Made by a program: the position numbers and the translations under genes. DNA of 64,000 nucleotides from Herbiconiux sp. L3-i23 (lineage in GTDB: Bacteria; Actinomycetota; Actinomycetes; Actinomycetales; Microbacteriaceae). Shown here piece by piece: positions 1-64,000 of this stretch. Numbering within the stretch: position 1 is the stretch's first letter; every line of letters begins with the position of its first letter. The notes under the pieces were generated by a model. That model was not told the origin of the DNA. It saw only the letters and a program-made list of their open reading frames with translations, and ran no database searches. Location: assembly GCF_023734115.1 (NCBI RefSeq), contig NZ_AP025737.1, positions 2,542,001 through 2,606,000 on the forward strand, read 5' to 3'.

Positions 1-126
1 GAACTCGCGGAAGCGACTCCACGCGGAGAGTTCTTCGAGATCCCCGGCCGCAACCACTTCAACGCGCCCACCGCGTCCGCGTTCCGGTCCAACGCTCTCG
101 AGTTCCTCGGCCGCCTCCCGCGGTGA
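1..126 (+). CDS. alpha/beta hydrolase, C-terminal fragment
   Basis: The open frame enters from the left edge and stops at a TGA at 124-126, giving 41 residues. The segment IPGRNHFNAPTA resembles the end of alpha/beta hydrolases, where the catalytic His follows a GxxH turn (here GRNHF). It ends about 110 bp before the GntR gene on the same strand. The nucleophile and acid lie outside the window, so the exact enzyme cannot be named; peptidase- or esterase-like members are both possible. Confidence 0.55.
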   Translation, partial: ELAEATPRGEFFEIPGRNHFNAPTASAFRSNALEFLGRLPR

Positions 127-163
127 CCCGCGCCCCACTTTCACCGATTCGGTCGGGTGGGGG

Positions 164-203
164 TTGACTCCGTCGGATCGCTCGCTATGTTTTCTGTTAA
201 CAG
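164..203 (+). promoter_or_regulatory. promoter with palindromic operator ahead of the GntR-led operon
   Basis: A -35-like TTGACT (164-169) and a -10-like TATGTT (186-191) are separated by 16 bp. Directly downstream is the perfect 10-bp palindrome CTGTTAACAG (194-203) in an AT-rich patch that stands out from the GC-rich surroundings. FadR/FCD-type GntR regulators often bind short palindromes overlapping their own promoter, so autoregulation by the downstream GntR protein is inferred. The assignment is from sequence only. Confidence 0.5.
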
Positions 204-236
204 TTTTCAGTCGACATCGACAGTGAGCGGAACAAC

Positions 237-929
237 GTGGTTTCTCCCATTCCCCCCGTACGTGCAGTGGCCCTCGGCGAGCAGGTCGCCCGCCAGCTCC
301 GCGTCGCCATCATCACGGGCCAGCTGACGAGCGGGCAGCACCTCGCCGAGGAAGAGCTCGCCGCCCAGTACCAGGTCAGCCGTGGCCCGGTGCGCGATGC
401 GCTCAAGATCCTCGTCAAAGAAGGCCTCGTCGAGCAGCAGCGCACCCGCCTCTACGCCCGCGGGTTCACCCTGCAGGACATCGACGAGCTCTACGGCATC
501 CGCGAGCTGATCGAGGTCGCCGCCGCCAAGGCTGCTTTGCAGCGCGCGGGCACCCGCGATTGGGAGAGCGGCTTCGCGATCATCGACGAGATGCGCGCCG
601 CCGCCGACGCCGGCGACGAGGCGCGGTTCACCGCCGCGGACACGGCGTTCCACCAGCTGTTCTACACACTGTCCGGCAACCGCCGGCTCGCCGAGGTCTG
701 GCATCAGTTCGAGGGCACCTTCGAGGTGCTCTTCGAACTGTCGAACACCTTCGATCTCGGTGCCGCCGTCGACGACCACCGGCACATCCTCGAGCTGTTC
801 GCCTCCGGCGACGGCGATGCCGCTCTCAAAGAGGTGCACAACCACCTCCAGCGAGCCAGGGCTCACATCCGCGACGTGGTCAGATCGGCCGCCAGCGATG
901 AGGCGCTCGCCGTCGACGACGTCGGCTGA
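237..929 (+). CDS. GntR family transcriptional regulator, FadR/FCD type
   Basis: The 230-residue protein has an N-terminal winged helix of about 70 residues (ALGEQVARQLRVAIITGQL, then AAQYQVSRGPVRDALKILVKEGLV, the GntR recognition helix region). An all-helical FCD ligand domain fills the rest, with conserved His residues at AFHQLFY and DDHRHILEL that bind metal or ligand in this family. The start is a GTG. It is the first gene of a cluster with a hydroxyacid dehydrogenase, an ABC importer and an aldolase, so it probably senses the imported sugar acid or an intermediate. The palindrome just upstream is the candidate operator. Confidence 0.9.
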   Translation: MVSPIPPVRAVALGEQVARQLRVAIITGQLTSGQHLAEEELAAQYQVSRGPVRDALKILVKEGLVEQQRTRLYARGFTLQDIDELYGIRELIEVAAAKAALQRAGTRDWESGFAIIDEMRAAADAGDEARFTAADTAFHQLFYTLSGNRRLAEVWHQFEGTFEVLFELSNTFDLGAAVDDHRHILELFASGDGDAALKEVHNHLQRARAHIRDVVRSAASDEALAVDDVG

Positions 930-994
930 CCCGCTCTCCTCCTTCCTCTTTCTCCCTCTTTCTTGACTCTTCGAGCCGAACGCGAGCTACTGCT

Positions 995-2029
995 ATGCCC
1001 ATTTCTTCCGGAAACACTGTCGCTGGAAGGACCGTGCTCATCGGTCCCGCCGACTACGCCGCCTACTGCCCTCAGGGGCGGGCGATGCTGCTCGAGGCGG
1101 GTTGCCGGCTCATCGAGAACCCCCACGACCGCCCCTACACACCCGAGGAACTGCTCGCCCTCGTCCCCGAGATCGACGCGGCCGTGGTCGGCGTCGAGGT
1201 GTGGGATGACGAGCTCATCTCGGCGGCGCCGGGTCTGAAGGTGCTGACCAAGCTCGGCGTCGGTGTCGACAACATCGATCAGGCCGCTGCGACTGCGAAC
1301 GGAGTGGCCGTCTGCAACGCCCCCGGCGGCAACGCCAACGCGGTCGCAGAACTCACCATCGGCCTCATCATCTCGGGCTTCCGCCGCATCCCCACCATGG
1401 ACGCCGTCGTGCGGTCCGGCAGCTGGATGCGCGTCGTCGGCCCCGAGATCCGCGGCAAGCGGGTCGGCGTGATCGGCTTCGGCATGATCGGCCAGCTCGT
1501 CGCCTCGAAGCTGCGCGGGTTCGACTGCGAGGTCGTCGCGTACGATCCGTTCCCGCTCGAGGGCCGCGACGCGCAGTTCGGAGCCCGATACATCGGCCTC
1601 GACGAACTGCTCGCCACCTCCGACGTGCTGAGCCTGCACCTGCCGAGCCTCCCGTCGACGCGGCACTTCGTGAACGACGACCTCCTCGGTCGCGTGAAGC
1701 CCGGAGCGTTCTTCGTCAACACCGCCCGCGGCGCCCTCGTCGACGAGACCGCGCTCGTACGGGCGCTGCAGTCCGGCCGCCTCTCGGCCGCCGCGCTCGA
1801 CGTGTTCGAGCAGGAGCCCGTCGACCCGGCGAACCCGCTCCTCACCCTTCCCAACGTCGTGGTCACCACCCATGCCGCCGCCGACACCTTCGAGGCCTAC
1901 GAGGCCATCGGAGTGACCAACGCGAACGACATCATCGACGCCTTGAACGGCGTCGTCCCCCGCAACCGCCTGAATTCCATTCCCACCCCCGAGCAGGGCG
2001 CCGTCCTGCTCAGCACCACCGAAAGGTAA
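995..2029 (+). CDS. D-2-hydroxyacid dehydrogenase (NAD-dependent, phosphoglycerate dehydrogenase-like)
   Basis: The 344-residue protein has the two-domain fold of D-isomer-specific 2-hydroxyacid dehydrogenases. Visible motifs are VGVDNID (substrate domain), the dinucleotide loop GFGMIG at residues 161-166, the catalytic Arg in NTARGALVDE, a downstream Glu in FEQEP, and the His in TTHAAADT. It oxidises or reduces a 2-hydroxy/2-keto acid pair. Its place between GntR and an ABC sugar importer argues for sugar-acid catabolism rather than serine biosynthesis; there is no C-terminal ACT domain as in full SerA. The substrate is unknown. Confidence 0.88.
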   Translation: MPISSGNTVAGRTVLIGPADYAAYCPQGRAMLLEAGCRLIENPHDRPYTPEELLALVPEIDAAVVGVEVWDDELISAAPGLKVLTKLGVGVDNIDQAAATANGVAVCNAPGGNANAVAELTIGLIISGFRRIPTMDAVVRSGSWMRVVGPEIRGKRVGVIGFGMIGQLVASKLRGFDCEVVAYDPFPLEGRDAQFGARYIGLDELLATSDVLSLHLPSLPSTRHFVNDDLLGRVKPGAFFVNTARGALVDETALVRALQSGRLSAAALDVFEQEPVDPANPLLTLPNVVVTTHAAADTFEAYEAIGVTNANDIIDALNGVVPRNRLNSIPTPEQGAVLLSTTER

Positions 2030-2038
2030 GCAATCGAA

Positions 2039-3340
2039 ATGAAGTACACGCGTAACAGGGTCGTTCGCGCAGGGCTCGCACTGAGCGCCGCCGGTATCCT
2101 CGCCGTCACCGCAGCAGGCTGCGCCAGCGACAACGGCGGCGACGAGGGCCCCGTCACCCTCAACATCGTCGCCGCGAACAACCCGTGGCTCGTCTCGATC
2201 AAGGACCACCTGTCCGAGTTCGAAGAGGAGTCCGGCATCACGGTCAACATCGAGGAGTTCGGCAACGAGCAGCTGTCGGACCAGACCCAGGTGAAGCTCA
2301 ACGCGAAGTCGACCGACCTCGACGTGCTCATCCTCCGCCCGCTGCAGGAGCTGCGCCTCTACGCCGACAACGGCTGGCTCGAGGACATCACCGACCGTGT
2401 CGAGGACAGCGGCGACTGGAACTGGGATGACTTCCAGGAGTCGCCCCGCGAGACCGTCACCGTCGACGACTCGGTGTGGGCCGTGCCGCTCATGACCGAG
2501 CGCGAGATCGTCTACTACAACGAGGACCTTCTCGCTGCGAAGGGCCTCGAGATCCCCACCACCCTCGAGGAGCTGGAGACCGCGGCCGCCGCGATCAACG
2601 ACCCGGCGAACGGCACCTACGGCGTCGCCCTCCGCGGTGCGCTCAACGCCGCCGTCACCTCGTTCTCGGGCTTCCTCTACAGCTACGGGGCCGACTGGCA
2701 GGACGAGGACGGCGCGTCGGGCATCGGCTCCGACGAGGCCGTCGAGGCTTACGAGTACTACGGCAACCTGATCCGCTCCTACGGCCCTCCCGGGCCCACC
2801 ACCATGGGGTGGCCCGAGGCTTCGGCGATCTTCGCCCAGGGCAAGGCCGGCTTCTACATCGACGCCGATTCGCAGGCCTACGTCTTCCAGGCCCCGTCCT
2901 CCAGCCAGGTCGTCGAGCAGGTGGGCTACGCACCCTTCCCGGAGGGCCCCGACGGAGCCCGCCCCTACAACGACGTCCCGTGGGGCGCCGCGGTGAGCTC
3001 GTTCTCGGAGCATAAGGACGAGGCGTGGGAGTTCATCCAGTGGGCCACCACCACCGCCTCGTTCGACACCGCGATGATCGAGCAGTCGAGCCCCTCGCCT
3101 CGCGCCAGCTCGTGGGAGAACGACGAGGCGACCAGCGCCTTCCCCGCTGAGCTGATCGACATCGTCGACCTCTACGGCGAGATCGGCGTCGGCTACGACC
3201 GCCCCCGCAACATCCAGGTCGGTCTCGCCCGCGACATCGTCGGCAAGCCCATCGTGACCTCGATCGAAGGCGGTGACGTCGCCGCGGCCGCCGAGGCGGC
3301 GAGCGCCGAGTACGACGAGTTCCTCGAAACCGACAACTGA
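2039..3340 (+). CDS. ABC transporter substrate-binding lipoprotein, carbohydrate type
   Basis: The 433-residue protein begins with a basic, hydrophobic signal peptide ending in AAGC with the lipidated Cys at residue 28, followed by a Ser/Asp/Gly linker. The body is a family 1 (MalE/UgpB-like) solute-binding fold, with segments such as VWAVPLMTEREIVYYNEDLL and AWEFIQWATT typical of sugar binders. It would be anchored outside the membrane and deliver solute to the two permeases that follow. It starts 9 bp after the dehydrogenase stop, indicating one transcript. The ligand cannot be read from sequence. Confidence 0.92.
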   Translation: MKYTRNRVVRAGLALSAAGILAVTAAGCASDNGGDEGPVTLNIVAANNPWLVSIKDHLSEFEEESGITVNIEEFGNEQLSDQTQVKLNAKSTDLDVLILRPLQELRLYADNGWLEDITDRVEDSGDWNWDDFQESPRETVTVDDSVWAVPLMTEREIVYYNEDLLAAKGLEIPTTLEELETAAAAINDPANGTYGVALRGALNAAVTSFSGFLYSYGADWQDEDGASGIGSDEAVEAYEYYGNLIRSYGPPGPTTMGWPEASAIFAQGKAGFYIDADSQAYVFQAPSSSQVVEQVGYAPFPEGPDGARPYNDVPWGAAVSSFSEHKDEAWEFIQWATTTASFDTAMIEQSSPSPRASSWENDEATSAFPAELIDIVDLYGEIGVGYDRPRNIQVGLARDIVGKPIVTSIEGGDVAAAAEAASAEYDEFLETDN

Positions 3341-3354
3341 TCGAATCAACCTCC

Positions 3355-3394
3355 GATGCGGGGCCGGCGCCCGTTCCGGCTCCGGCCCCGCATC
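3355..3394 (+). terminator. intra-operon hairpin between binding protein and permease genes
   Basis: A perfect 13-bp GC-rich stem (3355-3367 with 3382-3394) encloses a 14-nt loop, 14 bp after the binding-protein stop. There is no T-run. Hairpins here are common in ABC operons, where they block 3' decay or partly terminate transcription and so keep the binding protein more abundant than the permeases; that role is inferred. Confidence 0.6.
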
Positions 3395-3420
3395 CCACAC
3401 CTCACACAAGGGAGGCTCGG

Positions 3421-4359
3421 GTGTCCGCACTCAGCACCACGCAGCGCGCCCCGGGGCGGCCTGCGAACCGGAGCGTCAGCCGCTTCGTCGACCGCCACCT
3501 CAAGCAGATCTTCATCCTGCCTTCGGTGATCTTCGTCTTCGGGATGATCATCTTCCCGCTGCTGTACACGGTGAACCTGTCGCTGACCGACGCTCGCCGT
3601 AGCACCAGCCGCCCCAACGACTACATCGGCGTCGAGAACTACCTCACGCTGCTGACCGACACCGAGCGCTTCTGGCCCGCCGTCGGCCGGACCTTCGGAT
3701 TCACCCTCTCGGCCCTGCTCATCGAGGCGATCCTCGGACTCGCGATCGCCCTGCTGCTGCGCAAGCCGTTCAAGGGTCAGGGCCTCGTCCGCGTCATCAT
3801 CCTGCTGCCGCTCGTCGCCACCCCCGTCGCGGTCGGCATGATGTGGAAGCTGATGTTCGAGCCGACCATCGGCTTCGCGAACACCTTCGTCGGCTGGTTC
3901 GGCATCCCCGCACAGGGATGGCTGTCCGATCCGTCGCAGACGCTCGGCACGCTGATCTTCATCGACGTGTGGCAGTGGACTCCGATGATCGCGCTCATCT
4001 GCCTCGCCGGCCTGTCGACCCTCCCCGAGGAGCCCGACGAGGCCGCCCGTGTCGACGGCGCATCCACCTGGCAGCGGTTCCGCTTCATCACCCTGCCGCT
4101 GCTCATGCCGACGCTGATCTCGGCGATCACGCTACGCGCCATCGATGCCCTCAAGACCTTCGACATCATCTACGCGACCATGGGCCGCGGCGGCGGGTCG
4201 AGTCACGAAGCCGAGACGCTCAACATCCTGGCCTACAGCTACAGCTTCGACTACACCGAGTACGGCCTCTCGGCCGCGGTGCTCGTGCTCTTCCTCGTCC
4301 TCATCTGCTCCGTCATCGCGGCGCTCGTGCTGCTGCGCAACACCCGGAGGGTCTCATGA
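3421..4359 (+). CDS. carbohydrate ABC transporter permease (MalF/UgpA type)
   Basis: The 312-residue membrane protein has about six transmembrane segments. The cytoplasmic EAA loop EEPDEAARVDGAS...ITLPLLMP, which docks onto the ATPase, identifies an ABC inner-membrane permease of the sugar (CUT1) class. The start is a GTG preceded by GGGAGG. Its stop overlaps the next gene's start in an ATGA arrangement, so the two permeases are translationally coupled and probably form the heterodimeric channel. No ATPase gene is present in the operon. Confidence 0.93.
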   Translation: MSALSTTQRAPGRPANRSVSRFVDRHLKQIFILPSVIFVFGMIIFPLLYTVNLSLTDARRSTSRPNDYIGVENYLTLLTDTERFWPAVGRTFGFTLSALLIEAILGLAIALLLRKPFKGQGLVRVIILLPLVATPVAVGMMWKLMFEPTIGFANTFVGWFGIPAQGWLSDPSQTLGTLIFIDVWQWTPMIALICLAGLSTLPEEPDEAARVDGASTWQRFRFITLPLLMPTLISAITLRAIDALKTFDIIYATMGRGGGSSHEAETLNILAYSYSFDYTEYGLSAAVLVLFLVLICSVIAALVLLRNTRRVS

Positions 4360-5267
4360 CCGCAACCGTTCCCCCGCCCGCCGCTCCCCCGATCGCGCCG
4401 GCACCGCCGCGTTCGGGCACGCCGACGCACCGTCCGGCGCGGATGTCGGCGAAGGGCCGCCGCACCCTCGGGTCGGTCGCCCGCTTCGTCACCATCGGCA
4501 TCGTGGCGCTGCTGTTCCTGTTCCCGATCTTCTGGATGATCCTCGCGTCGCTGAAGAACAACATCGACATCGTCGACCCGAGTCGCACCTTCGACTTCGT
4601 GCCCACCTTCGAGAACTTCATCAACGTGTTCACGGTCGCCGATTTCGGGCGGTTCACCTTCAACAGCTTCGTCATCGCGTTCGCCGCGACCGCGATCTCG
4701 CTGGTGCTCGGTCTACCCGCGGCCTACGCCATCGCGCGCTACACGGTGCGCTCGGCGACGGCGTTCATCCTGCTCGCCCGCGTCATCCCCGGCGTCAGCC
4801 TGCTGATCCCCTGGTACTACCTCTTCGCACAGGTCGGCATCGTCGGCACCTTCCAGGTCATGATCCTCAGCCACATCTTCGTGTCGCTGCCGATCATCGT
4901 CGCGATCATGGCGAGCTTCTTCGAGGGCATGTCCATCGAGCTGGAAGAGGCGGCGCAGATCGACGGGCTCAGCCTGCTCGGCGCGTTCCTGCGCATCACC
5001 CTGCCGCTGTCGGTTCCCGGCATCGCGACGGCGTCGATCCTGTCGTTCATCTTCTCGTGGAACAACTTCCTGTTCGCCCTCGTGCTCTCGGGCAATGACA
5101 CGAAGACGCTCCCCGTGGCGATCTTCAACTTCATCGCCTACGCAAGCGTCGACTGGGGCGGCCTCATGGCCGCGTCGGTCGTCATCACCGTGCCGGTCAT
5201 GCTGGTGGCGCTGTTCGTGCAGCGCTACATCGTGAGCGGCCTCACCGCCGGCGCGACGAAGGGATAG
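4356..5267 (+). CDS. carbohydrate ABC transporter permease (MalG/UgpE type)
   Basis: The start is the ATG of the ATGA overlap with the preceding permease, giving 303 residues; longer in-frame extensions run through the upstream gene and are not credible. A Pro/Ala-rich cytoplasmic N-terminus is followed by about six membrane segments. The EAA motif ELEEAAQIDGLSLL...ITLPLSVPG is the ATPase contact loop. It pairs with the upstream permease and the binding lipoprotein to form the importer. A shared MsiK-type ATPase encoded elsewhere is the likely energy source. Confidence 0.93.
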   Translation: MTATVPPPAAPPIAPAPPRSGTPTHRPARMSAKGRRTLGSVARFVTIGIVALLFLFPIFWMILASLKNNIDIVDPSRTFDFVPTFENFINVFTVADFGRFTFNSFVIAFAATAISLVLGLPAAYAIARYTVRSATAFILLARVIPGVSLLIPWYYLFAQVGIVGTFQVMILSHIFVSLPIIVAIMASFFEGMSIELEEAAQIDGLSLLGAFLRITLPLSVPGIATASILSFIFSWNNFLFALVLSGNDTKTLPVAIFNFIAYASVDWGGLMAASVVITVPVMLVALFVQRYIVSGLTAGATKG

Positions 5268-5272
5268 CCAAC

Positions 5273-6193
5273 GTGACCGACCTTGCAGAACACCCCACCC
5301 TCGACCAGGCCGACGGAGGCGCGACGACGCGGCGCGACATCCTCACGGCGGTGCCGACGGCGTTCGACGCCGACGGAGCGCTCGACCTCGACGGCAGCCG
5401 GAAGATCCTCCGCTACGTCGGCGAGTCCGGCAACGAGGGCGCCTTCGTGCTGGGCACCACCGGCGAGTTCCCGGCGATGACCCGCGACGAGCGCAAGGCC
5501 GTCGCCGACCTCGCTCTCGAGGAGCTCGGCGACCGGATGCGCGTCGTCGTCCACGCCGGAGGTGTCAGCACCTCCGAGGCGCTCGAGTACGTGCGACACG
5601 CACGCGACTCCGGTGCCCGTGAGCTCGCGGCGCTGACGCCGTACTACCTGCCGACGACCGACGCGGGGTTGCTCGACTACTTCAGTCGCATCTCGGATGA
5701 GGCGGGCGACCTCGATGTCTACCTCTACATCTACAAGTTCCGCAGCGGCAACTTCGTGAACCCCGAACTCATCGCGAAGCTCGCCGAGCTGCCGAACGTC
5801 GTCGGCGCCAAGGTGAGCGAGGAGCCGTTCGAGACCCTCGACGCCTACCGCGCCGTTGTTCCTGCGGAGTTCCGGCTCTACACCGGCGCCGACCGCGATC
5901 TGGCCTTCGCCGCCGACCACGGCGCCCAGGGCGTGGTCTCGGGAGTCTCGTCGGTGCTGCCGAAGCCATTCCGGGAGCTCGCCGCCGCGGCCGACTCCGG
6001 CGACGCGGACCGGCTCACCGCCGCGCAGGCGGCGGTCGACGACGTGGTCTCCGTCATCGGCGGCAACATGGCGCGGATGAAGGCCGCGTACCGCACACTC
6101 GACGTCGTCGACACGCACGTCCGCATGGCGATCGACGCGCCGGACGCCGCCGCGCTCGCTGAGATCGATCGGGTAATCGCGCAGTACCGCTGA
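5273..6193 (+). CDS. DapA/NAL-family class I aldolase (dihydrodipicolinate synthase family)
   Basis: The 306-residue protein keeps the family's GTTGE phosphate/carboxylate loop (61-65), the catalytic Tyr (Y152) and the Schiff-base Lys (K180 in VVGAKVSE). The Tyr region reads LYIYKFRSG instead of the usual YNxPxRTG, and the Lys is followed by VSE rather than (D/E)S(S/T), so it is not a housekeeping DapA. Family members cleave or dehydrate 2-keto-3-deoxy sugar acids. The start is a GTG 5 bp after the permease stop, so it is the last gene of the operon and probably acts on the imported sugar acid after the dehydrogenase step. Confidence 0.85.
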   Translation: MTDLAEHPTLDQADGGATTRRDILTAVPTAFDADGALDLDGSRKILRYVGESGNEGAFVLGTTGEFPAMTRDERKAVADLALEELGDRMRVVVHAGGVSTSEALEYVRHARDSGARELAALTPYYLPTTDAGLLDYFSRISDEAGDLDVYLYIYKFRSGNFVNPELIAKLAELPNVVGAKVSEEPFETLDAYRAVVPAEFRLYTGADRDLAFAADHGAQGVVSGVSSVLPKPFRELAAAADSGDADRLTAAQAAVDDVVSVIGGNMARMKAAYRTLDVVDTHVRMAIDAPDAAALAEIDRVIAQYR

Positions 6194-6199
6194 CCCGGT

Positions 6200-6243
6200 G
6201 CGACGAAGGGCCCGGTGCGTTCGCGCGCCGGGCCCTTCGTCGC
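6200..6243 (+). terminator. operon terminator hairpin
   Basis: A perfect 16-bp stem (6200-6215 with 6228-6243) around a 12-nt loop lies 6 bp after the aldolase stop. The downstream flank has no T-run, as is usual for actinobacterial hairpin terminators. It separates the catabolic operon from the ZIP transporter gene. Confidence 0.75.
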
Positions 6244-6259
6244 GCCTACGCTGAGCCCT

Positions 6260-6280
6260 ATGGGTGATCGGGTCGCATGA
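6260..6280 (+). CDS. six-codon leaderless upstream ORF (MGDRVA)
   Basis: A -10-like TACGCT (6247-6252) is followed by 7 nt and an ATG at 6260. The frame encodes MGDRVA and stops with a TGA at 6278-6280 that overlaps the ZIP transporter ATG (6277) as ATGA. If transcription starts at the first ATG, this is a leaderless leader peptide translationally coupled to the transporter. Codons are not informative at this length, so it rests on geometry alone. Confidence 0.4.
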   Translation: MGDRVA

Positions 6281-7032
6281 GTGATTGGCTGCTCGCCGGC
6301 GTCAGCGGGCTGATCGGCGCGAGCACACTGCTGCTCGGTGCCGCCATCGCGTACTTCGTGCACGTGCCCCGATCGGTCGTCGCCGGGGTGATGGCGTTCG
6401 GCGCCGGCGTTCTCATCTCAGCGCTCGCCTACGAGCTGGTCGAGGAGGCGAACGACGTCGGCGGTCTGCTTCCGACTGTGACCGGCTTCCTCGCCGGCGC
6501 GGTGCTCTTCGTCGTCGCCGACTGGCTCGTCTCGCGCCGAGGAGGCCGCGGTCGCAAGAACGCCGGCGGGACGCGAGCGGGCGACGGGAACGATTCGGGT
6601 GGCAGCGGATCGGCGATCGCGGTCGGCGCGCTCATCGACGGCATCCCCGAGTCGATCGTGCTGGGGCTCAGCGTCGCGGGCGGCGGTGGACTCAGCGTGC
6701 CGATCATCGCCGCGATTGCCATCTCGAACATCCCGGAAGGGCTGTCGAGCACCGCGGGCATGAAGGCCGACGGCCGGCGGGCGGGTTACGTCTTCGGCGT
6801 GTGGGGCGGCATCGCCGGCGCTTCCACCCTCGCCGCGTTGCTCGGCTACCTCTTCTTCGGCGGCGCCGGCGCGAACACCGTCGCGTTCGTGACGACGATC
6901 GCGGCGGGCGGCATCCTCGCGATGCTGTCGAACACGATGATCCCCGAGGCGTTTCAGCGCGACAAAGTGCTCACCGGGCTGTTCGCGACGGCGGGCTTCC
7001 TCACCGCCTTCACGCTGCACGAGCTCGGCTGA
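6277..7032 (+). CDS. ZIP family divalent metal transporter
   Basis: The 251-residue protein has about eight hydrophobic segments with a cytoplasmic Gly/Arg-rich loop near residues 85-110. Metal-site signatures of ZIP proteins are visible in helices 4 and 5: DGIPES and SNIPEGL. The family moves Zn2+, Mn2+ or Fe2+ into the cytoplasm; the ion is not predictable here. Its start overlaps the short upstream ORF, and a GGGTGA stretch inside that ORF could serve as ribosome binding site. Confidence 0.88.
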   Translation: MSDWLLAGVSGLIGASTLLLGAAIAYFVHVPRSVVAGVMAFGAGVLISALAYELVEEANDVGGLLPTVTGFLAGAVLFVVADWLVSRRGGRGRKNAGGTRAGDGNDSGGSGSAIAVGALIDGIPESIVLGLSVAGGGGLSVPIIAAIAISNIPEGLSSTAGMKADGRRAGYVFGVWGGIAGASTLAALLGYLFFGGAGANTVAFVTTIAAGGILAMLSNTMIPEAFQRDKVLTGLFATAGFLTAFTLHELG

Positions 7033-7053
7033 GTCGCCGCCCCTCCGCCGCCG

Positions 7054-7179
7054 TCATGTCGGGATCGCGATCGGCGTCCCTCGGCGCTCGCAGTCGAAGT
7101 TGTCGCACACCCAACGGTCGGCCCCGTCAGCGGTGAGCGGACGGGCGCACGCCTCGCAGTGCGGGACGGCGTCGTCCAT
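7054..7179 (-). CDS. small zinc-ribbon-like protein
   Basis: A 41-residue frame from an ATG at 7179 contains HCEACARPL and WVCDNFDCERRG, a CxxC...CxxxxC pattern typical of small zinc ribbons. It sits 23 bp downstream of a membrane protein gene on the same strand, so the two may be cotranscribed. No function is recognised; small Cys-knuckle proteins of this kind are common in actinobacteria. Confidence 0.5.
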   Translation of the reverse strand: MDDAVPHCEACARPLTADGADRWVCDNFDCERRGTPIAIPT

Positions 7180-7202
7180 GAGTCCGCGATCCTGTCCCAC
7201 GG

Positions 7203-7580
7203 TCAGTCGAAGTTCTCGATCGGCTCGGCAGCGCGAGGCCAGACGCCGCCAGTGACGAGCGCCGCGGCGAGCCCGAACAGAATCACGAGATCCATCAGGG
7301 TGAGGCCGGTCGGGGCGGCGCCGCCGAGCTGGTCGTCGGCCATCCCGAGGAGCCCGGCCAGGGTGAGTGCCGCCGCCACGAGGAGCGAGCCCCCGCGCAC
7401 GACGAGCGCGCTGACGGGGACGAAGCCGACGAAGAGCAGGATCGCGGCGGAGACGAGGTAGAGCACGTCGAGCGCGATGTCGACATTGAAGATCAGCATG
7501 TGCTGGCCTTCGATGAAGAGCCCGATGAGGCCGTGCGACCCCATAATGACGCCCACCATGATCGCGATCGCCTTCGCCAT
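7203..7580 (-). CDS. small integral membrane protein, function unknown
   Basis: The 125-residue product has four predicted membrane helices separated by short loops (IAIMVGVIMGSHGLIGLF, ALDVLYLVSAAILLFVGFV, LVVAAALTLAGLL-like, LMDLVILFGLAAALVTG). The start is set by GGAGG seven bases before the ATG at 7580; the open frame continues upstream without support. It resembles small four-helix actinobacterial membrane proteins but no catalytic or binding motif is visible. A small zinc-ribbon gene follows. Confidence 0.7.
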   Translation of the reverse strand: MAKAIAIMVGVIMGSHGLIGLFIEGQHMLIFNVDIALDVLYLVSAAILLFVGFVPVSALVVRGGSLLVAAALTLAGLLGMADDQLGGAAPTGLTLMDLVILFGLAAALVTGGVWPRAAEPIENFD

Positions 7581-7718
7581 TACCGCCTCCGTTCCGTCGC
7601 CGCCGTTCGCCGACCGCATCGACGCTAGAAAGCGCAACGGAGCAAACCCTGGGCGATGCGGGCGGGACGCCTGAGTACGAGTCGGGAATGTGCCCGGAGC
7701 GGCCGCGGTGGCGGAGTC

Positions 7719-7774
7719 GAGGTGCCCACTTCTGCGAGTGTTCGGCGCCCGAGACCCGCAGAACTGGGCATCTC
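7719..7774. repeat. dispersed hairpin repeat, copy 1 (GAGGTGCCC family)
   Basis: Arms at 7719-7736 and 7757-7774 pair over 18 bp with two mismatches. The arm sequences (GAGGTGCCCACTTCTGCG and its complement) recur in a second hairpin at 45606-45661. It lies between the start of the membrane protein gene and tRNA-Gln, both on the minus strand. Confidence 0.7.
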
Positions 7775-7806
7775 GACCGTAGGAGCATGCGCGAGACGGC
7801 CGGTGG

Positions 7807-7881
7807 TGGCTCCGCCCCCAGGATTCGAACCTGGTCCTAACAGCTCCAAAGGCTGTCGTGCTGCCGTTACACCAGGGCGGA
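7807..7881 (-). tRNA. tRNA-Gln (anticodon TTG)
   Basis: On the minus strand a complete cloverleaf folds: acceptor TCCGCCC (7875-7881) pairs with 7811-7817, D-arm GTGTAACGGCAGCAC, anticodon stem ACAGC/GCTGT with loop CTTTGGA, and T-arm CCAGG-TTCGAAT-CCTGG. The loop gives anticodon TTG, reading CAA and CAG for glutamine. The discriminator is G and the CCA end is encoded (7807-7809). Confidence 0.95.
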
Positions 7882-7954
7882 CCGTCCGGCACGCCGGATC
7901 GCAGCAATTCTGCCAGAGCGGAAGGCTCAGGCCGACGGCCACGATAATGAGGGA

Positions 7955-8452
7955 ATGCCGGAGAACGACGAGGTCGATCGCATCGTCGACGCATGGCAGG
8001 CTGTGCGGCCCGATCTCGACTTCGCGCCCCTGCAGGTGCTGTCGAGGGTGAAGCGGCTCGCCCTGCACCTCGAGCGCGCCCGCCGCACCTCGTTCGCGCA
8101 CGCCGGCATCGACTCCTGGGAGTTCGACGTGCTGTCGGCCCTGCGTCGCGCCGGTGACCCGTCGGAGCTGAGCCCGAAGGCGTTGCTCGCGCAGAACCGG
8201 GTGTCGTCGGGCACCATGACGAACCGGATCGACCGGCTCGAGCAGCGCGGACTCGTCGAACGCCGTAGCGACCCAGGTGACGGGCGCGGCGTGCTCGTCG
8301 CCCTCACCGCCGAGGGGCGCACCCGCGTCGACGAGGCGATCAGTCGGCTGCTCGACGCGGAGAACGACCTACTGGGCGACCTTTCCCCCACGGACCTCGA
8401 CGAACTCGGCGCCCTGCTCCGCCGCCTGAGCATCGCCTTCGACATCATCTGA
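7955..8452 (+). CDS. MarR family transcriptional regulator
   Basis: The 165-residue protein has the MarR winged helix: the helix-turn-helix spans LSPKALLAQNRVSSGTMTNRI and the wing is LVERRSDPGDGRGVLVALT. N- and C-terminal helices form the dimer interface. A GATAAT box (7943-7948) lies six bases before the ATG with no ribosome site, so the mRNA is probably leaderless. No target gene is adjacent, since the next 0.8 kb is repeat DNA. The effector is unknown. Confidence 0.9.
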   Translation: MPENDEVDRIVDAWQAVRPDLDFAPLQVLSRVKRLALHLERARRTSFAHAGIDSWEFDVLSALRRAGDPSELSPKALLAQNRVSSGTMTNRIDRLEQRGLVERRSDPGDGRGVLVALTAEGRTRVDEAISRLLDAENDLLGDLSPTDLDELGALLRRLSIAFDII

Positions 8453-8472
8453 CCCGGCGCTGCGCTCTTTCA

Positions 8473-9253
8473 CCGGTCGTTGAGTAGCGACGAAGGAGCG
8501 TATCGAGACCACCGCTGGCACGTCCGGAACTGCGCTCTCGATGCGCTCCTTCGTCGCTTACTCGAGCCGTCTCGATACGGCGCTGGCGCGCCTACTCGAC
8601 GACCGAACTCCCGGTCGCCCGGTAGCGACGAAGGAGCGTATCGAAACGGGTCGAGTAAGCGAAGCGCACCGAGACCACCGCCGGGACGTCCGAAACTGCG
8701 CTCTCGATGCGCTCCTTCGTCGCTCACTCGAGCCTGGGCCCACCGCGCACGCTTGCGCGGGGGACTCGATACGGGCCTGGCGGCCCTACTCGACGACCGG
8801 GCGTGGACTCGCACCCTTCGTATCGCTTCGCTCAACGAGCGGCCCCTGACCCGGTCGTTGAGTAGCGACGAAGGAGCGTATCGAAACGGGTCGAGTAAGC
8901 GAAGCGCACCGAGACCATGGCGCCAACCTTCCGAACTGCGCTCTCGATGCGCTCCTTCGTCGCTTACTCGAGCCGTCTCGATACGGGCCTGGCGGCCCTA
9001 CTCGACGACCGGAATTGCGAACCGCGCCCTCCGTATCGCTTCGCTCAACGAGCGGGCCATACCCCCGGTCGTCGAGTAGCGACGAAGGAGCGTATCGAGA
9101 CGGGTCGAGTAAGCGAAGCGCATCGAGACCACCGCATCAACGTCCGGAACTTCGCTCTCGTTGCGCTCGTTCCTCGCTACTCGAGCCTCGGCCCACCGCG
9201 CACGCTTGCGCGGGGGACTCGATACGGCGCTGGCGCGCCTACTCGACGACCGG
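8473..9253. repeat. block of four composite intergenic repeats
   Basis: Four units lie at 8473-8605, 8611-8800, 8851-9012 and 9065-9253. Each opens with CCGGTCGTTGAGTAGCGACG (or a close variant) and closes with CTACTCGACGACCGG, so the ends are inverted copies of each other. Inside, GAAGGAGCGTATCGA and its complement recur, and units 2 and 4 share an insert containing CGCACGCTTGCGCG. A different fragment, the complement of CGTTGAGCGAAGCGATACG, sits between units 2/3 and 3/4. The block lies between convergent genes; open frames through it are artefacts of the repeats. Confidence 0.85.
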
Positions 9254-9274
9254 GATGCAGCGCGCGCCGCCGCC

Positions 9275-11080
9275 TCAGGACTCGAGGTGTTCCGAGAGTT
9301 CCAGCCAGCGGGTCTCAAAGTCGACGATGCGGGCATCCACGTCGGCGAGGCGCTGCTGCAGCGCCGCCAGTCCCTCGTAGTCGGACTGGTCGTGCGTCGC
9401 GAACGCGTCGTGCAGCTGTTGCTTCTCGGCCGTCGCCTTCTCGATGCGGCGATCGAGCGACGCGACCTCCTTCTCCGCCGCACGCCGATCGGCGCCCGAC
9501 AGGGCGGGAGCCGCCGCCGTAGCGACAGGCGCAGCCACAGCCGCCGTCCCCGCCGCCGCCCGCTCCTGCGCGCGCCGCAGCTCGAGGTACTCCTCCACGC
9601 CACGGGGCAGATGCTGGAGGTGTCCGCCGATCACCGCGTACTGCTGATCGGTGACCCGCTCCATCAAGTATCGGTCGTGCGAGACGACCACGAGGGTGCC
9701 CGGCCACGAGTCGAGCAGGTCCTCCATCGCGGCGAGCATGTCGGTGTCGAGGTCGTTTGTGGGCTCGTCGAGGATCAGCACGTTCGGCTCGTCGAGCAGG
9801 ATCAGCAGCAGCTGCAGCCGACGCTTCTGCCCACCCGACAGATCCTTCACGGGGGTCGACAGCTGCGCCGACGAGAACCCGAGCCGCTCGAGCAGCTGCC
9901 CCGGTGTCAGCTCGACGGCGCTCGACCCGGTGCCGCTCACGTAGCTGGTGCGGAGCCGACCGACTACGGCGCTGACCCGTTCGTCGGCGACCTCGTCGAG
10001 CCCCTCGAGCTGCTGCGTGAGGGTCGCCACCTTGATCGTCTTCCCGTGCTTGACCCGCCCGGAGGTCGGTTGCAACGCGCCGGTGACGAGCCCGAGCAGC
10101 GTGCTCTTGCCTGCCCCGTTCGCCCCGAGGATGCCGGTGCGCTCACCCGGCGCGATCCGCCATTCGATGCCGCCCAGCACGGGACGGTCGCCGTACGCGA
10201 ACGAGACGTCGAGCAGGTCGACGACGTCCTTGCCGAGCCGCGCGGTCGCCATGCGGGTGAGCGACACGGTGTCGCGCACCGGCGGTACGTCCTCGATGAG
10301 CTGGTTGGCGGCCTCGATCCGGAACTTGGGCTTCGCGGTACGCGCCGGAGCCCCGCGGCGCAGCCACGCCAGCTCCTTCTTCATCAGGTTCTGCCGCTTC
10401 GCCTCGGTCGCCGCCGCCATCCGGTCGCGCTCGACGCGCTGCAGGATGTACGCCGCGTAGCCGCCTTCGAACGGTTCGACGATGCGGTCGTGCACCTCCC
10501 ACGTGGTGTTGCACACCTCGTCGAGGAACCAGCGGTCGTGGGTGACGACGACGAGCGCCGACGAGGTGGCCGACCAGCGGCGCTTCAGATGCTCGGCGAG
10601 CCAGGCGATGCCTTCGACGTCGAGATGGTTGGTGGGCTCGTCGAGCATGAGGACGTCCCAGTCGCCGACGAGCAGCGCGGCGAGGGAGACCCGGCGGCGC
10701 TGGCCGCCCGACAGCGACTCGAGCGGGGCGTGCCAGTCGAGGTCGGTGACGAGTCCGGCGATCACGTCGCGGATGCGAGCGTCACCCGCCCACTCGTGCT
10801 CGGGGGTGCTGCCGACGATGGCCTCCGACACGGTGGACGCGGAGCCGAACGCGTCGCGCTGGGTGAGCACGCCGATCCGGACGCCGCTACGTCTGGTCAC
10901 CTGGCCCGAGTCGGGTTCGAGGTCGCCGGCGAGCATGCGCATGAGCGACGACTTGCCGTCGCCGTTGCGGCCGACGATGCCGATGCGGTCACCGTCCCCG
11001 ACGCCGACGGTGACCGATTCGAAAACGACCTTGGTGGGGAACTCGAGACCGAGACGCTCGGCGCCGAGGAGATGTGCCAT
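9275..11080 (-). CDS. ABC-F family ATP-binding protein
   Basis: The 601-residue protein has two ABC domains and no membrane segments. Walker A loops are GRNGDGKSS (first, with Asp in place of the usual Ala or Ser) and GANGAGKST (second); signatures are LSGGQRRRV and LSGGQKRRL; Walker B motifs are LMLDEPTNHLD and LILDEPTNDLD. A charged coiled-coil tail follows the second domain. ABC-F proteins act on ribosomes (EttA/Uup/antibiotic-protection types). A TACGCT box seven bases before the ATG suggests a leaderless mRNA. It lies downstream of ispE, as in many actinobacteria. Confidence 0.92.
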   Translation of the reverse strand: MAHLLGAERLGLEFPTKVVFESVTVGVGDGDRIGIVGRNGDGKSSLMRMLAGDLEPDSGQVTRRSGVRIGVLTQRDAFGSASTVSEAIVGSTPEHEWAGDARIRDVIAGLVTDLDWHAPLESLSGGQRRRVSLAALLVGDWDVLMLDEPTNHLDVEGIAWLAEHLKRRWSATSSALVVVTHDRWFLDEVCNTTWEVHDRIVEPFEGGYAAYILQRVERDRMAAATEAKRQNLMKKELAWLRRGAPARTAKPKFRIEAANQLIEDVPPVRDTVSLTRMATARLGKDVVDLLDVSFAYGDRPVLGGIEWRIAPGERTGILGANGAGKSTLLGLVTGALQPTSGRVKHGKTIKVATLTQQLEGLDEVADERVSAVVGRLRTSYVSGTGSSAVELTPGQLLERLGFSSAQLSTPVKDLSGGQKRRLQLLLILLDEPNVLILDEPTNDLDTDMLAAMEDLLDSWPGTLVVVSHDRYLMERVTDQQYAVIGGHLQHLPRGVEEYLELRRAQERAAAGTAAVAAPVATAAAPALSGADRRAAEKEVASLDRRIEKATAEKQQLHDAFATHDQSDYEGLAALQQRLADVDARIVDFETRWLELSEHLES

Positions 11081-11163
11081 GCCTGAAAGCGTAGGCGGCG
11101 CGGCGAGGCGCCTCGCACCCGGGAAGCGGCGGGCGCCGGCTCCTCGGGCGTTAGGCTTCGCGG

Positions 11164-11688
11164 ATGCCCGAGTTCAGCGACCGACACGACGTCGAGATCG
11201 TGCTCCTGCTCGCGGCGCCCACTCACCGCTACGAGGGACGCCCCGCCGATGGCCCGGCACCTGCGACTCCGGTTGAGGTGCGCACGCGGATCGAGCTCAA
11301 GGCGGGACTCGGGGTGGTCGGCGACCGCCACTTCAACCGGCCTGCCCACCGCCGCGCGTCCGCCACCGTCATGGCGGTCGAGAAGGTCGAGGCTCTGGTG
11401 CCCGCGCTCGGCCTCGACGCCGTGCCCGACTTCGCCGCCACCCGCCGCAACATCATGCTGCGCGGAGCGGACGTGGACGCGTTGAAGGGCCGCCGCTTCG
11501 TGCTCGACAGCGGCGACGGACCCGTGGAGTTCCAGGGGCACCGGCCCGCGAACCCGTGCGCGTGGATGGACGTGATGCTCGCGCCGGGCGCCTTCAAGGC
11601 CCTCCGTGGCGGCGGCGGCATCCGCTGCGAACCGCTCACCAACGGCGTGCTGACCAAGGGCCCTGCGACTCTGACGATCCTCGACTGA
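11164..11688 (+). CDS. MOSC domain-containing protein
   Basis: The 174-residue protein matches the MOSC fold found in molybdenum cofactor sulfurases and YiiM-like enzymes: VVGDRHF, FAATRRNIMLRG, FEGQ-like VEFQGHRPANPCAWMD with the family's conserved Cys, and a C-terminal GVLTKG. It may handle sulfur transfer or detoxify N-hydroxylated bases, but the substrate is not known. TAGGCT six bases before the ATG indicates a leaderless transcript. It converges on ispE with a 6-bp gap. Confidence 0.82.
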   Translation: MPEFSDRHDVEIVLLLAAPTHRYEGRPADGPAPATPVEVRTRIELKAGLGVVGDRHFNRPAHRRASATVMAVEKVEALVPALGLDAVPDFAATRRNIMLRGADVDALKGRRFVLDSGDGPVEFQGHRPANPCAWMDVMLAPGAFKALRGGGGIRCEPLTNGVLTKGPATLTILD

Positions 11689-11694
11689 GGTCGA

Positions 11695-12624
11695 TCAGTC
11701 GTGCAGGACGCGAGCGCCTTGCACCGGTCCGGTGACGCGGGTGACGTTGAGCCGCGCGGCGGAGAGTGCGATCTGCAGCGAGATGGCCGAGTCGAGGTCC
11801 GCGGCGAGGAAGGCGATCGTCGGCCCGGAACCGGAGACGATGCCCGCGAGGGCGCCGTTGCGCTCGCCGAGCTCGAGCACGCCAGCGAGCGCCGGCGCCA
11901 GGTGGAGCGACGCCGCTTGCAGGTCGTTGTGCAGGCTCTCGGCGAGCATGTGCGGGTCGCCGGCGCGCAGCGCCTGTAACACGTCGGCGTCGACCTGCGG
12001 CGCGACGACCGCGGGTGAGAGATCGGCGGCGTTGCGCTCGCGGTGCTGGTCGAGCTCCCGGTACACCCGCGGTGTGCTGAGGCCGTAATCGGCGAGCACG
12101 AGCACCCAGTGGAAGCTGCCCTTCGCGAGAGCGGGGCTCAGCTCGTCGCCGCGACCGGTGCCGACTGCGGTACCGCCCATCAGTGCGAACGGCACGTCGG
12201 CGCCGAGGCGAGCGGCGATGGCGTGCAGGTCCTCGCGGCTGAGGCCGAGGCCCCAGAGCGCGTCGCAGGCCACAAGGGTGGCGGCCGCATCAGCGGACCC
12301 GCCGCCCATGCCTCCTGCAATCGGGACGCGCTTGGTGATCTCGAGCCGCACGCCGCCTCGGTAGTCGACGGTGCGCGCGAGCAGGCGAGCCGCCTTGATG
12401 GCGATGTTCGAGCCGTCGAGTTCGAGCCCGTTGACGTCGATCGGGCCCTCGAAGCTGACCGAGAAGTCGCTCGCCGGCGACGCCTTCACCTCTTCGCAGA
12501 GGGAGACCGCCTGGTAGGCGGTGGCGACGTCGTGGTAGCCGTCCTCCTGGAGCTGACCCACACGCATGAACACGTTCAGCTTGCCGGGTGCCTTCACCAG
12601 CACCGGTTTTCCCGCCGCGCCCAT
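11695..12624 (-). CDS. ispE: 4-diphosphocytidyl-2-C-methyl-D-erythritol kinase
   Basis: The 309-residue GHMP kinase shows [12 protein letters not shown] and [14 protein letters not shown] at the N-terminus, the ATP-binding glycine loop [15 protein letters not shown], and a C-terminal GSGPTIAFL. It phosphorylates CDP-methylerythritol in the non-mevalonate isoprenoid pathway. A TAGGTT box six bases before the ATG points to a leaderless mRNA of its own. In most actinobacteria rsmA lies directly upstream; here a MarR/SDR pair separates them. Confidence 0.95.
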
Positions 12625-12714
12625 GCTTCCAACCTAACGGGTCCGTAGAGGTGCTTGAGAACGGCGGCGTCGCGAGACGCGCGAACTGTCTACCGCGGCT
12701 GTCCGCGACGTCGA

Positions 12715-13206
12715 TCAGGAAGCCGAGGGTCGCCATCCTTCGTCATCCCGTATGCCGCTCAACAGTCGACTAGTGATCTCGCGGAGCTGTCGCTTCTGCT
12801 GCTTCGTGAGTCGATCGAGCACCACGCGATGCACGAGTTCGACGTGACCGGGACTCGCTTCGGCGAACTTCGCCCGTCCTGACTCCGTCAACATCGCAAG
12901 CGTGAATCGCCCGTCGGCCGGGTCGGTGGCGCGCTGCACCCACCCTCGAGCTTCGAGTCGGGTCGCAGCCCGCGAGAGGCGGGACAGCGAACTGTTCGCG
13001 AAACCCGCGAGCACGCTCATCCGAAGCGTGGCTTCGGGCGCATTCGCCAGAGCGTAAAGGATGCCGTACTCGAAGTGGGTCACCTGCGCGTCGCGCTGCA
13101 GCTGCTCGTCGAGAGCCGCAGGCAGCCACTCGAGCACCGTCGCGAGCGCCGACCAGGTTTCGAGGTCATCCCCATCCAGACGGCGGGTCGTTCGGTCTTC
13201 GATCAC
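12715..13206 (-). CDS. MarR family transcriptional regulator
   Basis: The 163-residue protein has a MarR winged helix (MSVLAGFANSSLSRLSRAATRLEARGWV, then RATDPADGRFTLAMLTESG for the wing). It starts with GTG at 13206, six bases after TAGGCT, so it is probably leaderless. It is divergent from an SDR dehydrogenase across 107 bp that hold two copies of a 20-bp site, the usual layout for a MarR repressor and its target. With the SDR gene it interrupts the conserved ispE-rsmA neighbourhood. Confidence 0.88.
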   Translation of the reverse strand: MIEDRTTRRLDGDDLETWSALATVLEWLPAALDEQLQRDAQVTHFEYGILYALANAPEATLRMSVLAGFANSSLSRLSRAATRLEARGWVQRATDPADGRFTLAMLTESGRAKFAEASPGHVELVHRVVLDRLTKQQKRQLREITSRLLSGIRDDEGWRPSAS

Positions 13207-13224
13207 CGCTCCAGCCTAGCGGTT

Positions 13225-13277
13225 TGACTTGATCAGGAAAGTGATAAACGATGGGCATGACTTGATCAAGCAAGTGA
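13225..13277. promoter_or_regulatory. paired operator between divergent MarR and SDR genes
   Basis: Two near-identical 20-bp sites, TGACTTGATCAGGAAAGTGA (13225-13244) and TGACTTGATCAAGCAAGTGA (13258-13277), are repeated 33 bp apart, about three helical turns. Each contains ACTT...AAGT outer arms, and the second contains the palindrome CTTGATCAAG. The spacing and symmetry suit two MarR dimers on the same DNA face controlling both directions. Confidence 0.7.
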
Positions 13278-13313
13278 ATCGGTCGCGCTCGCGGCGGTTC
13301 GGATGGGAAAGAC

Positions 13314-14105
13314 ATGGATCTCCGATTGCAGGGAAAGCGGGCCTTCGTCAGCGGTTCGACGCGGGGCATCGGCTTCGCGATCGCACGTGCGCTACTGTCC
13401 GAGGGCGCCGCCGTGATCATCAACGGCCGCGACCCGGAACGGGTGAATGGTGCCGTCGCCTCGCTGCGGGTCTCGGTGCCCGGAGCCTCGGTCGACGGGA
13501 TCGCGGCCGACTTCGCCCACCCCGTCGAGGTCGCCGCTCTCGTGGAGAGCCTCGAAGACGTGGACATCGTGGTGGCCAATGTCGGGATCTTCGGTTTGGC
13601 CCCGTTCGAGGAGGTCGACGACGCCGAGTGGCAGAGGTATTTCGAGGTCGATCTGTTGAGCGCGGTCCGCTTGTCGCGCGGCCTGATCGACCCGATGCTC
13701 GCCCGCGGCTGGGGGCGCATCATCCTCATCAGCAGCGAATCGGGGATCGACGTCCCCGCCGACATGATCCACTACGGCGTGATGAAGGCGGGCCTGCTGG
13801 CGCTCGGCAACGGTCTCGCGAAGTTGACGCGCGGCACGGAGGTCACCGTGAACACGGTGGTCGGCGGGCCCACCTACTCGGACGGGGTCGCAGGCGTGGT
13901 CGAGCAGATCTCGCGTGCGCAAGAGATCGATGCGGACGAGCTCAAGGCCACCCTCGCCGCCGGCAACCGCACTTCGCTCCTGCAGCGCTTCATCGAGCCG
14001 AACGAGATCGCCGACCTCGTCGCCTACCTGGCGAGCCCGCGGTCCTCCGCCACCAATGGCGCCGCGGTCCGAGCCGACGGCGGTGTGCTCACCGGGATGC
14101 TGTGA
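13314..14105 (+). CDS. SDR family NAD(P)-dependent oxidoreductase
   Basis: The 263-residue classical SDR has the cofactor loop SGSTRGIGFA, VANVG (NNAG equivalent with V for N), catalytic Ser in ISSESG and the YGVMK active-site motif. The final ATNGAAVRADGGVL is the usual SDR C-terminus. It reduces or oxidises an unknown carbonyl or alcohol. It is divergent from a MarR regulator that probably represses it, suggesting induction by the substrate or a toxic compound. Confidence 0.9.
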   Translation: MDLRLQGKRAFVSGSTRGIGFAIARALLSEGAAVIINGRDPERVNGAVASLRVSVPGASVDGIAADFAHPVEVAALVESLEDVDIVVANVGIFGLAPFEEVDDAEWQRYFEVDLLSAVRLSRGLIDPMLARGWGRIILISSESGIDVPADMIHYGVMKAGLLALGNGLAKLTRGTEVTVNTVVGGPTYSDGVAGVVEQISRAQEIDADELKATLAAGNRTSLLQRFIEPNEIADLVAYLASPRSSATNGAAVRADGGVLTGML

Positions 14106-14120
14106 CCGACGTCGGCGGTG

Positions 14121-14984
14121 TCAGGACGCGGCGGCCTCGTCGGCGCGCGCGATGGCGAGGAAGTCGTCGATCGTGAGCCGCTCTCCGCGCGCGGTCGGAT
14201 CGACCCCGGCGGCCTCGAGCACGGCGATCGCCCGGTCGCTCGAACCGAGCGGTGCCGACAGCGCCTGGCGCAGCATCTTGCGTCGCTGACCGAACGCGGC
14301 GTCGACCAGGCCGAACACGCTCCGACGCAGGGCCTCGTCGCCCGGCTGTTCGTCGTCGCGGGTGAAACCGACGAGCACCGAGTCGACGTTCGGCACCGGC
14401 CAGAAGATCTGGCGTCCGACCCGCCCTGCGATGGTGAAGTCCCCGTACCAGGCGGCCTTGACGCTCGGAGAGCCGTAGACCTTGGAGCCGGGGGCCGCGG
14501 CGATGCGCTCCCCCACCTCCGACTGCACCATCACGACGCCCGATCGGATGCTCGGGAAGTGCTCCAGGAAGTGCAGCAGCACGGGCACCGACACGTTGTA
14601 GGGCAGGTTCGCGACGAACCGCGCGGGGTCGGGCAGTGCGGTGACCTTCAGCGCATCCGATTCGATGACGGTGAGGCGGGCGGCGCCCTCGTCGCCCGCG
14701 AACGCGGTCACCGTCGCCGGCAGTTCGGCCGCCAAGCGCGGGTCGATCTCCACCGCGACCACCTCCGCGCCCGCCTCGAGGATGCCGAGGGTGAGCGACC
14801 CGAGACCAGGACCCACCTCGACCACCCTGTCGCCCGGCCGTACGCCCGCGAGGCGGACGATGCGCCGCACCGTGTTCGCGTCGATGACGAAGTTCTGGCC
14901 CAGCTTCTTCGTGGGCGTCACGTCGAGCCGCGCCGCGAGCTCGCGGACCTCGGCTGGCCCGAGCAGCGACGGGGTCGCGCTCAT
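14121..14984 (-). CDS. rsmA: 16S rRNA dimethyladenosine transferase (RsmA/KsgA)
   Basis: The 287-residue protein carries TKKLGQNFVID and the SAM motif VVEVGPGLGSLT, the NLPYNVS catalytic motif (NLPY binds the target adenine), and a helical C-terminal domain. It dimethylates A1518 and A1519 of 16S rRNA. The start is the ATG of an ATGA overlap with tatD, so the two are coupled; the longer frame upstream is tatD in another frame. The rpfB gene often found between tatD and rsmA in actinobacteria is absent. Confidence 0.95.
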   Translation of the reverse strand: MSATPSLLGPAEVRELAARLDVTPTKKLGQNFVIDANTVRRIVRLAGVRPGDRVVEVGPGLGSLTLGILEAGAEVVAVEIDPRLAAELPATVTAFAGDEGAARLTVIESDALKVTALPDPARFVANLPYNVSVPVLLHFLEHFPSIRSGVVMVQSEVGERIAAAPGSKVYGSPSVKAAWYGDFTIAGRVGRQIFWPVPNVDSVLVGFTRDDEQPGDEALRRSVFGLVDAAFGQRRKMLRQALSAPLGSSDRAIAVLEAAGVDPTARGERLTIDDFLAIARADEAAAS

Positions 14985-15940
14985 GCCAGGTCGGCGGGTG
15001 CCGGGTCCGGCTCGACGACCCCGGCGGTGCCGAGGTCGGGCTCGGGCGGCTCGGCGTCCCACGACCCGTAGACCAGCTCGGTGTTCGACGAGATCTGCGC
15101 GGCGAGCATCGACGCCTCGGTGCCGAGGTAGTCGGCCATGAACCGCAGCGTGTACGGCAGCAGGTAAGGGGCGTTGGGGCGGCCGCGCAGCGGGGTCGGC
15201 GTCAGGTAGGGGGCGTCTGTCTCGAGCAGCAGCTGCGAGCGCGGGAGGAACTCGAGCGCGTCACGCAGGTTCTGCGCGTTCTTGAACGTGACCGTGCCCG
15301 CGAACGAGGCGTACCAGCCGTTGTCGGCGATGGTCCGGGCGAGTTCGATGTCGCCGGAGAAGCAGTGGAAGACCGTCTTCTCGGGGGCACCGACCCGCTC
15401 GAGCGTGTCGATCACGTCGTCGTGGGCGTCGCGGTCGTGAATCTGCAGCGCGAGGCCGTACGCCTTCGCGATCTCGATGTGCGCCTCGAAGCTCTCGAAC
15501 TGCGCCGCACGGCCGTCTTCGCCGGTGCGGAAGAAGTCGAGCCCGGTCTCGCCGATGGCGCGCACCCGGGGTCGCCCCGCGAGTTCCTCGATCTCGGCGA
15601 GTGCGTCGTGCAGCGCGCCACGGGCGGCGAGGTCGGGCGCTTCGTTGGGGTGCAGTGCCACGGCCGCCAGCATCCGCGGCTCGTTGGCCGCGATCTCGGC
15701 CGACCAGCGGCTCGTCTCGAGGTCGGTTCCGACCTGCACGACGCCACGCACGCCGACCGCGGAAGCGCGATCCAGGTGCTCGCGATAGTCGAGCGAGTTC
15801 GCGCCGTCAGAGATTTCGAGGTGGGTGTGGTTGTCGTACACCGGCACGGTCAGCGCTTCGGGCAGAGGCGGGTACTCGAGCTCGGCCCGGTCGCCGCCGT
15901 CACGGCCGCGCAGGTGCATGGGAGGAAGGGAGCTGCTCAT
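14981..15940 (-). CDS. tatD: TatD family metal-dependent hydrolase
   Basis: The 319-residue TIM-barrel nuclease has the metal-binding DNHTHLE near residue 45, EIGETGLDF-like AIGETGLDFF, the His in LQIHDRDAHDD, HCFSGD, and ETDAPYLTP. TatD enzymes act as 3'-5' DNA exonucleases in repair and turnover. The start at 15940 is 4 bp after the metG stop, and the C-terminus overlaps rsmA, so metG-tatD-rsmA form one operon. The N-terminal 40 residues before the barrel are longer than usual. Confidence 0.93.
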   Translation of the reverse strand: MSSSLPPMHLRGRDGGDRAELEYPPLPEALTVPVYDNHTHLEISDGANSLDYREHLDRASAVGVRGVVQVGTDLETSRWSAEIAANEPRMLAAVALHPNEAPDLAARGALHDALAEIEELAGRPRVRAIGETGLDFFRTGEDGRAAQFESFEAHIEIAKAYGLALQIHDRDAHDDVIDTLERVGAPEKTVFHCFSGDIELARTIADNGWYASFAGTVTFKNAQNLRDALEFLPRSQLLLETDAPYLTPTPLRGRPNAPYLLPYTLRFMADYLGTEASMLAAQISSNTELVYGSWDAEPPEPDLGTAGVVEPDPAPADLA

Positions 15941-15944
15941 CCGA

Positions 15945-17552
15945 TCACGCCGCCGGCGTCGGGGCGGCGGCGTCCTCGACTTCCTGCTCGATGCGCGGGA
16001 AGAGCGCTTCGAGCTTCGTGACGGTCGATCCGGCGGGCAGGACACCCCACCGTCCGGCCTCGCGGAGACGCTGGTCGGCGAGCGCACCGACGCTCTGCTC
16101 GGCTCCGAGCGACGTCCACAGCTTCGCGGTCGCCTTCGGGATCACCGGCGAGAGCAGCACGGCGAGCGCGCGCAGCCCCTCGGCCGCCGTGTACAGCACG
16201 GTGGACAACCGGTCGCGGTTCGCGGGATTCTTCGCGAGCACCCACGGTTCCTGCTCGGTGATGTAGCCGTTCAGCTCGTCGACGATCGTCCAGACGGCCG
16301 CGATGGCCTCGTGGATCGCGAAACGCTCGATCGCGGCGTCGGAGTCGGCGACCGCCTTCTCGACGGTGCGACGCACCACGAGGTCGGCGTCGGTCGGCAG
16401 GGCTTCGGCCGGGACGACGCCGTCGCAGTACCTCGTGATCATCGCGGTGACGCGGGAGGCGAGATTGCCGAAACCGTTCGCGAGCTCGGCCTGGTAGCGG
16501 GCCGACAGGTCCTCCCAGCTGAACGAGCCGTCCTGACCGAAGGTGATCGCGCGCATGAAGTAGTAGCGGAACGCATCCGAGCCGAACACGTCGGTGATCT
16601 GCTCGGGGGCGATGCCGGTGAGCTTCGACTTCGACATCTTCTCGCCGCCGACGAGCAACCAGCCGTGCGCGAAGACGTGCTTCGGCACTTCCAGGCCCGC
16701 GGCCATCAGCATCGCGGGCCAGATGACGGCGTGGAAGCGGAGGATGTCCTTGCCGACGAGTTGCACCCCGGGCCAGCGGCGCTCGAAGTTCTTCTCGTCG
16801 ACGCCGTAGCCGACGGCGGTCGCGTAGTTCAGCAGGGCGTCGAACCAGACGTAGAGGATGTGGTCCGAGTCCCACGGGATCGGGATGCCCCAGTCGAAGC
16901 TCGACCGCGAGATCGACAGGTCGGCGAGTCCCTGCTTCACGAACGAGACGACCTCGTTGCGGGCGCTCTCGGGCTGCACGAAGTCGGGCCGGGCCTCGTA
17001 GAGGGCGAGCAGCTTCTCCTGGAAGTCGCTCATGCGGAAGAAGTAGTTGCGCTCCTGAAGAAGCTCGACCGGCTTCGAGTGGATGGCGCACACCAGCTGC
17101 CCTTCGAAGGGTCCGGTGCCCTCGACGAGCTCGCTCTGCTGCTTGTACTCCTCGCAGCCGACGCAGTAGTAGCCCTCGTACTCGCCGGTGTAGATGTAGC
17201 CGTCGTCGTGCAGCTTCGACACGAACGCCTGCACCCCGCTTTCGTGGCGGGGCTGCGTGGTGCGGATGAAGTCGTCGTTGGCGATGTCGAGAGTCTTCAG
17301 CAGCGGGATCCAGGATTCGGCGACGAGACGATCGGCCCACTCGCCGGGCGTCATGCCCCCGGCCGCGGCGGTGCGCAGCATCTTCTGGCCGTGCTCGTCG
17401 GTGCCGGTGAGCAGCCACGTGTCGTCGCCCGCCTGCCGGTGCCAGCGCGCGAGCACGTCAGCGGCGACCTCGGTGTACCCGTGGCCGATGTGCGGGACGT
17501 CGCTCGGGTAGAAGATCGGCGTCGTGATGTAGAAGGAGTCGCCGGAAGACAT
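15945..17552 (-). CDS. metG: methionyl-tRNA synthetase
   Basis: The 535-residue class I synthetase shows HIGH (residues 21-24 of PHIGHGY), a Cys-containing insertion (YYCVGCEEY), WFDALLNY, and KMSKS before the anticodon-binding helical domain. There is no C-terminal tRNA-binding extension, as is normal for the shorter MetG1 type. TAGGAT lies seven bases before the ATG at 17552, so this start is preferred over the in-frame ATG at 17561. It heads the metG-tatD-rsmA operon. Confidence 0.96.
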   Translation of the reverse strand: MSSGDSFYITTPIFYPSDVPHIGHGYTEVAADVLARWHRQAGDDTWLLTGTDEHGQKMLRTAAAGGMTPGEWADRLVAESWIPLLKTLDIANDDFIRTTQPRHESGVQAFVSKLHDDGYIYTGEYEGYYCVGCEEYKQQSELVEGTGPFEGQLVCAIHSKPVELLQERNYFFRMSDFQEKLLALYEARPDFVQPESARNEVVSFVKQGLADLSISRSSFDWGIPIPWDSDHILYVWFDALLNYATAVGYGVDEKNFERRWPGVQLVGKDILRFHAVIWPAMLMAAGLEVPKHVFAHGWLLVGGEKMSKSKLTGIAPEQITDVFGSDAFRYYFMRAITFGQDGSFSWEDLSARYQAELANGFGNLASRVTAMITRYCDGVVPAEALPTDADLVVRRTVEKAVADSDAAIERFAIHEAIAAVWTIVDELNGYITEQEPWVLAKNPANRDRLSTVLYTAAEGLRALAVLLSPVIPKATAKLWTSLGAEQSVGALADQRLREAGRWGVLPAGSTVTKLEALFPRIEQEVEDAAAPTPAA

Positions 17553-17594
17553 GGCTGACATCCTACTTTCGTAGCGGCGTGCCGCCGTGCGCGG

Positions 17595-18542
17595 TTACGC
17601 GACCCTCCTGGGCGCGAGGGGGCGGATGTCGATCACGACCTTGCCGAGCCCGTGCCCCTTCGCGACCTGCTCGTAGGCGTCGCGGACGCGCTCGAGCGGG
17701 AAGCTGGCATACACGGGCAGCTCCACCTGCCGGCTGGCGAGGAGCCGAGCGAGCTCCCTGAGCACCGGGGCGGGCTCGACCGAGTCCTGACCTTTCGTCG
17801 ACGCGCCGGTGCGCTCCGCCGCGTCGAAGTCGATGATCGTGTTGATCCGCGACGTCGCGACTCCGAGCTCCACCGCCAGATCGACGTATCCCCCGCCGTG
17901 CGCGTCGATCATCGCGTCGACCCCACGGGGTGCTGCACGTCGGATGCGGTCGGCCAGTCCGTCGCCGTAGACGACGGGCACCGCGCCGAGCCCTCGGAGG
18001 TAGTCGTGACGCGCCTCGCTCGCGGCGGCGATCACGGTGGCGCCGCGCCCGATGGCGAGTTGAGTGGCGAGGACCCCGACGCCGCCCGCCGCTCCCGCGA
18101 CGACGACCGTGTCGCCCTCCTTCGCGTCGACGGCGTCGACGCAGGCCCACGCGGTGGTGCCGACGACGTAGAGCGAGCCCGCGGTGTGCCAGTCGAGCCC
18201 TTCGGGCTTCGCGATCAGCCGGTCGGCGGCCACGGTGACGAACTCGGCCTGGGCGTTGCGTCCGTCGCTGAAACCGATGACCTCGTCACCGGCCGAGAAG
18301 CCGGTCACGTCGGAGCCGACCGCGGCGACGAGACCCGCGAAGTCGCTGCCCTGCCCCTCGGGGAACCGCGCCGGATAGAGCTCGGCCATGGCGCCCTCGC
18401 GGATGCCGATCTCGCCCGGGTTCGCGCCGGCCGCGACGACGGCCACCTTCACCTCGCCGGGCCCAGGAGCCGGGTCGTCGACCTGCACGAGCTCGAGCAC
18501 ATCGGGACCGCCGTACGCGCTGAATCGGACCGCTGTCGACAT
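17595..18542 (-). CDS. zinc-independent medium-chain dehydrogenase (quinone oxidoreductase-like)
   Basis: The 315-residue MDR protein has the GroES-like N-domain (AAGANPGEIGIREG, GSDFAGLV) and the NAD(P) fold with AGAAGGVGVLATQLA. The Cys and His zinc ligands of alcohol dehydrogenases are missing, as in NADPH:quinone reductases. It probably reduces quinones or enones. GGAGG precedes the ATG at 18542. It sits between rsmI and metG on the same strand but with its own ribosome site and gap. Confidence 0.88.
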   Translation of the reverse strand: MSTAVRFSAYGGPDVLELVQVDDPAPGPGEVKVAVVAAGANPGEIGIREGAMAELYPARFPEGQGSDFAGLVAAVGSDVTGFSAGDEVIGFSDGRNAQAEFVTVAADRLIAKPEGLDWHTAGSLYVVGTTAWACVDAVDAKEGDTVVVAGAAGGVGVLATQLAIGRGATVIAAASEARHDYLRGLGAVPVVYGDGLADRIRRAAPRGVDAMIDAHGGGYVDLAVELGVATSRINTIIDFDAAERTGASTKGQDSVEPAPVLRELARLLASRQVELPVYASFPLERVRDAYEQVAKGHGLGKVVIDIRPLAPRRVA

Positions 18543-18726
18543 CGTTCCTCCATCTCGCCATCGGATCTTCACCTGAGCAAGTGTCGGAATCGAAACTGGG
18601 ATGAGCGGCGGAATCCAGGGTTCTCTCATGCCGCTCGCCGCATCTTGCCCGCGTTCGCCGGGCGGATGTCGAGCCAAAGGGCGATTCCTGATGCCGCGCC
18701 GAGCTTCAGCCGAACGGAATGGGAGG

Positions 18727-19545
18727 TCAGCGTCGAGCGGCGAGAGCGGCCTCGTACAGGTCGCGACGGGACAGCCCGGTCTCGGCCCCGACCTCGGACG
18801 CCGCCTCCTTGAGCCGGGCACCCGATGCGACGAGCGCGAGCACCTGGCGCACCCCGTCCTCGAGCGACACGACGGCGGCGGCCGCGCCCTCCACCACGAC
18901 GCAGATCTCGCCGCGCGCTCCATCGACGAACCGCTCGGCGAGGTCGGCGGCGGTGCCGCGCACGACCTCTTCGTGCAGCTTCGTCAGCTCGCGACAGACG
19001 ACGACACGACGGTCGGCGCCGAACGTCTCCGACAGGTCGGCGAGGAAATCGCCGAGCCGCTGCGGCGACTCGAAGAAGACGAGGGTGCGCGATTCGCGAG
19101 CCAGCGACGCGAGAAGCGCGCGACGTTCGCCCTGCTTCCTCGGTGGGAACCCCTCGAATGCGAACCGGTCGGTCGGCAGGCCGGACACGGCGAGCGCGGT
19201 CGGCACCGCGGAGGCACCGGGCAACGCCGTAACCGCGACGCCGGCGTCGACGGCCGCCGCGACCAGCCGGTACCCGGGATCGGACACCGTCGGCATGCCC
19301 GCGTCGCTCACGACCAGCACGTCGGCATCCGCGGCGAGCGCGACGAGTTCGCCGATGCGTTCGCGTTCGTTGTGATCGTTCAGCGAGATGAGCCGAGGAC
19401 GGGACTCGACACCGAGTCCGCGCATCAGCCGCTGCACCACACGGGTGTCCTCGGCGGCGATGACGGTGGCCGTCTTCAACGTCTCGACGAGTCGGCCGGT
19501 CGCGTCGCCGAGGTTGCCGATCGGCGTTGCGGCGAGCACGAGCAC
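18727..19545 (-). CDS. rsmI: 16S rRNA (cytidine-1402-2'-O)-methyltransferase
   Basis: The 272-residue protein has the tetrapyrrole-methylase fold: LAATPIGNLGD, AAEDTRVVQRLM, SDAGMPTVSDPGYRLV, and LPGASAVPTAL. RsmI methylates the ribose of C1402 in 16S rRNA. It starts with GTG. It is divergent from the pmt mannosyltransferase, an arrangement typical of actinobacteria, with a 51-bp gap carrying both promoters; GACACT lies six bases before this start. Confidence 0.94.
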   Translation of the reverse strand: MLVLAATPIGNLGDATGRLVETLKTATVIAAEDTRVVQRLMRGLGVESRPRLISLNDHNERERIGELVALAADADVLVVSDAGMPTVSDPGYRLVAAAVDAGVAVTALPGASAVPTALAVSGLPTDRFAFEGFPPRKQGERRALLASLARESRTLVFFESPQRLGDFLADLSETFGADRRVVVCRELTKLHEEVVRGTAADLAERFVDGARGEICVVVEGAAAAVVSLEDGVRQVLALVASGARLKEAASEVGAETGLSRRDLYEAALAARR

Positions 19546-19596
19546 TCCCCCAGTGTCCCACGCGGCGCAGCGCCCGTCGGCGTCTAGGGTGGGCGG

Positions 19597-21267
19597 GTGA
19601 GCGCCGCCCCCACTCTCCGCGAGAAGACCGCGGGCCGAGGCCGGTGGGCGGTCGTCGCGGCGTCACCGTGGTGGCGCTGGGGTGGGCCGATCGGCGTCAC
19701 GATCCTCGCCGCCGTCCTGCGCCTGCAGAGCCTGGGGCACCCGGCGACGCTGATGTTCGACGAGACCTTCTACGTGAAGGACGCGTGGACGATCCTCAAC
19801 CTCGGTTACGAGGGCTCCTGGCCCGATGGAGCCGACGAGTCGTTCAACTCGGGCGACGTCGACGTCTTCCGGACGACGGCCTCCTATCCCGCGCATCCGC
19901 CGCTCGGCAAGTGGCTGATCGCGCTCGGCATCGCCGCACTCGGGCCGACCGACCCGACCGGGTGGCGGCTCTCCGTCGCGGTCGCGGGCATCCTCGGCGT
20001 CGTCCTGCTGATGCTGATCGCCCAGCGGATGTGGCGCAACACGACACTCACGGTGCTGGCCGGCGGTCTGTTCGCGATCGACGGGCACGCCATCGCGCTG
20101 TCACGGGTCGGCCTGCTCGACAACTTCGTCATGCTGTTCGGACTCCTCGGCTTCGGCGCGGTGCTGCTCGACCGCCTGGGCGCCGACCGGCGTCTCGACC
20201 GGTGGCTCGACAAGGGAGCCGGTGCGGCGGCGTCGCGCTGGGGTCCCGCGCTGTGGAACCGGCCCTGGCTCATCGCCGCAGGCGCCGCGTTCGGGCTGAT
20301 GACCGCGGTCAAGTGGTCGGGGCTCTACTTCCTGGCCTTCTTCGCGCTCTACACCGTGGCCGCGGATGCGCTGCAGCGCCGCCGGGCGGGCATCCCCCTG
20401 TGGGCCTGGGGGACGCTGCTGAAGCAGGCGCCGGTCACGTTCGTGCTGATGGTCCCGATCGCACTGGTGGCGTATCTCGCGAGCTGGTCGGGGTGGTTCC
20501 TCACGAGCGGCGGCTACGACCGCAACTGGATCGCCGACGGCGGCGAACGCTGGACCGGTGCTCTGGCCTGGGTGCCCGACGTCCTGCAGAACCTATGGCA
20601 CTGGCACGCCGGCATCTATGCGTTCCACAACGGGCTGAGCGCGAGCCACCCCTACGCGACGCCCGCCATCCTCTGGCCGCTGCTCGCGCGTCCGACGCAG
20701 ATCTACTACCAGGGCAGCGCGAACGGCGAGAACGGCTGCGGCTTCGACTACTGCTCCGAGATCGTCTGGTCGATCGCGAACCCGATCCTCTGGTGGGCGG
20801 CATGCGCCGCCGCGCTCTACCTGCTGTACCGCTTCATCCGTCACCGGGAGTGGCTGTCGGGTCTGGTACTGACCGGGATCGCCGCCGGGTATCTGCCGTG
20901 GCTGCTCTACCCGACCCGCACGATGTTCCAGTTCTACGCCATCGCGTTCGAGCCCTCCCTGCTGCTCTGCCTGGTGGCGACGCTGGGGATCGTGCTCGGG
21001 ATCCTTCCCGCGGGCCCGCACTCGCGTCCAGCCGCTTCCTCCGTCGACGGAGGTGACTCTCCTCCGAGCGCGTGGACGTCGGCGATGGCCAGGATGCGCG
21101 CCATCGTTCCAGCGTCATGGAGCGAACTCGCGGTCCGGCGACGCTTCGTCGTGGTGTTCCTCGCGCTCGTCGTCGCGGTCAGTGCCTTCTTTTATCCGCT
21201 GTGGACGGGGATGCAGACGCCGTTCTGGTTCTGGACGCTGCACGTCTGGCTGCCCAGCTGGGTCTGA
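19597..21267 (+). CDS. pmt: dolichyl/polyprenyl-phosphate-mannose--protein mannosyltransferase
   Basis: The 556-residue GT39 membrane protein has the catalytic N-terminal loop HPATLMFDETFYVKDAW (acidic DE pair) and a second HPPLGKWLIA loop, followed by about ten membrane helices. It transfers mannose from polyprenyl-phosphate-mannose to Ser/Thr of secreted proteins at the membrane. The GTG start lies just after TAGGGT. Its partner rsmI is transcribed divergently. The C-terminal loop near residues 470-500 is less conserved and Ser/Pro-rich. Confidence 0.95.
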   Translation: MSAAPTLREKTAGRGRWAVVAASPWWRWGGPIGVTILAAVLRLQSLGHPATLMFDETFYVKDAWTILNLGYEGSWPDGADESFNSGDVDVFRTTASYPAHPPLGKWLIALGIAALGPTDPTGWRLSVAVAGILGVVLLMLIAQRMWRNTTLTVLAGGLFAIDGHAIALSRVGLLDNFVMLFGLLGFGAVLLDRLGADRRLDRWLDKGAGAAASRWGPALWNRPWLIAAGAAFGLMTAVKWSGLYFLAFFALYTVAADALQRRRAGIPLWAWGTLLKQAPVTFVLMVPIALVAYLASWSGWFLTSGGYDRNWIADGGERWTGALAWVPDVLQNLWHWHAGIYAFHNGLSASHPYATPAILWPLLARPTQIYYQGSANGENGCGFDYCSEIVWSIANPILWWAACAAALYLLYRFIRHREWLSGLVLTGIAAGYLPWLLYPTRTMFQFYAIAFEPSLLLCLVATLGIVLGILPAGPHSRPAASSVDGGDSPPSAWTSAMARMRAIVPASWSELAVRRRFVVVFLALVVAVSAFFYPLWTGMQTPFWFWTLHVWLPSWV

Positions 21268-21273
21268 TGCCAC

Positions 21274-21804
21274 TCAGCCGACCCGGTTGCGGTCGCCTTC
21301 GTCAGTGACCGCCCCGACCTCGTCGGCGTCGATCTCGTTGTCGTTGCCGCGGATCGTGAGCTCTGCGATGACGGTGTCGACGTCGATCTCGTTGCGATCG
21401 CCGTTGAGGAAGAGCGAGCCGAGCTCGTCGGTGTCGGCATCGTTGTCGTTGCCGCTCACAGTGAGGGTGCCGACGGAGGTGAGGTCGACCTCGTTGCGAT
21501 CGCCGACGATCTCGAAGACCTCGACTCTCCGAGCATCGACATCGATGTCGTTGCCCGCGATCGCGATGCTCGCACAGTCGTCGAAGCGGTACTCGCCGGG
21601 TGCGGTGATGCGCGCCTCGCCGTCGACGCAACGCCCGTCCGGCGCCGCCTCCGATGCGGAAGGGATCGGGGTCGACGAATCGCGGTCTCGACCGTCTCCC
21701 TCCCGCGAGCCCGCGTCGCGGGGTCCGAACGGGATCGGAACGCAGGCGGTCAGCAGAAGGGCCGCCGCGGCGATCGTGACGGCGGACTGCAGGGGTCGTC
21801 TCAT
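21274..21804 (-). CDS. DUF3060-type lipoprotein with beta-helix repeats
   Basis: The 176-residue protein has a signal peptide ending in LLLTACV, so it is a lipoprotein, followed by a charged linker and a repeat domain. GNDNDADTDE, GDRNEIDVD and GNDNEIDADE recur about every 20 residues, a right-handed beta-helix pattern seen in DUF3060 proteins. The start at 21804 is set by the signal peptide; CATTCT lies six bases before it. It converges on pmt with a 6-bp gap. Function is unknown. Confidence 0.8.
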   Translation of the reverse strand: MRRPLQSAVTIAAAALLLTACVPIPFGPRDAGSREGDGRDRDSSTPIPSASEAAPDGRCVDGEARITAPGEYRFDDCASIAIAGNDIDVDARRVEVFEIVGDRNEVDLTSVGTLTVSGNDNDADTDELGSLFLNGDRNEIDVDTVIAELTIRGNDNEIDADEVGAVTDEGDRNRVG

Positions 21805-21838
21805 CCGACGAGAATGTCCGACCGACCTGGAGGCGGGC

Positions 21839-22231
21839 TCAGCTGCCCGACAGCCCCGCGCGCAGCGAGTGGTCGACGCGCGCGGCCGCCGCACGTGCGG
21901 CGGGACTCCCTTCGCAGCCGATCCACGCGTGGAAGCTGCACGGCTTCTCGGCGGCGTCCTCGGGCATCCACTCGTCGAGCCACGCGTCCGCCGCGCGGGC
22001 GACGCCCTCGCCGACCGTGATGTCTCCGAACGCATCGGACACCGGCGGCACACGACGCACCTGGACGCGACGGGGCAGATCGAGCAGCGGCAGCTCGTCC
22101 GTGGATTCGATGACGACCTGACCGTAGGTGCACATCGGCATCGTCGCGAGCATCGCCTCGATCGTCACGAGATCGTCGGGCACACCGCCGAGGAAGACGT
22201 GTACTGAGGGATCCGGAACGGTGCGTGCCAC
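21839..22231 (-). CDS. stand-alone siderophore-interacting-protein C-terminal-like domain
   Basis: The 130-residue protein resembles the NAD(P)H-side domain of SIP/ViuB siderophore reductases: LVTIEAMLATMP, QVVIESTDEL and a final HAWIGCEGSPAARAA that matches the usual WVAGE segment. The FAD-binding half is absent, so it is not a complete reductase. The GTG start lies six bases after TAAGAT, which is overlapped by an iron box. Iron control strongly supports a role in iron or siderophore handling. The domain call is by eye. Confidence 0.65.
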   Translation of the reverse strand: MARTVPDPSVHVFLGGVPDDLVTIEAMLATMPMCTYGQVVIESTDELPLLDLPRRVQVRRVPPVSDAFGDITVGEGVARAADAWLDEWMPEDAAEKPCSFHAWIGCEGSPAARAAAARVDHSLRAGLSGS

Positions 22232-22237
22232 GTCGGC

Positions 22238-22259
22238 ATCTTAGGCACGCCTAACCTGA
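22238..22259 (-). promoter_or_regulatory. DtxR/IdeR iron box over a leaderless promoter
   Basis: The 19-bp sequence TTAGGCACGCCTAACCTGA (22241-22259) matches the DtxR/IdeR consensus TTAGGTTAGCCTAACCTAA at 15 of 19 positions. On the minus strand the -10 box TAAGAT (22243-22238) lies six bases before the GTG start of the SIP-like gene, so a repressor bound here would cover the -10 and the region upstream of it. Repression in iron-replete cells is inferred. Confidence 0.75.
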
Positions 22260-22343
22260 CTCGCCAAACGATCGGGGGCGTCGCCGACGCCGACTCAGCG
22301 GTTGCTCAGCCGCGCCCGGCCCCGTCAGTCCTTCGTGAGCGGG

Positions 22344-22682
22344 TCACTTCTTGAGAGGGTCATTGCCCCAGTTCATGAGCGAGTACCGCCACGCGGTGTG
22401 CTCGATGTCACCGCTCGGCTTCTGCGCGCTGTGGCGGTGGACGTAGCCGACGACCTTCTTCATCCACTTCACGTCGTCGTCGCTCAGATCGGCCTTCTTC
22501 GTCTGAAGCAGGTCGATGATGCGCCGGCCCGACTTGTGGCCGGTCGACTCGCCGCCGCCGGACTTGTCGCCGACCTCTTTCGACTCGTCGGTGTCGAGCC
22601 ACTTCGTCAGCTCGGACGGCGTCATGTTGACGCTCTTCTTCCAGTCGTCCCAGACCTCGTCGAGTCCCTGTGCCTCTGCCAT
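22344..22682 (-). CDS. DUF3140 domain protein
   Basis: The 112-residue soluble protein contains ELTKWLDTDESKEVG, GESTGHKSGRRIIDLL, KVVGYVHRHSAQKP and a final WRYSLMNWGNDPLK, the conserved blocks of the DUF3140 family found in actinobacteria and proteobacteria. The function of the family is not established. It sits directly upstream of the DUF255 gene's 3' end on the same strand with a 3-bp gap, so it may be the last gene of that operon. Confidence 0.85.
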   Translation of the reverse strand: MAEAQGLDEVWDDWKKSVNMTPSELTKWLDTDESKEVGDKSGGGESTGHKSGRRIIDLLQTKKADLSDDDVKWMKKVVGYVHRHSAQKPSGDIEHTAWRYSLMNWGNDPLKK

Positions 22683-22685
22683 GGC

Positions 22686-24566
22686 TCAGAGCGTGGTCGG
22701 CGAAGCTGAAGAGCCGCCGGGCGAGCGCTGAACGAGAAGTGCAGCGAGGTCGGCGGGCGCCGACACCGGGAGCCGGCAGACGAGGTCCTCGCACAGGTAG
22801 GCGACATCGCGGTCGTGGCGGGGCACCCGACCCGCGAAGAGATCGAATCCCGCCTCCGCGAAAGCGGCGGCCTGTGCCCGCGACACGATGGTGACGAGAG
22901 TGGTGCCCGCCGCGTCGAGCGCGAGACGCGCGAGCGGACCGTCGGCCTCCTCGGTCACGACGAGCAGCTCGCGAGACGGCGCCCGCAGGTCGGCGAGGAC
23001 GCTGAGCGTGCCACCCATCGAGATCGGACGCGACGCCGCGAGCCCCGCCACCGGCGCGAGAGTCTTCTCGGCCACGCGACGGTATCGGCGGTCCCCGGTC
23101 AGCTCGTACAGGGTGAGCGATGCCGACGCGATCTGCGACAGCCCCGACGGGTAGGCGCCCTCGCTCGGGTCGAGCGGCAGACCGAGGCCGTGCGAGGCGA
23201 GAGTCGGGTCGCCTCCCCCGGGAAGCGCGATCCCGTCCCCGTCGGTCACCCGGTCGATGAGGTCCCGCGCGGCGACCGCATAACCGGCCTCGCCGCTCGC
23301 GAGTGCGAGGTCGAGCAGTCCACGGGCCAGCATCCCGTAATCCTCGAGGGCCGCCGCAGCGTCGGATTCACGGCCGTCGAGGCTCGCGCGGACGAACCGA
23401 TCGGGGCGGACGTGGGCCTCGAGGAGCCGGTCGGCGGCCTCGGCGGCGAGCGCCACCCAGTCCGGGCGTCCGGCACGGCGGCCGGCGACCGCGAGCGCGC
23501 CGATCGCGAGGCCGTTCCATCCCGTGAGAACCTTGCCGTCGACCGCGGGGCGCGGCTGCCCCGTGCGCTGCCCTGCCGACAGCCCGTAGTAGCCGCCCTC
23601 GCTGCGGACGCCGTCGACGAGGCTCTCCGAGTCCTGCGCCGACCCGAACGCGCCGCCGTCCCGGCGGAGGACGTCGCGCAGGAACCCGACGATGCCCTCC
23701 GCGGTGACGTCGTCGCCCTCCTCCGCGTACGCCCGCAGCAACAGCGCGTTGTCGTAGAGCATCCGCTCGTAGTGCGGCTCGCTCCAGTCGCGGCGGGTGC
23801 CGTAACGGAAGAAGCCGCCCTCGACCGGGTCGCGCAGCGGCGACTGCGCCATCGCCTCGAGCATGCGCCGCGCGAGCCCCGCGGCCGCGGCGCGCGGCTC
23901 GGGCTCGAGCAGCGGGCAGTCGCCCACACGTTGCAGCATCAGCACCACCGGTGCGACGGGGAACTTGGGTGCGCCCCCGAATCCGCCGTACTGGACGTCC
24001 TCGTACTCCGCGAGCTCCGAGACCACGCGGGCGAAGTCGACCTCGCTCGCGTCGCCCGGCGGCGCGGCCGCGGAGGTCACGATGGCGGCGGCGAGCCCGT
24101 TCGAGATGTCGTCGACCTGCGCCCGCCGCTGCGTCCACGCCTCCCACACCGCGTCGAGCACCTGGCGGAACGAGGGGTGCCCGGCGACGGGCTCCGGCGG
24201 GCAGTACGTGGTGGCGAAGAACGTGCGCCCCTCGGGCGTTGCGAAGACGGTCAGCGGCCAGCCGAGGTTCTGCGTGAACGCACCCGCGGCGGTGAGGTAG
24301 CTGGCATCCACGTCGGGATGCTCCTCGCGGTCGACCTTGATCGAGACGAATCGCTCGCGGAGGAGTTCGGCGACGCCCGCGTCGCTGAAGCTCTCGCGCG
24401 CCATCACGTGGCACCAATGGCAGGTGGCGTAGCCGATGGAGATGAAGACCGGCACATCGCGTTCGCGCGCCTCGGCGAAGGGCTCGGGCCCCCACCGCCA
24501 CCAATCGACGGGATTGTCCGCATGCGAGCGGAGGTAGGGGCTGACGGCATCGCCGAGTCGGTTCAT
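22686..24566 (-). CDS. thioredoxin-domain protein of the DUF255 (YyaL/SPATA20) family
   Basis: The 626-residue protein starts [25 protein letters not shown] and has a thioredoxin-like domain with [10 protein letters not shown] (CxxC) near residue 50, then an alpha/alpha-toroid like that of N-acylglucosamine epimerases ([24 protein letters not shown]). The family's biochemical role is uncertain; glycan or thiol chemistry has been proposed. The ATG overlaps the stop of the TauE/SafE permease gene (ATGA), so the two are coupled and may act together. Confidence 0.9.
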
Positions 24567-25387
24567 GCGGGGTCGGGATCCTCTCGTCGGCGCAATGCGC
24601 GAGCCGCGAGATGACCGCGCACGGTGCGCTGGGTGAGTTGGGCTGCCGAGACCAGCAGCAGGACGGCGAACAGGATCGCCGACACCTGCGGCGACATGAC
24701 GAGGGCGAGCAGCACCCCGAGGTACGACGTCGCGGTGGCGGCGACCCCGACGAGGAGCCCGGCGCGCAGATCCACGGTGCCGGCGCGAAGGTTGGATGCG
24801 CTGCCGACGACGCTCGAGGCGATCATCATGACGAGGGAGGTGCCCTTCGCGACGAGGTCGCCGGCGCCGAAGCCGACGATGAGCACGGGAACGGCGATCA
24901 CTCCCCCGCCGACGCCGAACAGGCCCGATGCGATGCCGACGAGCAGGCCGACGCCGACGAGGATGAGCAGCACCCACCAGGGTCGATCGATGTCGTCGCC
25001 GCGCTGCACCTCGCCGACGAGCATCCGGATGGCGACCACGATCATCAGGGCGATGAAGAGCCAGCGCAGCACGACCACGTTGATGCGGCGCAGCAGCCAG
25101 GTGCCGATGAGCGAGCCGGGCACGGCGCCGACGGCGAGAGCGGCGGCGGCGAGGAGGTCGACCTCGCCTTCGAGCAGGTAGCCGATGGATCCGACGATCG
25201 AGGCGGGCACGATCGCGGCGAGCGACGTGGCCGATGCGGCCTTCTGGTCCATGCGGGCGAGCCAGACGAGCAGCGGCACCATGACGATGCCGCCACCCAC
25301 GCCGAACGCTCCGGAGAGCACTCCGCCGATCGCACCGACCACCAGCAGCAACGCCCAGGGCCGCCGCGTCTTCACCTCTTCACCCAC
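24563..25387 (-). CDS. TauE/SafE family sulfite/anion exporter
   Basis: The 274-residue protein has about eight membrane helices in two repeats, each with the family glycine motif: [15 protein letters not shown] and [15 protein letters not shown]. Members export sulfite, sulfoacetate or similar anions. The GTG at 25387 is preferred because TAGCGT lies seven bases upstream and no ribosome site is seen; the frame continues upstream into palindromic repeats. It overlaps the DUF255 gene. Confidence 0.88.
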
Positions 25388-25422
25388 CCCGGCAACGCTA
25401 CGCCGGGTAGGGCGTTCCGGGC

Positions 25423-25660
25423 GAAAGCGCACGTTCCCACCCCGCCGCAGGATCCGATTGGGCCCCACGCGGCACGCTTGCCGCGAGGGATGCGGGCACA
25501 AACGCACGTTCCGGACCGCACATAACGCCGGAACGTGCGTTCTCGCTGTCTCGCCCTTCGACGCACGTCGGGCGCGGCGACGCGAGGGCGCATCCGATTC
25601 GGTCGCCGAAGCGCCGGCGAGAACGCACGTTCCGGGCGACACGCCACGCCGGAACGTGCG
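25423..25660. repeat. CGCACGTTCC hairpin repeats
   Basis: This 310-bp gap between two minus-strand genes holds two perfect hairpins built on the same arm: 25502-25515 with 25529-25542 (14 bp, AACGCACGTTCCGG) and 25624-25635 with 25649-25660 (12 bp). A single arm, GCGCACGTTCC, lies at 25427-25437. The pieces look like one small palindromic family in different states of decay. No gene is seen here. Confidence 0.7.
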
Positions 25661-25696
25661 GACAAGCCCGCAATATCGGATCTCGCGGGGGTTAGC

Positions 25697-26542
25697 TCAG
25701 CGGAAGTCGGCGGTGGCGGGGTCGGCGCCGATGCGGCCGTCCGCACCCTTGTCCAACGCGTCGAAGACCTGCAGCTCCTCCGTGGTCAGCTCGAAGTCAA
25801 GGATGTCGAAGTTCTCGCGCTGACGCTCGGCGTTGTTCGACTTCGGGAAGATGATGCGGCCCTCATCGAGGTGCCAGCGCAGCGTCACCTGCGCGACCGT
25901 CTTGCCGTACTTCTCAGCGATCGCCTTCACGTCATCGCGATCGGACAGCTTGCCCGACGCGATCGGCGACCACGCCTCGATCTCGATGCCGTGCTGCAGC
26001 GAGAACTGCACCAGCTCGCGCTGCTGGAACTCGGGGTGCAGCTCGATCTGGTTCACCGACGGCACCGTCTCGGTCTCGTCGAACAGGCGCTGCAGGTGCT
26101 CGGGCAGGAAGTTCGAGACGCCGATGCTGCGCGCCTTGCCGCTCGCCTTGATCTCTTCGAGCGTCTTCCACGCCTCGACGTAGTCGTCGAACATCGGCAG
26201 CGGCCAGTGGATGAGGTAGAGGTCGACGTAGTCGAGACCGAGGTGGGCGAGGCTCCTGTCGATCGCCGCGAGGGCGTCGTCGCGCTTGTGATCCGCGTTC
26301 CACAGCTTCGTCGTGATGAACAGCTCGTCACGCGGGATGCCCGCCTGCTTGAGAGCGTGTCCGACGCCCTCCTCGTTGCGGTACGCGGCGGCGGTGTCGA
26401 TGTGACGGTATCCCGCCTCGAGCGCGCTCTCGACGACGCGGCTGGTCTTGTCGGGCTCCACCTGGAAGACGCCGAAGCCGAGCTGGGGGATGTCGGTGCC
26501 GTCGTTGAGTCGGACGGTGGGCACAGAGGAAGTCGAAGTCAT
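25697..26542 (-). CDS. aldo/keto reductase (2,5-diketo-D-gluconate reductase type)
   Basis: The 281-residue TIM-barrel reductase has the catalytic residues Asp and Tyr in GYRHIDTAAAYRNE, Lys in FITTKLWN and His in LYLIHWP, and the NADPH site around IIFPKSNNAER. AAAGGTGG lies five bases before the ATG at 26542, which decides the start. It is closely similar to the AKR at 36834-37655 (shared HIDTA, LDYVDLYLIHWP, IGVSNF), so the two are likely paralogues. Confidence 0.93.
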   Translation of the reverse strand: MTSTSSVPTVRLNDGTDIPQLGFGVFQVEPDKTSRVVESALEAGYRHIDTAAAYRNEEGVGHALKQAGIPRDELFITTKLWNADHKRDDALAAIDRSLAHLGLDYVDLYLIHWPLPMFDDYVEAWKTLEEIKASGKARSIGVSNFLPEHLQRLFDETETVPSVNQIELHPEFQQRELVQFSLQHGIEIEAWSPIASGKLSDRDDVKAIAEKYGKTVAQVTLRWHLDEGRIIFPKSNNAERQRENFDILDFELTTEELQVFDALDKGADGRIGADPATADFR

Positions 26543-26657
26543 GACATCCACCTTTCCACCGATCCGCTGAGCACGAGTCGAAAGCCCCCTGAACGCCACC
26601 TCAACACTCCGCTCGGACCGCATCACCCCGGCGAGCTGGGCCCCACGCGCGTTAAGC

Positions 26658-26727
26658 GCGAGGGAGGTGTGTTGCGACGAGCGCGCCCGCCTAAACACCC
26701 GCGCTCGGAGCAACACACCGCCCTCGC
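26658..26727. repeat. 28-bp imperfect hairpin ahead of hrpA
   Basis: Arms at 26658-26685 and 26700-26727 pair over 28 bp with three mismatches around a 14-nt loop. The hairpin ends 20 bp before the hrpA start and lies between divergent genes, so it is placed to act in the hrpA 5' region, but its size and symmetry also match the intergenic repeat class seen elsewhere in the window. Confidence 0.65.
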
Positions 26728-26747
26728 GGGGGAGAATGGGGGTTCCT

Positions 26748-29700
26748 ATGGCCGAACTCCGTATCTCGTATCCGCCCGAGCTGCCGGTCAGCGGGATGCG
26801 CGGAGAGATCGCCGACGCGATCCGCGACAACCAGGTCGTCATCGTCGCCGGCGCGACCGGTTCGGGTAAGACGACGCAGCTGCCGAAGATCCTCCTCGAA
26901 CTCGGCCGCACCTCCATCGCGCACACCCAGCCCCGGCGGCTCGCCGCGCGCACCATCGCCGAACGCATCGCCGACGAACTCGACGTCGAGATGGGGGGCC
27001 TCGTCGGCTACCAGGTGCGCTTCACCGACCGCGCGAGCGACGCGACCCGCATCAAACTGATGACCGACGGGATCCTGCTCAACGAGCTCACCCGCGACCG
27101 CGACCTGAAGCGCTACGACGCGATCATCATCGACGAGGCCCACGAGCGCAGCCTCACCATCGACTTCCTGCTCGGCTACCTGAAGCGTCTCCTCCCCCGC
27201 CGCCCCGACCTGAAGGTCGTCATCACGAGCGCGACGATCGACCCCGAGAGCTTCGCCCGGCACTTCGCCGACGCGAACGGCGACCCGGCGCCCATCATCG
27301 AGGTCAGCGGCCGCACCTACCCGGTCGAGATCCGCTACCGCCCCCTCGTCGCAGAGTCGAGCGGGGACGACGATGAAGGCGCGAGCGCAGAAGACCTCGA
27401 CCTGCTGAGCGGCATCCGAGCAGGTCTCACCGAGCTCGAACGCGAGGCGCCGGGCGACGTGCTCGTCTTCCTCTCGGGCGAGAACGAGATCCGCGATGCG
27501 CAGGATGCTCTGAAAGGTCTGCCGGCGACCGAGGTACTGCCCCTCTACGGCCGACTCTCCTCCGCCGACCAGCACCGCGTCTTCGAACGGAGCACCACGC
27601 CGGCGATCCGCCGCCGCGTGATCCTCGCCACGAACGTGGCCGAGACGAGCCTCACGGTGCCCGGCATCAAGTACGTCATCGACGCCGGAACCGCCCGCAT
27701 CTCCCGCTACGGCGCCCGCAGCAAGGTGCAGCGTCTGCCGATCGAGGCGATCTCGCAGGCCTCCGCCAATCAACGCTCCGGCCGCGCCGGCCGAACGAGC
27801 GACGGCATCGCCATCCGCCTCTACTCCGAGGACGACTTCGACAAGCGTCCCGCCTTCACCGACCCCGAGATCCTGCGCACCAGCCTTGCGGCCGTCATCC
27901 TGCAGATGCTCACCCTCGGGCTCGGTGAGATCACCGAGTTCCCGTTCCTGCAGCCGCCCGACGCCCGCGGAGTCAAGGACGGTCTCGACCTGCTGCGCGA
28001 GCTCGGCGCGGTGCGCGCCGACGGCAGCGTCACCCGCATCGGCCGCGACATGTCGCGCCTCCCCGTCGATCCACGCTTCGCCCGGATGCTGATCGAGTCG
28101 AAGAAGCACGGTGTGACCCGCGAGGTGCTCGCGATCGTCGCCGGGATGAGCATCCAGGATCCCCGCGAGCGCCCCCTCGAACGGCGCGCTCAGGCCGGCG
28201 AGGCGCACGCCCGCTTCGCCGACCCGACGAGCGACTTCCTCACCCTCCTCGCACTGTGGAACCACCTGGAGCAGAAGCAGCGCGAACTGTCCTCGAGCGC
28301 GTTCCGGCGACTCTGCAAGTCCGAGTACCTCAACTACCTGCGGGTGCGCGAGTGGGCCGACGTGTCGTCGCAGCTGCGCCGCCTAGCGAAACCGCTCGGC
28401 CTGACGATCGGCGAGCCGAGGGCCGACCCCGACGGGGTGCACCGCTCGATCCTCGCCGGGCTGCTCTCGCAGATCGGTGTCCTCGACGAGCGCACCGCCC
28501 CGCCGACCGGACGAGCAGCCGGCGGCGAGCGCCGCGGCAAGGACGCGAGATCTGCGGAGTACATCGGCGCCCGGCAGGTGCGCTTCGCGATCTTCCCCGG
28601 ATCCTCCCTCGGCAAGAAGCGCCCCACCGCGGTGATGGCGGCGGAGCTCGTCGAGACCTCCCGTCTCTTCGCCCGCTCGGCGGCTGCCATCGATCCCGCC
28701 TGGGCCGAACAGCTGGCCGGCGACCTGGTCAAGCGCTCGCACAGCGAGCCGCACTGGGAGGCGAAGCAGGGGGCAGCGGTCGGCTGGGAGCGGGTGACGC
28801 TCTTCGGGGTTCCCCTCGTCGCCCGCCGCCGTATCCAGTGGGCGCGTATCGACTCGGGGCTCGCACGCGAGCTGTTCATCCGGCACGCCCTCGTCGGCGG
28901 CGAGTGGCCGCCGCACCTCGACCGATCGCGCGACCGCGCCTTCGACTTCGACCGGGCCAACGCCCGACTGCGCCGCGAACTCGAGGCCGCAGAGGAGCGC
29001 ACCCGCCGCCGCGACATCCTCGTCGATGACGAAGCCGTCGTCGACTTCTACGACGACCGTATCCCGGCCGACGTGGTCTCGGTGCGCACGTTCGAGACCT
29101 GGTGGAGCGCCGAGCGCAGGACCCGCCCCGACCTCCTCACCCTGCGCCGCTCCGATCTGCTCGACGAGGAGGACGCGAGTCCGACCGACGAGGCCGCCTA
29201 TCCCCCGCGATTCCGTCAGGGCGATCAGTCGCTGCGGCTGCGCTACCGATTCGAGCCCGGCGCCGACGACGACGGGGTGACGGTGCAGATCCCGCTCGCC
29301 CTGCTCCCCCGTCTCACGCCGGACGGCTTCGACTGGCTGGTACCCGGATTCCGTCACGAGCTCGTGACCGCGCTCATCAAGACACTGCCGAAGGCGATCC
29401 GCCGCACCGTGGTGCCCGCCGCCGACTGGGCGTCGAAGCTGATGGCCGAGCTGCCGGACGACGGGGTGGGGTCGTTGACGACGCTGCTGGCCGACCGCAT
29501 CCGGCGAGCGACGGGCGCCTCCGCGACCGCCGACGACTTCGACACGGAGCGGCTGCCCGCCCACCTGCGGATGGGGTTCGCCGTGCTCGACGAGAACGGT
29601 CGACGCCTCGGTTCCGGCAAGAGTCTCGAGGCGCTGCAGCATCGCTTCGCCGATCAGGCCCGAGACTCGGTCGCGCGGGTGTTCGCCTCGGCTCGCGACG

Positions 29701-30629
29701 GCCTGGAGCGCCGCCGCGGCGCTCCGGCCCCCGGCTCACCCGCGCCGAAGGAGACGGTGTCGATCGAGCGCTCCGGCATCACCGTGTGGGACTTCGAGGA
29801 GCTTCCCCGCTCGCTCGAGGTGCGACGGGGCGGCGGCAGCGTGCGCGCTTACCCTGCGCTCGTCGACGAACGGGATTCCGTCGCGATCCGTCTCTTCAGC
29901 ACTGCGGAGGAGCAGGCCGCCGCCCACCGCCTCGGCGTGCTGCGTCTGCTGCAGCTGGCCACCCCGTCGCCGGCGTCGTACCTCAACGATCACCTCACCG
30001 GGGCCGAGAAGCTGAGCCTCGCGACGAGTCCTTACCGCGACACCAAGACCCTCTTCGCCGACGCGATGACCGCCGTGCTCGATCAGGCGGTGCGCCGCCG
30101 CGCCCCCGACGGCCTGCTGTGGTCGAAGTCCGAGTTCGAGGCGACGCGCGACGCGGTCGCCGGCACCGTGATCGACGACCTCTTCACCGCGGTCGCCCTC
30201 GTGGCGCGCACCCTCGCCGCGGCCCGGGAGGCCGAGGTGGCGGTGAAGGATGCCACCACGCTCGCCCTGCTACCGGCCCTCACCGACATCCGCGCGCAGA
30301 TCGCCGCGCTCGTCTTCCCAGGCTTCGTCTCGTCGACGGGCATCGCGCGCCTCGCCCGACTCCCCGTCTACCTGACCGGCGCCGCACACCGCGTCGCCAA
30401 GCTGCGTGAGAACCCGAACCGCGACCGGGTCTGGATGAACGAGGTGCAGACCGCGACGGAGCGATACCTCGCCGCCGGCGGAACGCTGCCGCTCGAGGCC
30501 GTTGCACCCGCCCACCTCGCCGAGGCCCGGTGGATGCTCGAAGAGCTCCGACTCAGCCTCTTCGCACAGCAACTCGGGGCAGCGGGTCCCGTGTCGATCC
30601 AACGCATCACGAAGGTGCTCGCGGGTTGA
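26748..30629 (+). CDS. hrpA: ATP-dependent RNA helicase HrpA
   Basis: The 1293-residue DEAH-box helicase has Walker A GATGSGKTT, the IIIDEAHERS motif, SATI, the RGRAGR-type motif QRSGRAGRTSDG, then the HA2/OB-fold region and a long DUF3418 C-terminus, the size and order of HrpA. HrpA unwinds mRNA structures and rescues stalled ribosomes. The ATG at 26748 gives a normal N-terminus (AELRISYPPELPV); an in-frame ATG at 26736 is possible. A 28-bp hairpin precedes it. Confidence 0.94.
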   Translation: MAELRISYPPELPVSGMRGEIADAIRDNQVVIVAGATGSGKTTQLPKILLELGRTSIAHTQPRRLAARTIAERIADELDVEMGGLVGYQVRFTDRASDATRIKLMTDGILLNELTRDRDLKRYDAIIIDEAHERSLTIDFLLGYLKRLLPRRPDLKVVITSATIDPESFARHFADANGDPAPIIEVSGRTYPVEIRYRPLVAESSGDDDEGASAEDLDLLSGIRAGLTELEREAPGDVLVFLSGENEIRDAQDALKGLPATEVLPLYGRLSSADQHRVFERSTTPAIRRRVILATNVAETSLTVPGIKYVIDAGTARISRYGARSKVQRLPIEAISQASANQRSGRAGRTSDGIAIRLYSEDDFDKRPAFTDPEILRTSLAAVILQMLTLGLGEITEFPFLQPPDARGVKDGLDLLRELGAVRADGSVTRIGRDMSRLPVDPRFARMLIESKKHGVTREVLAIVAGMSIQDPRERPLERRAQAGEAHARFADPTSDFLTLLALWNHLEQKQRELSSSAFRRLCKSEYLNYLRVREWADVSSQLRRLAKPLGLTIGEPRADPDGVHRSILAGLLSQIGVLDERTAPPTGRAAGGERRGKDARSAEYIGARQVRFAIFPGSSLGKKRPTAVMAAELVETSRLFARSAAAIDPAWAEQLAGDLVKRSHSEPHWEAKQGAAVGWERVTLFGVPLVARRRIQWARIDSGLARELFIRHALVGGEWPPHLDRSRDRAFDFDRANARLRRELEAAEERTRRRDILVDDEAVVDFYDDRIPADVVSVRTFETWWSAERRTRPDLLTLRRSDLLDEEDASPTDEAAYPPRFRQGDQSLRLRYRFEPGADDDGVTVQIPLALLPRLTPDGFDWLVPGFRHELVTALIKTLPKAIRRTVVPAADWASKLMAELPDDGVGSLTTLLADRIRRATGASATADDFDTERLPAHLRMGFAVLDENGRRLGSGKSLEALQHRFADQARDSVARVFASARDGLERRRGAPAPGSPAPKETVSIERSGITVWDFEELPRSLEVRRGGGSVRAYPALVDERDSVAIRLFSTAEEQAAAHRLGVLRLLQLATPSPASYLNDHLTGAEKLSLATSPYRDTKTLFADAMTAVLDQAVRRRAPDGLLWSKSEFEATRDAVAGTVIDDLFTAVALVARTLAAAREAEVAVKDATTLALLPALTDIRAQIAALVFPGFVSSTGIARLARLPVYLTGAAHRVAKLRENPNRDRVWMNEVQTATERYLAAGGTLPLEAVAPAHLAEARWMLEELRLSLFAQQLGAAGPVSIQRITKVLAG

Positions 30630-30649
30630 CCCGCCCTACGATGTCAGCC

Positions 30650-31795
30650 ATGCAGCCCGACGCGACCGTCTTCAGCGGCGCCCGGGTGGTCGACGCGGCA
30701 GGAATCCGGGACGACGGCTGGGTCGAGGTCCGCGGCGAGCGGATCACCGCGGTCGGGTCCGGACCCGCGCCCACCGACGGCGCCCACGTGGTGGATACGG
30801 GAGGCGCCTGGCTCACGCCCGGCTTCATCGACCTGCACGGCCACGGCGGAGGCGGGCATGCGTTCGACGCCGAGGCCGACGACATCCGTGCCGCACTCGG
30901 GACGCATCGACGGCACGGCACGACCCGGTCGATCATCAGCCTCGTCTCGGCCCCGACGGTCGATCTGGAGCGGCGCCTCTCGACGGTCGCCGGGATCGCC
31001 GAATCCGATCCGCTGGTGCTCGGTTCCCACCTCGAAGGCCCCTTCCTCGCACCGGCGCGCAAAGGCGCGCACCGGGAATCGGACCTCATCGCTCCCACCG
31101 CCGACCTCCTCGAGCGACTGCTCGATGCGAGCGCCGGAACCGTGCGCCAGCTGACCCTCGCCCCGGAGCTGCCCGGTGGGCTCGATGCCATCGAGTTCCT
31201 CCGCACCCGCGGAGTCGTGACGGCCGTCGGGCACACCGACGCCGACCACGCTCTCACCCGGGAGGCCTTCGCCCGCGGAGCACGCCTCCTCACCCATGCG
31301 TTCAACGCGATGCCCGGCATCGGGCACCGCGCTCCGGGCCCGGTCATCGCGGCGATCGAAGACCCCAGGGTCGTGCTCGAACTCGTCCTCGACACGCATC
31401 ACGTGCACCCGAGCGTCGCGGCCCTGCTCTTCGCCGCCGCCCCCGGCCGTGTGGCCCTCGTGACCGACGCCATGGCGGCAGCGGGCGTCGGCGACGGCGC
31501 CTACCGGCTCGGAACGCTCGACGTCGACGTGCGCGACGGGGTGGCTCGGCTGCGAGGCGACGGGACCCTCGCGGGATCGACCCTCACCCAGGATGTCGCC
31601 CTGCGCCTCGCCGTCGACGTCGCCGGCATCGACCTGCCGACCGCCGTCGCCGCGCTCACCGCCATCCCGGCCGAGGTGCTGGGGCGCAGCGACGAGCTGG
31701 GCCTCATCGCGCCGGGATACCTCGCCGACCTCGTCGTTCTCGAGCCCGACTTCTCCGTGCGCCAGGTGTGGGCGGCCGGATCCCGCCTCGCCTGA
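30650..31795 (+). CDS. nagA: N-acetylglucosamine-6-phosphate deacetylase
   Basis: The 381-residue amidohydrolase has metal and active-site motifs DLHGHGGGGHAFD, GSHLEGPFLAP, VGHTDADH, THAFNAMPG and the catalytic Asp in LVTDAMAAAG. It removes the acetyl group from GlcNAc-6-P in amino-sugar and peptidoglycan recycling. TACGAT lies seven bases before the ATG at 30650, favouring it over the ATG at 30641. nagB is not adjacent. It converges on a DHA2 exporter gene. Confidence 0.94.
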   Translation: MQPDATVFSGARVVDAAGIRDDGWVEVRGERITAVGSGPAPTDGAHVVDTGGAWLTPGFIDLHGHGGGGHAFDAEADDIRAALGTHRRHGTTRSIISLVSAPTVDLERRLSTVAGIAESDPLVLGSHLEGPFLAPARKGAHRESDLIAPTADLLERLLDASAGTVRQLTLAPELPGGLDAIEFLRTRGVVTAVGHTDADHALTREAFARGARLLTHAFNAMPGIGHRAPGPVIAAIEDPRVVLELVLDTHHVHPSVAALLFAAAPGRVALVTDAMAAAGVGDGAYRLGTLDVDVRDGVARLRGDGTLAGSTLTQDVALRLAVDVAGIDLPTAVAALTAIPAEVLGRSDELGLIAPGYLADLVVLEPDFSVRQVWAAGSRLA

Positions 31796-31893
31796 TCCGG
31801 CGATCGCTCCTCACCGGGCCGCAGCGCAGACGGCGGACGGGCCCGGCCACCGGAGTGACCGAGCCCGCCTCAGGGGTCTGAACCGTCAGGCGT

Positions 31894-33393
31894 TCAGTGC
31901 GCGTGCACGGCGCCGGCCGGAGCGTCCGCCGGCTTCTTCACGAACAGCCCCGCCACGATGAGGGCGACCGACAGGATCCCACCGATGAGGAAGGCCGAGC
32001 GGACGCCGACGAGGATCGCCTCGGGGTCGGTCGCGACGAGCGCGCCGTCTGCGGCCGCGGAGGCGGCGCCGACCGACATCACGGTGATGAACAGCGCCGT
32101 TCCGGCCGCCGCGGCGACCTGCTGAAAGGTGCTGAGCACCGCGCTGCCGTGCGAGTACAGGTGTCGGTTGAGCGACCCCAGGCCCGACGTCATGACGGGC
32201 GTGAAGGTCGCCGACAGGCCGACGCTCATCAGGATGTTCGAGATGATCAGGTACCAGATCGGGGTGTCGAGGCCCACCATGGTCAGCATCCACAGCGCGA
32301 TGCTGACGAGGATCGTGCCCGGCAGGATCAGCGTGCGCGGGCCGCGCTTGTCGTAGATGCGGCCGATGAACGGCGACGCGATGCCCATCAGCAGACCACC
32401 CGGCAGCGTGATGAGACCGGTGGCGAGCGGATCGAGACCGAGCACCGACTGGGCGTAGTACGGGATCAGGATGATGACCCCGAACATCGTCAGGGTGCCG
32501 AGCAGCATCGCGGCCATCGACACCGAGAAGATGGGCGACCGGAACACGCGAAGGTCGAGCAGCGCCCGCTCGGCGCGCTGCAGCTGCAGCTGGCGCAGCA
32601 GGAACAGGGCGAGCGACACGACGCCGATGGTGAAGAACGCCCACACCGGCATGAACGGCTCGGCCTCTGCCGACTCGCCAATGCTCGCGAGGCCGTAGAC
32701 CAGACCGCCGAAGCCGAGCGCGGCGAGCGGGATGGAGACGAGGTCGAGGCGGGCGTGGCCGGTCTCGGAGACCGAGCGGATCCACTTCGCGCCGAGCGCG
32801 AGGCTCACGAGAGCGATCGGCAGCACGAACCCGAAGATCCAGCGCCACCCGAAGTGGTCGAGGATGAAGCCCGACACGGTGGGGCCGAGCGCCGGGGCGA
32901 CCGAGATGACGATGGAGATGTTGCCCATCATCTGGCCGCGGCGGGCCGGCGGCACCAGGGTCAGCACCGTCGTCATGAGCAGGGGCATCATGATCGCCGT
33001 GCCCGACGCCTGCACGACGCGGGCGAGCAGCAGGATGCCGAAGCCGGGCGCAAGGAACGCGAGCAGGGTGCCCGCGCTGAACAGCGACATGGCGATGATG
33101 AACAGCACCCGGGTCGGGATGCGCTGGATCAGGTACCCGGTGGTCGGGATGATCACGGCCATCGTCAGCATGAACGCGGTGGTCAGCCACTGTCCGACGC
33201 TCGGGTCGACGCCGAGGTCGCGCTGCAGCACCGGCAGGGCGACGCTCATGACGGTCTCGTTGAGGATCACGACGAACGCGGCGACAAGGAGCAGCGCGAT
33301 CACGTTGCGGTGCTCGCGGGGAAGTCGGTCGGAGCCGGTGGCGCGCGTCGAGGCGGCGTCCCGGGAGGTGGTGGATTCAGCGCTGGAGGTCAC
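31894..33393 (-). CDS. DHA2 family MFS drug:H+ antiporter
   Basis: The 499-residue protein has about fourteen membrane helices. The VILNETVMSVALPVLQRDL start of helix 1 and the loop GYLIQRIPTR match DHA2 (EmrB/QacA-like) exporters. The GTG at 33393 follows a palindrome that overlaps the promoter, so a TetR-type repressor elsewhere may control it; none is adjacent. Substrates are not predictable. The long Ser/Thr/Ala-rich N-terminus is cytoplasmic. Confidence 0.9.
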   Translation of the reverse strand: MTSSAESTTSRDAASTRATGSDRLPREHRNVIALLLVAAFVVILNETVMSVALPVLQRDLGVDPSVGQWLTTAFMLTMAVIIPTTGYLIQRIPTRVLFIIAMSLFSAGTLLAFLAPGFGILLLARVVQASGTAIMMPLLMTTVLTLVPPARRGQMMGNISIVISVAPALGPTVSGFILDHFGWRWIFGFVLPIALVSLALGAKWIRSVSETGHARLDLVSIPLAALGFGGLVYGLASIGESAEAEPFMPVWAFFTIGVVSLALFLLRQLQLQRAERALLDLRVFRSPIFSVSMAAMLLGTLTMFGVIILIPYYAQSVLGLDPLATGLITLPGGLLMGIASPFIGRIYDKRGPRTLILPGTILVSIALWMLTMVGLDTPIWYLIISNILMSVGLSATFTPVMTSGLGSLNRHLYSHGSAVLSTFQQVAAAAGTALFITVMSVGAASAAADGALVATDPEAILVGVRSAFLIGGILSVALIVAGLFVKKPADAPAGAVHAH

Positions 33394-33396
33394 GCG

Positions 33397-33412
33397 TATC
33401 GTCCGTTCGATA
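33397..33412. promoter_or_regulatory. inverted repeat at the DHA2 exporter promoter
   Basis: TATCG and CGATA flank a 6-bp spacer (16 bp in total), ending four bases before the exporter's GTG start. Such short palindromes over efflux promoters are typical repressor sites (TetR or MarR). No repressor gene is adjacent, so the regulator is unknown. Confidence 0.45.
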
Positions 33413-33924
33413 GAAGAGCGGTGAGGGAAGGGCGGAGAGCGGGAGGCCGTGGCCCACCCTAGTGGACACCGTGAACATCCACTGCTATCGACGAGTGCAA
33501 CTCTCGACGCCCCCTCCCTCATTCCCGATTCACGCGAAGTTCATGATCGGAAACAAGCGACGCCCGAGCGGACACTGAAGCAGACTCGACCGGGCGCGCC
33601 GGGCATGGCATGCGACAGTCGCATCGGCACGCCACAATGGAGGCCGGAAGACGAGCGCGACGGCTCGTCTCCGGACCTCGGGCCACCCGAAGGCCGAGGT
33701 CCGGAGAACGATTCCGTACGGCTGAACGACCGGCTCGCCAAGCCACCCGAAGACTGGCGAACCACTCGGTATATCAGCCGAGCATCACTATATATGGGGT
33801 CGAATACTGAGCAACAACCCCAGATATTGCGGCGTGTCGTACACAGTGTGTGCATAACCAGCCGTACTTATCCACACGTTAGAGCCGACCCCAGACATTC
33901 ACTGAGGTCTAGACTGGAGAACCT
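33413..33924. other. AT-richer intergenic region with two DnaA-box-like sites
   Basis: This gap between divergent transporters has no convincing gene; the frame spanning 33449-33928 lacks coding character. From about 33770 the sequence becomes much more AT-rich than its surroundings and contains ACTATATATGG. Two matches to the DnaA box TTATNCACA lie close together: TTATGCACA on the minus strand (33849-33857) and TTATCCACA on the plus strand (33868-33876). A TAGACT and a GGAGA lie just before the next gene's GTG start. Confidence 0.5.
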
Positions 33925-35133
33925 GTGAGTAGTTATGTGAGCTTGCTGCGGACCCCCGGTGTCGGCCGCATCATGAGCGCTCAACTTCTCGCGAGATTTC
34001 CGAGCGGGATGCTCTCTCTGGGGTTCCTGCTGCACATCGAACGCACCACCGGGTCCTACGGGGCCGCGGGCCTGGTGCTCGCCGCGCTGAGCATCGGCCA
34101 GGCCGTCTCCGGTCCGCTGACGAGCCGTCTGATGGGCGTACTCGGGATGCGTCCCGTGATCATCGTGACGACCGCGGCGTGCAGCATCGCGATCACCGAG
34201 ATCGCCCTGGTCGAGCAGAGCGTTCCCGTCTCGATGGTCGTCGCGCTGCTCGCCGGGCTCACCTACCCGCCGGTGCAGCCCGCGGTGCGCACCATCTACC
34301 CCAAGATGGTCAACTCGCGGCAGCTGACCCCGCTGTTCTCGCTCGACGCGTCGGCGCAGGAGCTCATCTGGGTCGGCGGCCCCGTCATCGTCACGTTCGT
34401 GTCGACGCAGATCGGCACCGTCTGGGGCATCATGCTCTCGGTCGCCCTGCTGCTCGGCGGTGGCATCTGGTTCATCCTCTCGCCCGAGCTGGGGCGGGTG
34501 CGCATCCCCCGCAGCAAGCGTCGTTTCGGGGTGGTGCTCACGAAGCCGACCGTGCTGCTCGGCACGATCGTCGGCTTCCTGCTCGTCGGCGCCTGCGCGG
34601 CGATCGAGGCGGGTGTGGTCTCGGTGTTCGGCGACCACGGACCCGAGGCGGGCATCATCCTCGCCATCTGGTCGATCGGGTCGCTCGTCGGCGGTCTCGC
34701 CTTCGGCCACACGCCGATCGGGCCGTGGGCGCTGACCCGGAGACTGCTGCTCGTGACGGTCGGCGTCGCCCTCGCCGCCGTGATGCTCGACTTCTGGTGG
34801 CTCGCGATCACGCTCGTCATCTCGGGGCTCGGTCTCGCGCCGGCGCTCGCCGTGATCTTCGCGATGACGTCGTCGAGCGTGAAGTTCAGCGACACGGCCG
34901 AGGCGTACGGCTGGATCGGCACCGGTCAGCTGATCGGCGCCGCGATGGGATCCGCCGTCGCCGGCTTCCTGATCGACGGGCAGGGTTCGGTCGGCGCATT
35001 CTGGATCGCGATCGCGATGGCCGCCCTGGGCGTGGTCGCCGCGTTCATCGGGCGCCGGTGGACCCCCGATCTGCGGGGCCGCGACGCGAGCCCCATCCCG
35101 GACACGGAACCGATCCCGGTCCAACCGAGCTGA
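33925..35133 (+). CDS. MFS transporter
   Basis: The 402-residue protein has about twelve membrane helices and no soluble domain. The N-terminus SYVSLLRTPGVGRIMSAQLLARFPSGMLSLGF is typical of a widespread actinobacterial MFS group of unknown substrate. A GGAGA lies five bases before the GTG start. Its 5' region is an AT-rich stretch with DnaA-box-like sites. It converges on an FMN reductase across 690 bp of repeat DNA. Confidence 0.88.
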   Translation: MSSYVSLLRTPGVGRIMSAQLLARFPSGMLSLGFLLHIERTTGSYGAAGLVLAALSIGQAVSGPLTSRLMGVLGMRPVIIVTTAACSIAITEIALVEQSVPVSMVVALLAGLTYPPVQPAVRTIYPKMVNSRQLTPLFSLDASAQELIWVGGPVIVTFVSTQIGTVWGIMLSVALLLGGGIWFILSPELGRVRIPRSKRRFGVVLTKPTVLLGTIVGFLLVGACAAIEAGVVSVFGDHGPEAGIILAIWSIGSLVGGLAFGHTPIGPWALTRRLLLVTVGVALAAVMLDFWWLAITLVISGLGLAPALAVIFAMTSSSVKFSDTAEAYGWIGTGQLIGAAMGSAVAGFLIDGQGSVGAFWIAIAMAALGVVAAFIGRRWTPDLRGRDASPIPDTEPIPVQPS

Positions 35134-35158
35134 CCCGCTCCCCCACCCGACAGCCGCC

Positions 35159-35222
35159 CGCTCGTTGAGCGCAGCGATATGAAGGCGCCCCGCACCGCCC
35201 ACCCGTTGAGCGAGACACGGAC
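35159..35222. repeat. CGTTGAGCG repeat fragments
   Basis: Two short pieces, starting CTCGTTGAGCGCAGCGATA (35160) and CCGTTGAGCGAGACACG (35202), resemble the CGTTGAGCGAAGCGATACG motif found at 8.8-9.1 kb and 44.0-44.1 kb. They are degenerate single copies with no full unit around them. Confidence 0.5.
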
Positions 35223-35246
35223 GCACCCCACATCACCCGGGTTGCA

Positions 35247-35782
35247 CTGACCAAATCAAGGAGATTTCGAGTCCAACGGCCTTGGATCCGCATGAACGTG
35301 TGACGACGGGCCGATTTCTCCTTGATTCGGTCAGTTCCTCGGGCACGATCGCTCGGTGGCTGACCAAATGCAGGAGATGTTGGTGCTCGAAGGCCCTCAA
35401 ACCCCCGAAACGCCTCTTCCAGACCAGAATCTCCTGCATTCGGTCGGAGACCGCTGGCCCAACGGCTGAATCGAGACCAGTCGACCCGTTCGGTATCGCT
35501 GTGCGCGGCGAGCCGGAGCGCGTCAGAGCTGGGGTCGACTTGCCGAATCAAGAAGATCTCGCACGAAACGGCCCCGGATCCGCATGAACGTGTGGTTAGC
35601 GGTCGCTTTTTCCTTGATTCGGTCAGTACCCCGCGGCGTGGGCGCTGGATGGCTGACCAAATGCAGGAGATTTTGTCGCCCGAGGGTTCCTAGAGCCCCG
35701 AAACGCCTCTTCCGGAGCAGAATCTCCTGCATTCGGTCAGAGACCGCTGGTTCACCGACTGGATCAAGACCAGTCGACGCGT
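35247..35782. repeat. 88-bp palindromic elements, cluster 1 (T1-T2-T1-T2)
   Basis: Four elements alternate: T1 at 35247-35334 and 35539-35626, T2 at 35360-35446 and 35653-35740. All begin CTGACCAAAT or a variant and end with the inverted copy, ATTCGGTCAG. T1 arms contain AATCAAGGAGA and an internal GGATCCGCATGAACGTGTGA; T2 arms contain AATGCAGGAGA. The two T1-T2 pairs are each followed by a related 42-bp flank (35447-35488, 35741-35782), so the cluster arose by duplication of a unit of about 240 bp. It lies between convergent genes. No ORF is credible here. Confidence 0.9.
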
Positions 35783-35820
35783 CTGCGAGCGCTGCGCTTA
35801 GCGAGCGCCAGCGCGCAGGG

Positions 35821-36399
35821 TCAGCGGGCGGCGGCGACCGAGGCGCGCAGCGGCGCGAGAGCGGCGGAGAGCTCCGCGAGTTCGCCGACGGCGCCCGAGA
35901 ACCGCTCGCGCTGCGAGTCGGTCGGCCGGAAGGCGCCGTCGTCATCGAGCTGGTTGCCCGGGAAGTTGATCTCGACGTTCAGCAGGGTCGGCACCAGCCC
36001 GAGTCCTGTGACGACCGGCTTGAGCGCGACGACTCCCCTGGTGCCGGCGGAGACACCGCCGTAGCTCACGAAGGTCACGGGCTTGCGGCGCCACTCGTGG
36101 TTCAGGTAGTCGAGGGCGTTCTTCAGCGCGGGCGAGAAGCTGTGGTTGTACTCGGGCGTCACGAAGACGAAGGCGTCGGCCTGCTCGACGCGCTCGCTCC
36201 ACGCGATGGTGTGATCGAACGTGTAGCGCCGCAGCACCGGGTGGTTGGGCTCGTTCATGAGCGGCAGATCGAGTTCGGCAAGGTCGACGAGGTCGATGTC
36301 GATGTCGTCGCGGAGGCCGAGTTCGTCGGTCACCCACTCGGCGATCGGCGGCCCGATCCTGCCGGGACGGACACTTCCGACGATGACCATGATGCGCAC
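35821..36399 (-). CDS. NADPH-dependent FMN reductase
   Basis: The 192-residue flavodoxin-like protein begins VRIMVIVGSVRPGRIGPPIAEWV (FMN phosphate loop) and contains FVTPEYNHSFSPALKNALDYL, the hallmark of the NADPH-dependent FMN/azo/quinone reductase family. It likely reduces quinones, azo compounds or chromate using NADPH. AAGGAG lies seven bases before the GTG at 36399, fixing the start. It is divergent from an aldo/keto reductase; a repeat array fills the gap. Confidence 0.92.
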   Translation of the reverse strand: MRIMVIVGSVRPGRIGPPIAEWVTDELGLRDDIDIDLVDLAELDLPLMNEPNHPVLRRYTFDHTIAWSERVEQADAFVFVTPEYNHSFSPALKNALDYLNHEWRRKPVTFVSYGGVSAGTRGVVALKPVVTGLGLVPTLLNVEINFPGNQLDDDGAFRPTDSQRERFSGAVGELAELSAALAPLRASVAAAR

Positions 36400-36500
36400 G
36401 AGTTGTCTCCTTCTTCCGGGCTCCACGGGCCCCGCGACTTCAACACCGACCGGGTTCCGGTATTCCCTCCGCCACCCGCCTCGGCCCCGCCCAGCACCGA

Positions 36501-36792
36501 GTGCACGGATCAGGACAATGTGCACGGATCAGGAGATCCGCCACGGATCAGGACCGTTTCGGCCGTTCGAGTCGGCGTGTCGCCGTCACAGTCCTGATCC
36601 GTGCACCGTCCTGACTCAGCACCGTCCTGATCCGTGCACACAGTCCTGATCGGTGCACACCGTCCTGATCCGTGCACACAGTCCTGATCGGCGCACATCG
36701 TCCTGATCCGTGCACACCGTCCTGATCCGTGCACACAGTCCTGATCCGCGCACACCGTCCTGATCGGTGCACATAGTCCTGGTCCGTGCACC
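36501..36792. repeat. converging array of 19-bp tandem repeats
   Basis: Three units of GTGCACGGATCAGGAC start at 36501, 36520 and about 36539. After a 36-bp gap, eleven units of the complement GTCCTGATCCGTGCAC run from 36591 to 36792, most at exactly 19 bp (starts 36643, 36662, 36681, 36700, 36719, 36738, 36757, 36776). Variable positions are few: the C/G after GATC and the CACA/CACC link. Each unit holds GATC and most hold GTGCAC. The array ends about 42 bp before the aldo/keto reductase start. There are no spacers, so it is not a CRISPR. Confidence 0.9.
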
Positions 36793-36833
36793 GGCGGGAT
36801 GCCGCCCGTCGGAGATGCTGGCGATAATGGCGT

Positions 36834-37655
36834 GTGACCTCCTCTCCTCTCCTTCCGATGAACGACGGATTCCTCATCCCGCAGGTCGGCCTCGGCGTCT
36901 ACAAGGTGGCTGATGACGACGCGGCGGACGTCGTGCGGGAGGCGATCCGCGTGGGCTACCGCCACGTCGACACCGCGAAGCTGTACGACAACGAAGAGGG
37001 TGTCGGACGCGGCATCCGCGAGTCGGATGTCCCCCGCGAAGACCTGTTCGTCACGACCAAGGTCTGGAACGACGACCACGCCTACGACCGGACGCTGCGC
37101 GCCTTCGACGCGAGTCTCGAGCGGCTCGCCCTCGACTACGTCGACCTCTACCTCATTCACTGGCCGGTGCCGAGCCAGGACCTCTACGTCGAGACCTGGA
37201 AGGCCCTCGTGCAGCTGCGCGAGTCGGGGCGGGTGCGGTCCATCGGCGTCTCGAACTTCACCGAGCGCCACATCGACCGGCTCGTCGACGAGACCGGCGT
37301 CACTCCCGCCGTCAATCAGATCGAGCTGCACCCGCGGCTGCCGCAGGCGGCGGTGCGCGAGTACGACGCCGCGAACGGCGTGCTCACCGAGGCGTGGTCG
37401 CCGCTCGCCAGAGGCGGTGTGCTGACCGACCCGACCCTCATCGAGATCGCGGCGAAGCACGACCGGTCGCCCGCCCAGGTGGTCATCCGCTGGCACATCG
37501 AGCTGGGCAACGTGGTCATCCCGAAGTCGGTCACCCCCGACCGCATCGCGTCGAACTTCGACGTGTTCGACTTCGCGCTCGACTCGGACGACCTCGCGAA
37601 GATCGCCACCCTCGACTCCGCCTCACGGACCGGGCGCGACCCCGACCTCGACTGA
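36834..37655 (+). CDS. aldo/keto reductase (2,5-diketo-D-gluconate reductase type)
   Basis: The 273-residue reductase has GYRHVDTAKLYDNE (catalytic Asp and Tyr), FVTTKVWN (Lys), LYLIHWP (His), and the cofactor segment VIPKSVTPDR. It reduces small aldehydes or ketosugars with NADPH. The GTG at 36834 follows GATAAT by five bases; an in-frame ATG at 36858 would also give a complete fold. The 19-bp repeat array lies directly upstream and could regulate it. It is similar to the AKR at 25697-26542. Confidence 0.92.
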   Translation: MTSSPLLPMNDGFLIPQVGLGVYKVADDDAADVVREAIRVGYRHVDTAKLYDNEEGVGRGIRESDVPREDLFVTTKVWNDDHAYDRTLRAFDASLERLALDYVDLYLIHWPVPSQDLYVETWKALVQLRESGRVRSIGVSNFTERHIDRLVDETGVTPAVNQIELHPRLPQAAVREYDAANGVLTEAWSPLARGGVLTDPTLIEIAAKHDRSPAQVVIRWHIELGNVVIPKSVTPDRIASNFDVFDFALDSDDLAKIATLDSASRTGRDPDLD

Positions 37656-37719
37656 GCGCCCTCGGTCGAGCGAACCGAACCGCGACGTCGCCGAATCCAC
37701 TCCCCGGCGGCTCCGCCCC

Positions 37720-38703
37720 TCACCACCGGGGGTGGATGGCCGCCCGGAAGTACTCGTCGTAGATGCGCTCGACGCCCGACCGCACCCCGTCGCCGAGATC
37801 GTCGACGCTGCCGGCGACCGCGTTCGACGCCGCCTGCGCGACGTCCCGCGCACCGGGGATCACCGTGCTGACGCCCTCGAGTTGCGCGATCCACGCGATG
37901 GCGGTCTGCGCGGGCGACAGCCCCTCGGGGGCGAGAGCGGCGAACTCCTGCGCCGCGGCGACGCCCTTCTCGAACGGCACTCCTGAAAACGTCTCCCCGA
38001 CGTCGAACGCGTCGCCGGACCGGTTGAAGTTGCGGTGGTCGTCGGCGGCGAACGTGGTCTGCTCGGTGTACTTGCCGCTCAGCAGCCCCGACGCGAGCGG
38101 GACCCGCGCGATGATGCCGACACCGGCGTCGAGCGCGGCGGGCAGCACATCGTCGAGCGGCTTCAGACGGAAGGCGTTGAGGATGATCTGCACCGTCGCC
38201 GTGCCCGGCCGCGCGATGGCGGTCAGCGCCTGCGCGGTCTCCTCGACGCTCACCCCGTAGTTCTGGATGACGTTCTCGGCGACGAGGGTGTTGAGCGCGT
38301 CGAAGACCTCGTCGGACTCGAAGACGGCGGTGGGTGGGCAGTGCAGCTGCACGAGGTCGAGGGTGTCGACACCCAGGTTGCGGCGCGACCGGTCGGTCCA
38401 CTGCCGGAAGTTCGCGAGCGTGTAGTTGCCGAGCTCCTGGTCGACGCGGCGGCCCATCTTGGTCGCGACCGTCACCTGCGCGCCGGCGTTGTCGCGCAGC
38501 CACTCGCCGATGAGCGTCTCGCTGCGGCCGTCGCCGTAGACGTCTGCGGTGTCGAAGAAGGTGACGCCCGCCTCGGCGGAAGCGTCGAGGACGGCCCGCG
38601 CGTCGGCGGGATCGACTTCACCCCAGTCGGCGCCGAGCTGCCAGGTGCCGAGGCCGACGACCGAGACCTCGCGTCCGGTGCGTCCGAGAATCCTGTGCTG
38701 CAC
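37720..38703 (-). CDS. aldo/keto reductase (AKR11/12-like)
   Basis: The 327-residue protein is a different AKR subgroup from its neighbour: FFDTADVYGDGRSE (catalytic Asp, Tyr), VATKMGRR (Lys), VQLHCPP (His) and VSTVIPGARD for the cofactor pocket. The subgroup reduces or oxidises sugars and aldehydes. AAGGAGGAG five bases before the GTG at 38703 decides the start. It converges on the other AKR at 36834-37655. Confidence 0.9.
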   Translation of the reverse strand: MQHRILGRTGREVSVVGLGTWQLGADWGEVDPADARAVLDASAEAGVTFFDTADVYGDGRSETLIGEWLRDNAGAQVTVATKMGRRVDQELGNYTLANFRQWTDRSRRNLGVDTLDLVQLHCPPTAVFESDEVFDALNTLVAENVIQNYGVSVEETAQALTAIARPGTATVQIILNAFRLKPLDDVLPAALDAGVGIIARVPLASGLLSGKYTEQTTFAADDHRNFNRSGDAFDVGETFSGVPFEKGVAAAQEFAALAPEGLSPAQTAIAWIAQLEGVSTVIPGARDVAQAASNAVAGSVDDLGDGVRSGVERIYDEYFRAAIHPRW

Positions 38704-38849
38704 GAGTGCTCCTCCTTGGGCGATGCGGCGCCTCCGTCGGCGCCTTCCTCGATCCTGCCCCACCGCGCCTCTACGAGCGCCGCGAGACCGCGGTAACGAT
38801 CGCACCACGAAACCCGCGATGGCCTCCGGCGCAGTCGTATCGTTCGAGC

Positions 38850-39713
38850 ATGCGGAGACTCCTCGCAGTGCCAGTGGCGGCCGCGGCCGCGCTCCTCCTG
38901 CTCGCCGGCTGCACGAACGGCGCCACCATCTCGGGTTCCGGCGGGATCCCCGCCCCCGACCGGGCGGCCGAGCCGTTCCTGCCCGACGAGGGCGCAGCCG
39001 ACGGCGGCACGGCCGACGGCGCGATCAGCGGGCGCGACGTCATCACGACCGGTCAGCTCGACATCGTCGTCGATGATCCGATCGACGTGTTCGACGACGC
39101 CTCCGACATCGTGACCGAGTCGGGAGGCCGCATCGACGCCTCCTCCACCCAGCCGGCGACGGACTACCAGTCGGCGTCGGCGAGCATCACGGCGCGCATC
39201 CCGGCCGACGAACTCGAGGCGACGATCGACGCGGTCAGCGCGCTCGGCGAGGTCCGCGCCCTGTCGACGCAGGCCAGCGACGTGACCGCGCAGACCACCG
39301 ATCTCGACGCTCGGATCGAGAGCCTCACGGCGTCGGTCGCCCGCCTCCGCGATCTCCTCGCAACGGCCACGAACACCGCCGACCTGATCGCGACCGAAAC
39401 GGCGCTCAGCCAGCGTGAAGCCGAACTCGAGTCCCTCACCGCGCAACGGGAGTACCTCAGCGACCAGGTCGACTACTCGACCCTGCAGATCACCCTCGCG
39501 AGCCCGCAGCCCGCATCCCAGGGCGCGCCGACGGACTTCTGGGGGGCGGTCGTCGCCGGATTCCAGGCCCTGCTCGTGAGTCTCGGAGCGATCGGGATCG
39601 CGATCGGAGCCGCGCTGCCGTGGATCGTGTTCCTCGCCGTCGTCGCCGCGATCGTGGTTCTCATCGTCCGCTTCGCGCGCCGTCGCCGCAGCCGCCGCTC
39701 GTCAGCGCGCTGA
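38850..39713 (+). CDS. DUF4349 lipoprotein
   Basis: The 287-residue protein has a lipoprotein signal (LLLLAGC at residues 13-19), a middle domain with ITARIPADELEATIDAVSALGEV and a coiled-coil (DLDARIESLTASVARLRDLLA) that match DUF4349, and one C-terminal membrane helix followed by an Arg-rich tail. It should span the membrane with its domain outside. TATCGT six bases before the ATG indicates a leaderless mRNA. The family's function is unknown. Confidence 0.88.
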   Translation: MRRLLAVPVAAAAALLLLAGCTNGATISGSGGIPAPDRAAEPFLPDEGAADGGTADGAISGRDVITTGQLDIVVDDPIDVFDDASDIVTESGGRIDASSTQPATDYQSASASITARIPADELEATIDAVSALGEVRALSTQASDVTAQTTDLDARIESLTASVARLRDLLATATNTADLIATETALSQREAELESLTAQREYLSDQVDYSTLQITLASPQPASQGAPTDFWGAVVAGFQALLVSLGAIGIAIGAALPWIVFLAVVAAIVVLIVRFARRRRSRRSSAR

Positions 39714-39755
39714 CCAGCGCAGAGGCGGCGCGCCCTGCGACGCGGCGTCAGCGGC

Positions 39756-40478
39756 TCAGCGCGCCGAGTGACGCGGGGCGTGCAGTGCCCGGCGGCGCAG
39801 CACGAAGGCTGCGGTGCCGCACCCGACTCCGACCACCGACATGCCGACGATCGCGGCGAGCATGCCGGAGTCCTGCATCGAGGGCACCCCGGAGGAGGAG
39901 GCCGCGCCGGTGCCGGCGAGGAGCCGCGGATTCGGGGTGACCGCGACGGGCAGTGACTCGCGAGTGCTTTCGACGGCACGGGTGGCGGCCATCGTGTCGA
40001 GCTGAGCCGGAACCGCGCCGACCTCGGCGGGCGCGGTCGATGTGCTGCTCCGAGTGGACGATCGAGTCGACCCACCAGATGAGGTGGAAGCCGACGCTCC
40101 CCCAGACCCGTTCGCCGATCCGGAGGTCGTTCCGCTCGGCGCCCCGCCGCTCGGTGCGGCGCCGTTCGAAGTGCCGTTGCTGGGGGCAGAGGTGTTCGTC
40201 GGCGAGGGGCTCGGCGTCGTCGATCCGGACGGAGACGGGCTCGGCGAGGGAACGGCGGGCTGGCTCGGCGACGGCTCGGGTTCGGAGGGTTGCGGGGCCG
40301 GCTCGCTCGGCTCGGCGGGCGCCGGGGCGACGGCGGGATCGGTAGGCGTCGACGTGCACTCGGTCGTTGCCGGGTCGCACTCGACCGCCTGCACCGCCCC
40401 CGCGCCGCCCAGAAGCGCGCCGAAGGCCAGTGCCCCCGCCGCGGCAGCGACCGCGAACGAACGCACCAGAACCCGCAT
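39756..40478 (-). CDS. secreted Pro/Ser/Thr-rich protein with LAXTG-like sorting signal
   Basis: The 240-residue protein has a signal peptide, a short region with the Cys pair CDPATTEC, a long low-complexity Pro/Ser/Gly/Thr stretch of about 110 residues, then LAGTG, a 17-residue linker, a membrane helix and RRR. LAXTG is the class E sortase signal in high-GC actinobacteria, though the linker before the helix is longer than usual. It may be wall-linked. The ATG at 40478 has GGTGGG upstream; a GTG at 40487 is the alternative. Confidence 0.7.
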   Translation of the reverse strand: MRVLVRSFAVAAAAGALAFGALLGGAGAVQAVECDPATTECTSTPTDPAVAPAPAEPSEPAPQPSEPEPSPSQPAVPSPSPSPSGSTTPSPSPTNTSAPSNGTSNGAAPSGGAPSGTTSGSANGSGGASASTSSGGSTRSSTRSSTSTAPAEVGAVPAQLDTMAATRAVESTRESLPVAVTPNPRLLAGTGAASSSGVPSMQDSGMLAAIVGMSVVGVGCGTAAFVLRRRALHAPRHSAR

Positions 40479-40510
40479 CAATCCCACCCGTCGAACTTCC
40501 GACCGGACGA

Positions 40511-40524
40511 TTCACAGTCGTGAA
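40511..40524. promoter_or_regulatory. TTCAC-N4-GTGAA palindrome upstream of the surface-protein gene
   Basis: A perfect inverted repeat with 5-bp arms lies 32 bp before the surface-protein ATG. Its size fits a dimeric regulator, but no regulator is adjacent and a chance palindrome cannot be ruled out. The rest of the gap to 40640 shows no clear feature. Confidence 0.3.
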
Positions 40525-40640
40525 GGCTGTCCATCTTTCCCGCTTTCGCAGGATGACACGCGGGGAGCGCGCGAATTGCCTGGTCATCTCGAGGATGCCC
40601 GCCGTGCCCGCCGCGAGACGGCATCCGCCGAAACTGACGT

Positions 40641-40851
40641 CGCATCGCGACCGCCGTGAACGGCCTCCTCAGCGACCGGATCCGGTCATCGAGGAGGGCC
40701 GCCAGGCCCGTCGCGAAATGACAACACCCGCAGATCCCCCACACCGGCGACCCCGCGGACCCCTGTCGCATCGCGACGACCGTGAACGGCCTCGTCAGCG
40801 ACCGGATCCCACACCGGTCGGCCGTGGACGGCCTCCTCAGCGACCGGATCC
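40641..40851. repeat. three copies of a 43-bp repeat
   Basis: Copies at 40641-40683 and 40767-40809 match at 40 of 43 positions (core CGTGAACGGCCTC...CAGCGACCGGATCC). A third, shorter copy ends at 40851, one base before the stop codon of the downstream gene. An inverted piece, GGATCCGGTCATCGAGGAGG, follows copy 1. Together they look like a small palindromic intergenic element duplicated in place. Confidence 0.7.
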
Positions 40852-41283
40852 TCAGCGCAGCGTCGCGGCTCCGACGACGTGGAGCAGTGCCTCGCCGTAG
40901 GCGTCGTCGGCGGTCATGCCGCCGAAGGTGGCGGACTCGCCCCGGAACTCGATGTCGACCTCGAACTGCGGATCCTCGCCGTCGCCGACCACCCGCAGCG
41001 ACCGGAACGCGCCGCGCAGCAGAGCCCGCAGCTGCCCCTCGCTCGGCAGCCACAGCGCATCGTCGAGCGCCACCGAGTCGAGCGCCCACTCGGTGGTGCC
41101 GTTGAAGCCGAGGATGGTGCCCGACGGATAGGTGTGCGCCTCGATCGTCATGTCGCTGACGGTGAACACCGCCTCGCCGACCTCGGCCTCGTCGAGGGCG
41201 AACCGGTCGCCCGACTGCGGCTTCCATCGCAGACCGGCTGTCCGAAGGGCGCGCGCGAGCGGTATGGAGATCATCGCGGACAT
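40852..41283 (-). CDS. conserved actinobacterial protein of unknown function
   Basis: The soluble protein of about 143 residues starts MSAMISIPLARALRTAGLRWKP and includes DMTIEAHTYPSGTILGFNGTTEWALDSV and a conserved ALWLPSEGQLRALL segment. Homologues are common in Microbacteriaceae; from memory they are sometimes labelled CpaE in databases, which nothing in this sequence supports (no ATPase motif). The start could be 41283 or the ATG at 41274. The gene is divergent from an aldose epimerase gene. Confidence 0.7.
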   Translation of the reverse strand: MSAMISIPLARALRTAGLRWKPQSGDRFALDEAEVGEAVFTVSDMTIEAHTYPSGTILGFNGTTEWALDSVALDDALWLPSEGQLRALLRGAFRSLRVVGDGEDPQFEVDIEFRGESATFGGMTADDAYGEALLHVVGAATLR

Positions 41284-41336
41284 TATGCGTCGCCGAACCT
41301 GCACGCGAGCAGGTTCCAGTCCGGCAGAATCGACGC

Positions 41337-42239
41337 GTGGCCCCTCTCTCCGGCACCCAGACCGCCCTCTCCGCTTCCGGCTACACGGCCGACATCGCCT
41401 CCGTGGGGGCGACGTTGCGCACCCTCCGCTTCGACGGACGCGACCTCGTCGCACCGTTCGAGGCCGACGAGGTGAGGCCCGACTACTTCGGCGCGATCCT
41501 CGTGCCGTGGCCGAACCGGGTGACCGACGGGCGCTACCGCTTCGACGGCGTCGACTACGAGCTCTCGCTCACCGAGCCCGAGCGCGGTCAGGCGCTGCAC
41601 GGTCTCGCCGCCTGGCTCGACTTCGCGGTCGTCGAGTCGAGCGACTCGCACGTCCTTCTTCGCGCGCGGATCCCCGCCCAGGTCGGCTACCCGTTCCCGC
41701 TCGAGGTCGACGTCCGCTACGCGCTCGACGCGGCCGGCCTGAGCACGACCGTCACCACGACGAACCTCGGCGAGCGCCGCGCGCCCTACGGCGTCGCGCC
41801 GCACCCCTACCTCGTCGCCGGAGAGGGCACGGTCGACGAGTGGACGCTCGAACTTCACGCGTCGCGGGTGCTCGAGGTCGACGAACGCCTCACTCCCGGT
41901 GATGTCGTCGATGTCGACGACCACTTCGACTTCCGCGCGCCGCGACAGATCGGCGCCCGCGAGATCGACAACGCCTACACCGGCATCGACTGGGATGCCG
42001 ACGGCACCACCACCCTGAGGCTCACCGTCGACGGTCACGGCACCGCGATGACCTGGAGCCGCGACCTCGGGTGGCTGCAGATCTTCACCGGCGATCTACC
42101 CACCCCGGCCCGCCGTCGACGCGCGGTCGCGGTCGAGCCGATGACCTGCCCGCCCGACGCGTTCAACTCGGGCACCGACCTCGTCATCCTCGACCCGGGA
42201 GCCTCGCACTCCGCGACGTGGACGATCGCCGCAATCTGA
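41337..42239 (+). CDS. aldose 1-epimerase family protein
   Basis: The 300-residue beta-sandwich protein has ILVPWPNRVTDGRYRFDG, QALHGLAAWLDF with the catalytic His, APYGVAPHPYL with the second His, and a C-terminal AVAVEPMTCPPDAFN carrying the catalytic Glu. It interconverts alpha and beta anomers of aldoses. CAGAAT lies six bases before the GTG start, suggesting a leaderless mRNA. Which sugar is handled is not shown. Confidence 0.9.
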   Translation: MAPLSGTQTALSASGYTADIASVGATLRTLRFDGRDLVAPFEADEVRPDYFGAILVPWPNRVTDGRYRFDGVDYELSLTEPERGQALHGLAAWLDFAVVESSDSHVLLRARIPAQVGYPFPLEVDVRYALDAAGLSTTVTTTNLGERRAPYGVAPHPYLVAGEGTVDEWTLELHASRVLEVDERLTPGDVVDVDDHFDFRAPRQIGAREIDNAYTGIDWDADGTTTLRLTVDGHGTAMTWSRDLGWLQIFTGDLPTPARRRRAVAVEPMTCPPDAFNSGTDLVILDPGASHSATWTIAAI

Positions 42240-42287
42240 CGCCCGCCCGATCCGGGTAGGCGCGGACGGCCCCGATAGCCTGATCCC

Positions 42288-44018
42288 GTGGAATTCGGGG
42301 TCTATGCCGTCTTGGGGATCGCTGTCCTCGTCGCCGTCTCGATCTTCTCCAAGCGACTCGGCGTCGCGGCACCGATCATCCTGGTGGTCGTCGGCGTCAT
42401 CCTCTCCTACCTGCCGGGCGTCCCGCTCATCGAGGTGCCGTCGGAGCTGGTGCTCGACATCGTGCTGCCGCCCATCCTGTATGCGGCGGCGGTCAACCTG
42501 CCGGTGCTGGACTTCCGCCGCAATCTCAGCACCATCTCGAGCCTCTCGGTGTTCCTGGTGCTCGTCTCGGCGTTCGGCACCGGCTTCCTCCTCTACGCCC
42601 TGCTGCCCGACCTGAACCTGGCGGCGGCGATCGCGCTCGGCGCCGTCATCAGCCCGCCCGACGCGGTGGCGGCGACCTCCGTCGGGCGCCGACTCGGCCT
42701 CCCGCCGCGGCTCGTCACCGTGCTCGAGGGCGAGGGGCTGGTCAATGACGCCACCGCGCTCGTGCTGCTGCGTTCGGCGTCGGCCGTCGCCGCGGGCGCG
42801 CTGCTGACCCCGGGCGAGGCGATCCTCGACTTCGTGCAGGCCGTCGGATTCGCCATCGTCATCGGCCTCGCCGTCGGCGCGATCACCGTCTTCGTCCGGT
42901 CGAAGCTCGACGACCCCGTGCTCGACGTCTCCGTGTCGATCGTCGTCCCCTTCATCGCCTTCCTGCCCACCGAGCAGATCGAAGCGTCCGGCGTGCTCGC
43001 CGTGGTGGTCGCGGGCCTCTACACCGGACACATGGCGCCGCGGCGGTTCTCGGCCCAGGCACGAGCGAGTGACCGGGTCAACTGGCGGACCATCCAGTTC
43101 CTGCTCGAGAACGGCGTCTTCCTGTTGATCGGGCTCGAGATCCGCGGCCTCATCGACGCGGTCGACCCCGACGTGCTGTCGCTGCCCGCGACGGTCGGCA
43201 TCGGCCTGCTCGCCACCGTCGCGCTGATCGCCGTGCGATTCCTCTGGATGGTGCCGGTCATCGCCAGCCTCAAGCGCAACCTCGCGCGCGCGGAGGAGCG
43301 GCACGCGCTCATCTCCGACCGGATGCGCGACTTCGTGCGCATCAAACCCCGCGACGAACGGATGGCGCGCCGGCTCGAGAAAGCGAAGGAGGGCTTCGCG
43401 CGTCGGGAGCGCGACGTCGAGTATCAGCGACGTGAGGGCATCGACCGCCGCGGCGGCATCGTGCTCGCCTGGTCGGGGATGCGCGGTGTCGTCACCCTGG
43501 CGGCCGCGCAGTCGCTGCCCGAGAGCACGCCCTACCGGCCGCAGCTCGTGCTCATCGCCTACACCGTCGCCGTCGTGACTCTGCTGCTGCAGGGCGGCAC
43601 GCTGCCCGCCCTGATCAGGGCCCTGAAGATCGAGGGAGTCGACCTGCGCGCCGATCAGCGCGAACTCGCGAAGCTGCTCGATGAGATGGGCTACGCGGGA
43701 CTCGCGGTGCTCGAGAGCCCGGCGGAGGCCATCGGGTACGACGGCGACGTCGATCCCGATGTCGTCGAGCGGGCTCGACAGTCGTCGTTCCTGCGTTCGG
43801 AGTCGGCATGGGAGGGCGCGAAGGCCGGCGGCGGCGCCCAGGACGAGACGCCGCACTACGTCTACCGGCAGCTCCGGCTCGCGGTCGTCGACGCCGAGAA
43901 GCGGCGTCTGCTCGAGGCTCGCAGCTCCGGCGCGTACTCCTCGCGCGTGCTCGCCCGTGCGCAGACCATGCTCGACCTCGAAGAGACTCGGCTCCGCCCG
44001 CCCCGCACCGACCACTGA
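42288..44018 (+). CDS. Na+/H+ antiporter, CPA1 family
   Basis: The 576-residue protein has about twelve membrane helices followed by a 150-residue cytoplasmic tail rich in charged residues. The CPA1 signatures ISPPDAVAATSVGRRLGLP and EGLVNDATALVLL with the ND ion site are clear. It exchanges Na+ (or K+) for H+. TAGCCT lies six bases before the GTG start, indicating a leaderless transcript. No regulator is adjacent. Confidence 0.93.
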   Translation: MEFGVYAVLGIAVLVAVSIFSKRLGVAAPIILVVVGVILSYLPGVPLIEVPSELVLDIVLPPILYAAAVNLPVLDFRRNLSTISSLSVFLVLVSAFGTGFLLYALLPDLNLAAAIALGAVISPPDAVAATSVGRRLGLPPRLVTVLEGEGLVNDATALVLLRSASAVAAGALLTPGEAILDFVQAVGFAIVIGLAVGAITVFVRSKLDDPVLDVSVSIVVPFIAFLPTEQIEASGVLAVVVAGLYTGHMAPRRFSAQARASDRVNWRTIQFLLENGVFLLIGLEIRGLIDAVDPDVLSLPATVGIGLLATVALIAVRFLWMVPVIASLKRNLARAEERHALISDRMRDFVRIKPRDERMARRLEKAKEGFARRERDVEYQRREGIDRRGGIVLAWSGMRGVVTLAAAQSLPESTPYRPQLVLIAYTVAVVTLLLQGGTLPALIRALKIEGVDLRADQRELAKLLDEMGYAGLAVLESPAEAIGYDGDVDPDVVERARQSSFLRSESAWEGAKAGGGAQDETPHYVYRQLRLAVVDAEKRRLLEARSSGAYSSRVLARAQTMLDLEETRLRPPRTDH

Positions 44019-44034
44019 CGCCCGCCCGCCCCGC

Positions 44035-44113
44035 CCGTTGAGCGAAGCGATACGGGGGACACAACTCGGCACGCCCGCCCGCCCCGCCCCGCGGAGCGAT
44101 ACGAAGGGCGTAC
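44035..44113. repeat. CGTTGAGCGAAGCGATACG repeat fragments
   Basis: One clear copy (CCGTTGAGCGAAGCGATACG, from 44035) and one partial copy (GCGGAGCGATACGAAGGGCG, from 44092) lie between convergent genes. The same motif, in the other orientation, separates the composite repeats at 8.8-9.1 kb, so it is a dispersed family. Confidence 0.65.
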
Positions 44114-44128
44114 CTCTCCGGTCTGCGC

Positions 44129-45151
44129 CTACTTCTGCCCGTGCAGCGGCGGCGACGCGGGCAGCCCGCGGTGTTCGGCGACAGCGTGGACCACTTCGGC
44201 GAGCGCGTCGTGGGCGCTGACCTTCGGCACCCAGCCGAGCTCGGCGCGGGCGCGCGCGGTCGACATGACGGGCACGGTGGTCGCGATGTCGATCCATCCG
44301 GGGTCCATCGCGATGATCCGCGTGCGCCAGGCGAACGCGACGAGCGCGCGCAGCACCGCGGCGCGGAACGGTACCGTGCGGGTGCCGAGCACCGAGGCCA
44401 CCAGCGTCGGGTCGGCCACCGGTTCCGCGGCGAAGTTGAACGCTCCCCCGGCGCGACGGTCGATGGTGCGCCAGATGCCGTCGGCGAGGTCGTCGACGTG
44501 GATGACCTGCGACACCGTCGTCGTCGGCATCGGCAGCACGGGGAGCACCCCGTCGTCGAGCCAGCCGAGCGGCAGCCATCCCCGGGCGAACAGGCGCTTC
44601 AGCTCGGCGCCGGTGCGGCCGTTCATCACGAGTCCGGGCCGCGCCCTCGTCACCACGATCTCGGGATGCTCGCGTTCGAAGCGGTCGAGCGCGCGCTCGT
44701 CCATCGCCTTGTGCCGCGAGTAGTGCGAGCTGGGGATACCGCCGGTCGGCCATGACTCGTCGACGCGGGAACGCTTCGGGCCAGGGCTGTAGGCGCCGAC
44801 CGACGAGGCGACCACGACCTGCGGCACACCCGCCCGCGCGACGGCCTCCAGCACCTGCACGGTGCCGTCGACGTTGGTGCGACGCAGCTCCGCCTCATCG
44901 CGATTGGGCTGCAGCTTCCACGCGAGGTGGATGACGGCATCGGCACCCTCGAAGGACCGCGTCAGCGCGTCGAGGCTGCCCGGCTCTCCGACGGTGATCT
45001 CGTCGAAGCGCACCCCCTCGTACTCCGCGACGTCGCGGTGGGGCGCTCTGCGGGCGATGCCGACGATCTCGTCGACTTCGCTCGCGGCGGCCAGGCGCCG
45101 CAGCACTCCGAGTCCGACATTGCCCGTCGCTCCGGTGACGATGATCTTCAT
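44129..45151 (-). CDS. NAD-dependent epimerase/dehydratase (extended SDR)
   Basis: The 340-residue protein has GATGNVGLGVLRRL at the N-terminus, DAVIHLAW, VVASSVGAYSPG and YSRHKAMDE (the YxxxK active site), the marks of extended SDR enzymes acting on nucleotide-sugars or related substrates. AAGGAG lies about ten bases before the ATG at 45151. The C-terminal half is less conserved, so the substrate is not assignable. It converges on the Na+/H+ antiporter. Confidence 0.9.
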   Translation of the reverse strand: MKIIVTGATGNVGLGVLRRLAAASEVDEIVGIARRAPHRDVAEYEGVRFDEITVGEPGSLDALTRSFEGADAVIHLAWKLQPNRDEAELRRTNVDGTVQVLEAVARAGVPQVVVASSVGAYSPGPKRSRVDESWPTGGIPSSHYSRHKAMDERALDRFEREHPEIVVTRARPGLVMNGRTGAELKRLFARGWLPLGWLDDGVLPVLPMPTTTVSQVIHVDDLADGIWRTIDRRAGGAFNFAAEPVADPTLVASVLGTRTVPFRAAVLRALVAFAWRTRIIAMDPGWIDIATTVPVMSTARARAELGWVPKVSAHDALAEVVHAVAEHRGLPASPPLHGQK

Positions 45152-45370
45152 GTGGACCTGCTCCTTCGCGTCGGTTCACGCTACGCGGCGGCCACCGGGA
45201 GCCCGGTGGGAGCGGACCGGACGTTTCATCACCGCCGCCCCGACGCGCTGACCCGCGGCGGACCGTGCCGTGTCGGTGGGTGCCTGCAGCATGAGCGGCG
45301 TGGCACTCTCCCGCTCGACCGGGGCGGAGAGACCATCGGAGAGACGAAACGACATGAGAAGGAGCGCATC

Positions 45371-45577
45371 ATGGCTGAGCTCGGCTGCACCCACGACGAC
45401 TCGATCGACGGCGCGGGCAACTTCCTGTCCTACGAAGACGCGTCGGCCGACTTCGGTGACGGCGCGATCGTCGTCTCCTGCCCCTGCGGAGGATGGATCG
45501 TCGAAGACGCCTCGGGAATGGTCATCGCGACCTCCGACCCCGTGGTCGTCGCCCCGGTGCTCGCCCGCGCCGCCTGA
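45371..45577 (+). CDS. small conserved protein with CPC motif
   Basis: The 68-residue acidic protein begins MAELGCTHDDSIDGAGNFLSYE and contains VVSCPCGGWIVED. AGAAGGAG lies nine bases before the ATG, a good ribosome site. The three Cys and a His could bind a metal but do not form a standard zinc ribbon. It stands alone between an epimerase gene and a hairpin repeat; function unknown. Confidence 0.65.
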   Translation: MAELGCTHDDSIDGAGNFLSYEDASADFGDGAIVVSCPCGGWIVEDASGMVIATSDPVVVAPVLARAA

Positions 45578-45605
45578 CCGACGTCGAGAACGGCAGGCCG
45601 CAGCC

Positions 45606-45661
45606 GAGGTGCCCGGTCCTGCGGGTGCCGAAGCATGAATACCCGCAGAAGTGGGCACCTC
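45606..45661. repeat. dispersed hairpin repeat, copy 2 (GAGGTGCCC family)
   Basis: Arms at 45606-45626 and 45641-45661 pair over 21 bp with three mismatches. The arms match those of the hairpin at 7719-7774, nearly 38 kb away. The element starts 29 bp after the small CPC protein gene and may also stop its transcription. Confidence 0.7.
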
Positions 45662-45693
45662 GCCCCGCTCGCTGAAGCCCTAGTGTGTGGGAC

Positions 45694-46068
45694 ATGACGG
45701 CGACGAAGCCCGAGACGATCGACGAGTACATCGCCGCCGCGCCGGAACAGGCGCGCGACTCCCTCTCCACGCTGCGCACGATCCTGCACCGTGCCGTCCC
45801 GGGTGGAACCGAGAAGGTGCGATACGGGATGCCGGCGATCATGCTGGGCGGTCGCTACGCGATCCACTTCGCGGGGTGGAAGAAGCACATCGGCCTCTAT
45901 CCGATTCCCACTCTGCCCGAGCCGCTCGAGTCGGAGATCGCGCCGTACCGTCAGGCGAAGGATTCGGTCAATTTCCCCTATTCGAAACCGATTCCGTTCG
46001 ACCTGATCGAGCGGGTGGCGACGCAGATCGTCGCGTTGCGTGCCGACGCGACGGATCAGACGGAGTAG
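45694..46068 (+). CDS. DUF1801 (YdhG-like) protein
   Basis: The 124-residue protein shows TIDEYIAAAPEQARDSLSTLRTILHRAVPG, YGMPAI, IHFAGWKKHIGLYP and DSVNFPYSKPIPFDLI, the conserved blocks of the DUF1801/YdhG family, whose function is not established. TAGTGT lies seven bases before the ATG at 45694, suggesting a leaderless mRNA. It converges on a methyltransferase gene with a 4-bp gap. Confidence 0.87.
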   Translation: MTATKPETIDEYIAAAPEQARDSLSTLRTILHRAVPGGTEKVRYGMPAIMLGGRYAIHFAGWKKHIGLYPIPTLPEPLESEIAPYRQAKDSVNFPYSKPIPFDLIERVATQIVALRADATDQTE

Positions 46069-46072
46069 CCCG

Positions 46073-47209
46073 TCACGGCTCGCGTCTGCTGACGGTGACG
46101 GTGAACTTGTCGTTCCGGCCGGCCACCTCGGTGGGTCCGACGGCGCGGGCGAGCGCGGCGCGGTAGCCGAGGTGCGAGTTGAACACCGTCCATAGTTCGC
46201 CGCCCGGCCGCAGGACGCGCGCGGCGTCGCCCAGCAGCCGCAACGCCACCTCGGCGTGCACGGTCGCCCCGGAGTGGAACGGGGGATTGCAGACGATGAG
46301 GTCGGCGCTGGCAGGCGGCCGCTCGAACAGCGCGTCCTCGCGGACCGCATGGATGCGATCCGCCAGATCGTTCGCTGTCGCGGTCTCGGAGGTCGACAGC
46401 ACCGCGGCGCACGACTGATCGATCGCGGTGACCTCGAGGTCGGGGCGGGCGCTCGCAAGAGCTGACGCGAGCACTCCGGTGCCGCTGCCCAGATCGATGG
46501 CGTCGCGAGCGGGGCGCATCTCGGGGAGGAAGCCGAGCAGGTAGCGGGTGCCGATGTCGAGGGAGGCGCCGGCGAAGGCGGCTCCGTGCGCGCTGACGAG
46601 CAGCTCTCCGCCCGGCAGAGCCCCGTCGCGAAGGGTCGCGATGGTCGGGAAGCGGGGATTACCCACGGGTGTGCGCGCGCCGCTGGCCTGCAAGGTTCGC
46701 GACTTCTGCCGAGCCCGGCCGATGTCGAGGCGGTCGAAGGAGCGCAGGAACACGTCGTTCATGGCGAGGGTCATGTGCTTGATGCGGCCGCCCGCGATGA
46801 CGACGACGTCTGGCGAGGCGTAGCGCGCGATCGCGTCCACCCACTCCTCGAGCTCGGCGAGCGCCCGCGGAAGCTGGAGCAGCACCACGCGTGCGCCCTC
46901 GAGCAGCGACGCGCCGAGCGGATGCCACCCGTACTCCCCCGTGCCGCCGAGCGCCTGCGCATTCTGCGCGAGGGCGCGCTCGCCGAGGAGGGCGTCCTGA
47001 TGCACGCGCACTCCCGACGCCCCGAGGGCGATCGCGCCGAGCGTGAGGGCTCCGTAGCGGTCGCCGATCACTGCGACGTCGGTCGGGGATGCGGCGATCG
47101 CCGAGGTGGCCTCGTCGAGGATCAGCCGGTCGCTGGCGTCGACGGCGAACAGGTTCGAGGCTTCGACGTCGGGGCGGCGGCGCAGCTGATCGAAGGGGAA
47201 CTCGGGCAC
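46073..47209 (-). CDS. class I SAM methyltransferase, RsmC/RlmG-like
   Basis: The 378-residue protein has a degenerate N-terminal methyltransferase-like domain and a catalytic C-terminal one with DLGSGTGVLASALA (SAM loop) and LIVCNPPFHSG (NPPF, for exocyclic amino methylation of guanine). This two-domain plan is that of RsmC and RlmG, which modify G1207 of 16S or G1835 of 23S rRNA; which one cannot be told here. The GTG at 47209 is preferred, six bases after GACACT. Confidence 0.85.
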   Translation of the reverse strand: MPEFPFDQLRRRPDVEASNLFAVDASDRLILDEATSAIAASPTDVAVIGDRYGALTLGAIALGASGVRVHQDALLGERALAQNAQALGGTGEYGWHPLGASLLEGARVVLLQLPRALAELEEWVDAIARYASPDVVVIAGGRIKHMTLAMNDVFLRSFDRLDIGRARQKSRTLQASGARTPVGNPRFPTIATLRDGALPGGELLVSAHGAAFAGASLDIGTRYLLGFLPEMRPARDAIDLGSGTGVLASALASARPDLEVTAIDQSCAAVLSTSETATANDLADRIHAVREDALFERPPASADLIVCNPPFHSGATVHAEVALRLLGDAARVLRPGGELWTVFNSHLGYRAALARAVGPTEVAGRNDKFTVTVSRREP

Positions 47210-47339
47210 ACTCCCAGTGTCCCAGTCCTCCGGCGCCGAGGTCGCCGCAAGTGATCGAGGCGGACTCGCCCGACGTCCAGAAGGCTTCACGCGGGCACGG
47301 CGCTCGGCGACCGAAGTGAAGATCGGCTCCCGTGTCACG

Positions 47340-48272
47340 TCAGCGGTAGCGACGCGGCACCCTCCAAGGTCGACCGAACTCCGCGTCGAAGCTCGCAGGC
47401 TCGAACGGGCTGTCTCCGCCCGCCGGATAGCTGGTGAGCTCGCCGAAGACGATGCGCCCCTCGAGGCTGTACAGGTCGACGCGGACGAAGTCGGTCCCCG
47501 CGCCCAACCGCGCGGCGATCGCCAGCATCTCGTCGAGGTGCGGCGGACGAGCGGGGGTCGGCGACGCCCAGCGCGGCCCGCCGCTCATGGCCAGGTGCTC
47601 CCAGCGGTCGGTGAAGAAGTCCTGCGTGCGATCGCCGAACCGGCCCCCGTCGACCTGGATGAAGCGGCACTCGCCGTCGTAGGTGAAGAACTTGTAGTCG
47701 TCCGGTACGCCGCCGTCCGTCCCGACGAGCATCTCCTCGACGATCACTCGGGGAGGGACCTGCCCGTAGGCCCACTCACGATTGGGACCCTGCCCGTAGA
47801 GCTTCGTGCACCACACCTCGGCGATTGCCGCCAACTGCTCACGATCCACGTGCTCGGGACGCACATGCCGGTACACCCACCCGTGCTCGGGTCGGGGCAG
47901 TCGCGCGTCCTCGGGCGCATCAGGTGACACGACGATCACCGCTCCGCTGCCGTGCGTCGGCTTGACCACGTACCGGTCGGGCAGATCGAGCGTCAACAGA
48001 TCGGCGGCGTCGTCGAGCACGGCGATGCATCCCGGGAGCGACGCCTCGCCCACCCGAGCGGCGACGAAATCCCGGACCGCCGCCTTGTCGGCGAACGTCA
48101 CCAGCAACGGCCGGTGGTCGCGCAGCATCTTGTACCGGACCTTCTGGCGGAACGTCTGCGGATTCATCGTGCGCATCAGCCGCCACCAGCGCACCAGGCG
48201 GCTGCGGTTGCGCCAACGGATGCGCGGGGTGCGGGACGGGGTGCGCAGCGAACTGCGGGACGGGGCGAGCAC
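47340..48272 (-). CDS. TupA-like ATP-grasp protein
   Basis: The 310-residue protein has KFFTYDGECRFIQVDGGRFGDRT, DFVRVDLYSLEGRIVFGELTSYPAGGDSPFEP and YVVKPTHGSGAVIVV, the conserved blocks of the TupA-type ATP-grasp group named after a teichuronopeptide biosynthesis protein. It probably ligates an amino acid or similar group onto a surface polymer. The start at the GTG at 48272 is approximate; an internal ATG at 48176 is possible. It lies downstream of the tRNA-Ala copy on the same strand. Confidence 0.8.
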   Translation of the reverse strand: MLAPSRSSLRTPSRTPRIRWRNRSRLVRWWRLMRTMNPQTFRQKVRYKMLRDHRPLLVTFADKAAVRDFVAARVGEASLPGCIAVLDDAADLLTLDLPDRYVVKPTHGSGAVIVVSPDAPEDARLPRPEHGWVYRHVRPEHVDREQLAAIAEVWCTKLYGQGPNREWAYGQVPPRVIVEEMLVGTDGGVPDDYKFFTYDGECRFIQVDGGRFGDRTQDFFTDRWEHLAMSGGPRWASPTPARPPHLDEMLAIAARLGAGTDFVRVDLYSLEGRIVFGELTSYPAGGDSPFEPASFDAEFGRPWRVPRRYR

Positions 48273-48310
48273 CGAGCGATTCTGCCAGGCGCAGGGGCTC
48301 GGATCTTGCA

Positions 48311-48420
48311 GGCCCACCTTCTTCGGGCTTCTCAATCCTTCAGGTCCACAAACGAGAAGAGCGCCTCCCTAGAGGGCGACGCTCTTCTCCTTGGTGGACC
48401 TGAGGGGATTCGACTCCCCA
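48311..48420 (-). pseudogene. truncated tRNA-Ala copy with terminator
   Basis: A segment of about 102 bp (48311-48411) repeats 48472-48573 with only a few mismatches, offset by 161 bp. It contains the terminator hairpin and the 3' end of tRNA-Ala: CCA complement (48392-48394), discriminator, acceptor strand and a mutated T-arm (48403-48419). The copy stops matching inside the T-loop, so the rest of the tRNA is missing. It is a dead duplicate. Confidence 0.8.
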
Positions 48421-48501
48421 CTCGCTCCCCCAACTGCCGCTTCGCGTCAGCCGGGGCCCCTCGCGAGCGTGGGCCCACCTTCTTCGGGCTTCTCAATCCT
48501 T

Positions 48502-48563
48502 CAGGTCCACCAACGAGAAGAGCGCCGCCCTAGAGGGCGACGCTCTTCTCCTTGGTGGACCTG
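48502..48563 (-). terminator. tRNA-Ala terminator hairpin that includes the tRNA 3' end
   Basis: The inner stem pairs 48515-48530 with 48535-48550 (16 bp, one G-T wobble, loop of four). After a 2x2 internal loop an 11-bp outer stem pairs 48502-48512 with 48553-48563, which is the tRNA-Ala 3' acceptor strand plus CCA. The primary transcript could therefore fold either as tRNA or as an extended hairpin that takes up the acceptor end. A T-run is absent. Confidence 0.75.
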
Positions 48564-48628
48564 AGGGGATTCGAACCCCTGACCTCTTCATTGCGAACGA
48601 AGCGCGCTACCAACTGCGCCACAGGCCC
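48553..48628 (-). tRNA. tRNA-Ala (anticodon CGC)
   Basis: The minus strand folds with acceptor GGGCCTG (48622-48628) pairing with 48557-48563, D-arm GCGCAGTTGGTAGCGC, anticodon stem CTTCG/TGAAG with loop TTCGCAA, and T-arm AGGGG-TTCGAAT-CCCCT. Anticodon CGC reads GCG, a common alanine codon in this GC-rich genome. Discriminator A and an encoded CCA (48553-48555) follow. Confidence 0.95.
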
Positions 48629-48728
48629 AAGTGCCCGACAACACTATCACCGCGAAGACCCCACCCATGACCACCTCGCCGCTACCGCCGAAGCCGTTCT
48701 GGACGCGGATGCGGGCAGGAGGCGACGA

Positions 48729-49649
48729 TCAGACCGCGCGGCGACGGCGCAGCACGTCGTTGAGGTCGGTGATTCCCGGACGGGCCTCCCCGACGATGCC
48801 CATCGCCGCGTATCCGGAAGCCTTCGCCGCGGGAGCAGCCGTCTGACGCGACGGCATCGATGCGACCTCGGGCGCGTTCGCCGCCGCGCGCAGCGCCTCC
48901 TGCGCCCGTGCCGCCGCGGCGGCCAGATCGAGATCCGGAGCCACGAGGCCGGCGGTCGCCGGCGCCTCACGACGCGACAGGTACAGCGGCTTCGGCAGCG
49001 GAACCGGGGTCCACGTGGGACGAGCGGGCTCGCTGCGTTGCCAGTCGACGAAGCTCTGCACCGGGGGCGCGACCGCGACCGTGCGGTCCACCGCCTGCGT
49101 CGCCCGGCGCGCAGCGGCGACCGTCGCGACTCGCTGCAGGAAGCCGAGTGCGACGAAGGCGCCGACTGCGCCGACGACGAGCGGAATCCAGTTGCCGACC
49201 GCGAAGACCTGGCTGACACCGACCCCGGCGAGCACCACCGAGGCGATGAGCACGAGCGCGGCGATCAGACGCGAACGGCGAAGACGAGCGGCGGTCAGAG
49301 CCTGCACGGCCTCCGCCTTCTGACGCGGACCCTTCGGCGCCTCGGGCTTGCGCGCGAGCACCCGAGCGGCGGCCGCCTCGCGGGCGCGGGCGACGGCTTC
49401 GGCGCGCTGCGCCTCGATGCGCAGGATGCGGTGCTGCTCGGCGACGCTTTTCGCGGTCGCCTCGGCGCGGACCTCGGCGGGCACCTCGGCGGTCTCGGCG
49501 AGGATGCGCAGCGTCTGCTGCAGACGAACGGCGTTGCGCTCGGTCGCGATGTACTGGCGACGGCGCATCCACGTGGGCATCAGATAGACAAGCCAGAGCA
49601 CTGCGGCGAGCGCAATGACGACACCCCCGCCGACGCCCTCAATACCCAT
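48729..49649 (-). CDS. SepX/GlpR-like actinobacterial division-associated membrane protein
   Basis: The 306-residue protein has an N-terminal membrane helix (GGGVVIALAAVLWLVYLMP), a basic Ala/Arg/Glu-rich cytoplasmic stretch likely to be helical, two more membrane helices (ALVLIASVVLAGVGVSQVF, WIPLVVGAVGAFVALGF) and a disordered Pro/Ala-rich tail. Position beside rimJ and galU matches Rv0996-type proteins of Mycobacterium, related to SepX in Streptomyces and GlpR in Corynebacterium, which link to FtsZ. The relation is inferred from layout and topology. TACTTT seven bases before the ATG suggests a leaderless mRNA. Confidence 0.65.
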   Translation of the reverse strand: MGIEGVGGGVVIALAAVLWLVYLMPTWMRRRQYIATERNAVRLQQTLRILAETAEVPAEVRAEATAKSVAEQHRILRIEAQRAEAVARAREAAAARVLARKPEAPKGPRQKAEAVQALTAARLRRSRLIAALVLIASVVLAGVGVSQVFAVGNWIPLVVGAVGAFVALGFLQRVATVAAARRATQAVDRTVAVAPPVQSFVDWQRSEPARPTWTPVPLPKPLYLSRREAPATAGLVAPDLDLAAAAARAQEALRAAANAPEVASMPSRQTAAPAAKASGYAAMGIVGEARPGITDLNDVLRRRRAV

Positions 49650-49739
49650 GGGGACAAAAGTAGGGGCGCGCGCATCCCGCGTCCCGGAAGGGGGCGGGTG
49701 TGTCTGCCGCCGAACCGCTGAAACTTCGGTCGTGTCCCG

Positions 49740-50390
49740 TCAGAACGACGGGAAACGGGTCGCCGCCGCCTCGCGATCGCTCTCGGGGATCGCCGCGTTC
49801 TCCGCCGGCACCTGCCCGAGCCGCCAGCGGTCGAGCACCCCCTCGGGAACCTCTTCGGAGACCAGGGCGAAGCAGAAGTGATCGCGCCAGTCGCCGTTGA
49901 TGTGGATGAAGCGACGGCGGAGGCCCTCGTAACGGAATCCGAGCTTCTCGACGACCCGCAACGACTTCGAGTTCTCGGGTCTGATGCAGATCTCGATGCG
50001 GTGCAGACCGAGCTGCTGGAAGCAGTAGTCGGTGGCCAGGGCGACCGACGTCGGTGTCGCGCCGGCGCCGGCGAAGCGCTCAGCGATCCAGTATCCGATC
50101 GACGCCGACGACGTCGACCCCCATGCGATGCCCGACACGTTGAGCTGGCCGGCGAGTTGCCCGTCGACCTCGATGATGAACGGCAGGCCCTGCCCGCTGC
50201 GCGCATGCGCCTGCAACGCGCGGATGCTCGCACGGGTGTCGAAGCTCATCGGGGCGCGGGGGCTCGTCGCCTCCCACTCGCGCAACCACGACCGGTTGTC
50301 GAGCAGCTCGCGCTCGAGCGGCCGCGCGTCCTTCAGCCGGATGGGTCGGATGGCGGTGCGCTCGTCGCGCAGCGTCGGAATGATAGCCAC
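49740..50390 (-). CDS. GNAT family N-acetyltransferase (RimJ-like)
   Basis: The 216-residue protein has the GNAT fold: IRPIRLKDARPLERELLDNRSWL, SIGYWIAERFAGAGATPTSVALATDYCF (acetyl-CoA loop) and RIEICIRPENSKSLRVVEKLGFRYEG, a RimJ/RimL signature. The acetyl-CoA loop (AERFAGAGAT) lacks the exact R/QxxGxG/A pattern. RimJ-type enzymes acetylate N-termini of ribosomal or other proteins. It lies downstream of galU and upstream of the SepX/GlpR-like gene. The start is a GTG. Confidence 0.88.
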   Translation of the reverse strand: MAIIPTLRDERTAIRPIRLKDARPLERELLDNRSWLREWEATSPRAPMSFDTRASIRALQAHARSGQGLPFIIEVDGQLAGQLNVSGIAWGSTSSASIGYWIAERFAGAGATPTSVALATDYCFQQLGLHRIEICIRPENSKSLRVVEKLGFRYEGLRRRFIHINGDWRDHFCFALVSEEVPEGVLDRWRLGQVPAENAAIPESDREAAATRFPSF

Positions 50391-50451
50391 CGTGGGCGCC
50401 GCTTTCCGCTGATCGGTTACCGGCGGAGATCCCGTCGGGAGAGGAGTGAGA

Positions 50452-51342
50452 CTAGTCGATCGTCTCGACGAAGTCCTTCAGCCACGGCTTCAGTTCGGGG
50501 CCGAGGTCGTCTCGTTCGCTCGCGAGCTGCACGATCGCCTTGATGTAGTCGATCTTGTCACCGGTGTCGTAGCGGCGGCCGCGGAACACGACGCCGTACA
50601 CACCGCCGATGCTCTCGTCGCCGGCCATCTCCTGCAGGGCGTCGGTCAGCTGGATCTCGCCACCCTTGCCCGGCTCGGTGCGCTCGAGGATCTCGAACAC
50701 CTCGGGGCGGAGCACGTAGCGGCCGATGATCGCGTAGTTGGACGGTGCGTTCTCGCGCGAGGGCTTCTCGACGAGCCCGGTGACGCGCACGACGTCCTCC
50801 TCGTCGGTCTCCTCGACGGTGGCGACACCGTAGAGGTGGATCTGCGACGGGTCGACCTCGAGCAGCGCGACGATCGTCGCGTTGCGCTTCAGCTGCTCCT
50901 CGATCATGCGGTCGAGCAGCGGGTCGCGCTCGTCGATCAGGTCGTCGCCGAGCAGCACCGCGAAGGGCTCGTCGCCGACGTGCATCTCAGCGCGCAGCAC
51001 GGCGTGCCCGAGACCCTTGGGGTCGCCCTGGCGGACGTAGTGGATGTCGGCGAGGCCGGTCGACTCGTTGACGCGCTCGAGCTTGGCGAGGTCGCCCTTC
51101 GCCTCGAGGGTCGCCTCGAGCTCGGCGACACGATCGAAGTGGTTCTCGAGCGCGTTCTTGTTGCGCCCCGTCACCATGAGCACGTCGTGCAGCCCGGCGT
51201 TGACGGCCTCCTCGACGACGTACTGGATCGCCGGCTTGTCGACGACGGGCAGCATCTCCTTCGGCATCGCCTTGGTGGCGGGAAGGAAACGGGTGCCGAG
51301 ACCGGCAGCGGGGATCACTGCCTTGGTGATATGCGAGGCCAT
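50452..51342 (-). CDS. galU: UTP--glucose-1-phosphate uridylyltransferase
   Basis: The 296-residue nucleotidyltransferase has KAVIPAAGLGTRFLPATKAMPKEMLPVVDKPAIQY at the start, FAVLLGDDLI, VTGLVEKPSRE and GRYVLRPEVFEIL, all GalU signatures. It makes UDP-glucose for cell-envelope glycans. TATAAC lies eight bases before the ATG at 51342, which suits a leaderless mRNA; a GTG two codons earlier is too close to that box. It is divergent from the 5-formyl-THF cyclo-ligase gene, as in other actinobacteria. Confidence 0.96.
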   Translation of the reverse strand: MASHITKAVIPAAGLGTRFLPATKAMPKEMLPVVDKPAIQYVVEEAVNAGLHDVLMVTGRNKNALENHFDRVAELEATLEAKGDLAKLERVNESTGLADIHYVRQGDPKGLGHAVLRAEMHVGDEPFAVLLGDDLIDERDPLLDRMIEEQLKRNATIVALLEVDPSQIHLYGVATVEETDEEDVVRVTGLVEKPSRENAPSNYAIIGRYVLRPEVFEILERTEPGKGGEIQLTDALQEMAGDESIGGVYGVVFRGRRYDTGDKIDYIKAIVQLASERDDLGPELKPWLKDFVETID

Positions 51343-51382
51343 TTGCACAGGTTATAGGGAGATGCCTTCTAAAATCGTCCTC

Positions 51383-51976
51383 ATGCCGGCCGACCTGAGC
51401 CTCGAGAAGCGGGCCTTGCGCGCCGAGCTGCGCGAGCGACGACGCAACATGACCTCGACCGAACGCGCGTCGGCGACCGAGGGTCTCACCGCCCGGCTGA
51501 TCTCGCTGACGGAGGCGACCGGGGCCTCTTCCGTGTCGTGCTACCTGAGCACGAACGACGAGCCGGACACCCGCCCGTTCCTCAAATGGGCTGATCAGCG
51601 AGATATTCGCATCCTCCTGCCGATCGCTCGGACCGACGGCCTGCTCGACTGGGCGACCGCCACCGACGAGGACGACGAAGAGGTCGGACTGTTCGGAATG
51701 CCCGAGCCCGCGGGAGAGCTTCTCGCCCCCACCGCCATCAACGACGTCGACCTGATCCTGGTTCCGGCGGCGTGCGTCGACCACCACGGCGTGCGCCTCG
51801 GATGGGGGCGGGGCTATTTCGACAAAACGCTCGGATCGATGGAGAACTGCCCTCCCGTGTACGCGGTAGTCTTCGACACCGAAGTGCTCGACGAGGTGCC
51901 TCGAGAGCGTCACGATCAGCCCGTCGATGGGGCCGTGACCCCGACGCGCACCCTCGATTTCCGTCCCGCGCGCTGA
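51383..51976 (+). CDS. 5-formyltetrahydrofolate cyclo-ligase
   Basis: The 197-residue protein shows LEKRALRAELRERRRNM (substrate end), VSCYLSTNDEPDTRPFL, and LILVPAACVDHHGVRLGWGRGYFDKTL, the ATP-binding signature of the MTHFS family. It converts 5-formyl-THF to methenyl-THF, keeping folate usable. TAAAAT lies seven bases before the ATG at 51383, so this start is chosen over the ATG at 51362, which lies upstream of that box. Confidence 0.93.
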   Translation: MPADLSLEKRALRAELRERRRNMTSTERASATEGLTARLISLTEATGASSVSCYLSTNDEPDTRPFLKWADQRDIRILLPIARTDGLLDWATATDEDDEEVGLFGMPEPAGELLAPTAINDVDLILVPAACVDHHGVRLGWGRGYFDKTLGSMENCPPVYAVVFDTEVLDEVPRERHDQPVDGAVTPTRTLDFRPAR

Positions 51977-52008
51977 CGGGACCGCCGCCTGATCGGCAGA
52001 GAGAGACC

Positions 52009-52326
52009 ATGCCTACCTACTCCTACAAGTGCACGAGCTGCGGCAACGCGTTCGACATCGTTCAGTCCTTCACCGACGACGCGTTGACCACGTGCGAGGT
52101 GTGCGGCCAACCGCTGCGCAAGGTGTTCAGCCCCGTCGGCGTGACCTTCAACGGGTCCGGGTTCTACCGCACCGACTCGCGCGGCTCGAGCTCCGCGAGC
52201 TCGTCGTCGAACGGGTCGAGCTCGTCGGGGTCATCGGGGTCGTCGACGTCGACGTCGACGGGGTCGTCTTCGGGCGGCTCGGGTAGCAGCGGTTCGAGTG
52301 GTTCGGCATCGGGAGGGGCAGCGTGA
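52009..52326 (+). CDS. FmdB-type zinc ribbon protein with Ser/Gly tail
   Basis: The 105-residue protein has the FmdB/CxxC_CxxC_SSSS zinc ribbon at the N-terminus (YKCTSC and CEVCGQPL) and KVFSPVGVTFNGSGFYRTD, then a 50-residue Ser/Gly-rich low-complexity tail. The family is often called a regulator, but its role is not established. It overlaps mscL by four bases (GTGA) and lies 32 bp after the cyclo-ligase, so the three genes look cotranscribed. Confidence 0.9.
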   Translation: MPTYSYKCTSCGNAFDIVQSFTDDALTTCEVCGQPLRKVFSPVGVTFNGSGFYRTDSRGSSSASSSSNGSSSSGSSGSSTSTSTGSSSGGSGSSGSSGSASGGAA

Positions 52327-52835
52327 GCGACGAGAAGAAGCACGGCGTGTTGAACGGGTTCAAGGAGTTCATCCTCCGCGGCAACGTCATCGACCTCGCG
52401 GTCGCGGTCGTCATCGGAACCGCGTTCACCGCCATCGTGAACACGATCGTCGCGAGCGTGTTCAATCCGGCGATCGGTGCGCTCTTCGACGCATCGACGC
52501 TGAACGAGGCGTTCCCCATCGACATCCCAACCACGTCGGGCGGCACCGCCACCCTCCAGTTCGGCGCGGTGCTGGCCGCGGTCATCCAGTTCTTGATCGT
52601 CGCGGTGGTCGTCTACTTCGTGCTCGTCGTGCCGATCAATCACCTGAAGAAGGTGGCGTTCGCGAAGCAGCAGAAGGAGGAGGAGGCCGCGACTCCGGCG
52701 AACCTCCCGCCGACCGAGGCCGAGCTGCTGACCGAGATCCGCGATCTGCTGGCCGCCCGCGCCGACGCCGAGACGGTGCCGACCACTACGGGCAAGCACG
52801 CCGTCATCCGCGGCGACGAGTCCCCCGCCAGCTGA
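52323..52835 (+). CDS. mscL: large-conductance mechanosensitive channel
   Basis: The 170-residue protein has the MscL order: amphipathic N-helix (GFKEFILRGNVIDLAVAVVIGTAF with TM1), a periplasmic loop (FDASTLNEAFPIDIP), TM2 (VLAAVIQFLIVAVVVYFVLVVPIN), and a helical cytoplasmic bundle. It opens under osmotic downshift. The long C-terminal extension is rich in Glu and Ala. The GTG overlaps the zinc-ribbon gene. It converges on the helicase block across repeat cluster 2. Confidence 0.96.
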   Translation: MSDEKKHGVLNGFKEFILRGNVIDLAVAVVIGTAFTAIVNTIVASVFNPAIGALFDASTLNEAFPIDIPTTSGGTATLQFGAVLAAVIQFLIVAVVVYFVLVVPINHLKKVAFAKQQKEEEAATPANLPPTEAELLTEIRDLLAARADAETVPTTTGKHAVIRGDESPAS

Positions 52836-52860
52836 CCTCGCTCCACCCGTCGCTCGGGCA

Positions 52861-53406
52861 CTGACCGAATCAAGGAGATCCGGGGCTGAATCGGCCCGGA
52901 TCCGCATGAACGTGTGACTGACGCCCGCTTTTTCCTTGATTTGGTCAGCGGAGGAGCGGCGGGCGCCTGCTCTCTGACCAAATGCAGGAGATTCTCGCGC
53001 CGCACCTTCGATTCGGGCGGAAATCAGGCCCGCAACGCCAAAATCTCCTGCATTTGGTCCTCCACCCGGCGGCCTTCGCGGGTTGAACTGACCGAATCAA
53101 GGAGAAGTGCTGCCTCGAGGGGCCCGGATCCGCATGAACGTGTGACTCGACCCTGCTTTTTCCTTGATTCGGTCAGTGGAGCAGCGGCCGGGCATCCGGT
53201 CTCCGATCAAATGCAGGAGATTTTCGCGATGACCTGCTCCTCGAGGTCGAAAACGGGCCCTTGCGGCCAAAATCTCCTGCATTTGGTCAGCCACCGCACC
53301 CCGGCGACGGCGGTCGACTGATCAAGTCAAGGAAAAGTGCCGCCTTGAGGGGCCCGGATCCGCATGAACGTGTGACTCGACCCCGCTTCTTCCTTGATTC
53401 GGTCAG
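52861..53406. repeat. 88-bp palindromic elements, cluster 2 (T1-T2-T1-T2-T1)
   Basis: Five elements alternate at starts 52861 (T1), 52974 (T2), 53088 (T1), 53203 (T2) and 53318 (T1), a steady 113-115 bp period with 25-27 bp spacers. Each is 87-89 bp with inverted ends: CTGACCGAATCAAGGAGA for T1, CTGACCAAATGCAGGAGA for T2. All three T1 copies share an intact GGATCCGCATGAACGTGTGA. The block fills the gap between mscL and a small minus-strand gene, both ending toward it. No gene is seen inside. Confidence 0.92.
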
Positions 53407-53425
53407 CGGCCGGTGAAGGAGCGGG

Positions 53426-53599
53426 TCAGTAGTGGGGCGGGACGTCGCGGCGGAGCTGCTCGTCGTTGCCGGAGTCGCGGTCGCCCCACGTCTTCTCGTC
53501 GTCTTCCGCGGCTCGCTCGACACGCTTCGGCAACTGCGGGGTGGGGTCGCTGCCGGGGACCGGCTCGGTGCGGACCCGTCGGGACTTGCGCTCGGCCAT
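53426..53599 (-). CDS. small charged protein of unknown function
   Basis: A 57-residue frame from an ATG at 53599 encodes a highly charged protein beginning MAERKSRRVRTEPVPG and ending DEQLRRDVPPHY. Its ATG lies 1 bp after the stop of the large helicase-like gene, implying translational coupling. Codon choice is strongly GC3-biased over its whole length, as in real genes here. There are no motifs. It may belong functionally with the helicase-like protein. Confidence 0.6.
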   Translation of the reverse strand: MAERKSRRVRTEPVPGSDPTPQLPKRVERAAEDDEKTWGDRDSGNDEQLRRDVPPHY

Positions 53600-53600
53600 G

Positions 53601-56600
53601 TCAGCCGGCGATGACGGGGATCGCCTCGGTCTTCGGCGCCAGGTGGACAGCGCCGAGGGCGATCGCGATCTTGCGGGCCACCGACTCGGGGTCGGCGAAC
53701 AGTTCGAAGCTGTGCACGCGCAGGTAGTGCCAGCCGAGACGCTTCAGCATGTCGGGCCGCAGGCGCAACGACTCGCGGAGGCTCATGCCGCCGACGATGC
53801 CGTCGGTCTCGATGGCGATCGCCTTGCCCTGGTACGAGGCGACGAGCGCGAGCCGTCCGCGGTAGCCGAGCGCGGTGTCGAGGCCGAGGCCTTCGAGACG
53901 ACGGGACAGGTCGACGAGCATCGCGTCGCTGTCGTCCGGGATCGGCTCCTGCGCGATGCGCGCCTCCGCTTCGGCGAGGATCTCCCCGAGGGCGAGGACG
54001 CCATGCGCGACTCGCTCGGTGGCGATGTCCTCCGGCCGGAAGCACGACACGATGACGAGCGAACGACGCGCCCGCGTGACCGCGGAGGCGAGGAGCCGAT
54101 CGCCGCCGGGCTCGCCGAGCGGACCGAAGTTCGACAGCATCCGCCCGTGCGGGGTGCGGCCGTAGCCGACCGAGAAGATGACGCGGTCGCGGCTGAGCGC
54201 GACGGCCTGCTCGAGCGTCACGACCATGAACGGCTCGGACTGCTCGCGCAGGAAGAAGTCGGTGACCTCGGTGCGTCGCGCGACCGCGCGGAGCACCGCC
54301 TGCTGCACACGGACGGCGTGGCGCTGGCTCGCGGTGACGACGAGCAGCGACTCCTTCGGGCGGTGGATGGCGTGGTCGAGCACGAGCTCGACGACCCGCG
54401 CCACCTCGGCGTCGACGGACTCGACGGTGCCGCTCTCGGGATCGGGCAGCGCTCCCCCGTCGCGGATGTAGTCGAGCACGAGGCTGCCGCGTCCGAGGAA
54501 GGTGCCCGCCCACGGCATCGATTGGATCTTGCCGCCGTAGAAACGCCGGTTGACCAGCTCGACGAGGTCCTGCCCGCCCGCGCGGTAGCTGCGGGTCAAT
54601 TCGAGAGTCGGCAGCAGCTCGCCGAGACGCGCGAGCGCGGAGTCGTTGTGGCGGGCGTCGAGTTCGTTCTGCGCGTGCGGGTGGTGCTCGACTCCCCCGC
54701 TCAGGTCCTTCACGCCGATCTCGAAGTCGGTGGGCGTCTGCGTCACCGGGTCGCCGAAGAGCACCGTCTGACGTCCGCGGCGGATCGCGCCGAGGCTCTC
54801 GGCGACGCTGACAGCGCCCGCGTCGAGCACGAAGACGGCGTCGAACGGGATCTCGTCGGAGATGGTGTCGACGTCGTACGGGGAGACGAGCCAGACGGGT
54901 GCGACGATGCGCGAGAGGTGCGGGGCCGCACGGTGCAGCGTGTTGGCGTCGGCGTGCTCGCTCTTCAGCACCCGCTTCAACGCCTCGGCTTCCTGCGGCC
55001 AGTCGACGACGCCGATGCGCCACGCCTCGGCGAGGCTCCACGCCAGCTGCGGCGCGGCGCCGGCGGCGTGCGCCTCGTCGACGAGTCGGAAGTCGGCTTC
55101 GAGCCGGTCGAGCACCTGCGTGTTGCCGCCGAGCAGGGCGCGGTCGGTGCGGAGCATGCGCTCGAGCGCCGAGGTCCACCAGGCGAGTTCGAGCTCGATG
55201 GCGACCCGCTCCTCGGGCACGTGACGGCGCGCGAGGTCGGCGAGCAGAGGGTCGAGGTCGAGAGCCCGCAGCGTGGTCATGAGCGCGGTGCGCTCCTGCA
55301 GGTTGTCGAGCACCTCGGAGTCGGCGGCGAGGGCCTCGAGCTGCGTCTGCAGTTCAGGGATCGGCAGGGCCGCGAGCGAGCGGGGGCTGGCGGTGAGGCC
55401 CAACGGCTCGTCGATCGCGTGCAGATCCTTCGAGATGCGGTCGTAGGCGACCTGCACGTCGGCGATGCCGACCGGGATCTCAGGCGTCACTCCCGAGGTG
55501 ACGAAGCGCTGGTACAGCACCCGCTGCTGCTGGATGCGCACGAGCGCCTCGTGCAGGTCGGCGACGTGGACGCCGGGTCGCACGTATTCGCGGGCGAGTT
55601 TGCGCAGGCGGCGACGGTTGCCGCCGCTCATCGCCGCCGAGTCGCGACGCGACCCGGTCGCAGCGATCAGCTCGCCGAGCGAACGGTCGAATACGACGGG
55701 CTGGAAACGGTCGAGCGTCTCGCGGATGTCGAGCAGCAGGCGCAGGTAGATGCCGAGCTCGGCGATGCTCTCGAAGGGGCGGAGGCGGGTCTTGCCGACG
55801 AGCTCGTTGGCGCGTTCGAGCAGGCGGGGCAGCTCGGTCTCGTGCAGGCGGCGGGCGATGCCGTGCGCTTCGGCGGCCGCGGCGGAGGTCGGGAACGACG
55901 CCCCGTACCAGGGCGAGTCGCCCGGACCATAGCGGAACTCGCCGAGCGCGGCGGCGCGGACGAGCGCCTGCGCGGCACCGGCGCGGTCACCGCCAAGGGC
56001 TTCGATCGCCCGGTCGGTGAGCCGCGAGTGGGTCTGCGGCGCGTCGGGCAGGAGCGCGAGGCGGGCGAGCTCGGACAGGGCGTCGAGGGCGGAGATGCCG
56101 AGCAGCGGATCCTGCTTCGACAGCGCGCCGCGGTAGTCGAGCAGCACCGAGCGCAGACGCAGCAGCGCGTCGTCGACCTCGGTCGTGTTGACCTTGCCGG
56201 CCTTCTCGTTGCGGCTGATCGCCTGGATGACGTCGCGCCGCACCGAGCGGGGAGCGATCGCGATGCCCGGCAGTCCGATCTCGGACAGCCGCGAACTGAC
56301 CGCCTTCAGGGTGGCGTGACGCGCGCTCACCACGAGCACCCGCTTGTGCTGGGCGACGAGGCAGCCGAGCGCGTTGACGATCGTCTGGGTGCCGCCGGTG
56401 CCGGGGAGGGTCTTCACGACCACCGAGTTACCGGCTGCGATCTGCGCGATCGCGATCTCCTGCTCCGAGTCGGCGTCGAGCAGCAGGGTGTCGCTCGCGG
56501 GCGGCCGGTGGTCCTGATCGACCGGCTCGGCGGCCGTGTACGACTCGGAGATCGTCCAGCGCGCGGTGGGGTTGCCGGCGAGCGCGTCGATGACCGGGTG

Positions 56601-57356
56601 GTCGAGCTTCTGCGCGTCGGCGAGCATCCGCGGGGCCACCTCGGCGAACGAGGAGGCCACGAGGCGCGGGTGCACGCTGAACCAGCTGATATGCGAGGTG
56701 AGTCCGCGCAGACGGTCGATGACGGGCTGCGGCTTGAACTGGTCGTTCGGGCCGGCGAGCGCGACGAACGCCCACGGGTCGAGCGTGATCTGGAACTGCT
56801 CGTGCAGGGCGCGCGCCAGCGCGGGGTTGAGGAACGGCGCTCCCTTGAGGCGCAGCTCGAAGTCCTTGCCGTAGCGGCGCAGGGTCATCGGGCGCAGCAG
56901 CAGCGGCGCCCGATACTCCTTCTTCTCGAACTTCCACTCGGCGATGCCGATGGCGAGGTGGATGGAGTCGATGCCGCGGGTCGAGCTGAGCTCGATGCCC
57001 TTCGCGGTCATGTTGGACGCGGCGATGCTCGCGGTGCGGAAGGCAAGGTCGTCGCGGACGAGGCTCGACAGCAGGGTGGCCTTGCCGGTGATGAACTGAG
57101 CGAGCCCGCCGGGGTGCGTGGAGCTCAGCTCGATGCGGGTTCTCGGGGAGTCGACGAGGTGCAGCAGCGGCGAGGTGCCGCCGACCTTGCCGAGTTCGGT
57201 GCGCCACTTGTCCCACGCCGGCTCGGCGACGTTCACCGGGGTGAGTCGCGGATCACCGACGCTGAGGGTGTGCGCGGCCGTCACCGCTGCAGTGAGGGGA
57301 GCGACCGCTTCGGAGCCGAGCTCCGCGTCGTGGGTTCGCCTGTCTGCACGCCACAT
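53601..57356 (-). CDS. large SF1 helicase-like protein with MTES_1575-type nuclease-like domain
   Basis: The 1251-residue protein follows the plan of DUF4011-type SF1 helicases with a C-terminal MTES_1575 (Vsr/DUF559-like) domain near ETDGIVGG...RLGWHYLRVHSFELF. The ATPase motifs are altered: the P-loop reads LPGTGGTQT (residues 317-325) with Gly instead of the essential Lys, and the Walker B-like VFVLDAGAV lacks the DE pair. The distal GDPVTQTP and SVGYGRTPHGRM segments remain. It may be a DNA-binding or structural descendant. TACAGT six bases before the ATG at 57356 suggests a leaderless mRNA. Confidence 0.8.
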   Translation of the reverse strand: MWRADRRTHDAELGSEAVAPLTAAVTAAHTLSVGDPRLTPVNVAEPAWDKWRTELGKVGGTSPLLHLVDSPRTRIELSSTHPGGLAQFITGKATLLSSLVRDDLAFRTASIAASNMTAKGIELSSTRGIDSIHLAIGIAEWKFEKKEYRAPLLLRPMTLRRYGKDFELRLKGAPFLNPALARALHEQFQITLDPWAFVALAGPNDQFKPQPVIDRLRGLTSHISWFSVHPRLVASSFAEVAPRMLADAQKLDHPVIDALAGNPTARWTISESYTAAEPVDQDHRPPASDTLLLDADSEQEIAIAQIAAGNSVVVKTLPGTGGTQTIVNALGCLVAQHKRVLVVSARHATLKAVSSRLSEIGLPGIAIAPRSVRRDVIQAISRNEKAGKVNTTEVDDALLRLRSVLLDYRGALSKQDPLLGISALDALSELARLALLPDAPQTHSRLTDRAIEALGGDRAGAAQALVRAAALGEFRYGPGDSPWYGASFPTSAAAAEAHGIARRLHETELPRLLERANELVGKTRLRPFESIAELGIYLRLLLDIRETLDRFQPVVFDRSLGELIAATGSRRDSAAMSGGNRRRLRKLAREYVRPGVHVADLHEALVRIQQQRVLYQRFVTSGVTPEIPVGIADVQVAYDRISKDLHAIDEPLGLTASPRSLAALPIPELQTQLEALAADSEVLDNLQERTALMTTLRALDLDPLLADLARRHVPEERVAIELELAWWTSALERMLRTDRALLGGNTQVLDRLEADFRLVDEAHAAGAAPQLAWSLAEAWRIGVVDWPQEAEALKRVLKSEHADANTLHRAAPHLSRIVAPVWLVSPYDVDTISDEIPFDAVFVLDAGAVSVAESLGAIRRGRQTVLFGDPVTQTPTDFEIGVKDLSGGVEHHPHAQNELDARHNDSALARLGELLPTLELTRSYRAGGQDLVELVNRRFYGGKIQSMPWAGTFLGRGSLVLDYIRDGGALPDPESGTVESVDAEVARVVELVLDHAIHRPKESLLVVTASQRHAVRVQQAVLRAVARRTEVTDFFLREQSEPFMVVTLEQAVALSRDRVIFSVGYGRTPHGRMLSNFGPLGEPGGDRLLASAVTRARRSLVIVSCFRPEDIATERVAHGVLALGEILAEAEARIAQEPIPDDSDAMLVDLSRRLEGLGLDTALGYRGRLALVASYQGKAIAIETDGIVGGMSLRESLRLRPDMLKRLGWHYLRVHSFELFADPESVARKIAIALGAVHLAPKTEAIPVIAG

Positions 57357-57550
57357 AGTGCCACTGTAGGTCGACACCTCGCAGAAACGCCGGAGATCAG
57401 AGGGGGTGTCCCGTCGTTTCTTGCGTCGTCATGAATGCGATTCCGCGGTCACCGGAGAAGCGCAGCACCCATTCAGCGTCTCCTCAAACTCGGATGGCTA
57501 CCGTGTGAGCGTCTTCCTCGCGTTCCACCCCCATCGAAGGATCCCTCCGC

Positions 57551-57649
57551 ATGAATGCACCTCTCTCCGACGCGCCCGCCGAGTCGATCGACCTCCTCGC
57601 GACCCAGCCCATCGACCTGTCGGAGATGCGCCAGCTGCTCGCCGACTGA
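57551..57649 (+). CDS. possible 32-residue acidic peptide
   Basis: A short frame, MNAPLSDAPAESIDLLATQP and 12 more residues ending in RQLLAD, has a GAAGGA nine bases before its ATG. Its codons are GC3-rich and the peptide is amphipathic and acidic near its end. It is isolated between a helicase-like gene (minus strand) and the HesB-like gene. Whether it is translated cannot be told; a fragment of a lost gene is the alternative. The rest of the gap 57357-57799 shows nothing else convincing. Confidence 0.35.
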   Translation: MNAPLSDAPAESIDLLATQPIDLSEMRQLLAD

Positions 57650-57799
57650 GTACAGGTTCGTTCCCGGGCTTGACCTTGGCAGGACGTCCGTAGGCCCTGA
57701 GCATCCGCGCAGTATGGCCGCGAAAAGTGGACGTGCCGCGGGTCGGTGCGGAAGCGTGGCCGACCGCATGCCGTGGGCATGCCCGATGAAAGGAGAGCC

Positions 57800-58081
57800 A
57801 TGCTGACACTCACCGACACCGCTTCGACCGTTGTCAAGACGATCGTCTCGCAGACCCCCGACACCGACACCGCGGGGATCCGCATTCAAGGAGGCGGCGA
57901 CTCCGAATTCGTCCTGGGCATCGCACCCAATCCCGAGGCGTCGGACACCGTCGTCGACAGCGAGGGCGCCCGAGTCTTCCTCGACGAGGACGCAGCCCAG
58001 GTGCTCGACGACAAGATCCTCGACGCGCAGGTCGACGACGAGGGCGGAGTGCGATTCGCCATCGCCCAGCAGGCCGTCTGA
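57800..58081 (+). CDS. HesB/IscA-like protein lacking cysteines
   Basis: The 93-residue protein starts MLTLTDTASTVVKTIVSQTP and has TAGIRIQGGGDSEF and GARVFLDEDAAQVLDD, which align with the A-type Fe-S carrier fold, but it contains no Cys at all, so it cannot hold a cluster in the usual way. AAAGGAGAG five bases before the ATG is a strong ribosome site. Homologues annotated HesB-like are common in actinobacteria. Its role is unknown. A strong terminator follows. Confidence 0.82.
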   Translation: MLTLTDTASTVVKTIVSQTPDTDTAGIRIQGGGDSEFVLGIAPNPEASDTVVDSEGARVFLDEDAAQVLDDKILDAQVDDEGGVRFAIAQQAV

Positions 58082-58096
58082 ACCCGGCCGATCCTC

Positions 58097-58135
58097 GATG
58101 AGAGCCGCCGCCCCTCGGGGTCGGCGGCTCTCATC
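58097..58135 (+). terminator. terminator after the HesB-like gene
   Basis: A perfect 14-bp stem (58097-58110 with 58122-58135) with an 11-nt loop starts 16 bp after the stop codon. A weak T-rich flank (GTCTGTTC) follows. It insulates the next gene, whose own promoter lies 20 bp further on. Confidence 0.75.
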
Positions 58136-58168
58136 GTCTGTTCGGCCTGCCACGCCTAGCATTCGAGC

Positions 58169-59548
58169 GTGACCGACGCGCAGACCCTCGAGACGACGGA
58201 CGCACCCGAGCCCGCGGACGCGGTGAGGACCTTCCGGACGCCGACCGGCGTCTACCGGGCACGCGTCGCCGACGGAGTCGTCCGCGCCCTCGGCATCCGC
58301 TACGCGACGGCCGACCGCTTCGCGCCGCCGGTCCCGGTCGCTCCGAGCGACGAGCCGTTCGACGCCTTCGACCCCGCGCCCGCCTGCCCGCAGCGTGTGC
58401 CGCGCACGAACGAGGTGATGGGCGACCCGCTGCACACCATCACGTTCTCCGAGGACTGCCAGCGCGTGTCGATCACCCTGCCCGCCGACCTCGCCGAGGG
58501 CGAGCGGGTGCCGGTCATGGTGTGGATCCACGGCGGCTCCTACGTCTTCGGCGCGGGCGACCTGCCGCTGTTCGACCCCTCGACCCTGGTCCGGGAGCAG
58601 CGCGTCATCGTCGTCGCCGTCACCTACCGGCTCGGCGTGCTCGGCTTCCTCGGCAACGGCGGCGACATCCCCGCGAACCTCGGGCTGCTCGATCTGCGTG
58701 AGGCGCTGCGCTGGGTGCACGCGAACATCGACGCGTTCGGCGGCGACGCCACCTCGATCACCCTCTTCGGCCAGTCGGCGGGCGGTGACGCCGTCGCGCA
58801 CCTGATGATCAGCGACGGGGTCGACGGACTCTTCCGCCGCGTCATCATCCAGAGCGCACCGTTCGGCCTCCGCTCGCGCCGCGCCCGGATGAACCGCATC
58901 ATGGCGGCGGCGACCGGCCCGCTCGACGCTGACACCCCACTGCCGGTGCTGCAGGAGGCCGAGGCACGCGCCGAGAAGGCGGCGGGACGCTTCGGGCTTC
59001 GGGCCGGCATGTCGTTCGGCACCCAGTACGGTTTCGCGCCGCTTCCTCCGGAGAAGGAGGCGCTCGACGCGTGGCGAGCGGTCGCCGACCGTTACGACGT
59101 CCTCATCGGATGGACCGCCGAGGAGACGTCGCTGTTCGCCGAGATCCTCCCGCCCCTGCAGAAGCTCTTCGCCCTCCCCCGCCTCGGCCCCGTGTTGCGG
59201 TCGATGCTGCTCGACTTCACGACCGACCGCGTGTACCGCTCGTCGGGGCGCCGCTTCGCCTCGCTGCTGGCACGTGGCGGAGCGAAGGTCACCCGTTACG
59301 AGTTGGCCTGGCGGCCGCGCGGCAGCCGGATGGGCGCCACCCACACCGTCGAGCTCCCGCTCCTCTTCCCCGGGCCGCTGTGGCGACGCGCAGGCGTGCT
59401 CGGCCAGGTGAAGCCGCGGGAGCTGTCGGCGATCGGGCGCGGGTTCCGCGCACTGTGGGCGGACTTCGCGCGCACCGGCGCCCTCCCCGCCGACGCGACC
59501 GCCTCGGCCGGGGTGCCGATCACGATCGAACGCGCCCGCATCCGCTGA
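58169..59548 (+). CDS. type-B carboxylesterase/lipase
   Basis: The 459-residue alpha/beta hydrolase has VWIHGGSYVFGAG (oxyanion hole), ITLFGQSAGGDAVAHL with the nucleophile Ser (GQSAG), GWTAEETSLF for the acid region and MGATHTVELPLLF with the catalytic His. It hydrolyses carboxylic esters; the cytoplasmic location follows from the lack of a signal peptide. TAGCAT six bases before the GTG start indicates a leaderless mRNA. Confidence 0.92.
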   Translation: MTDAQTLETTDAPEPADAVRTFRTPTGVYRARVADGVVRALGIRYATADRFAPPVPVAPSDEPFDAFDPAPACPQRVPRTNEVMGDPLHTITFSEDCQRVSITLPADLAEGERVPVMVWIHGGSYVFGAGDLPLFDPSTLVREQRVIVVAVTYRLGVLGFLGNGGDIPANLGLLDLREALRWVHANIDAFGGDATSITLFGQSAGGDAVAHLMISDGVDGLFRRVIIQSAPFGLRSRRARMNRIMAAATGPLDADTPLPVLQEAEARAEKAAGRFGLRAGMSFGTQYGFAPLPPEKEALDAWRAVADRYDVLIGWTAEETSLFAEILPPLQKLFALPRLGPVLRSMLLDFTTDRVYRSSGRRFASLLARGGAKVTRYELAWRPRGSRMGATHTVELPLLFPGPLWRRAGVLGQVKPRELSAIGRGFRALWADFARTGALPADATASAGVPITIERARIR

Positions 59549-59617
59549 CCCCCTCGACCCGTTCTGGGGGCTCCGAGCCTCTCGCGTCGGCCGCGTCCGG
59601 ACCGATAGTTTCGCGGA

Positions 59618-60460
59618 ATGGCTCAGGAGCTCACCGTCTCGATCGTCATCCCCGCTTACAACGAAGAGGAGACGATCCGGCACTGCCTGCTCGCGGCGAT
59701 CGACCAGACCGTTTCCGCCGAGGAGATCGTCGTCGTCGACAACCGCTCGACCGACGGCACCCGCGCGGCCGTCGAGGCGATGCAGGCGGCCTTCCCCGAG
59801 GCGAACATCCGCCTCATCTCCCAGACCGAGGAGCAGGGGATCACCCCCACTCGCAACGCGGGATTCGACGCGGCGACGGGCGACATCCTCGGCCGCATCG
59901 ACTCGGACTCCGCCATCGAGCCCGACTGGGTCGAGCAGGTGAAGAACGCCTTCGCGACGGGCGAGTTCGACGCGGCGAGCGGTCCGGTCGAGTACTACGA
60001 CATGCCCCTGCGCAAGTTCGGTCATCAGGCCGACGACACGATGCGGCAGATCATGGTGAAGCTCGCCGGCCAGTACGTGTTCCTCTTCGGGAGCAACATG
60101 GCGCTCACGAAGAGATCGTGGCTCGCCGTCCGCGACGAGGTCTGCCTCGACCGCGAGGACCTCATGCACGAGGACCTCGACCTCTCGGTGCACCTCGCGC
60201 TTAAGGGCTTCAAGGTCGGTTATGTTCCCGCGATGGTCGCCGGGATGTCCGCGCGGCGTCTCGACTCGGCGCCGAAGGACTACCTCTTCTACGTGCAGCG
60301 CTTCGAGCGCACCTACGCCCACCACGGCATCCACGACCCCGGCCTGCTGGCTCCGATGGCGGTCTTCCTCGGCATCTATCCCGCGCTGCACCTCGAGCGC
60401 AAGGTCGAGGCGCTCCACGACGCACGAGTGTCGTCGAAGACCTCCGCCGTCGACGCGTGA
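59618..60460 (+). CDS. glycosyltransferase family 2
   Basis: The 280-residue protein has the GT-A start SIVIPAYNEEETI, DNRSTDGTRAAVEAM, the DxD metal site in GRIDSDSAIEPDWV, and HEDLDLSVHLALKG near the catalytic base. No membrane segment is evident until a weak hydrophobic stretch near the C-terminus. It transfers a sugar to a lipid or wall acceptor, unknown which. TAGTTT six bases before the ATG suggests a leaderless mRNA. It overlaps the next small gene (GTGA). Confidence 0.9.
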   Translation: MAQELTVSIVIPAYNEEETIRHCLLAAIDQTVSAEEIVVVDNRSTDGTRAAVEAMQAAFPEANIRLISQTEEQGITPTRNAGFDAATGDILGRIDSDSAIEPDWVEQVKNAFATGEFDAASGPVEYYDMPLRKFGHQADDTMRQIMVKLAGQYVFLFGSNMALTKRSWLAVRDEVCLDREDLMHEDLDLSVHLALKGFKVGYVPAMVAGMSARRLDSAPKDYLFYVQRFERTYAHHGIHDPGLLAPMAVFLGIYPALHLERKVEALHDARVSSKTSAVDA

Positions 60461-60813
60461 CCGGGCCCGCCGACGAGGATCTCGATCAGATCCGCGCCGT
60501 CGTGGCGACGAGCGACGGCCGCCGGCTCGTCTCCGCGGCGGTCCGCCTCACCGAACTCGCTCTGAGCCCGTCGAAGGCGAAGGTCGGGCCGCCGTCGCCG
60601 ATCACCTCGATCTACACCTGGTACGAGGAGATCACGAACGATACCCGTCAGCGGATCCCGTTCGAGCGGCGCCTCGCAGAGCGACGCCCAGAACTGTCGC
60701 GTGAGTTCGATGACGTCGCCGACCACCCGGACTGGCCGCGGGTACGGCTTGCCGTGGCGCGCGTCATCGTCGACGGCGGCGCCGCTCAGGTGGCAGCGCT
60801 GCTCGACGACTGA
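60457..60813 (+). CDS. hypothetical protein coupled to a GT2 gene
   Basis: The 118-residue soluble protein is mostly helical by composition (LVSAAVRLTELALSPSK, ERRLAERRPELSREFDDV) and has no known motif. Its GTG overlaps the GT2 stop codon by four bases, so it is translated together with the glycosyltransferase. It converges on the bifunctional nuclease gene. No family was recognised. Confidence 0.65.
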   Translation: MTGPADEDLDQIRAVVATSDGRRLVSAAVRLTELALSPSKAKVGPPSPITSIYTWYEEITNDTRQRIPFERRLAERRPELSREFDDVADHPDWPRVRLAVARVIVDGGAAQVAALLDD

Positions 60814-60822
60814 GCGCTCCTC

Positions 60823-61338
60823 TCACTTCCCGGGGTCGGCGGGCCCCTCGAAGTCTTCGGGTTCGACGTGCTCGATGAAGTCGCGGAACTCCTCGACCGC
60901 CGAATCGTCGTCCTGCTCCGTCGCGATCAGGGAGCCGGGGATGCCGGCGTCGTCGAAGACCGCGTCCGCGACGAAGAGCGACGCACCGGTGCGCGAGGCG
61001 ACGGCGATCGCATCGGACGGGCGCGCGTCGAGCACTCGCCTGCCGATCGGGGTCTGCACCGTGATCTCGGCGTAGAAGGTGCCGTCCTCGATGCGCGTCA
61101 CCTCGACCCGGTCGATCTGGGCGCCGAACGCGTCGACGAGGCTGCGGATCAGGTCGTGCGACAGCGGTCGCGGCGGCACCGCGCCCTCGATGGCGATGAG
61201 GATCGAGGTCGCCTCCTGCTCACCGATCCAGATCGGGAGCAGGCGCTCCGCCTCGCCGTCGCCGTCGAGCGGCTTCAACAGGATGATGTGCTGACCGAGC
61301 GCGTCGAGGGCGACCCCGGCGATGTTGACCTGGACCAT
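60823..61338 (-). CDS. bifunctional nuclease family protein (DUF151)
   Basis: The 171-residue protein has LPIWIGEQEATSILIAIEG, RPLSHDLIRSLVDAFG, RVEVTRIEDGTFYAEI and LDARPSDAIAVASRTGA, the conserved blocks of the DUF151/BFN family (DNase/RNase activity reported in plants, hypothetical in bacteria). An acidic C-terminal tail follows. GGAAGGTGA lies before the ATG. In actinobacteria it is often near signalling FHA and MerR genes, which are not present here. Confidence 0.92.
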   Translation of the reverse strand: MVQVNIAGVALDALGQHIILLKPLDGDGEAERLLPIWIGEQEATSILIAIEGAVPPRPLSHDLIRSLVDAFGAQIDRVEVTRIEDGTFYAEITVQTPIGRRVLDARPSDAIAVASRTGASLFVADAVFDDAGIPGSLIATEQDDDSAVEEFRDFIEHVEPEDFEGPADPGK

Positions 61339-61436
61339 GGCGAGTCACCTTCCGACGCCGTTCGCCGCAATGGTAGAACTCGCAGATGACCGACGGCAGG
61401 GTGCGGCGCCGCCTCACTGCACCCACCCAGGGGAGG

Positions 61437-61769
61437 TCAGCCCGCCAGGTACTCGAAGGGCTTGTCGGTGCTGTTGTCCCACACGAGGACGTCGCCTGAC
61501 TCGGGACGGATGAACTGCAGGTCCGCCCCCACGGGAGTCGACCAGAGTGCGACCATCGCCGGCTCGATCGCGACGACGGCGGCGTAGTCGAGTTCGATCA
61601 GCCTGCCCTCGTCCTCGATGTCGATGTCGCCGTCGAGCGCGCCCGAGTAGAGCCGCCAGCCGGTGTCGCCGGGACCGTCGGGCTCACGTCGGAATGCCCA
61701 GCGGATGGGGGCGCCTCCGCTCACGACGTCGGACGACACCAGTGAAGTGACCTGCTCGCTACCCGTCAT
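61437..61769 (-). CDS. DUF2185 domain protein
   Basis: The 110-residue protein contains VSSDVVSGGAPIRWAFRREP, GDTGWRLYSG and a C-terminal PVGADLQFIRPESG, matching the DUF2185 family (some members are called Imm33-like immunity proteins). No toxin gene is adjacent. TAGCGT six bases before the ATG suggests a leaderless mRNA. Its job in this genome is unknown. Confidence 0.8.
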   Translation of the reverse strand: MTGSEQVTSLVSSDVVSGGAPIRWAFRREPDGPGDTGWRLYSGALDGDIDIEDEGRLIELDYAAVVAIEPAMVALWSTPVGADLQFIRPESGDVLVWDNSTDKPFEYLAG

Positions 61770-61818
61770 GCGGCCACGCTAGTGGGCGTCGCACGGCTCG
61801 GGAAGGCGCGCACGTCGA

Positions 61819-62037
61819 TCACGTCGAGTCGTCATCCGGAGTCCACCGCAGCACGTCGCCCGGCTGGCAGTCGAGCACGCGGCAGATGGCGTCGAGCGTC
61901 GTGAAGCGCACCGCCTTGGCGCGCCCGTTCTTCAGCACGGCGACGTTGGCGGGGGTGATGCCGATCGCGTCGGCGAAGTCGGCGACGGACATCTTGCGGC
62001 GGGCGAGCATGACGTCGATGTCGACGATGATCGCCAT
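61819..62037 (-). CDS. XRE/Cro-type helix-turn-helix regulator
   Basis: The 72-residue protein is almost only an HTH: RRKMSVADFADAIGITPANVAVLKNGRAKAVRFTTLDAICRVLDCQPGDVL. Such small Cro-like proteins (YozG type) usually pair with a DUF2975 membrane protein, as here: the ATG overlaps the DUF2975 stop by one base. It probably controls the pair through the palindrome at 62520-62536. Confidence 0.9.
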   Translation of the reverse strand: MAIIVDIDVMLARRKMSVADFADAIGITPANVAVLKNGRAKAVRFTTLDAICRVLDCQPGDVLRWTPDDDST

Positions 62038-62519
62038 CAGACGACCTCGGCGAGTTCGTCGCGGAGGTTCGTCGCGCTGCGGAGCAGCCCGCGCATGACC
62101 ACCATGAGCAGCACGAAGGCGGCGGCGAGGATGACCGCTCCCCCGATGATCACGATCAATCCGGGTGCGTCGAGGCGCGGCTCGACGACCAGCACGATGT
62201 GCGCGGCGACGGCGGTGAGCAGCACCGTGGCGACGACGCCGCTCCAGATGATCACGTCGACCCACCGGAAGGCGCCGTCGGTGAAGATCGCGTCGCGGCG
62301 CACGCGCGACAGTAGCGCCCACACGGCGACCAGCGCGACCTGCAGGCACACCCCGACTCCGATGCCGGCGACCGCGTAGGCGACGCCGAACTCGTCGAGA
62401 CCGGCATCGCTCGTGACACCGCGCCCGATGGCGGGGATCGCGAAGACCTGCACCACCAGAATGCCGAAGACGATCGAGACGACGAGGACGCGGAGGCCGG
62501 CGATGACGAGACGACTCAT
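62037..62519 (-). CDS. DUF2975 family membrane protein
   Basis: The 160-residue protein has four membrane helices (LVIAGLRVLVVSIVFGILVVQVF, GIGVGVCLQVALVAVWALL, IIWSGVVATVLLTAVAAHIVLVV, LIVIIGGAVILAAAFVLLMVVM), the topology of DUF2975. It is the first gene of a two-gene unit with the XRE regulator. GAGAAT lies six bases before the ATG and is covered by a palindrome. The function of the family is not known; a stress or toxin-antitoxin-like signalling role is only a guess. Confidence 0.87.
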   Translation of the reverse strand: MSRLVIAGLRVLVVSIVFGILVVQVFAIPAIGRGVTSDAGLDEFGVAYAVAGIGVGVCLQVALVAVWALLSRVRRDAIFTDGAFRWVDVIIWSGVVATVLLTAVAAHIVLVVEPRLDAPGLIVIIGGAVILAAAFVLLMVVMRGLLRSATNLRDELAEVV

Positions 62520-62536
62520 CTATCGATTCTCGATAG
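62520..62536. promoter_or_regulatory. palindromic operator of the DUF2975-XRE pair
   Basis: CTATCGATTCTCGATAG is a perfect inverted repeat with 7-bp arms and a 3-bp centre. It starts one base upstream of the DUF2975 ATG and covers the -10-like GAGAAT. This placement suits repression by the XRE protein encoded by the second gene. Confidence 0.65.
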
Positions 62537-62583
62537 CTAACGATCGGAAGTCAATAGCCCCTCCCCGGACTCCTCGGCGCTCA

Positions 62584-62774
62584 CGGACCGAATCAAGGAA
62601 AAAGCACGCCTCAGTCACAACTCCATGCCGATCCGAGCTCGCGCGACCCGAAATCTCCTTGATTTGGTCAGTCACAGCCCGAGGTGCCGAACCGAATGCA
62701 GGAGATTCTCGTCAGAAGGGGCGTATTCGGGCGCGAATCGGGGCTGCTCGGCAGAATCTCCTGCATTTGGTCCG
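62584..62774. repeat. 88-bp palindromic elements, cluster 3 (inverted T1 plus T2)
   Basis: A T1 element (62584-62671) lies in the opposite orientation to those at 35 and 53 kb: its complement reads CTGACCAAATCAAGGAGA at the start, and its internal GGATCGGCATGGAGTTGTGA has drifted. A T2 element (62688-62774) follows after 16 bp. The pair sits between the divergent DUF2975 and zinc-ribbon genes, so the family is not limited to convergent gaps. Confidence 0.88.
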
Positions 62775-62864
62775 TCACACAGGCGGGAAAGGCGGAGTGC
62801 CTGCTGCGCCGGATGTCGCTTCGCGTTCACCCCGGCGTCACCGGGTGGCACTACCGTCGCCGGC

Positions 62865-63023
62865 ATGACGAGCTGCACGCACTGCGGGGCCGGCGTCGTC
62901 TACCGCTTCCGCCGCAGCACTGCCTCGGCGACCGCGGGCTACGCGTACGTCTGCATCGCCCGCGACGACCACTTCTGGTTCGAGGCGCGCGCGGACAACG
63001 CACGCCTCAGCCGATCGGCGTGA
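62865..63023 (+). CDS. small CxxC protein
   Basis: The 52-residue protein begins MTSCTHCGAGVVYRFRR and continues with a single later Cys (YAYVCIARDDHFWF), so it has half a zinc ribbon plus one ligand. TACCGT lies seven bases before the ATG, supporting a leaderless start; larger frames through the repeat upstream are not credible. Its last 17 bases overlap the 3' end of the opposite-strand SnoaL-like gene. Confidence 0.55.
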   Translation: MTSCTHCGAGVVYRFRRSTASATAGYAYVCIARDDHFWFEARADNARLSRSA

Positions 63024-63366
63024 GCACGCCGATCTTCCACTCGCCCGCGTCGCCGACGAGCTGGTAGACGAAGCGCTCCCTCGCCCGGCCGCCGCTGAAC
63101 CAGGTCACGTCGGCCCAGATGCTGTGCTCGCCGCTCGCGACCACGTCGATCGTGTTCGTGGTTTCGTCGACCCCTTCGTATTGACCCCACGCCGACGCGA
63201 AGAACTGTTCGGTCTGGGTCCGATCCGTCACCGCGATCGACTGCCCGGGGAACAGGATGAGCGCCGGCACCGCGTAGAGCTCCGCGACTGCCGCCTCGTC
63301 CCGCGCGAGCAGCGCATCACCGTAGCGGCGGAAGAACTCGGACACGACATCATCGATCTCCGTCAT
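63007..63366 (-). CDS. SnoaL/NTF2-like protein (SgcJ/EcaC type)
   Basis: The 119-residue protein has the cone-shaped NTF2 fold pattern: FFRRYGDALLARDEAAVAELYAVPALILFPGQ, TQTEQFFASAWGQYEG and FVYQLVGDAGEWKIGVLTP. Members are enzymes or binding proteins in many pathways, so no substrate is proposed. TACGCT lies seven bases before the ATG at 63366, suggesting a leaderless mRNA. It is divergent from the LLM oxidoreductase gene. Confidence 0.85.
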   Translation of the reverse strand: MTEIDDVVSEFFRRYGDALLARDEAAVAELYAVPALILFPGQSIAVTDRTQTEQFFASAWGQYEGVDETTNTIDVVASGEHSIWADVTWFSGGRARERFVYQLVGDAGEWKIGVLTPIG

Positions 63367-63439
63367 GACCGGCAGCGTAGGAAGCGTTGAGGACGACGGC
63401 CGTCCGCTTCCGCACAGATGACCTACTTAGGCTGGAACG

Positions 63440-64000
63440 GTGACCGACTCGACCGCCGCGCTTTCCTCGACCTGGACAGACCGCCTCGGGAGGGTGGGCG
63501 TATGGCGGAGCACGCCGGAGATCACCCCGGCGCTCGCCGCATCGATCGAGCAGCTCGGCTACGGGACCCTCTGGTTGGGAGGCTCCCCCGCCTCGGATCT
63601 CCGAGCCGCCGAGGAGTTCCTCGACGCAACCGAGAGCCTGCAGGTCGCGACCGGCATCGTCAACATCTGGAAGTCCGACCCCGACGAGCTGGCTCGGTCG
63701 TTCCACCGGATCGAGGCGAAGCATCCCGGACGACTGGTGCTCGGCATCGGCACCGGTCACCGGGAGGCGTCGCCTGAGCGGGTGCGTCCGATCGACGCGA
63801 TGAACCGCTACCTCGATGTCCTCGACCGCGAGGGCGTGCCCGCCGGCGCGCGAGTGCTGTCAGCGCTCGGCCCTCGGATGCTCGAAGTCGCCTCGGAGCG
63901 CAGCGCCGGCACCCATCCCTACCTCACCGTTCCGCAGCAGACGCGCGAGGCCCGCGACGTGTTGGGCGAGGACGCACTCGTCGCCCCCGAGCAGACCGTC
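63440..64000 (+). CDS. LLM class (F420-dependent type) oxidoreductase, N-terminal part
   Basis: The visible 187 residues show a luciferase-like TIM barrel: VGVWRSTPEITPALAASIEQLGYGTLWLGGS, VATGIVNIW, HPGRLVLGIGTGH and an RPIDAMNRYLDVLD segment, typical of actinobacterial F420-dependent LLM oxidoreductases. The gene continues past the right edge. TAGGCT six bases before the GTG start at 63440 marks a leaderless promoter. The substrate is unknown. Confidence 0.88.
   Translation, partial: MTDSTAALSSTWTDRLGRVGVWRSTPEITPALAASIEQLGYGTLWLGGSPASDLRAAEEFLDATESLQVATGIVNIWKSDPDELARSFHRIEAKHPGRLVLGIGTGHREASPERVRPIDAMNRYLDVLDREGVPAGARVLSALGPRMLEVASERSAGTHPYLTVPQQTREARDVLGEDALVAPEQTV

Follow-up and report, generated by a model that had tools for sequence, protein, structure and literature searches.

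REP elements and REPINs, together with their RAYT partner (TnpA-REP, of the Y1 HUH type), are dispersed extragenic palindromes which lie mostly downstream of genes (PMC2817692, PMC3733652). The partner gene is located between inverted repeat copies, and the type of repeat follows the partner protein. CGTC-tagged REPs have been described without a dedicated transposase (PMC3733652), and BIMEs, according to work cited in PMC2817692, are inverted palindromic units around a protein-binding site at the 3′ ends of transcription units in enterobacteria.

The stretch of 64,000 nucleotides from Herbiconiux sp. L3-i23 analyzed here (contig NZ_AP025737.1, positions 2,542,001 to 2,606,000; referred to as the window) carries an array of 19-bp repeats which, judged by its sequence, is an enlarged copy of a dispersed palindromic element of ~105 bp (family 1). 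By analogy, the arrangement of this palindrome with a DUF559 gene is best read as a REP/RAYT-like pair with an unrelated enzyme: the palindromes are dispersed, extragenic and mostly downstream of genes, a DUF559 gene stands between inverted copies in four species, and the repeat type follows the protein. In contrast to REP/RAYT, the consensus (103–106 bp) has no GTAG or GTGG head and forms a multi-unit element instead of a palindrome of 20–40 bp, the partner is a predicted AbiEi-like/Vsr-like nuclease, and no Y1 gene was found in nine genomes of the genus (PF01797 in 0/9, with matches in control genomes), by which a RAYT partner was dismissed. CGTC-tagged REPs are likewise dispersed palindromes without RAYT, but CGTC is no constant tag here and a candidate partner gene is present. 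BIMEs are similar in their inverted units with a conserved middle, 3′-end bias and tandem enlargement, although their sequence is unrelated and they are described in enterobacteria. As far as a structural model allows, DUF559 proteins appear to share the nuclease fold and acidic residues with EDxHD/Vsr-like homing endonucleases (I-Bth0305I), whereas here an AbiEi-like N-terminus, of the type found in the AbiE toxin-antitoxin system, is fused to this part, and the gene is free-standing with palindromic repeats on either side. Finally, the elements resemble MITEs in being short, non-coding, dispersed and bounded by terminal inverted repeats, but no parent transposon was found and no target-site duplication was recognized by eye in the flanks, the empty sites being too diverged to align.

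Array in the window and its copies in the genome

The array occupies window positions 36501–36791 in the divergent gap between an NADPH-FMN reductase gene and an aldo/keto reductase (AKR) gene (Table 1). The first-pass annotation, made from the sequence alone, had described three units pointing one way and eleven the other, mostly at exact 19-bp steps, with GTGCAC in most of them; all of this agrees with our results, as does the identity of both neighbors, except that one of the eleven units is degenerate. GATC, supposed to be in each unit, is present in all but the degenerate one and the last one (GGTCC). The 16-mer (≤3 mismatches) matches the window 13 times, always within the array, where 1.2 matches are expected, and 0/100 shuffles reached this count. 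A canonical core (36501–36606) is followed by a tandem tail (36607–36791), and it is for this tail that the previously suggested recent expansion holds. Since similarity is slightly higher between array units two steps apart (0.91) than between adjacent ones (0.86), the tail may have expanded by 38-bp pairs. A CRISPR, which had already been discounted, is rejected due to the 19-bp step and the absence of unique spacers.

Table 1. Positions of the array components, neighboring genes and family 2 palindromes in the window.
Feature	Position	Strand	Basis or remark
Family 2 palindrome (AAATGCAGGAGAT ... AATCTCCTGCATT)	35367..35440		unit also flanks DUF559 gene L419
Family 2 palindrome	35660..35733		sequence
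NADPH-dependent FMN reductase, neighbor outside the system	35821..36399	-	PF03358 E=2e-34; gene call
GGTATTCC motif, possible promoter element	36459..36466		nine-genome comparison; beside FMN reductase also in G002 and G007
Canonical ~106-bp inverted element, family 1, class B (units > > > ... <)	36501..36606	-	alignment with 12 further class-B elements of G000
Unit GTGCACGGATCAGGAC	36501..36516	+	16-mer match
Unit, 1 mismatch	36520..36535	+	16-mer match
Unit, 3 mismatches	36539..36554	+	16-mer match
Central motif CGGCGTGTCG (reverse complement CGACACGCCG)	36573..36582	-	sequence; cross-genus comparison
Unit closing the canonical element	36591..36606	-	16-mer match
Tandem tail: 1 degenerate unit (~36607) and 9 units at exact 19-bp steps (36624 to 36776)	36607..36791	-	sequence
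GCGATAATGG motif, possible -10 element	36821..36830	+	nine-genome comparison; kept upstream of AKR in most relatives
Aldo/keto reductase, DkgA-like, neighbor outside the system	36834..37655	+	PF00248 E=1e-57
Family 2 palindrome	52981..53054		sequence
Family 2 palindrome	53210..53283		sequence
Family 2 palindrome	62695..62767		sequence

Across the whole genome (3.18 Mb), where the first-pass annotation had proposed to look for the 16-mer, it occurs 254 times (≤3 mismatches) compared to 30 times for the reversed control. These matches form about 30 clusters in intergenic regions, which follow a fixed plan. Based on sequence searches, we count about 36 family-1 elements at about 30 intergenic loci and none within genes, using a simple codon-usage gene caller written for this analysis, which gave both expected neighbors in the window. 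The plan is an inverted element of ~106 bp in two classes, of which class A consists of a hairpin plus GCAACTCGCACAC and class B, including the window element, carries the CGACACGCCG motif; the orientation of the arms and of internal parts varies from copy to copy. Extra units exist at two other loci (L048 and L056). In a related genome, three elements follow each other inside 400 bp (L259, G004:C1:621766-622168), i.e., a duplication of the whole element.

The array is, thus, no special feature of the two redox genes, and its initial description as an iteron-like array between them is not supported, as copies of the element to which the unit belongs are scattered over about 30 loci. Iterons proper sit at a replication origin; dnaA, found at C1:482, is separated from the array by more than 0.5 Mb in both directions around the chromosome, and an iteron or origin was rejected on account of this distance and the about 30 chromosomal loci. 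A regulatory array particular to the FMN reductase and AKR genes is very improbable in view of the other loci (about 30), and also because the divergent gap between these genes contains no family-1 element in G001, G002, G006 and G007. In favor of such a regulatory role, the array is flanked by GGTATTCC and GATAATGG, two possible promoter motifs that also occur in relatives, and an element likewise precedes this AKR gene in G004 and G005. In the latter two genomes the FMN reductase is missing from the locus and the element, a GGATCCGGA variant in G005, lies between an MFS gene and AKR; the order MFS, FMN reductase, AKR looks ancestral from the genes compared. Upstream of AKR in G008 (L331) and G003 (L335), the MFS-AKR gap contains unrelated palindromes and, therefore, seems to attract or tolerate such sequences.

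Distribution and conservation of family 1

A covariance model (R1) built on 15 elements was run over nine genus genomes. It recovers the canonical element of the window (G000:C1:2578502-2578605, minus strand, E=6e-8), and family 1 was found in 7/9 genomes, with Amnibacterium/Naasia recognized by contig matches; G007 and G008 gave no match to the model. Exactly 103 nt are covered by 68 of 81 matches in three genomes. Blastn matches had limited the element to the genus, a view overturned by model matches in two other Microbacteriaceae genera, g17 (G024, G127) and g92 (G163). The latter are 102–116 nt long, mostly 103–104, and share the middle motif CGACACGCCG / CGGCGTGTCG with the genus elements, but their outer units differ (CGCGGATCCGGA, CGCGGATCCGCAGAAC, GCGCAATTCAGGAGATC). 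GCGACACGCCG exceeds its reversed control in several genera (57+52 vs. 5+5 in G163, 49+48 vs. 7+9 in G155); in most genomes there is no such excess.

Of 16 elements in G003, 10 share a gene end with an element of G004 or G006. Orthologous elements at ispG and proS in all species appeared at first to be a further case, which was reduced once the same gene end was required. Of 16 orthologous pairs, 15 have the same orientation in both members (P=5e-4); the length changes by ≤1 bp, with the distance to the neighboring gene shifting by a median of 24 bp. Spacer identity is 0.53 in orthologous pairs and 0.52 in unrelated copies, i.e., saturated. This pattern of kept orientation and length beside saturated spacers suggests that the element has been inherited vertically, with its units and spacing under constraint, rather than decaying at random. 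The outer units hardly vary among 81 related elements, and the outer arms show 2 double changes compared to 0.7 in shuffles, meaning that substitutions are uncompensated and covariation is absent. The element arms are, thus, conserved as a sequence motif, and selection on the array, the other earlier suggestion, is borne out as conservation of a recognized sequence. An RNA hairpin under selection was discarded for lack of covariation.

Kept orientation and length despite shifting gene distance, near-invariant outer units beside saturated spacers and uncompensated arm changes would equally fit a domesticated chromosomal module, in which the elements are multi-site DNA-binding platforms for chromosome organization or 3′-end function and DUF559 is a regulator or structural binder no longer moving them. 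This is the main rival to spread by the nuclease, and we consider it unlikely. G007 and G008 live without the family, gains are lineage-specific, units differ between genera, and there is no orientation bias with replication; due to the last point, checked in three genomes, a polar chromosome-segregation signal was rejected, too. Spread by the nuclease would be the most likely mechanism.

In four genomes, the elements are found in 52 convergent, 49 tandem and 13 divergent contexts (convergent vs. divergent, P=1e-6), at a median distance of 45 bp from stop codons. Together with the good folding of the window element as a single strand (z=-7), this would suit a transcription terminator or an mRNA 3′-end hairpin, REP-like at the RNA level, which we nevertheless regard as improbable: no T-run follows the element, arm changes are uncompensated, arms and internal parts are inverted in some copies relative to others, the window copy sits between divergent genes, and the association with DUF559 would be left unexplained. 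Moreover, avoidance of promoters would give the same 3′-end bias. A known structured RNA was also rejected, as no Rfam match scored above the gathering score.

Scanning genome contigs for tandem TCCTGATCCG pairs detected true elements only in Amnibacterium/Naasia; the other matches inspected proved to be coding repeats or isolated tandem arrays and had no recognizable DUF559 motif at their loci. 'Plasmid 2' of Nocardia farcinica NCTC11134 (L069:4030-4240) contains an array of GTCCTGATCCGGCACC at 16-bp steps, the only one in that record. It includes the core TCCTGATCC of the window unit, an unproven kinship which may be mere resemblance.

DUF559 genes between matching repeats

In G000 (the genome of the window), G002, G004 and G006, a pair of inverted family-1 elements about 1 kb apart encloses a gene of ~300 aa. 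G000 and G002 share one such locus, and G004 and G006 share a separate, unrelated one. In G000, the gene covers C1:1237092-1237988 between the elements 1236958-1237063 and 1238086-1238191. Its product is a DUF559 protein (PF04480, E~1e-11) with an AbiEi-like N-terminus (PADLOC AbiEi models, E=2.5e-7, residues 4–96; the Pfam AbiEi_4 match is just under its cut-off), which we take to be of the winged-helix antitoxin/regulator type. The C-terminal part is predicted to be a Vsr-like/EDxHD (PD-(D/E)XK) nuclease domain. The protein is similar in sequence to the endonuclease-like PDB 3hrl, and the nuclease-core residues E199, D225, E235, D250 and R253 are kept in 48–49 of 49 proteins. A two-sequence AlphaFold2 model is weak overall (mean pLDDT 51); the best fold matches of its nuclease part are 3hrl (TM 0.81) and the I-Bth0305I homing endonuclease domain (TM 0.76 by target), and the best E-value of 0.0015 misses the threshold of 0.001. 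Likeness to a homing endonuclease is, hence, a lead and not proof.

DUF559 genes were listed in 14 genomes, of which 13, from Microbacteriaceae, have one, and 44 genes were taken with their flanks. A repeat common to both flanks (at least 30 bits within 300 bp) was found for 36/44 DUF559 genes, compared to 4/207 other genes of 600–1300 bp from nine of the same genomes (Fisher P=3e-31). As some of these control genes come from element-rich loci, the test is conservative. The flanking repeats differ between paralogs, agree within clades and broadly follow the protein tree (IQ-TREE, 44 proteins): TGCCACTT is found in L427/L422/L456, CGACTTGCC in L423/L428/L434, GATCAGGA or GATCCGGA in L049/L323/L440/L263/L288/L450/L452, and ACCAAATCAAGGAG in L451/L454. 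L409 of G008 is 59% identical to L419 of the window genome and both have the AAATGCAGGAG unit. Protein identity and flank similarity show a weak rank correlation (0.16), which nevertheless lies beyond all 2000 permutations; the protein tree is the better evidence, since the closest pairs may share flanks as orthologous loci. DUF559 proteins examined from G007 and G008, both without the element, fall in other clades. On the other hand, G003 has 31 model matches, yet no family-1-clade DUF559 gene was found there, and no flanking repeats were detected around the family-1-clade protein of G001 (L421). In Amnibacterium flavum (L183:4232-5188), the family-1 DUF559 gene appears frameshifted over the first ~58 codons relative to its relatives, and this copy may be decayed.

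Proposed repeat-nuclease pairs and further repeat families

We consider it probable that the array is an enlarged dispersed palindrome with its own DUF559 partner, which binds, cuts and spreads the copies. Nuclease binding, cutting and copying of the element are what we infer; the protein would probably bind the ~14-bp units and cut or nick in or near the element, so that repair may copy it into further intergenic sites, a role proposed likewise for RAYT transposases and REP elements. Most copies would end up at the 3′ ends of genes, the least harmful position, and from then on be inherited vertically, while the window copy, between two divergent promoters, would have been extended by nine or ten tandem units. 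The repeats around a DUF559 gene could also be its operators or terminators.

More tentatively, and with some doubt on our side, many separate pairs may exist in Microbacteriaceae and perhaps beyond, in which each AbiEi/Vsr-like homing-type nuclease binds, cuts and spreads its own clade-specific palindrome. They would form a previously unknown, independent counterpart of REP/RAYT. In the open literature searched, DUF559 genes with matching palindromes on their flanks did not turn up, and to our knowledge no partner enzyme has so far been described for REP-like repeats that lack a RAYT gene. If true, such pairs would supply this enzyme, give a role to a common uncharacterized family (DUF559/MTES_1575 fused to AbiEi) and offer many ready protein-site pairs for recognition studies; the origin of extragenic palindromes would become testable in harmless soil and plant bacteria.

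Of the three DUF559 genes in the genome of the window, L049 is matched to family 1, L419 to family 2 and L420 to family 3; the window itself appears to carry elements of two such pairs (families 1 and 2). As no family 2 copy was detected in 400 kb sampled from the genome, the five in the window represent a local cluster. At 35367-35733, 52981-53283 and 62695-62767 of the window, family 2 (AAATGCAGGAGATT ... AATCTCCTGCATT) is intermixed with CCTTGATTCGGTCAG units. Two further copies of family 3 were found in the sequence examined. At window positions 8765-9187, a 214-bp direct repeat is present in two copies with the inverted ends CTCGATACG/CGTATCGA, perhaps a further dispersed family.
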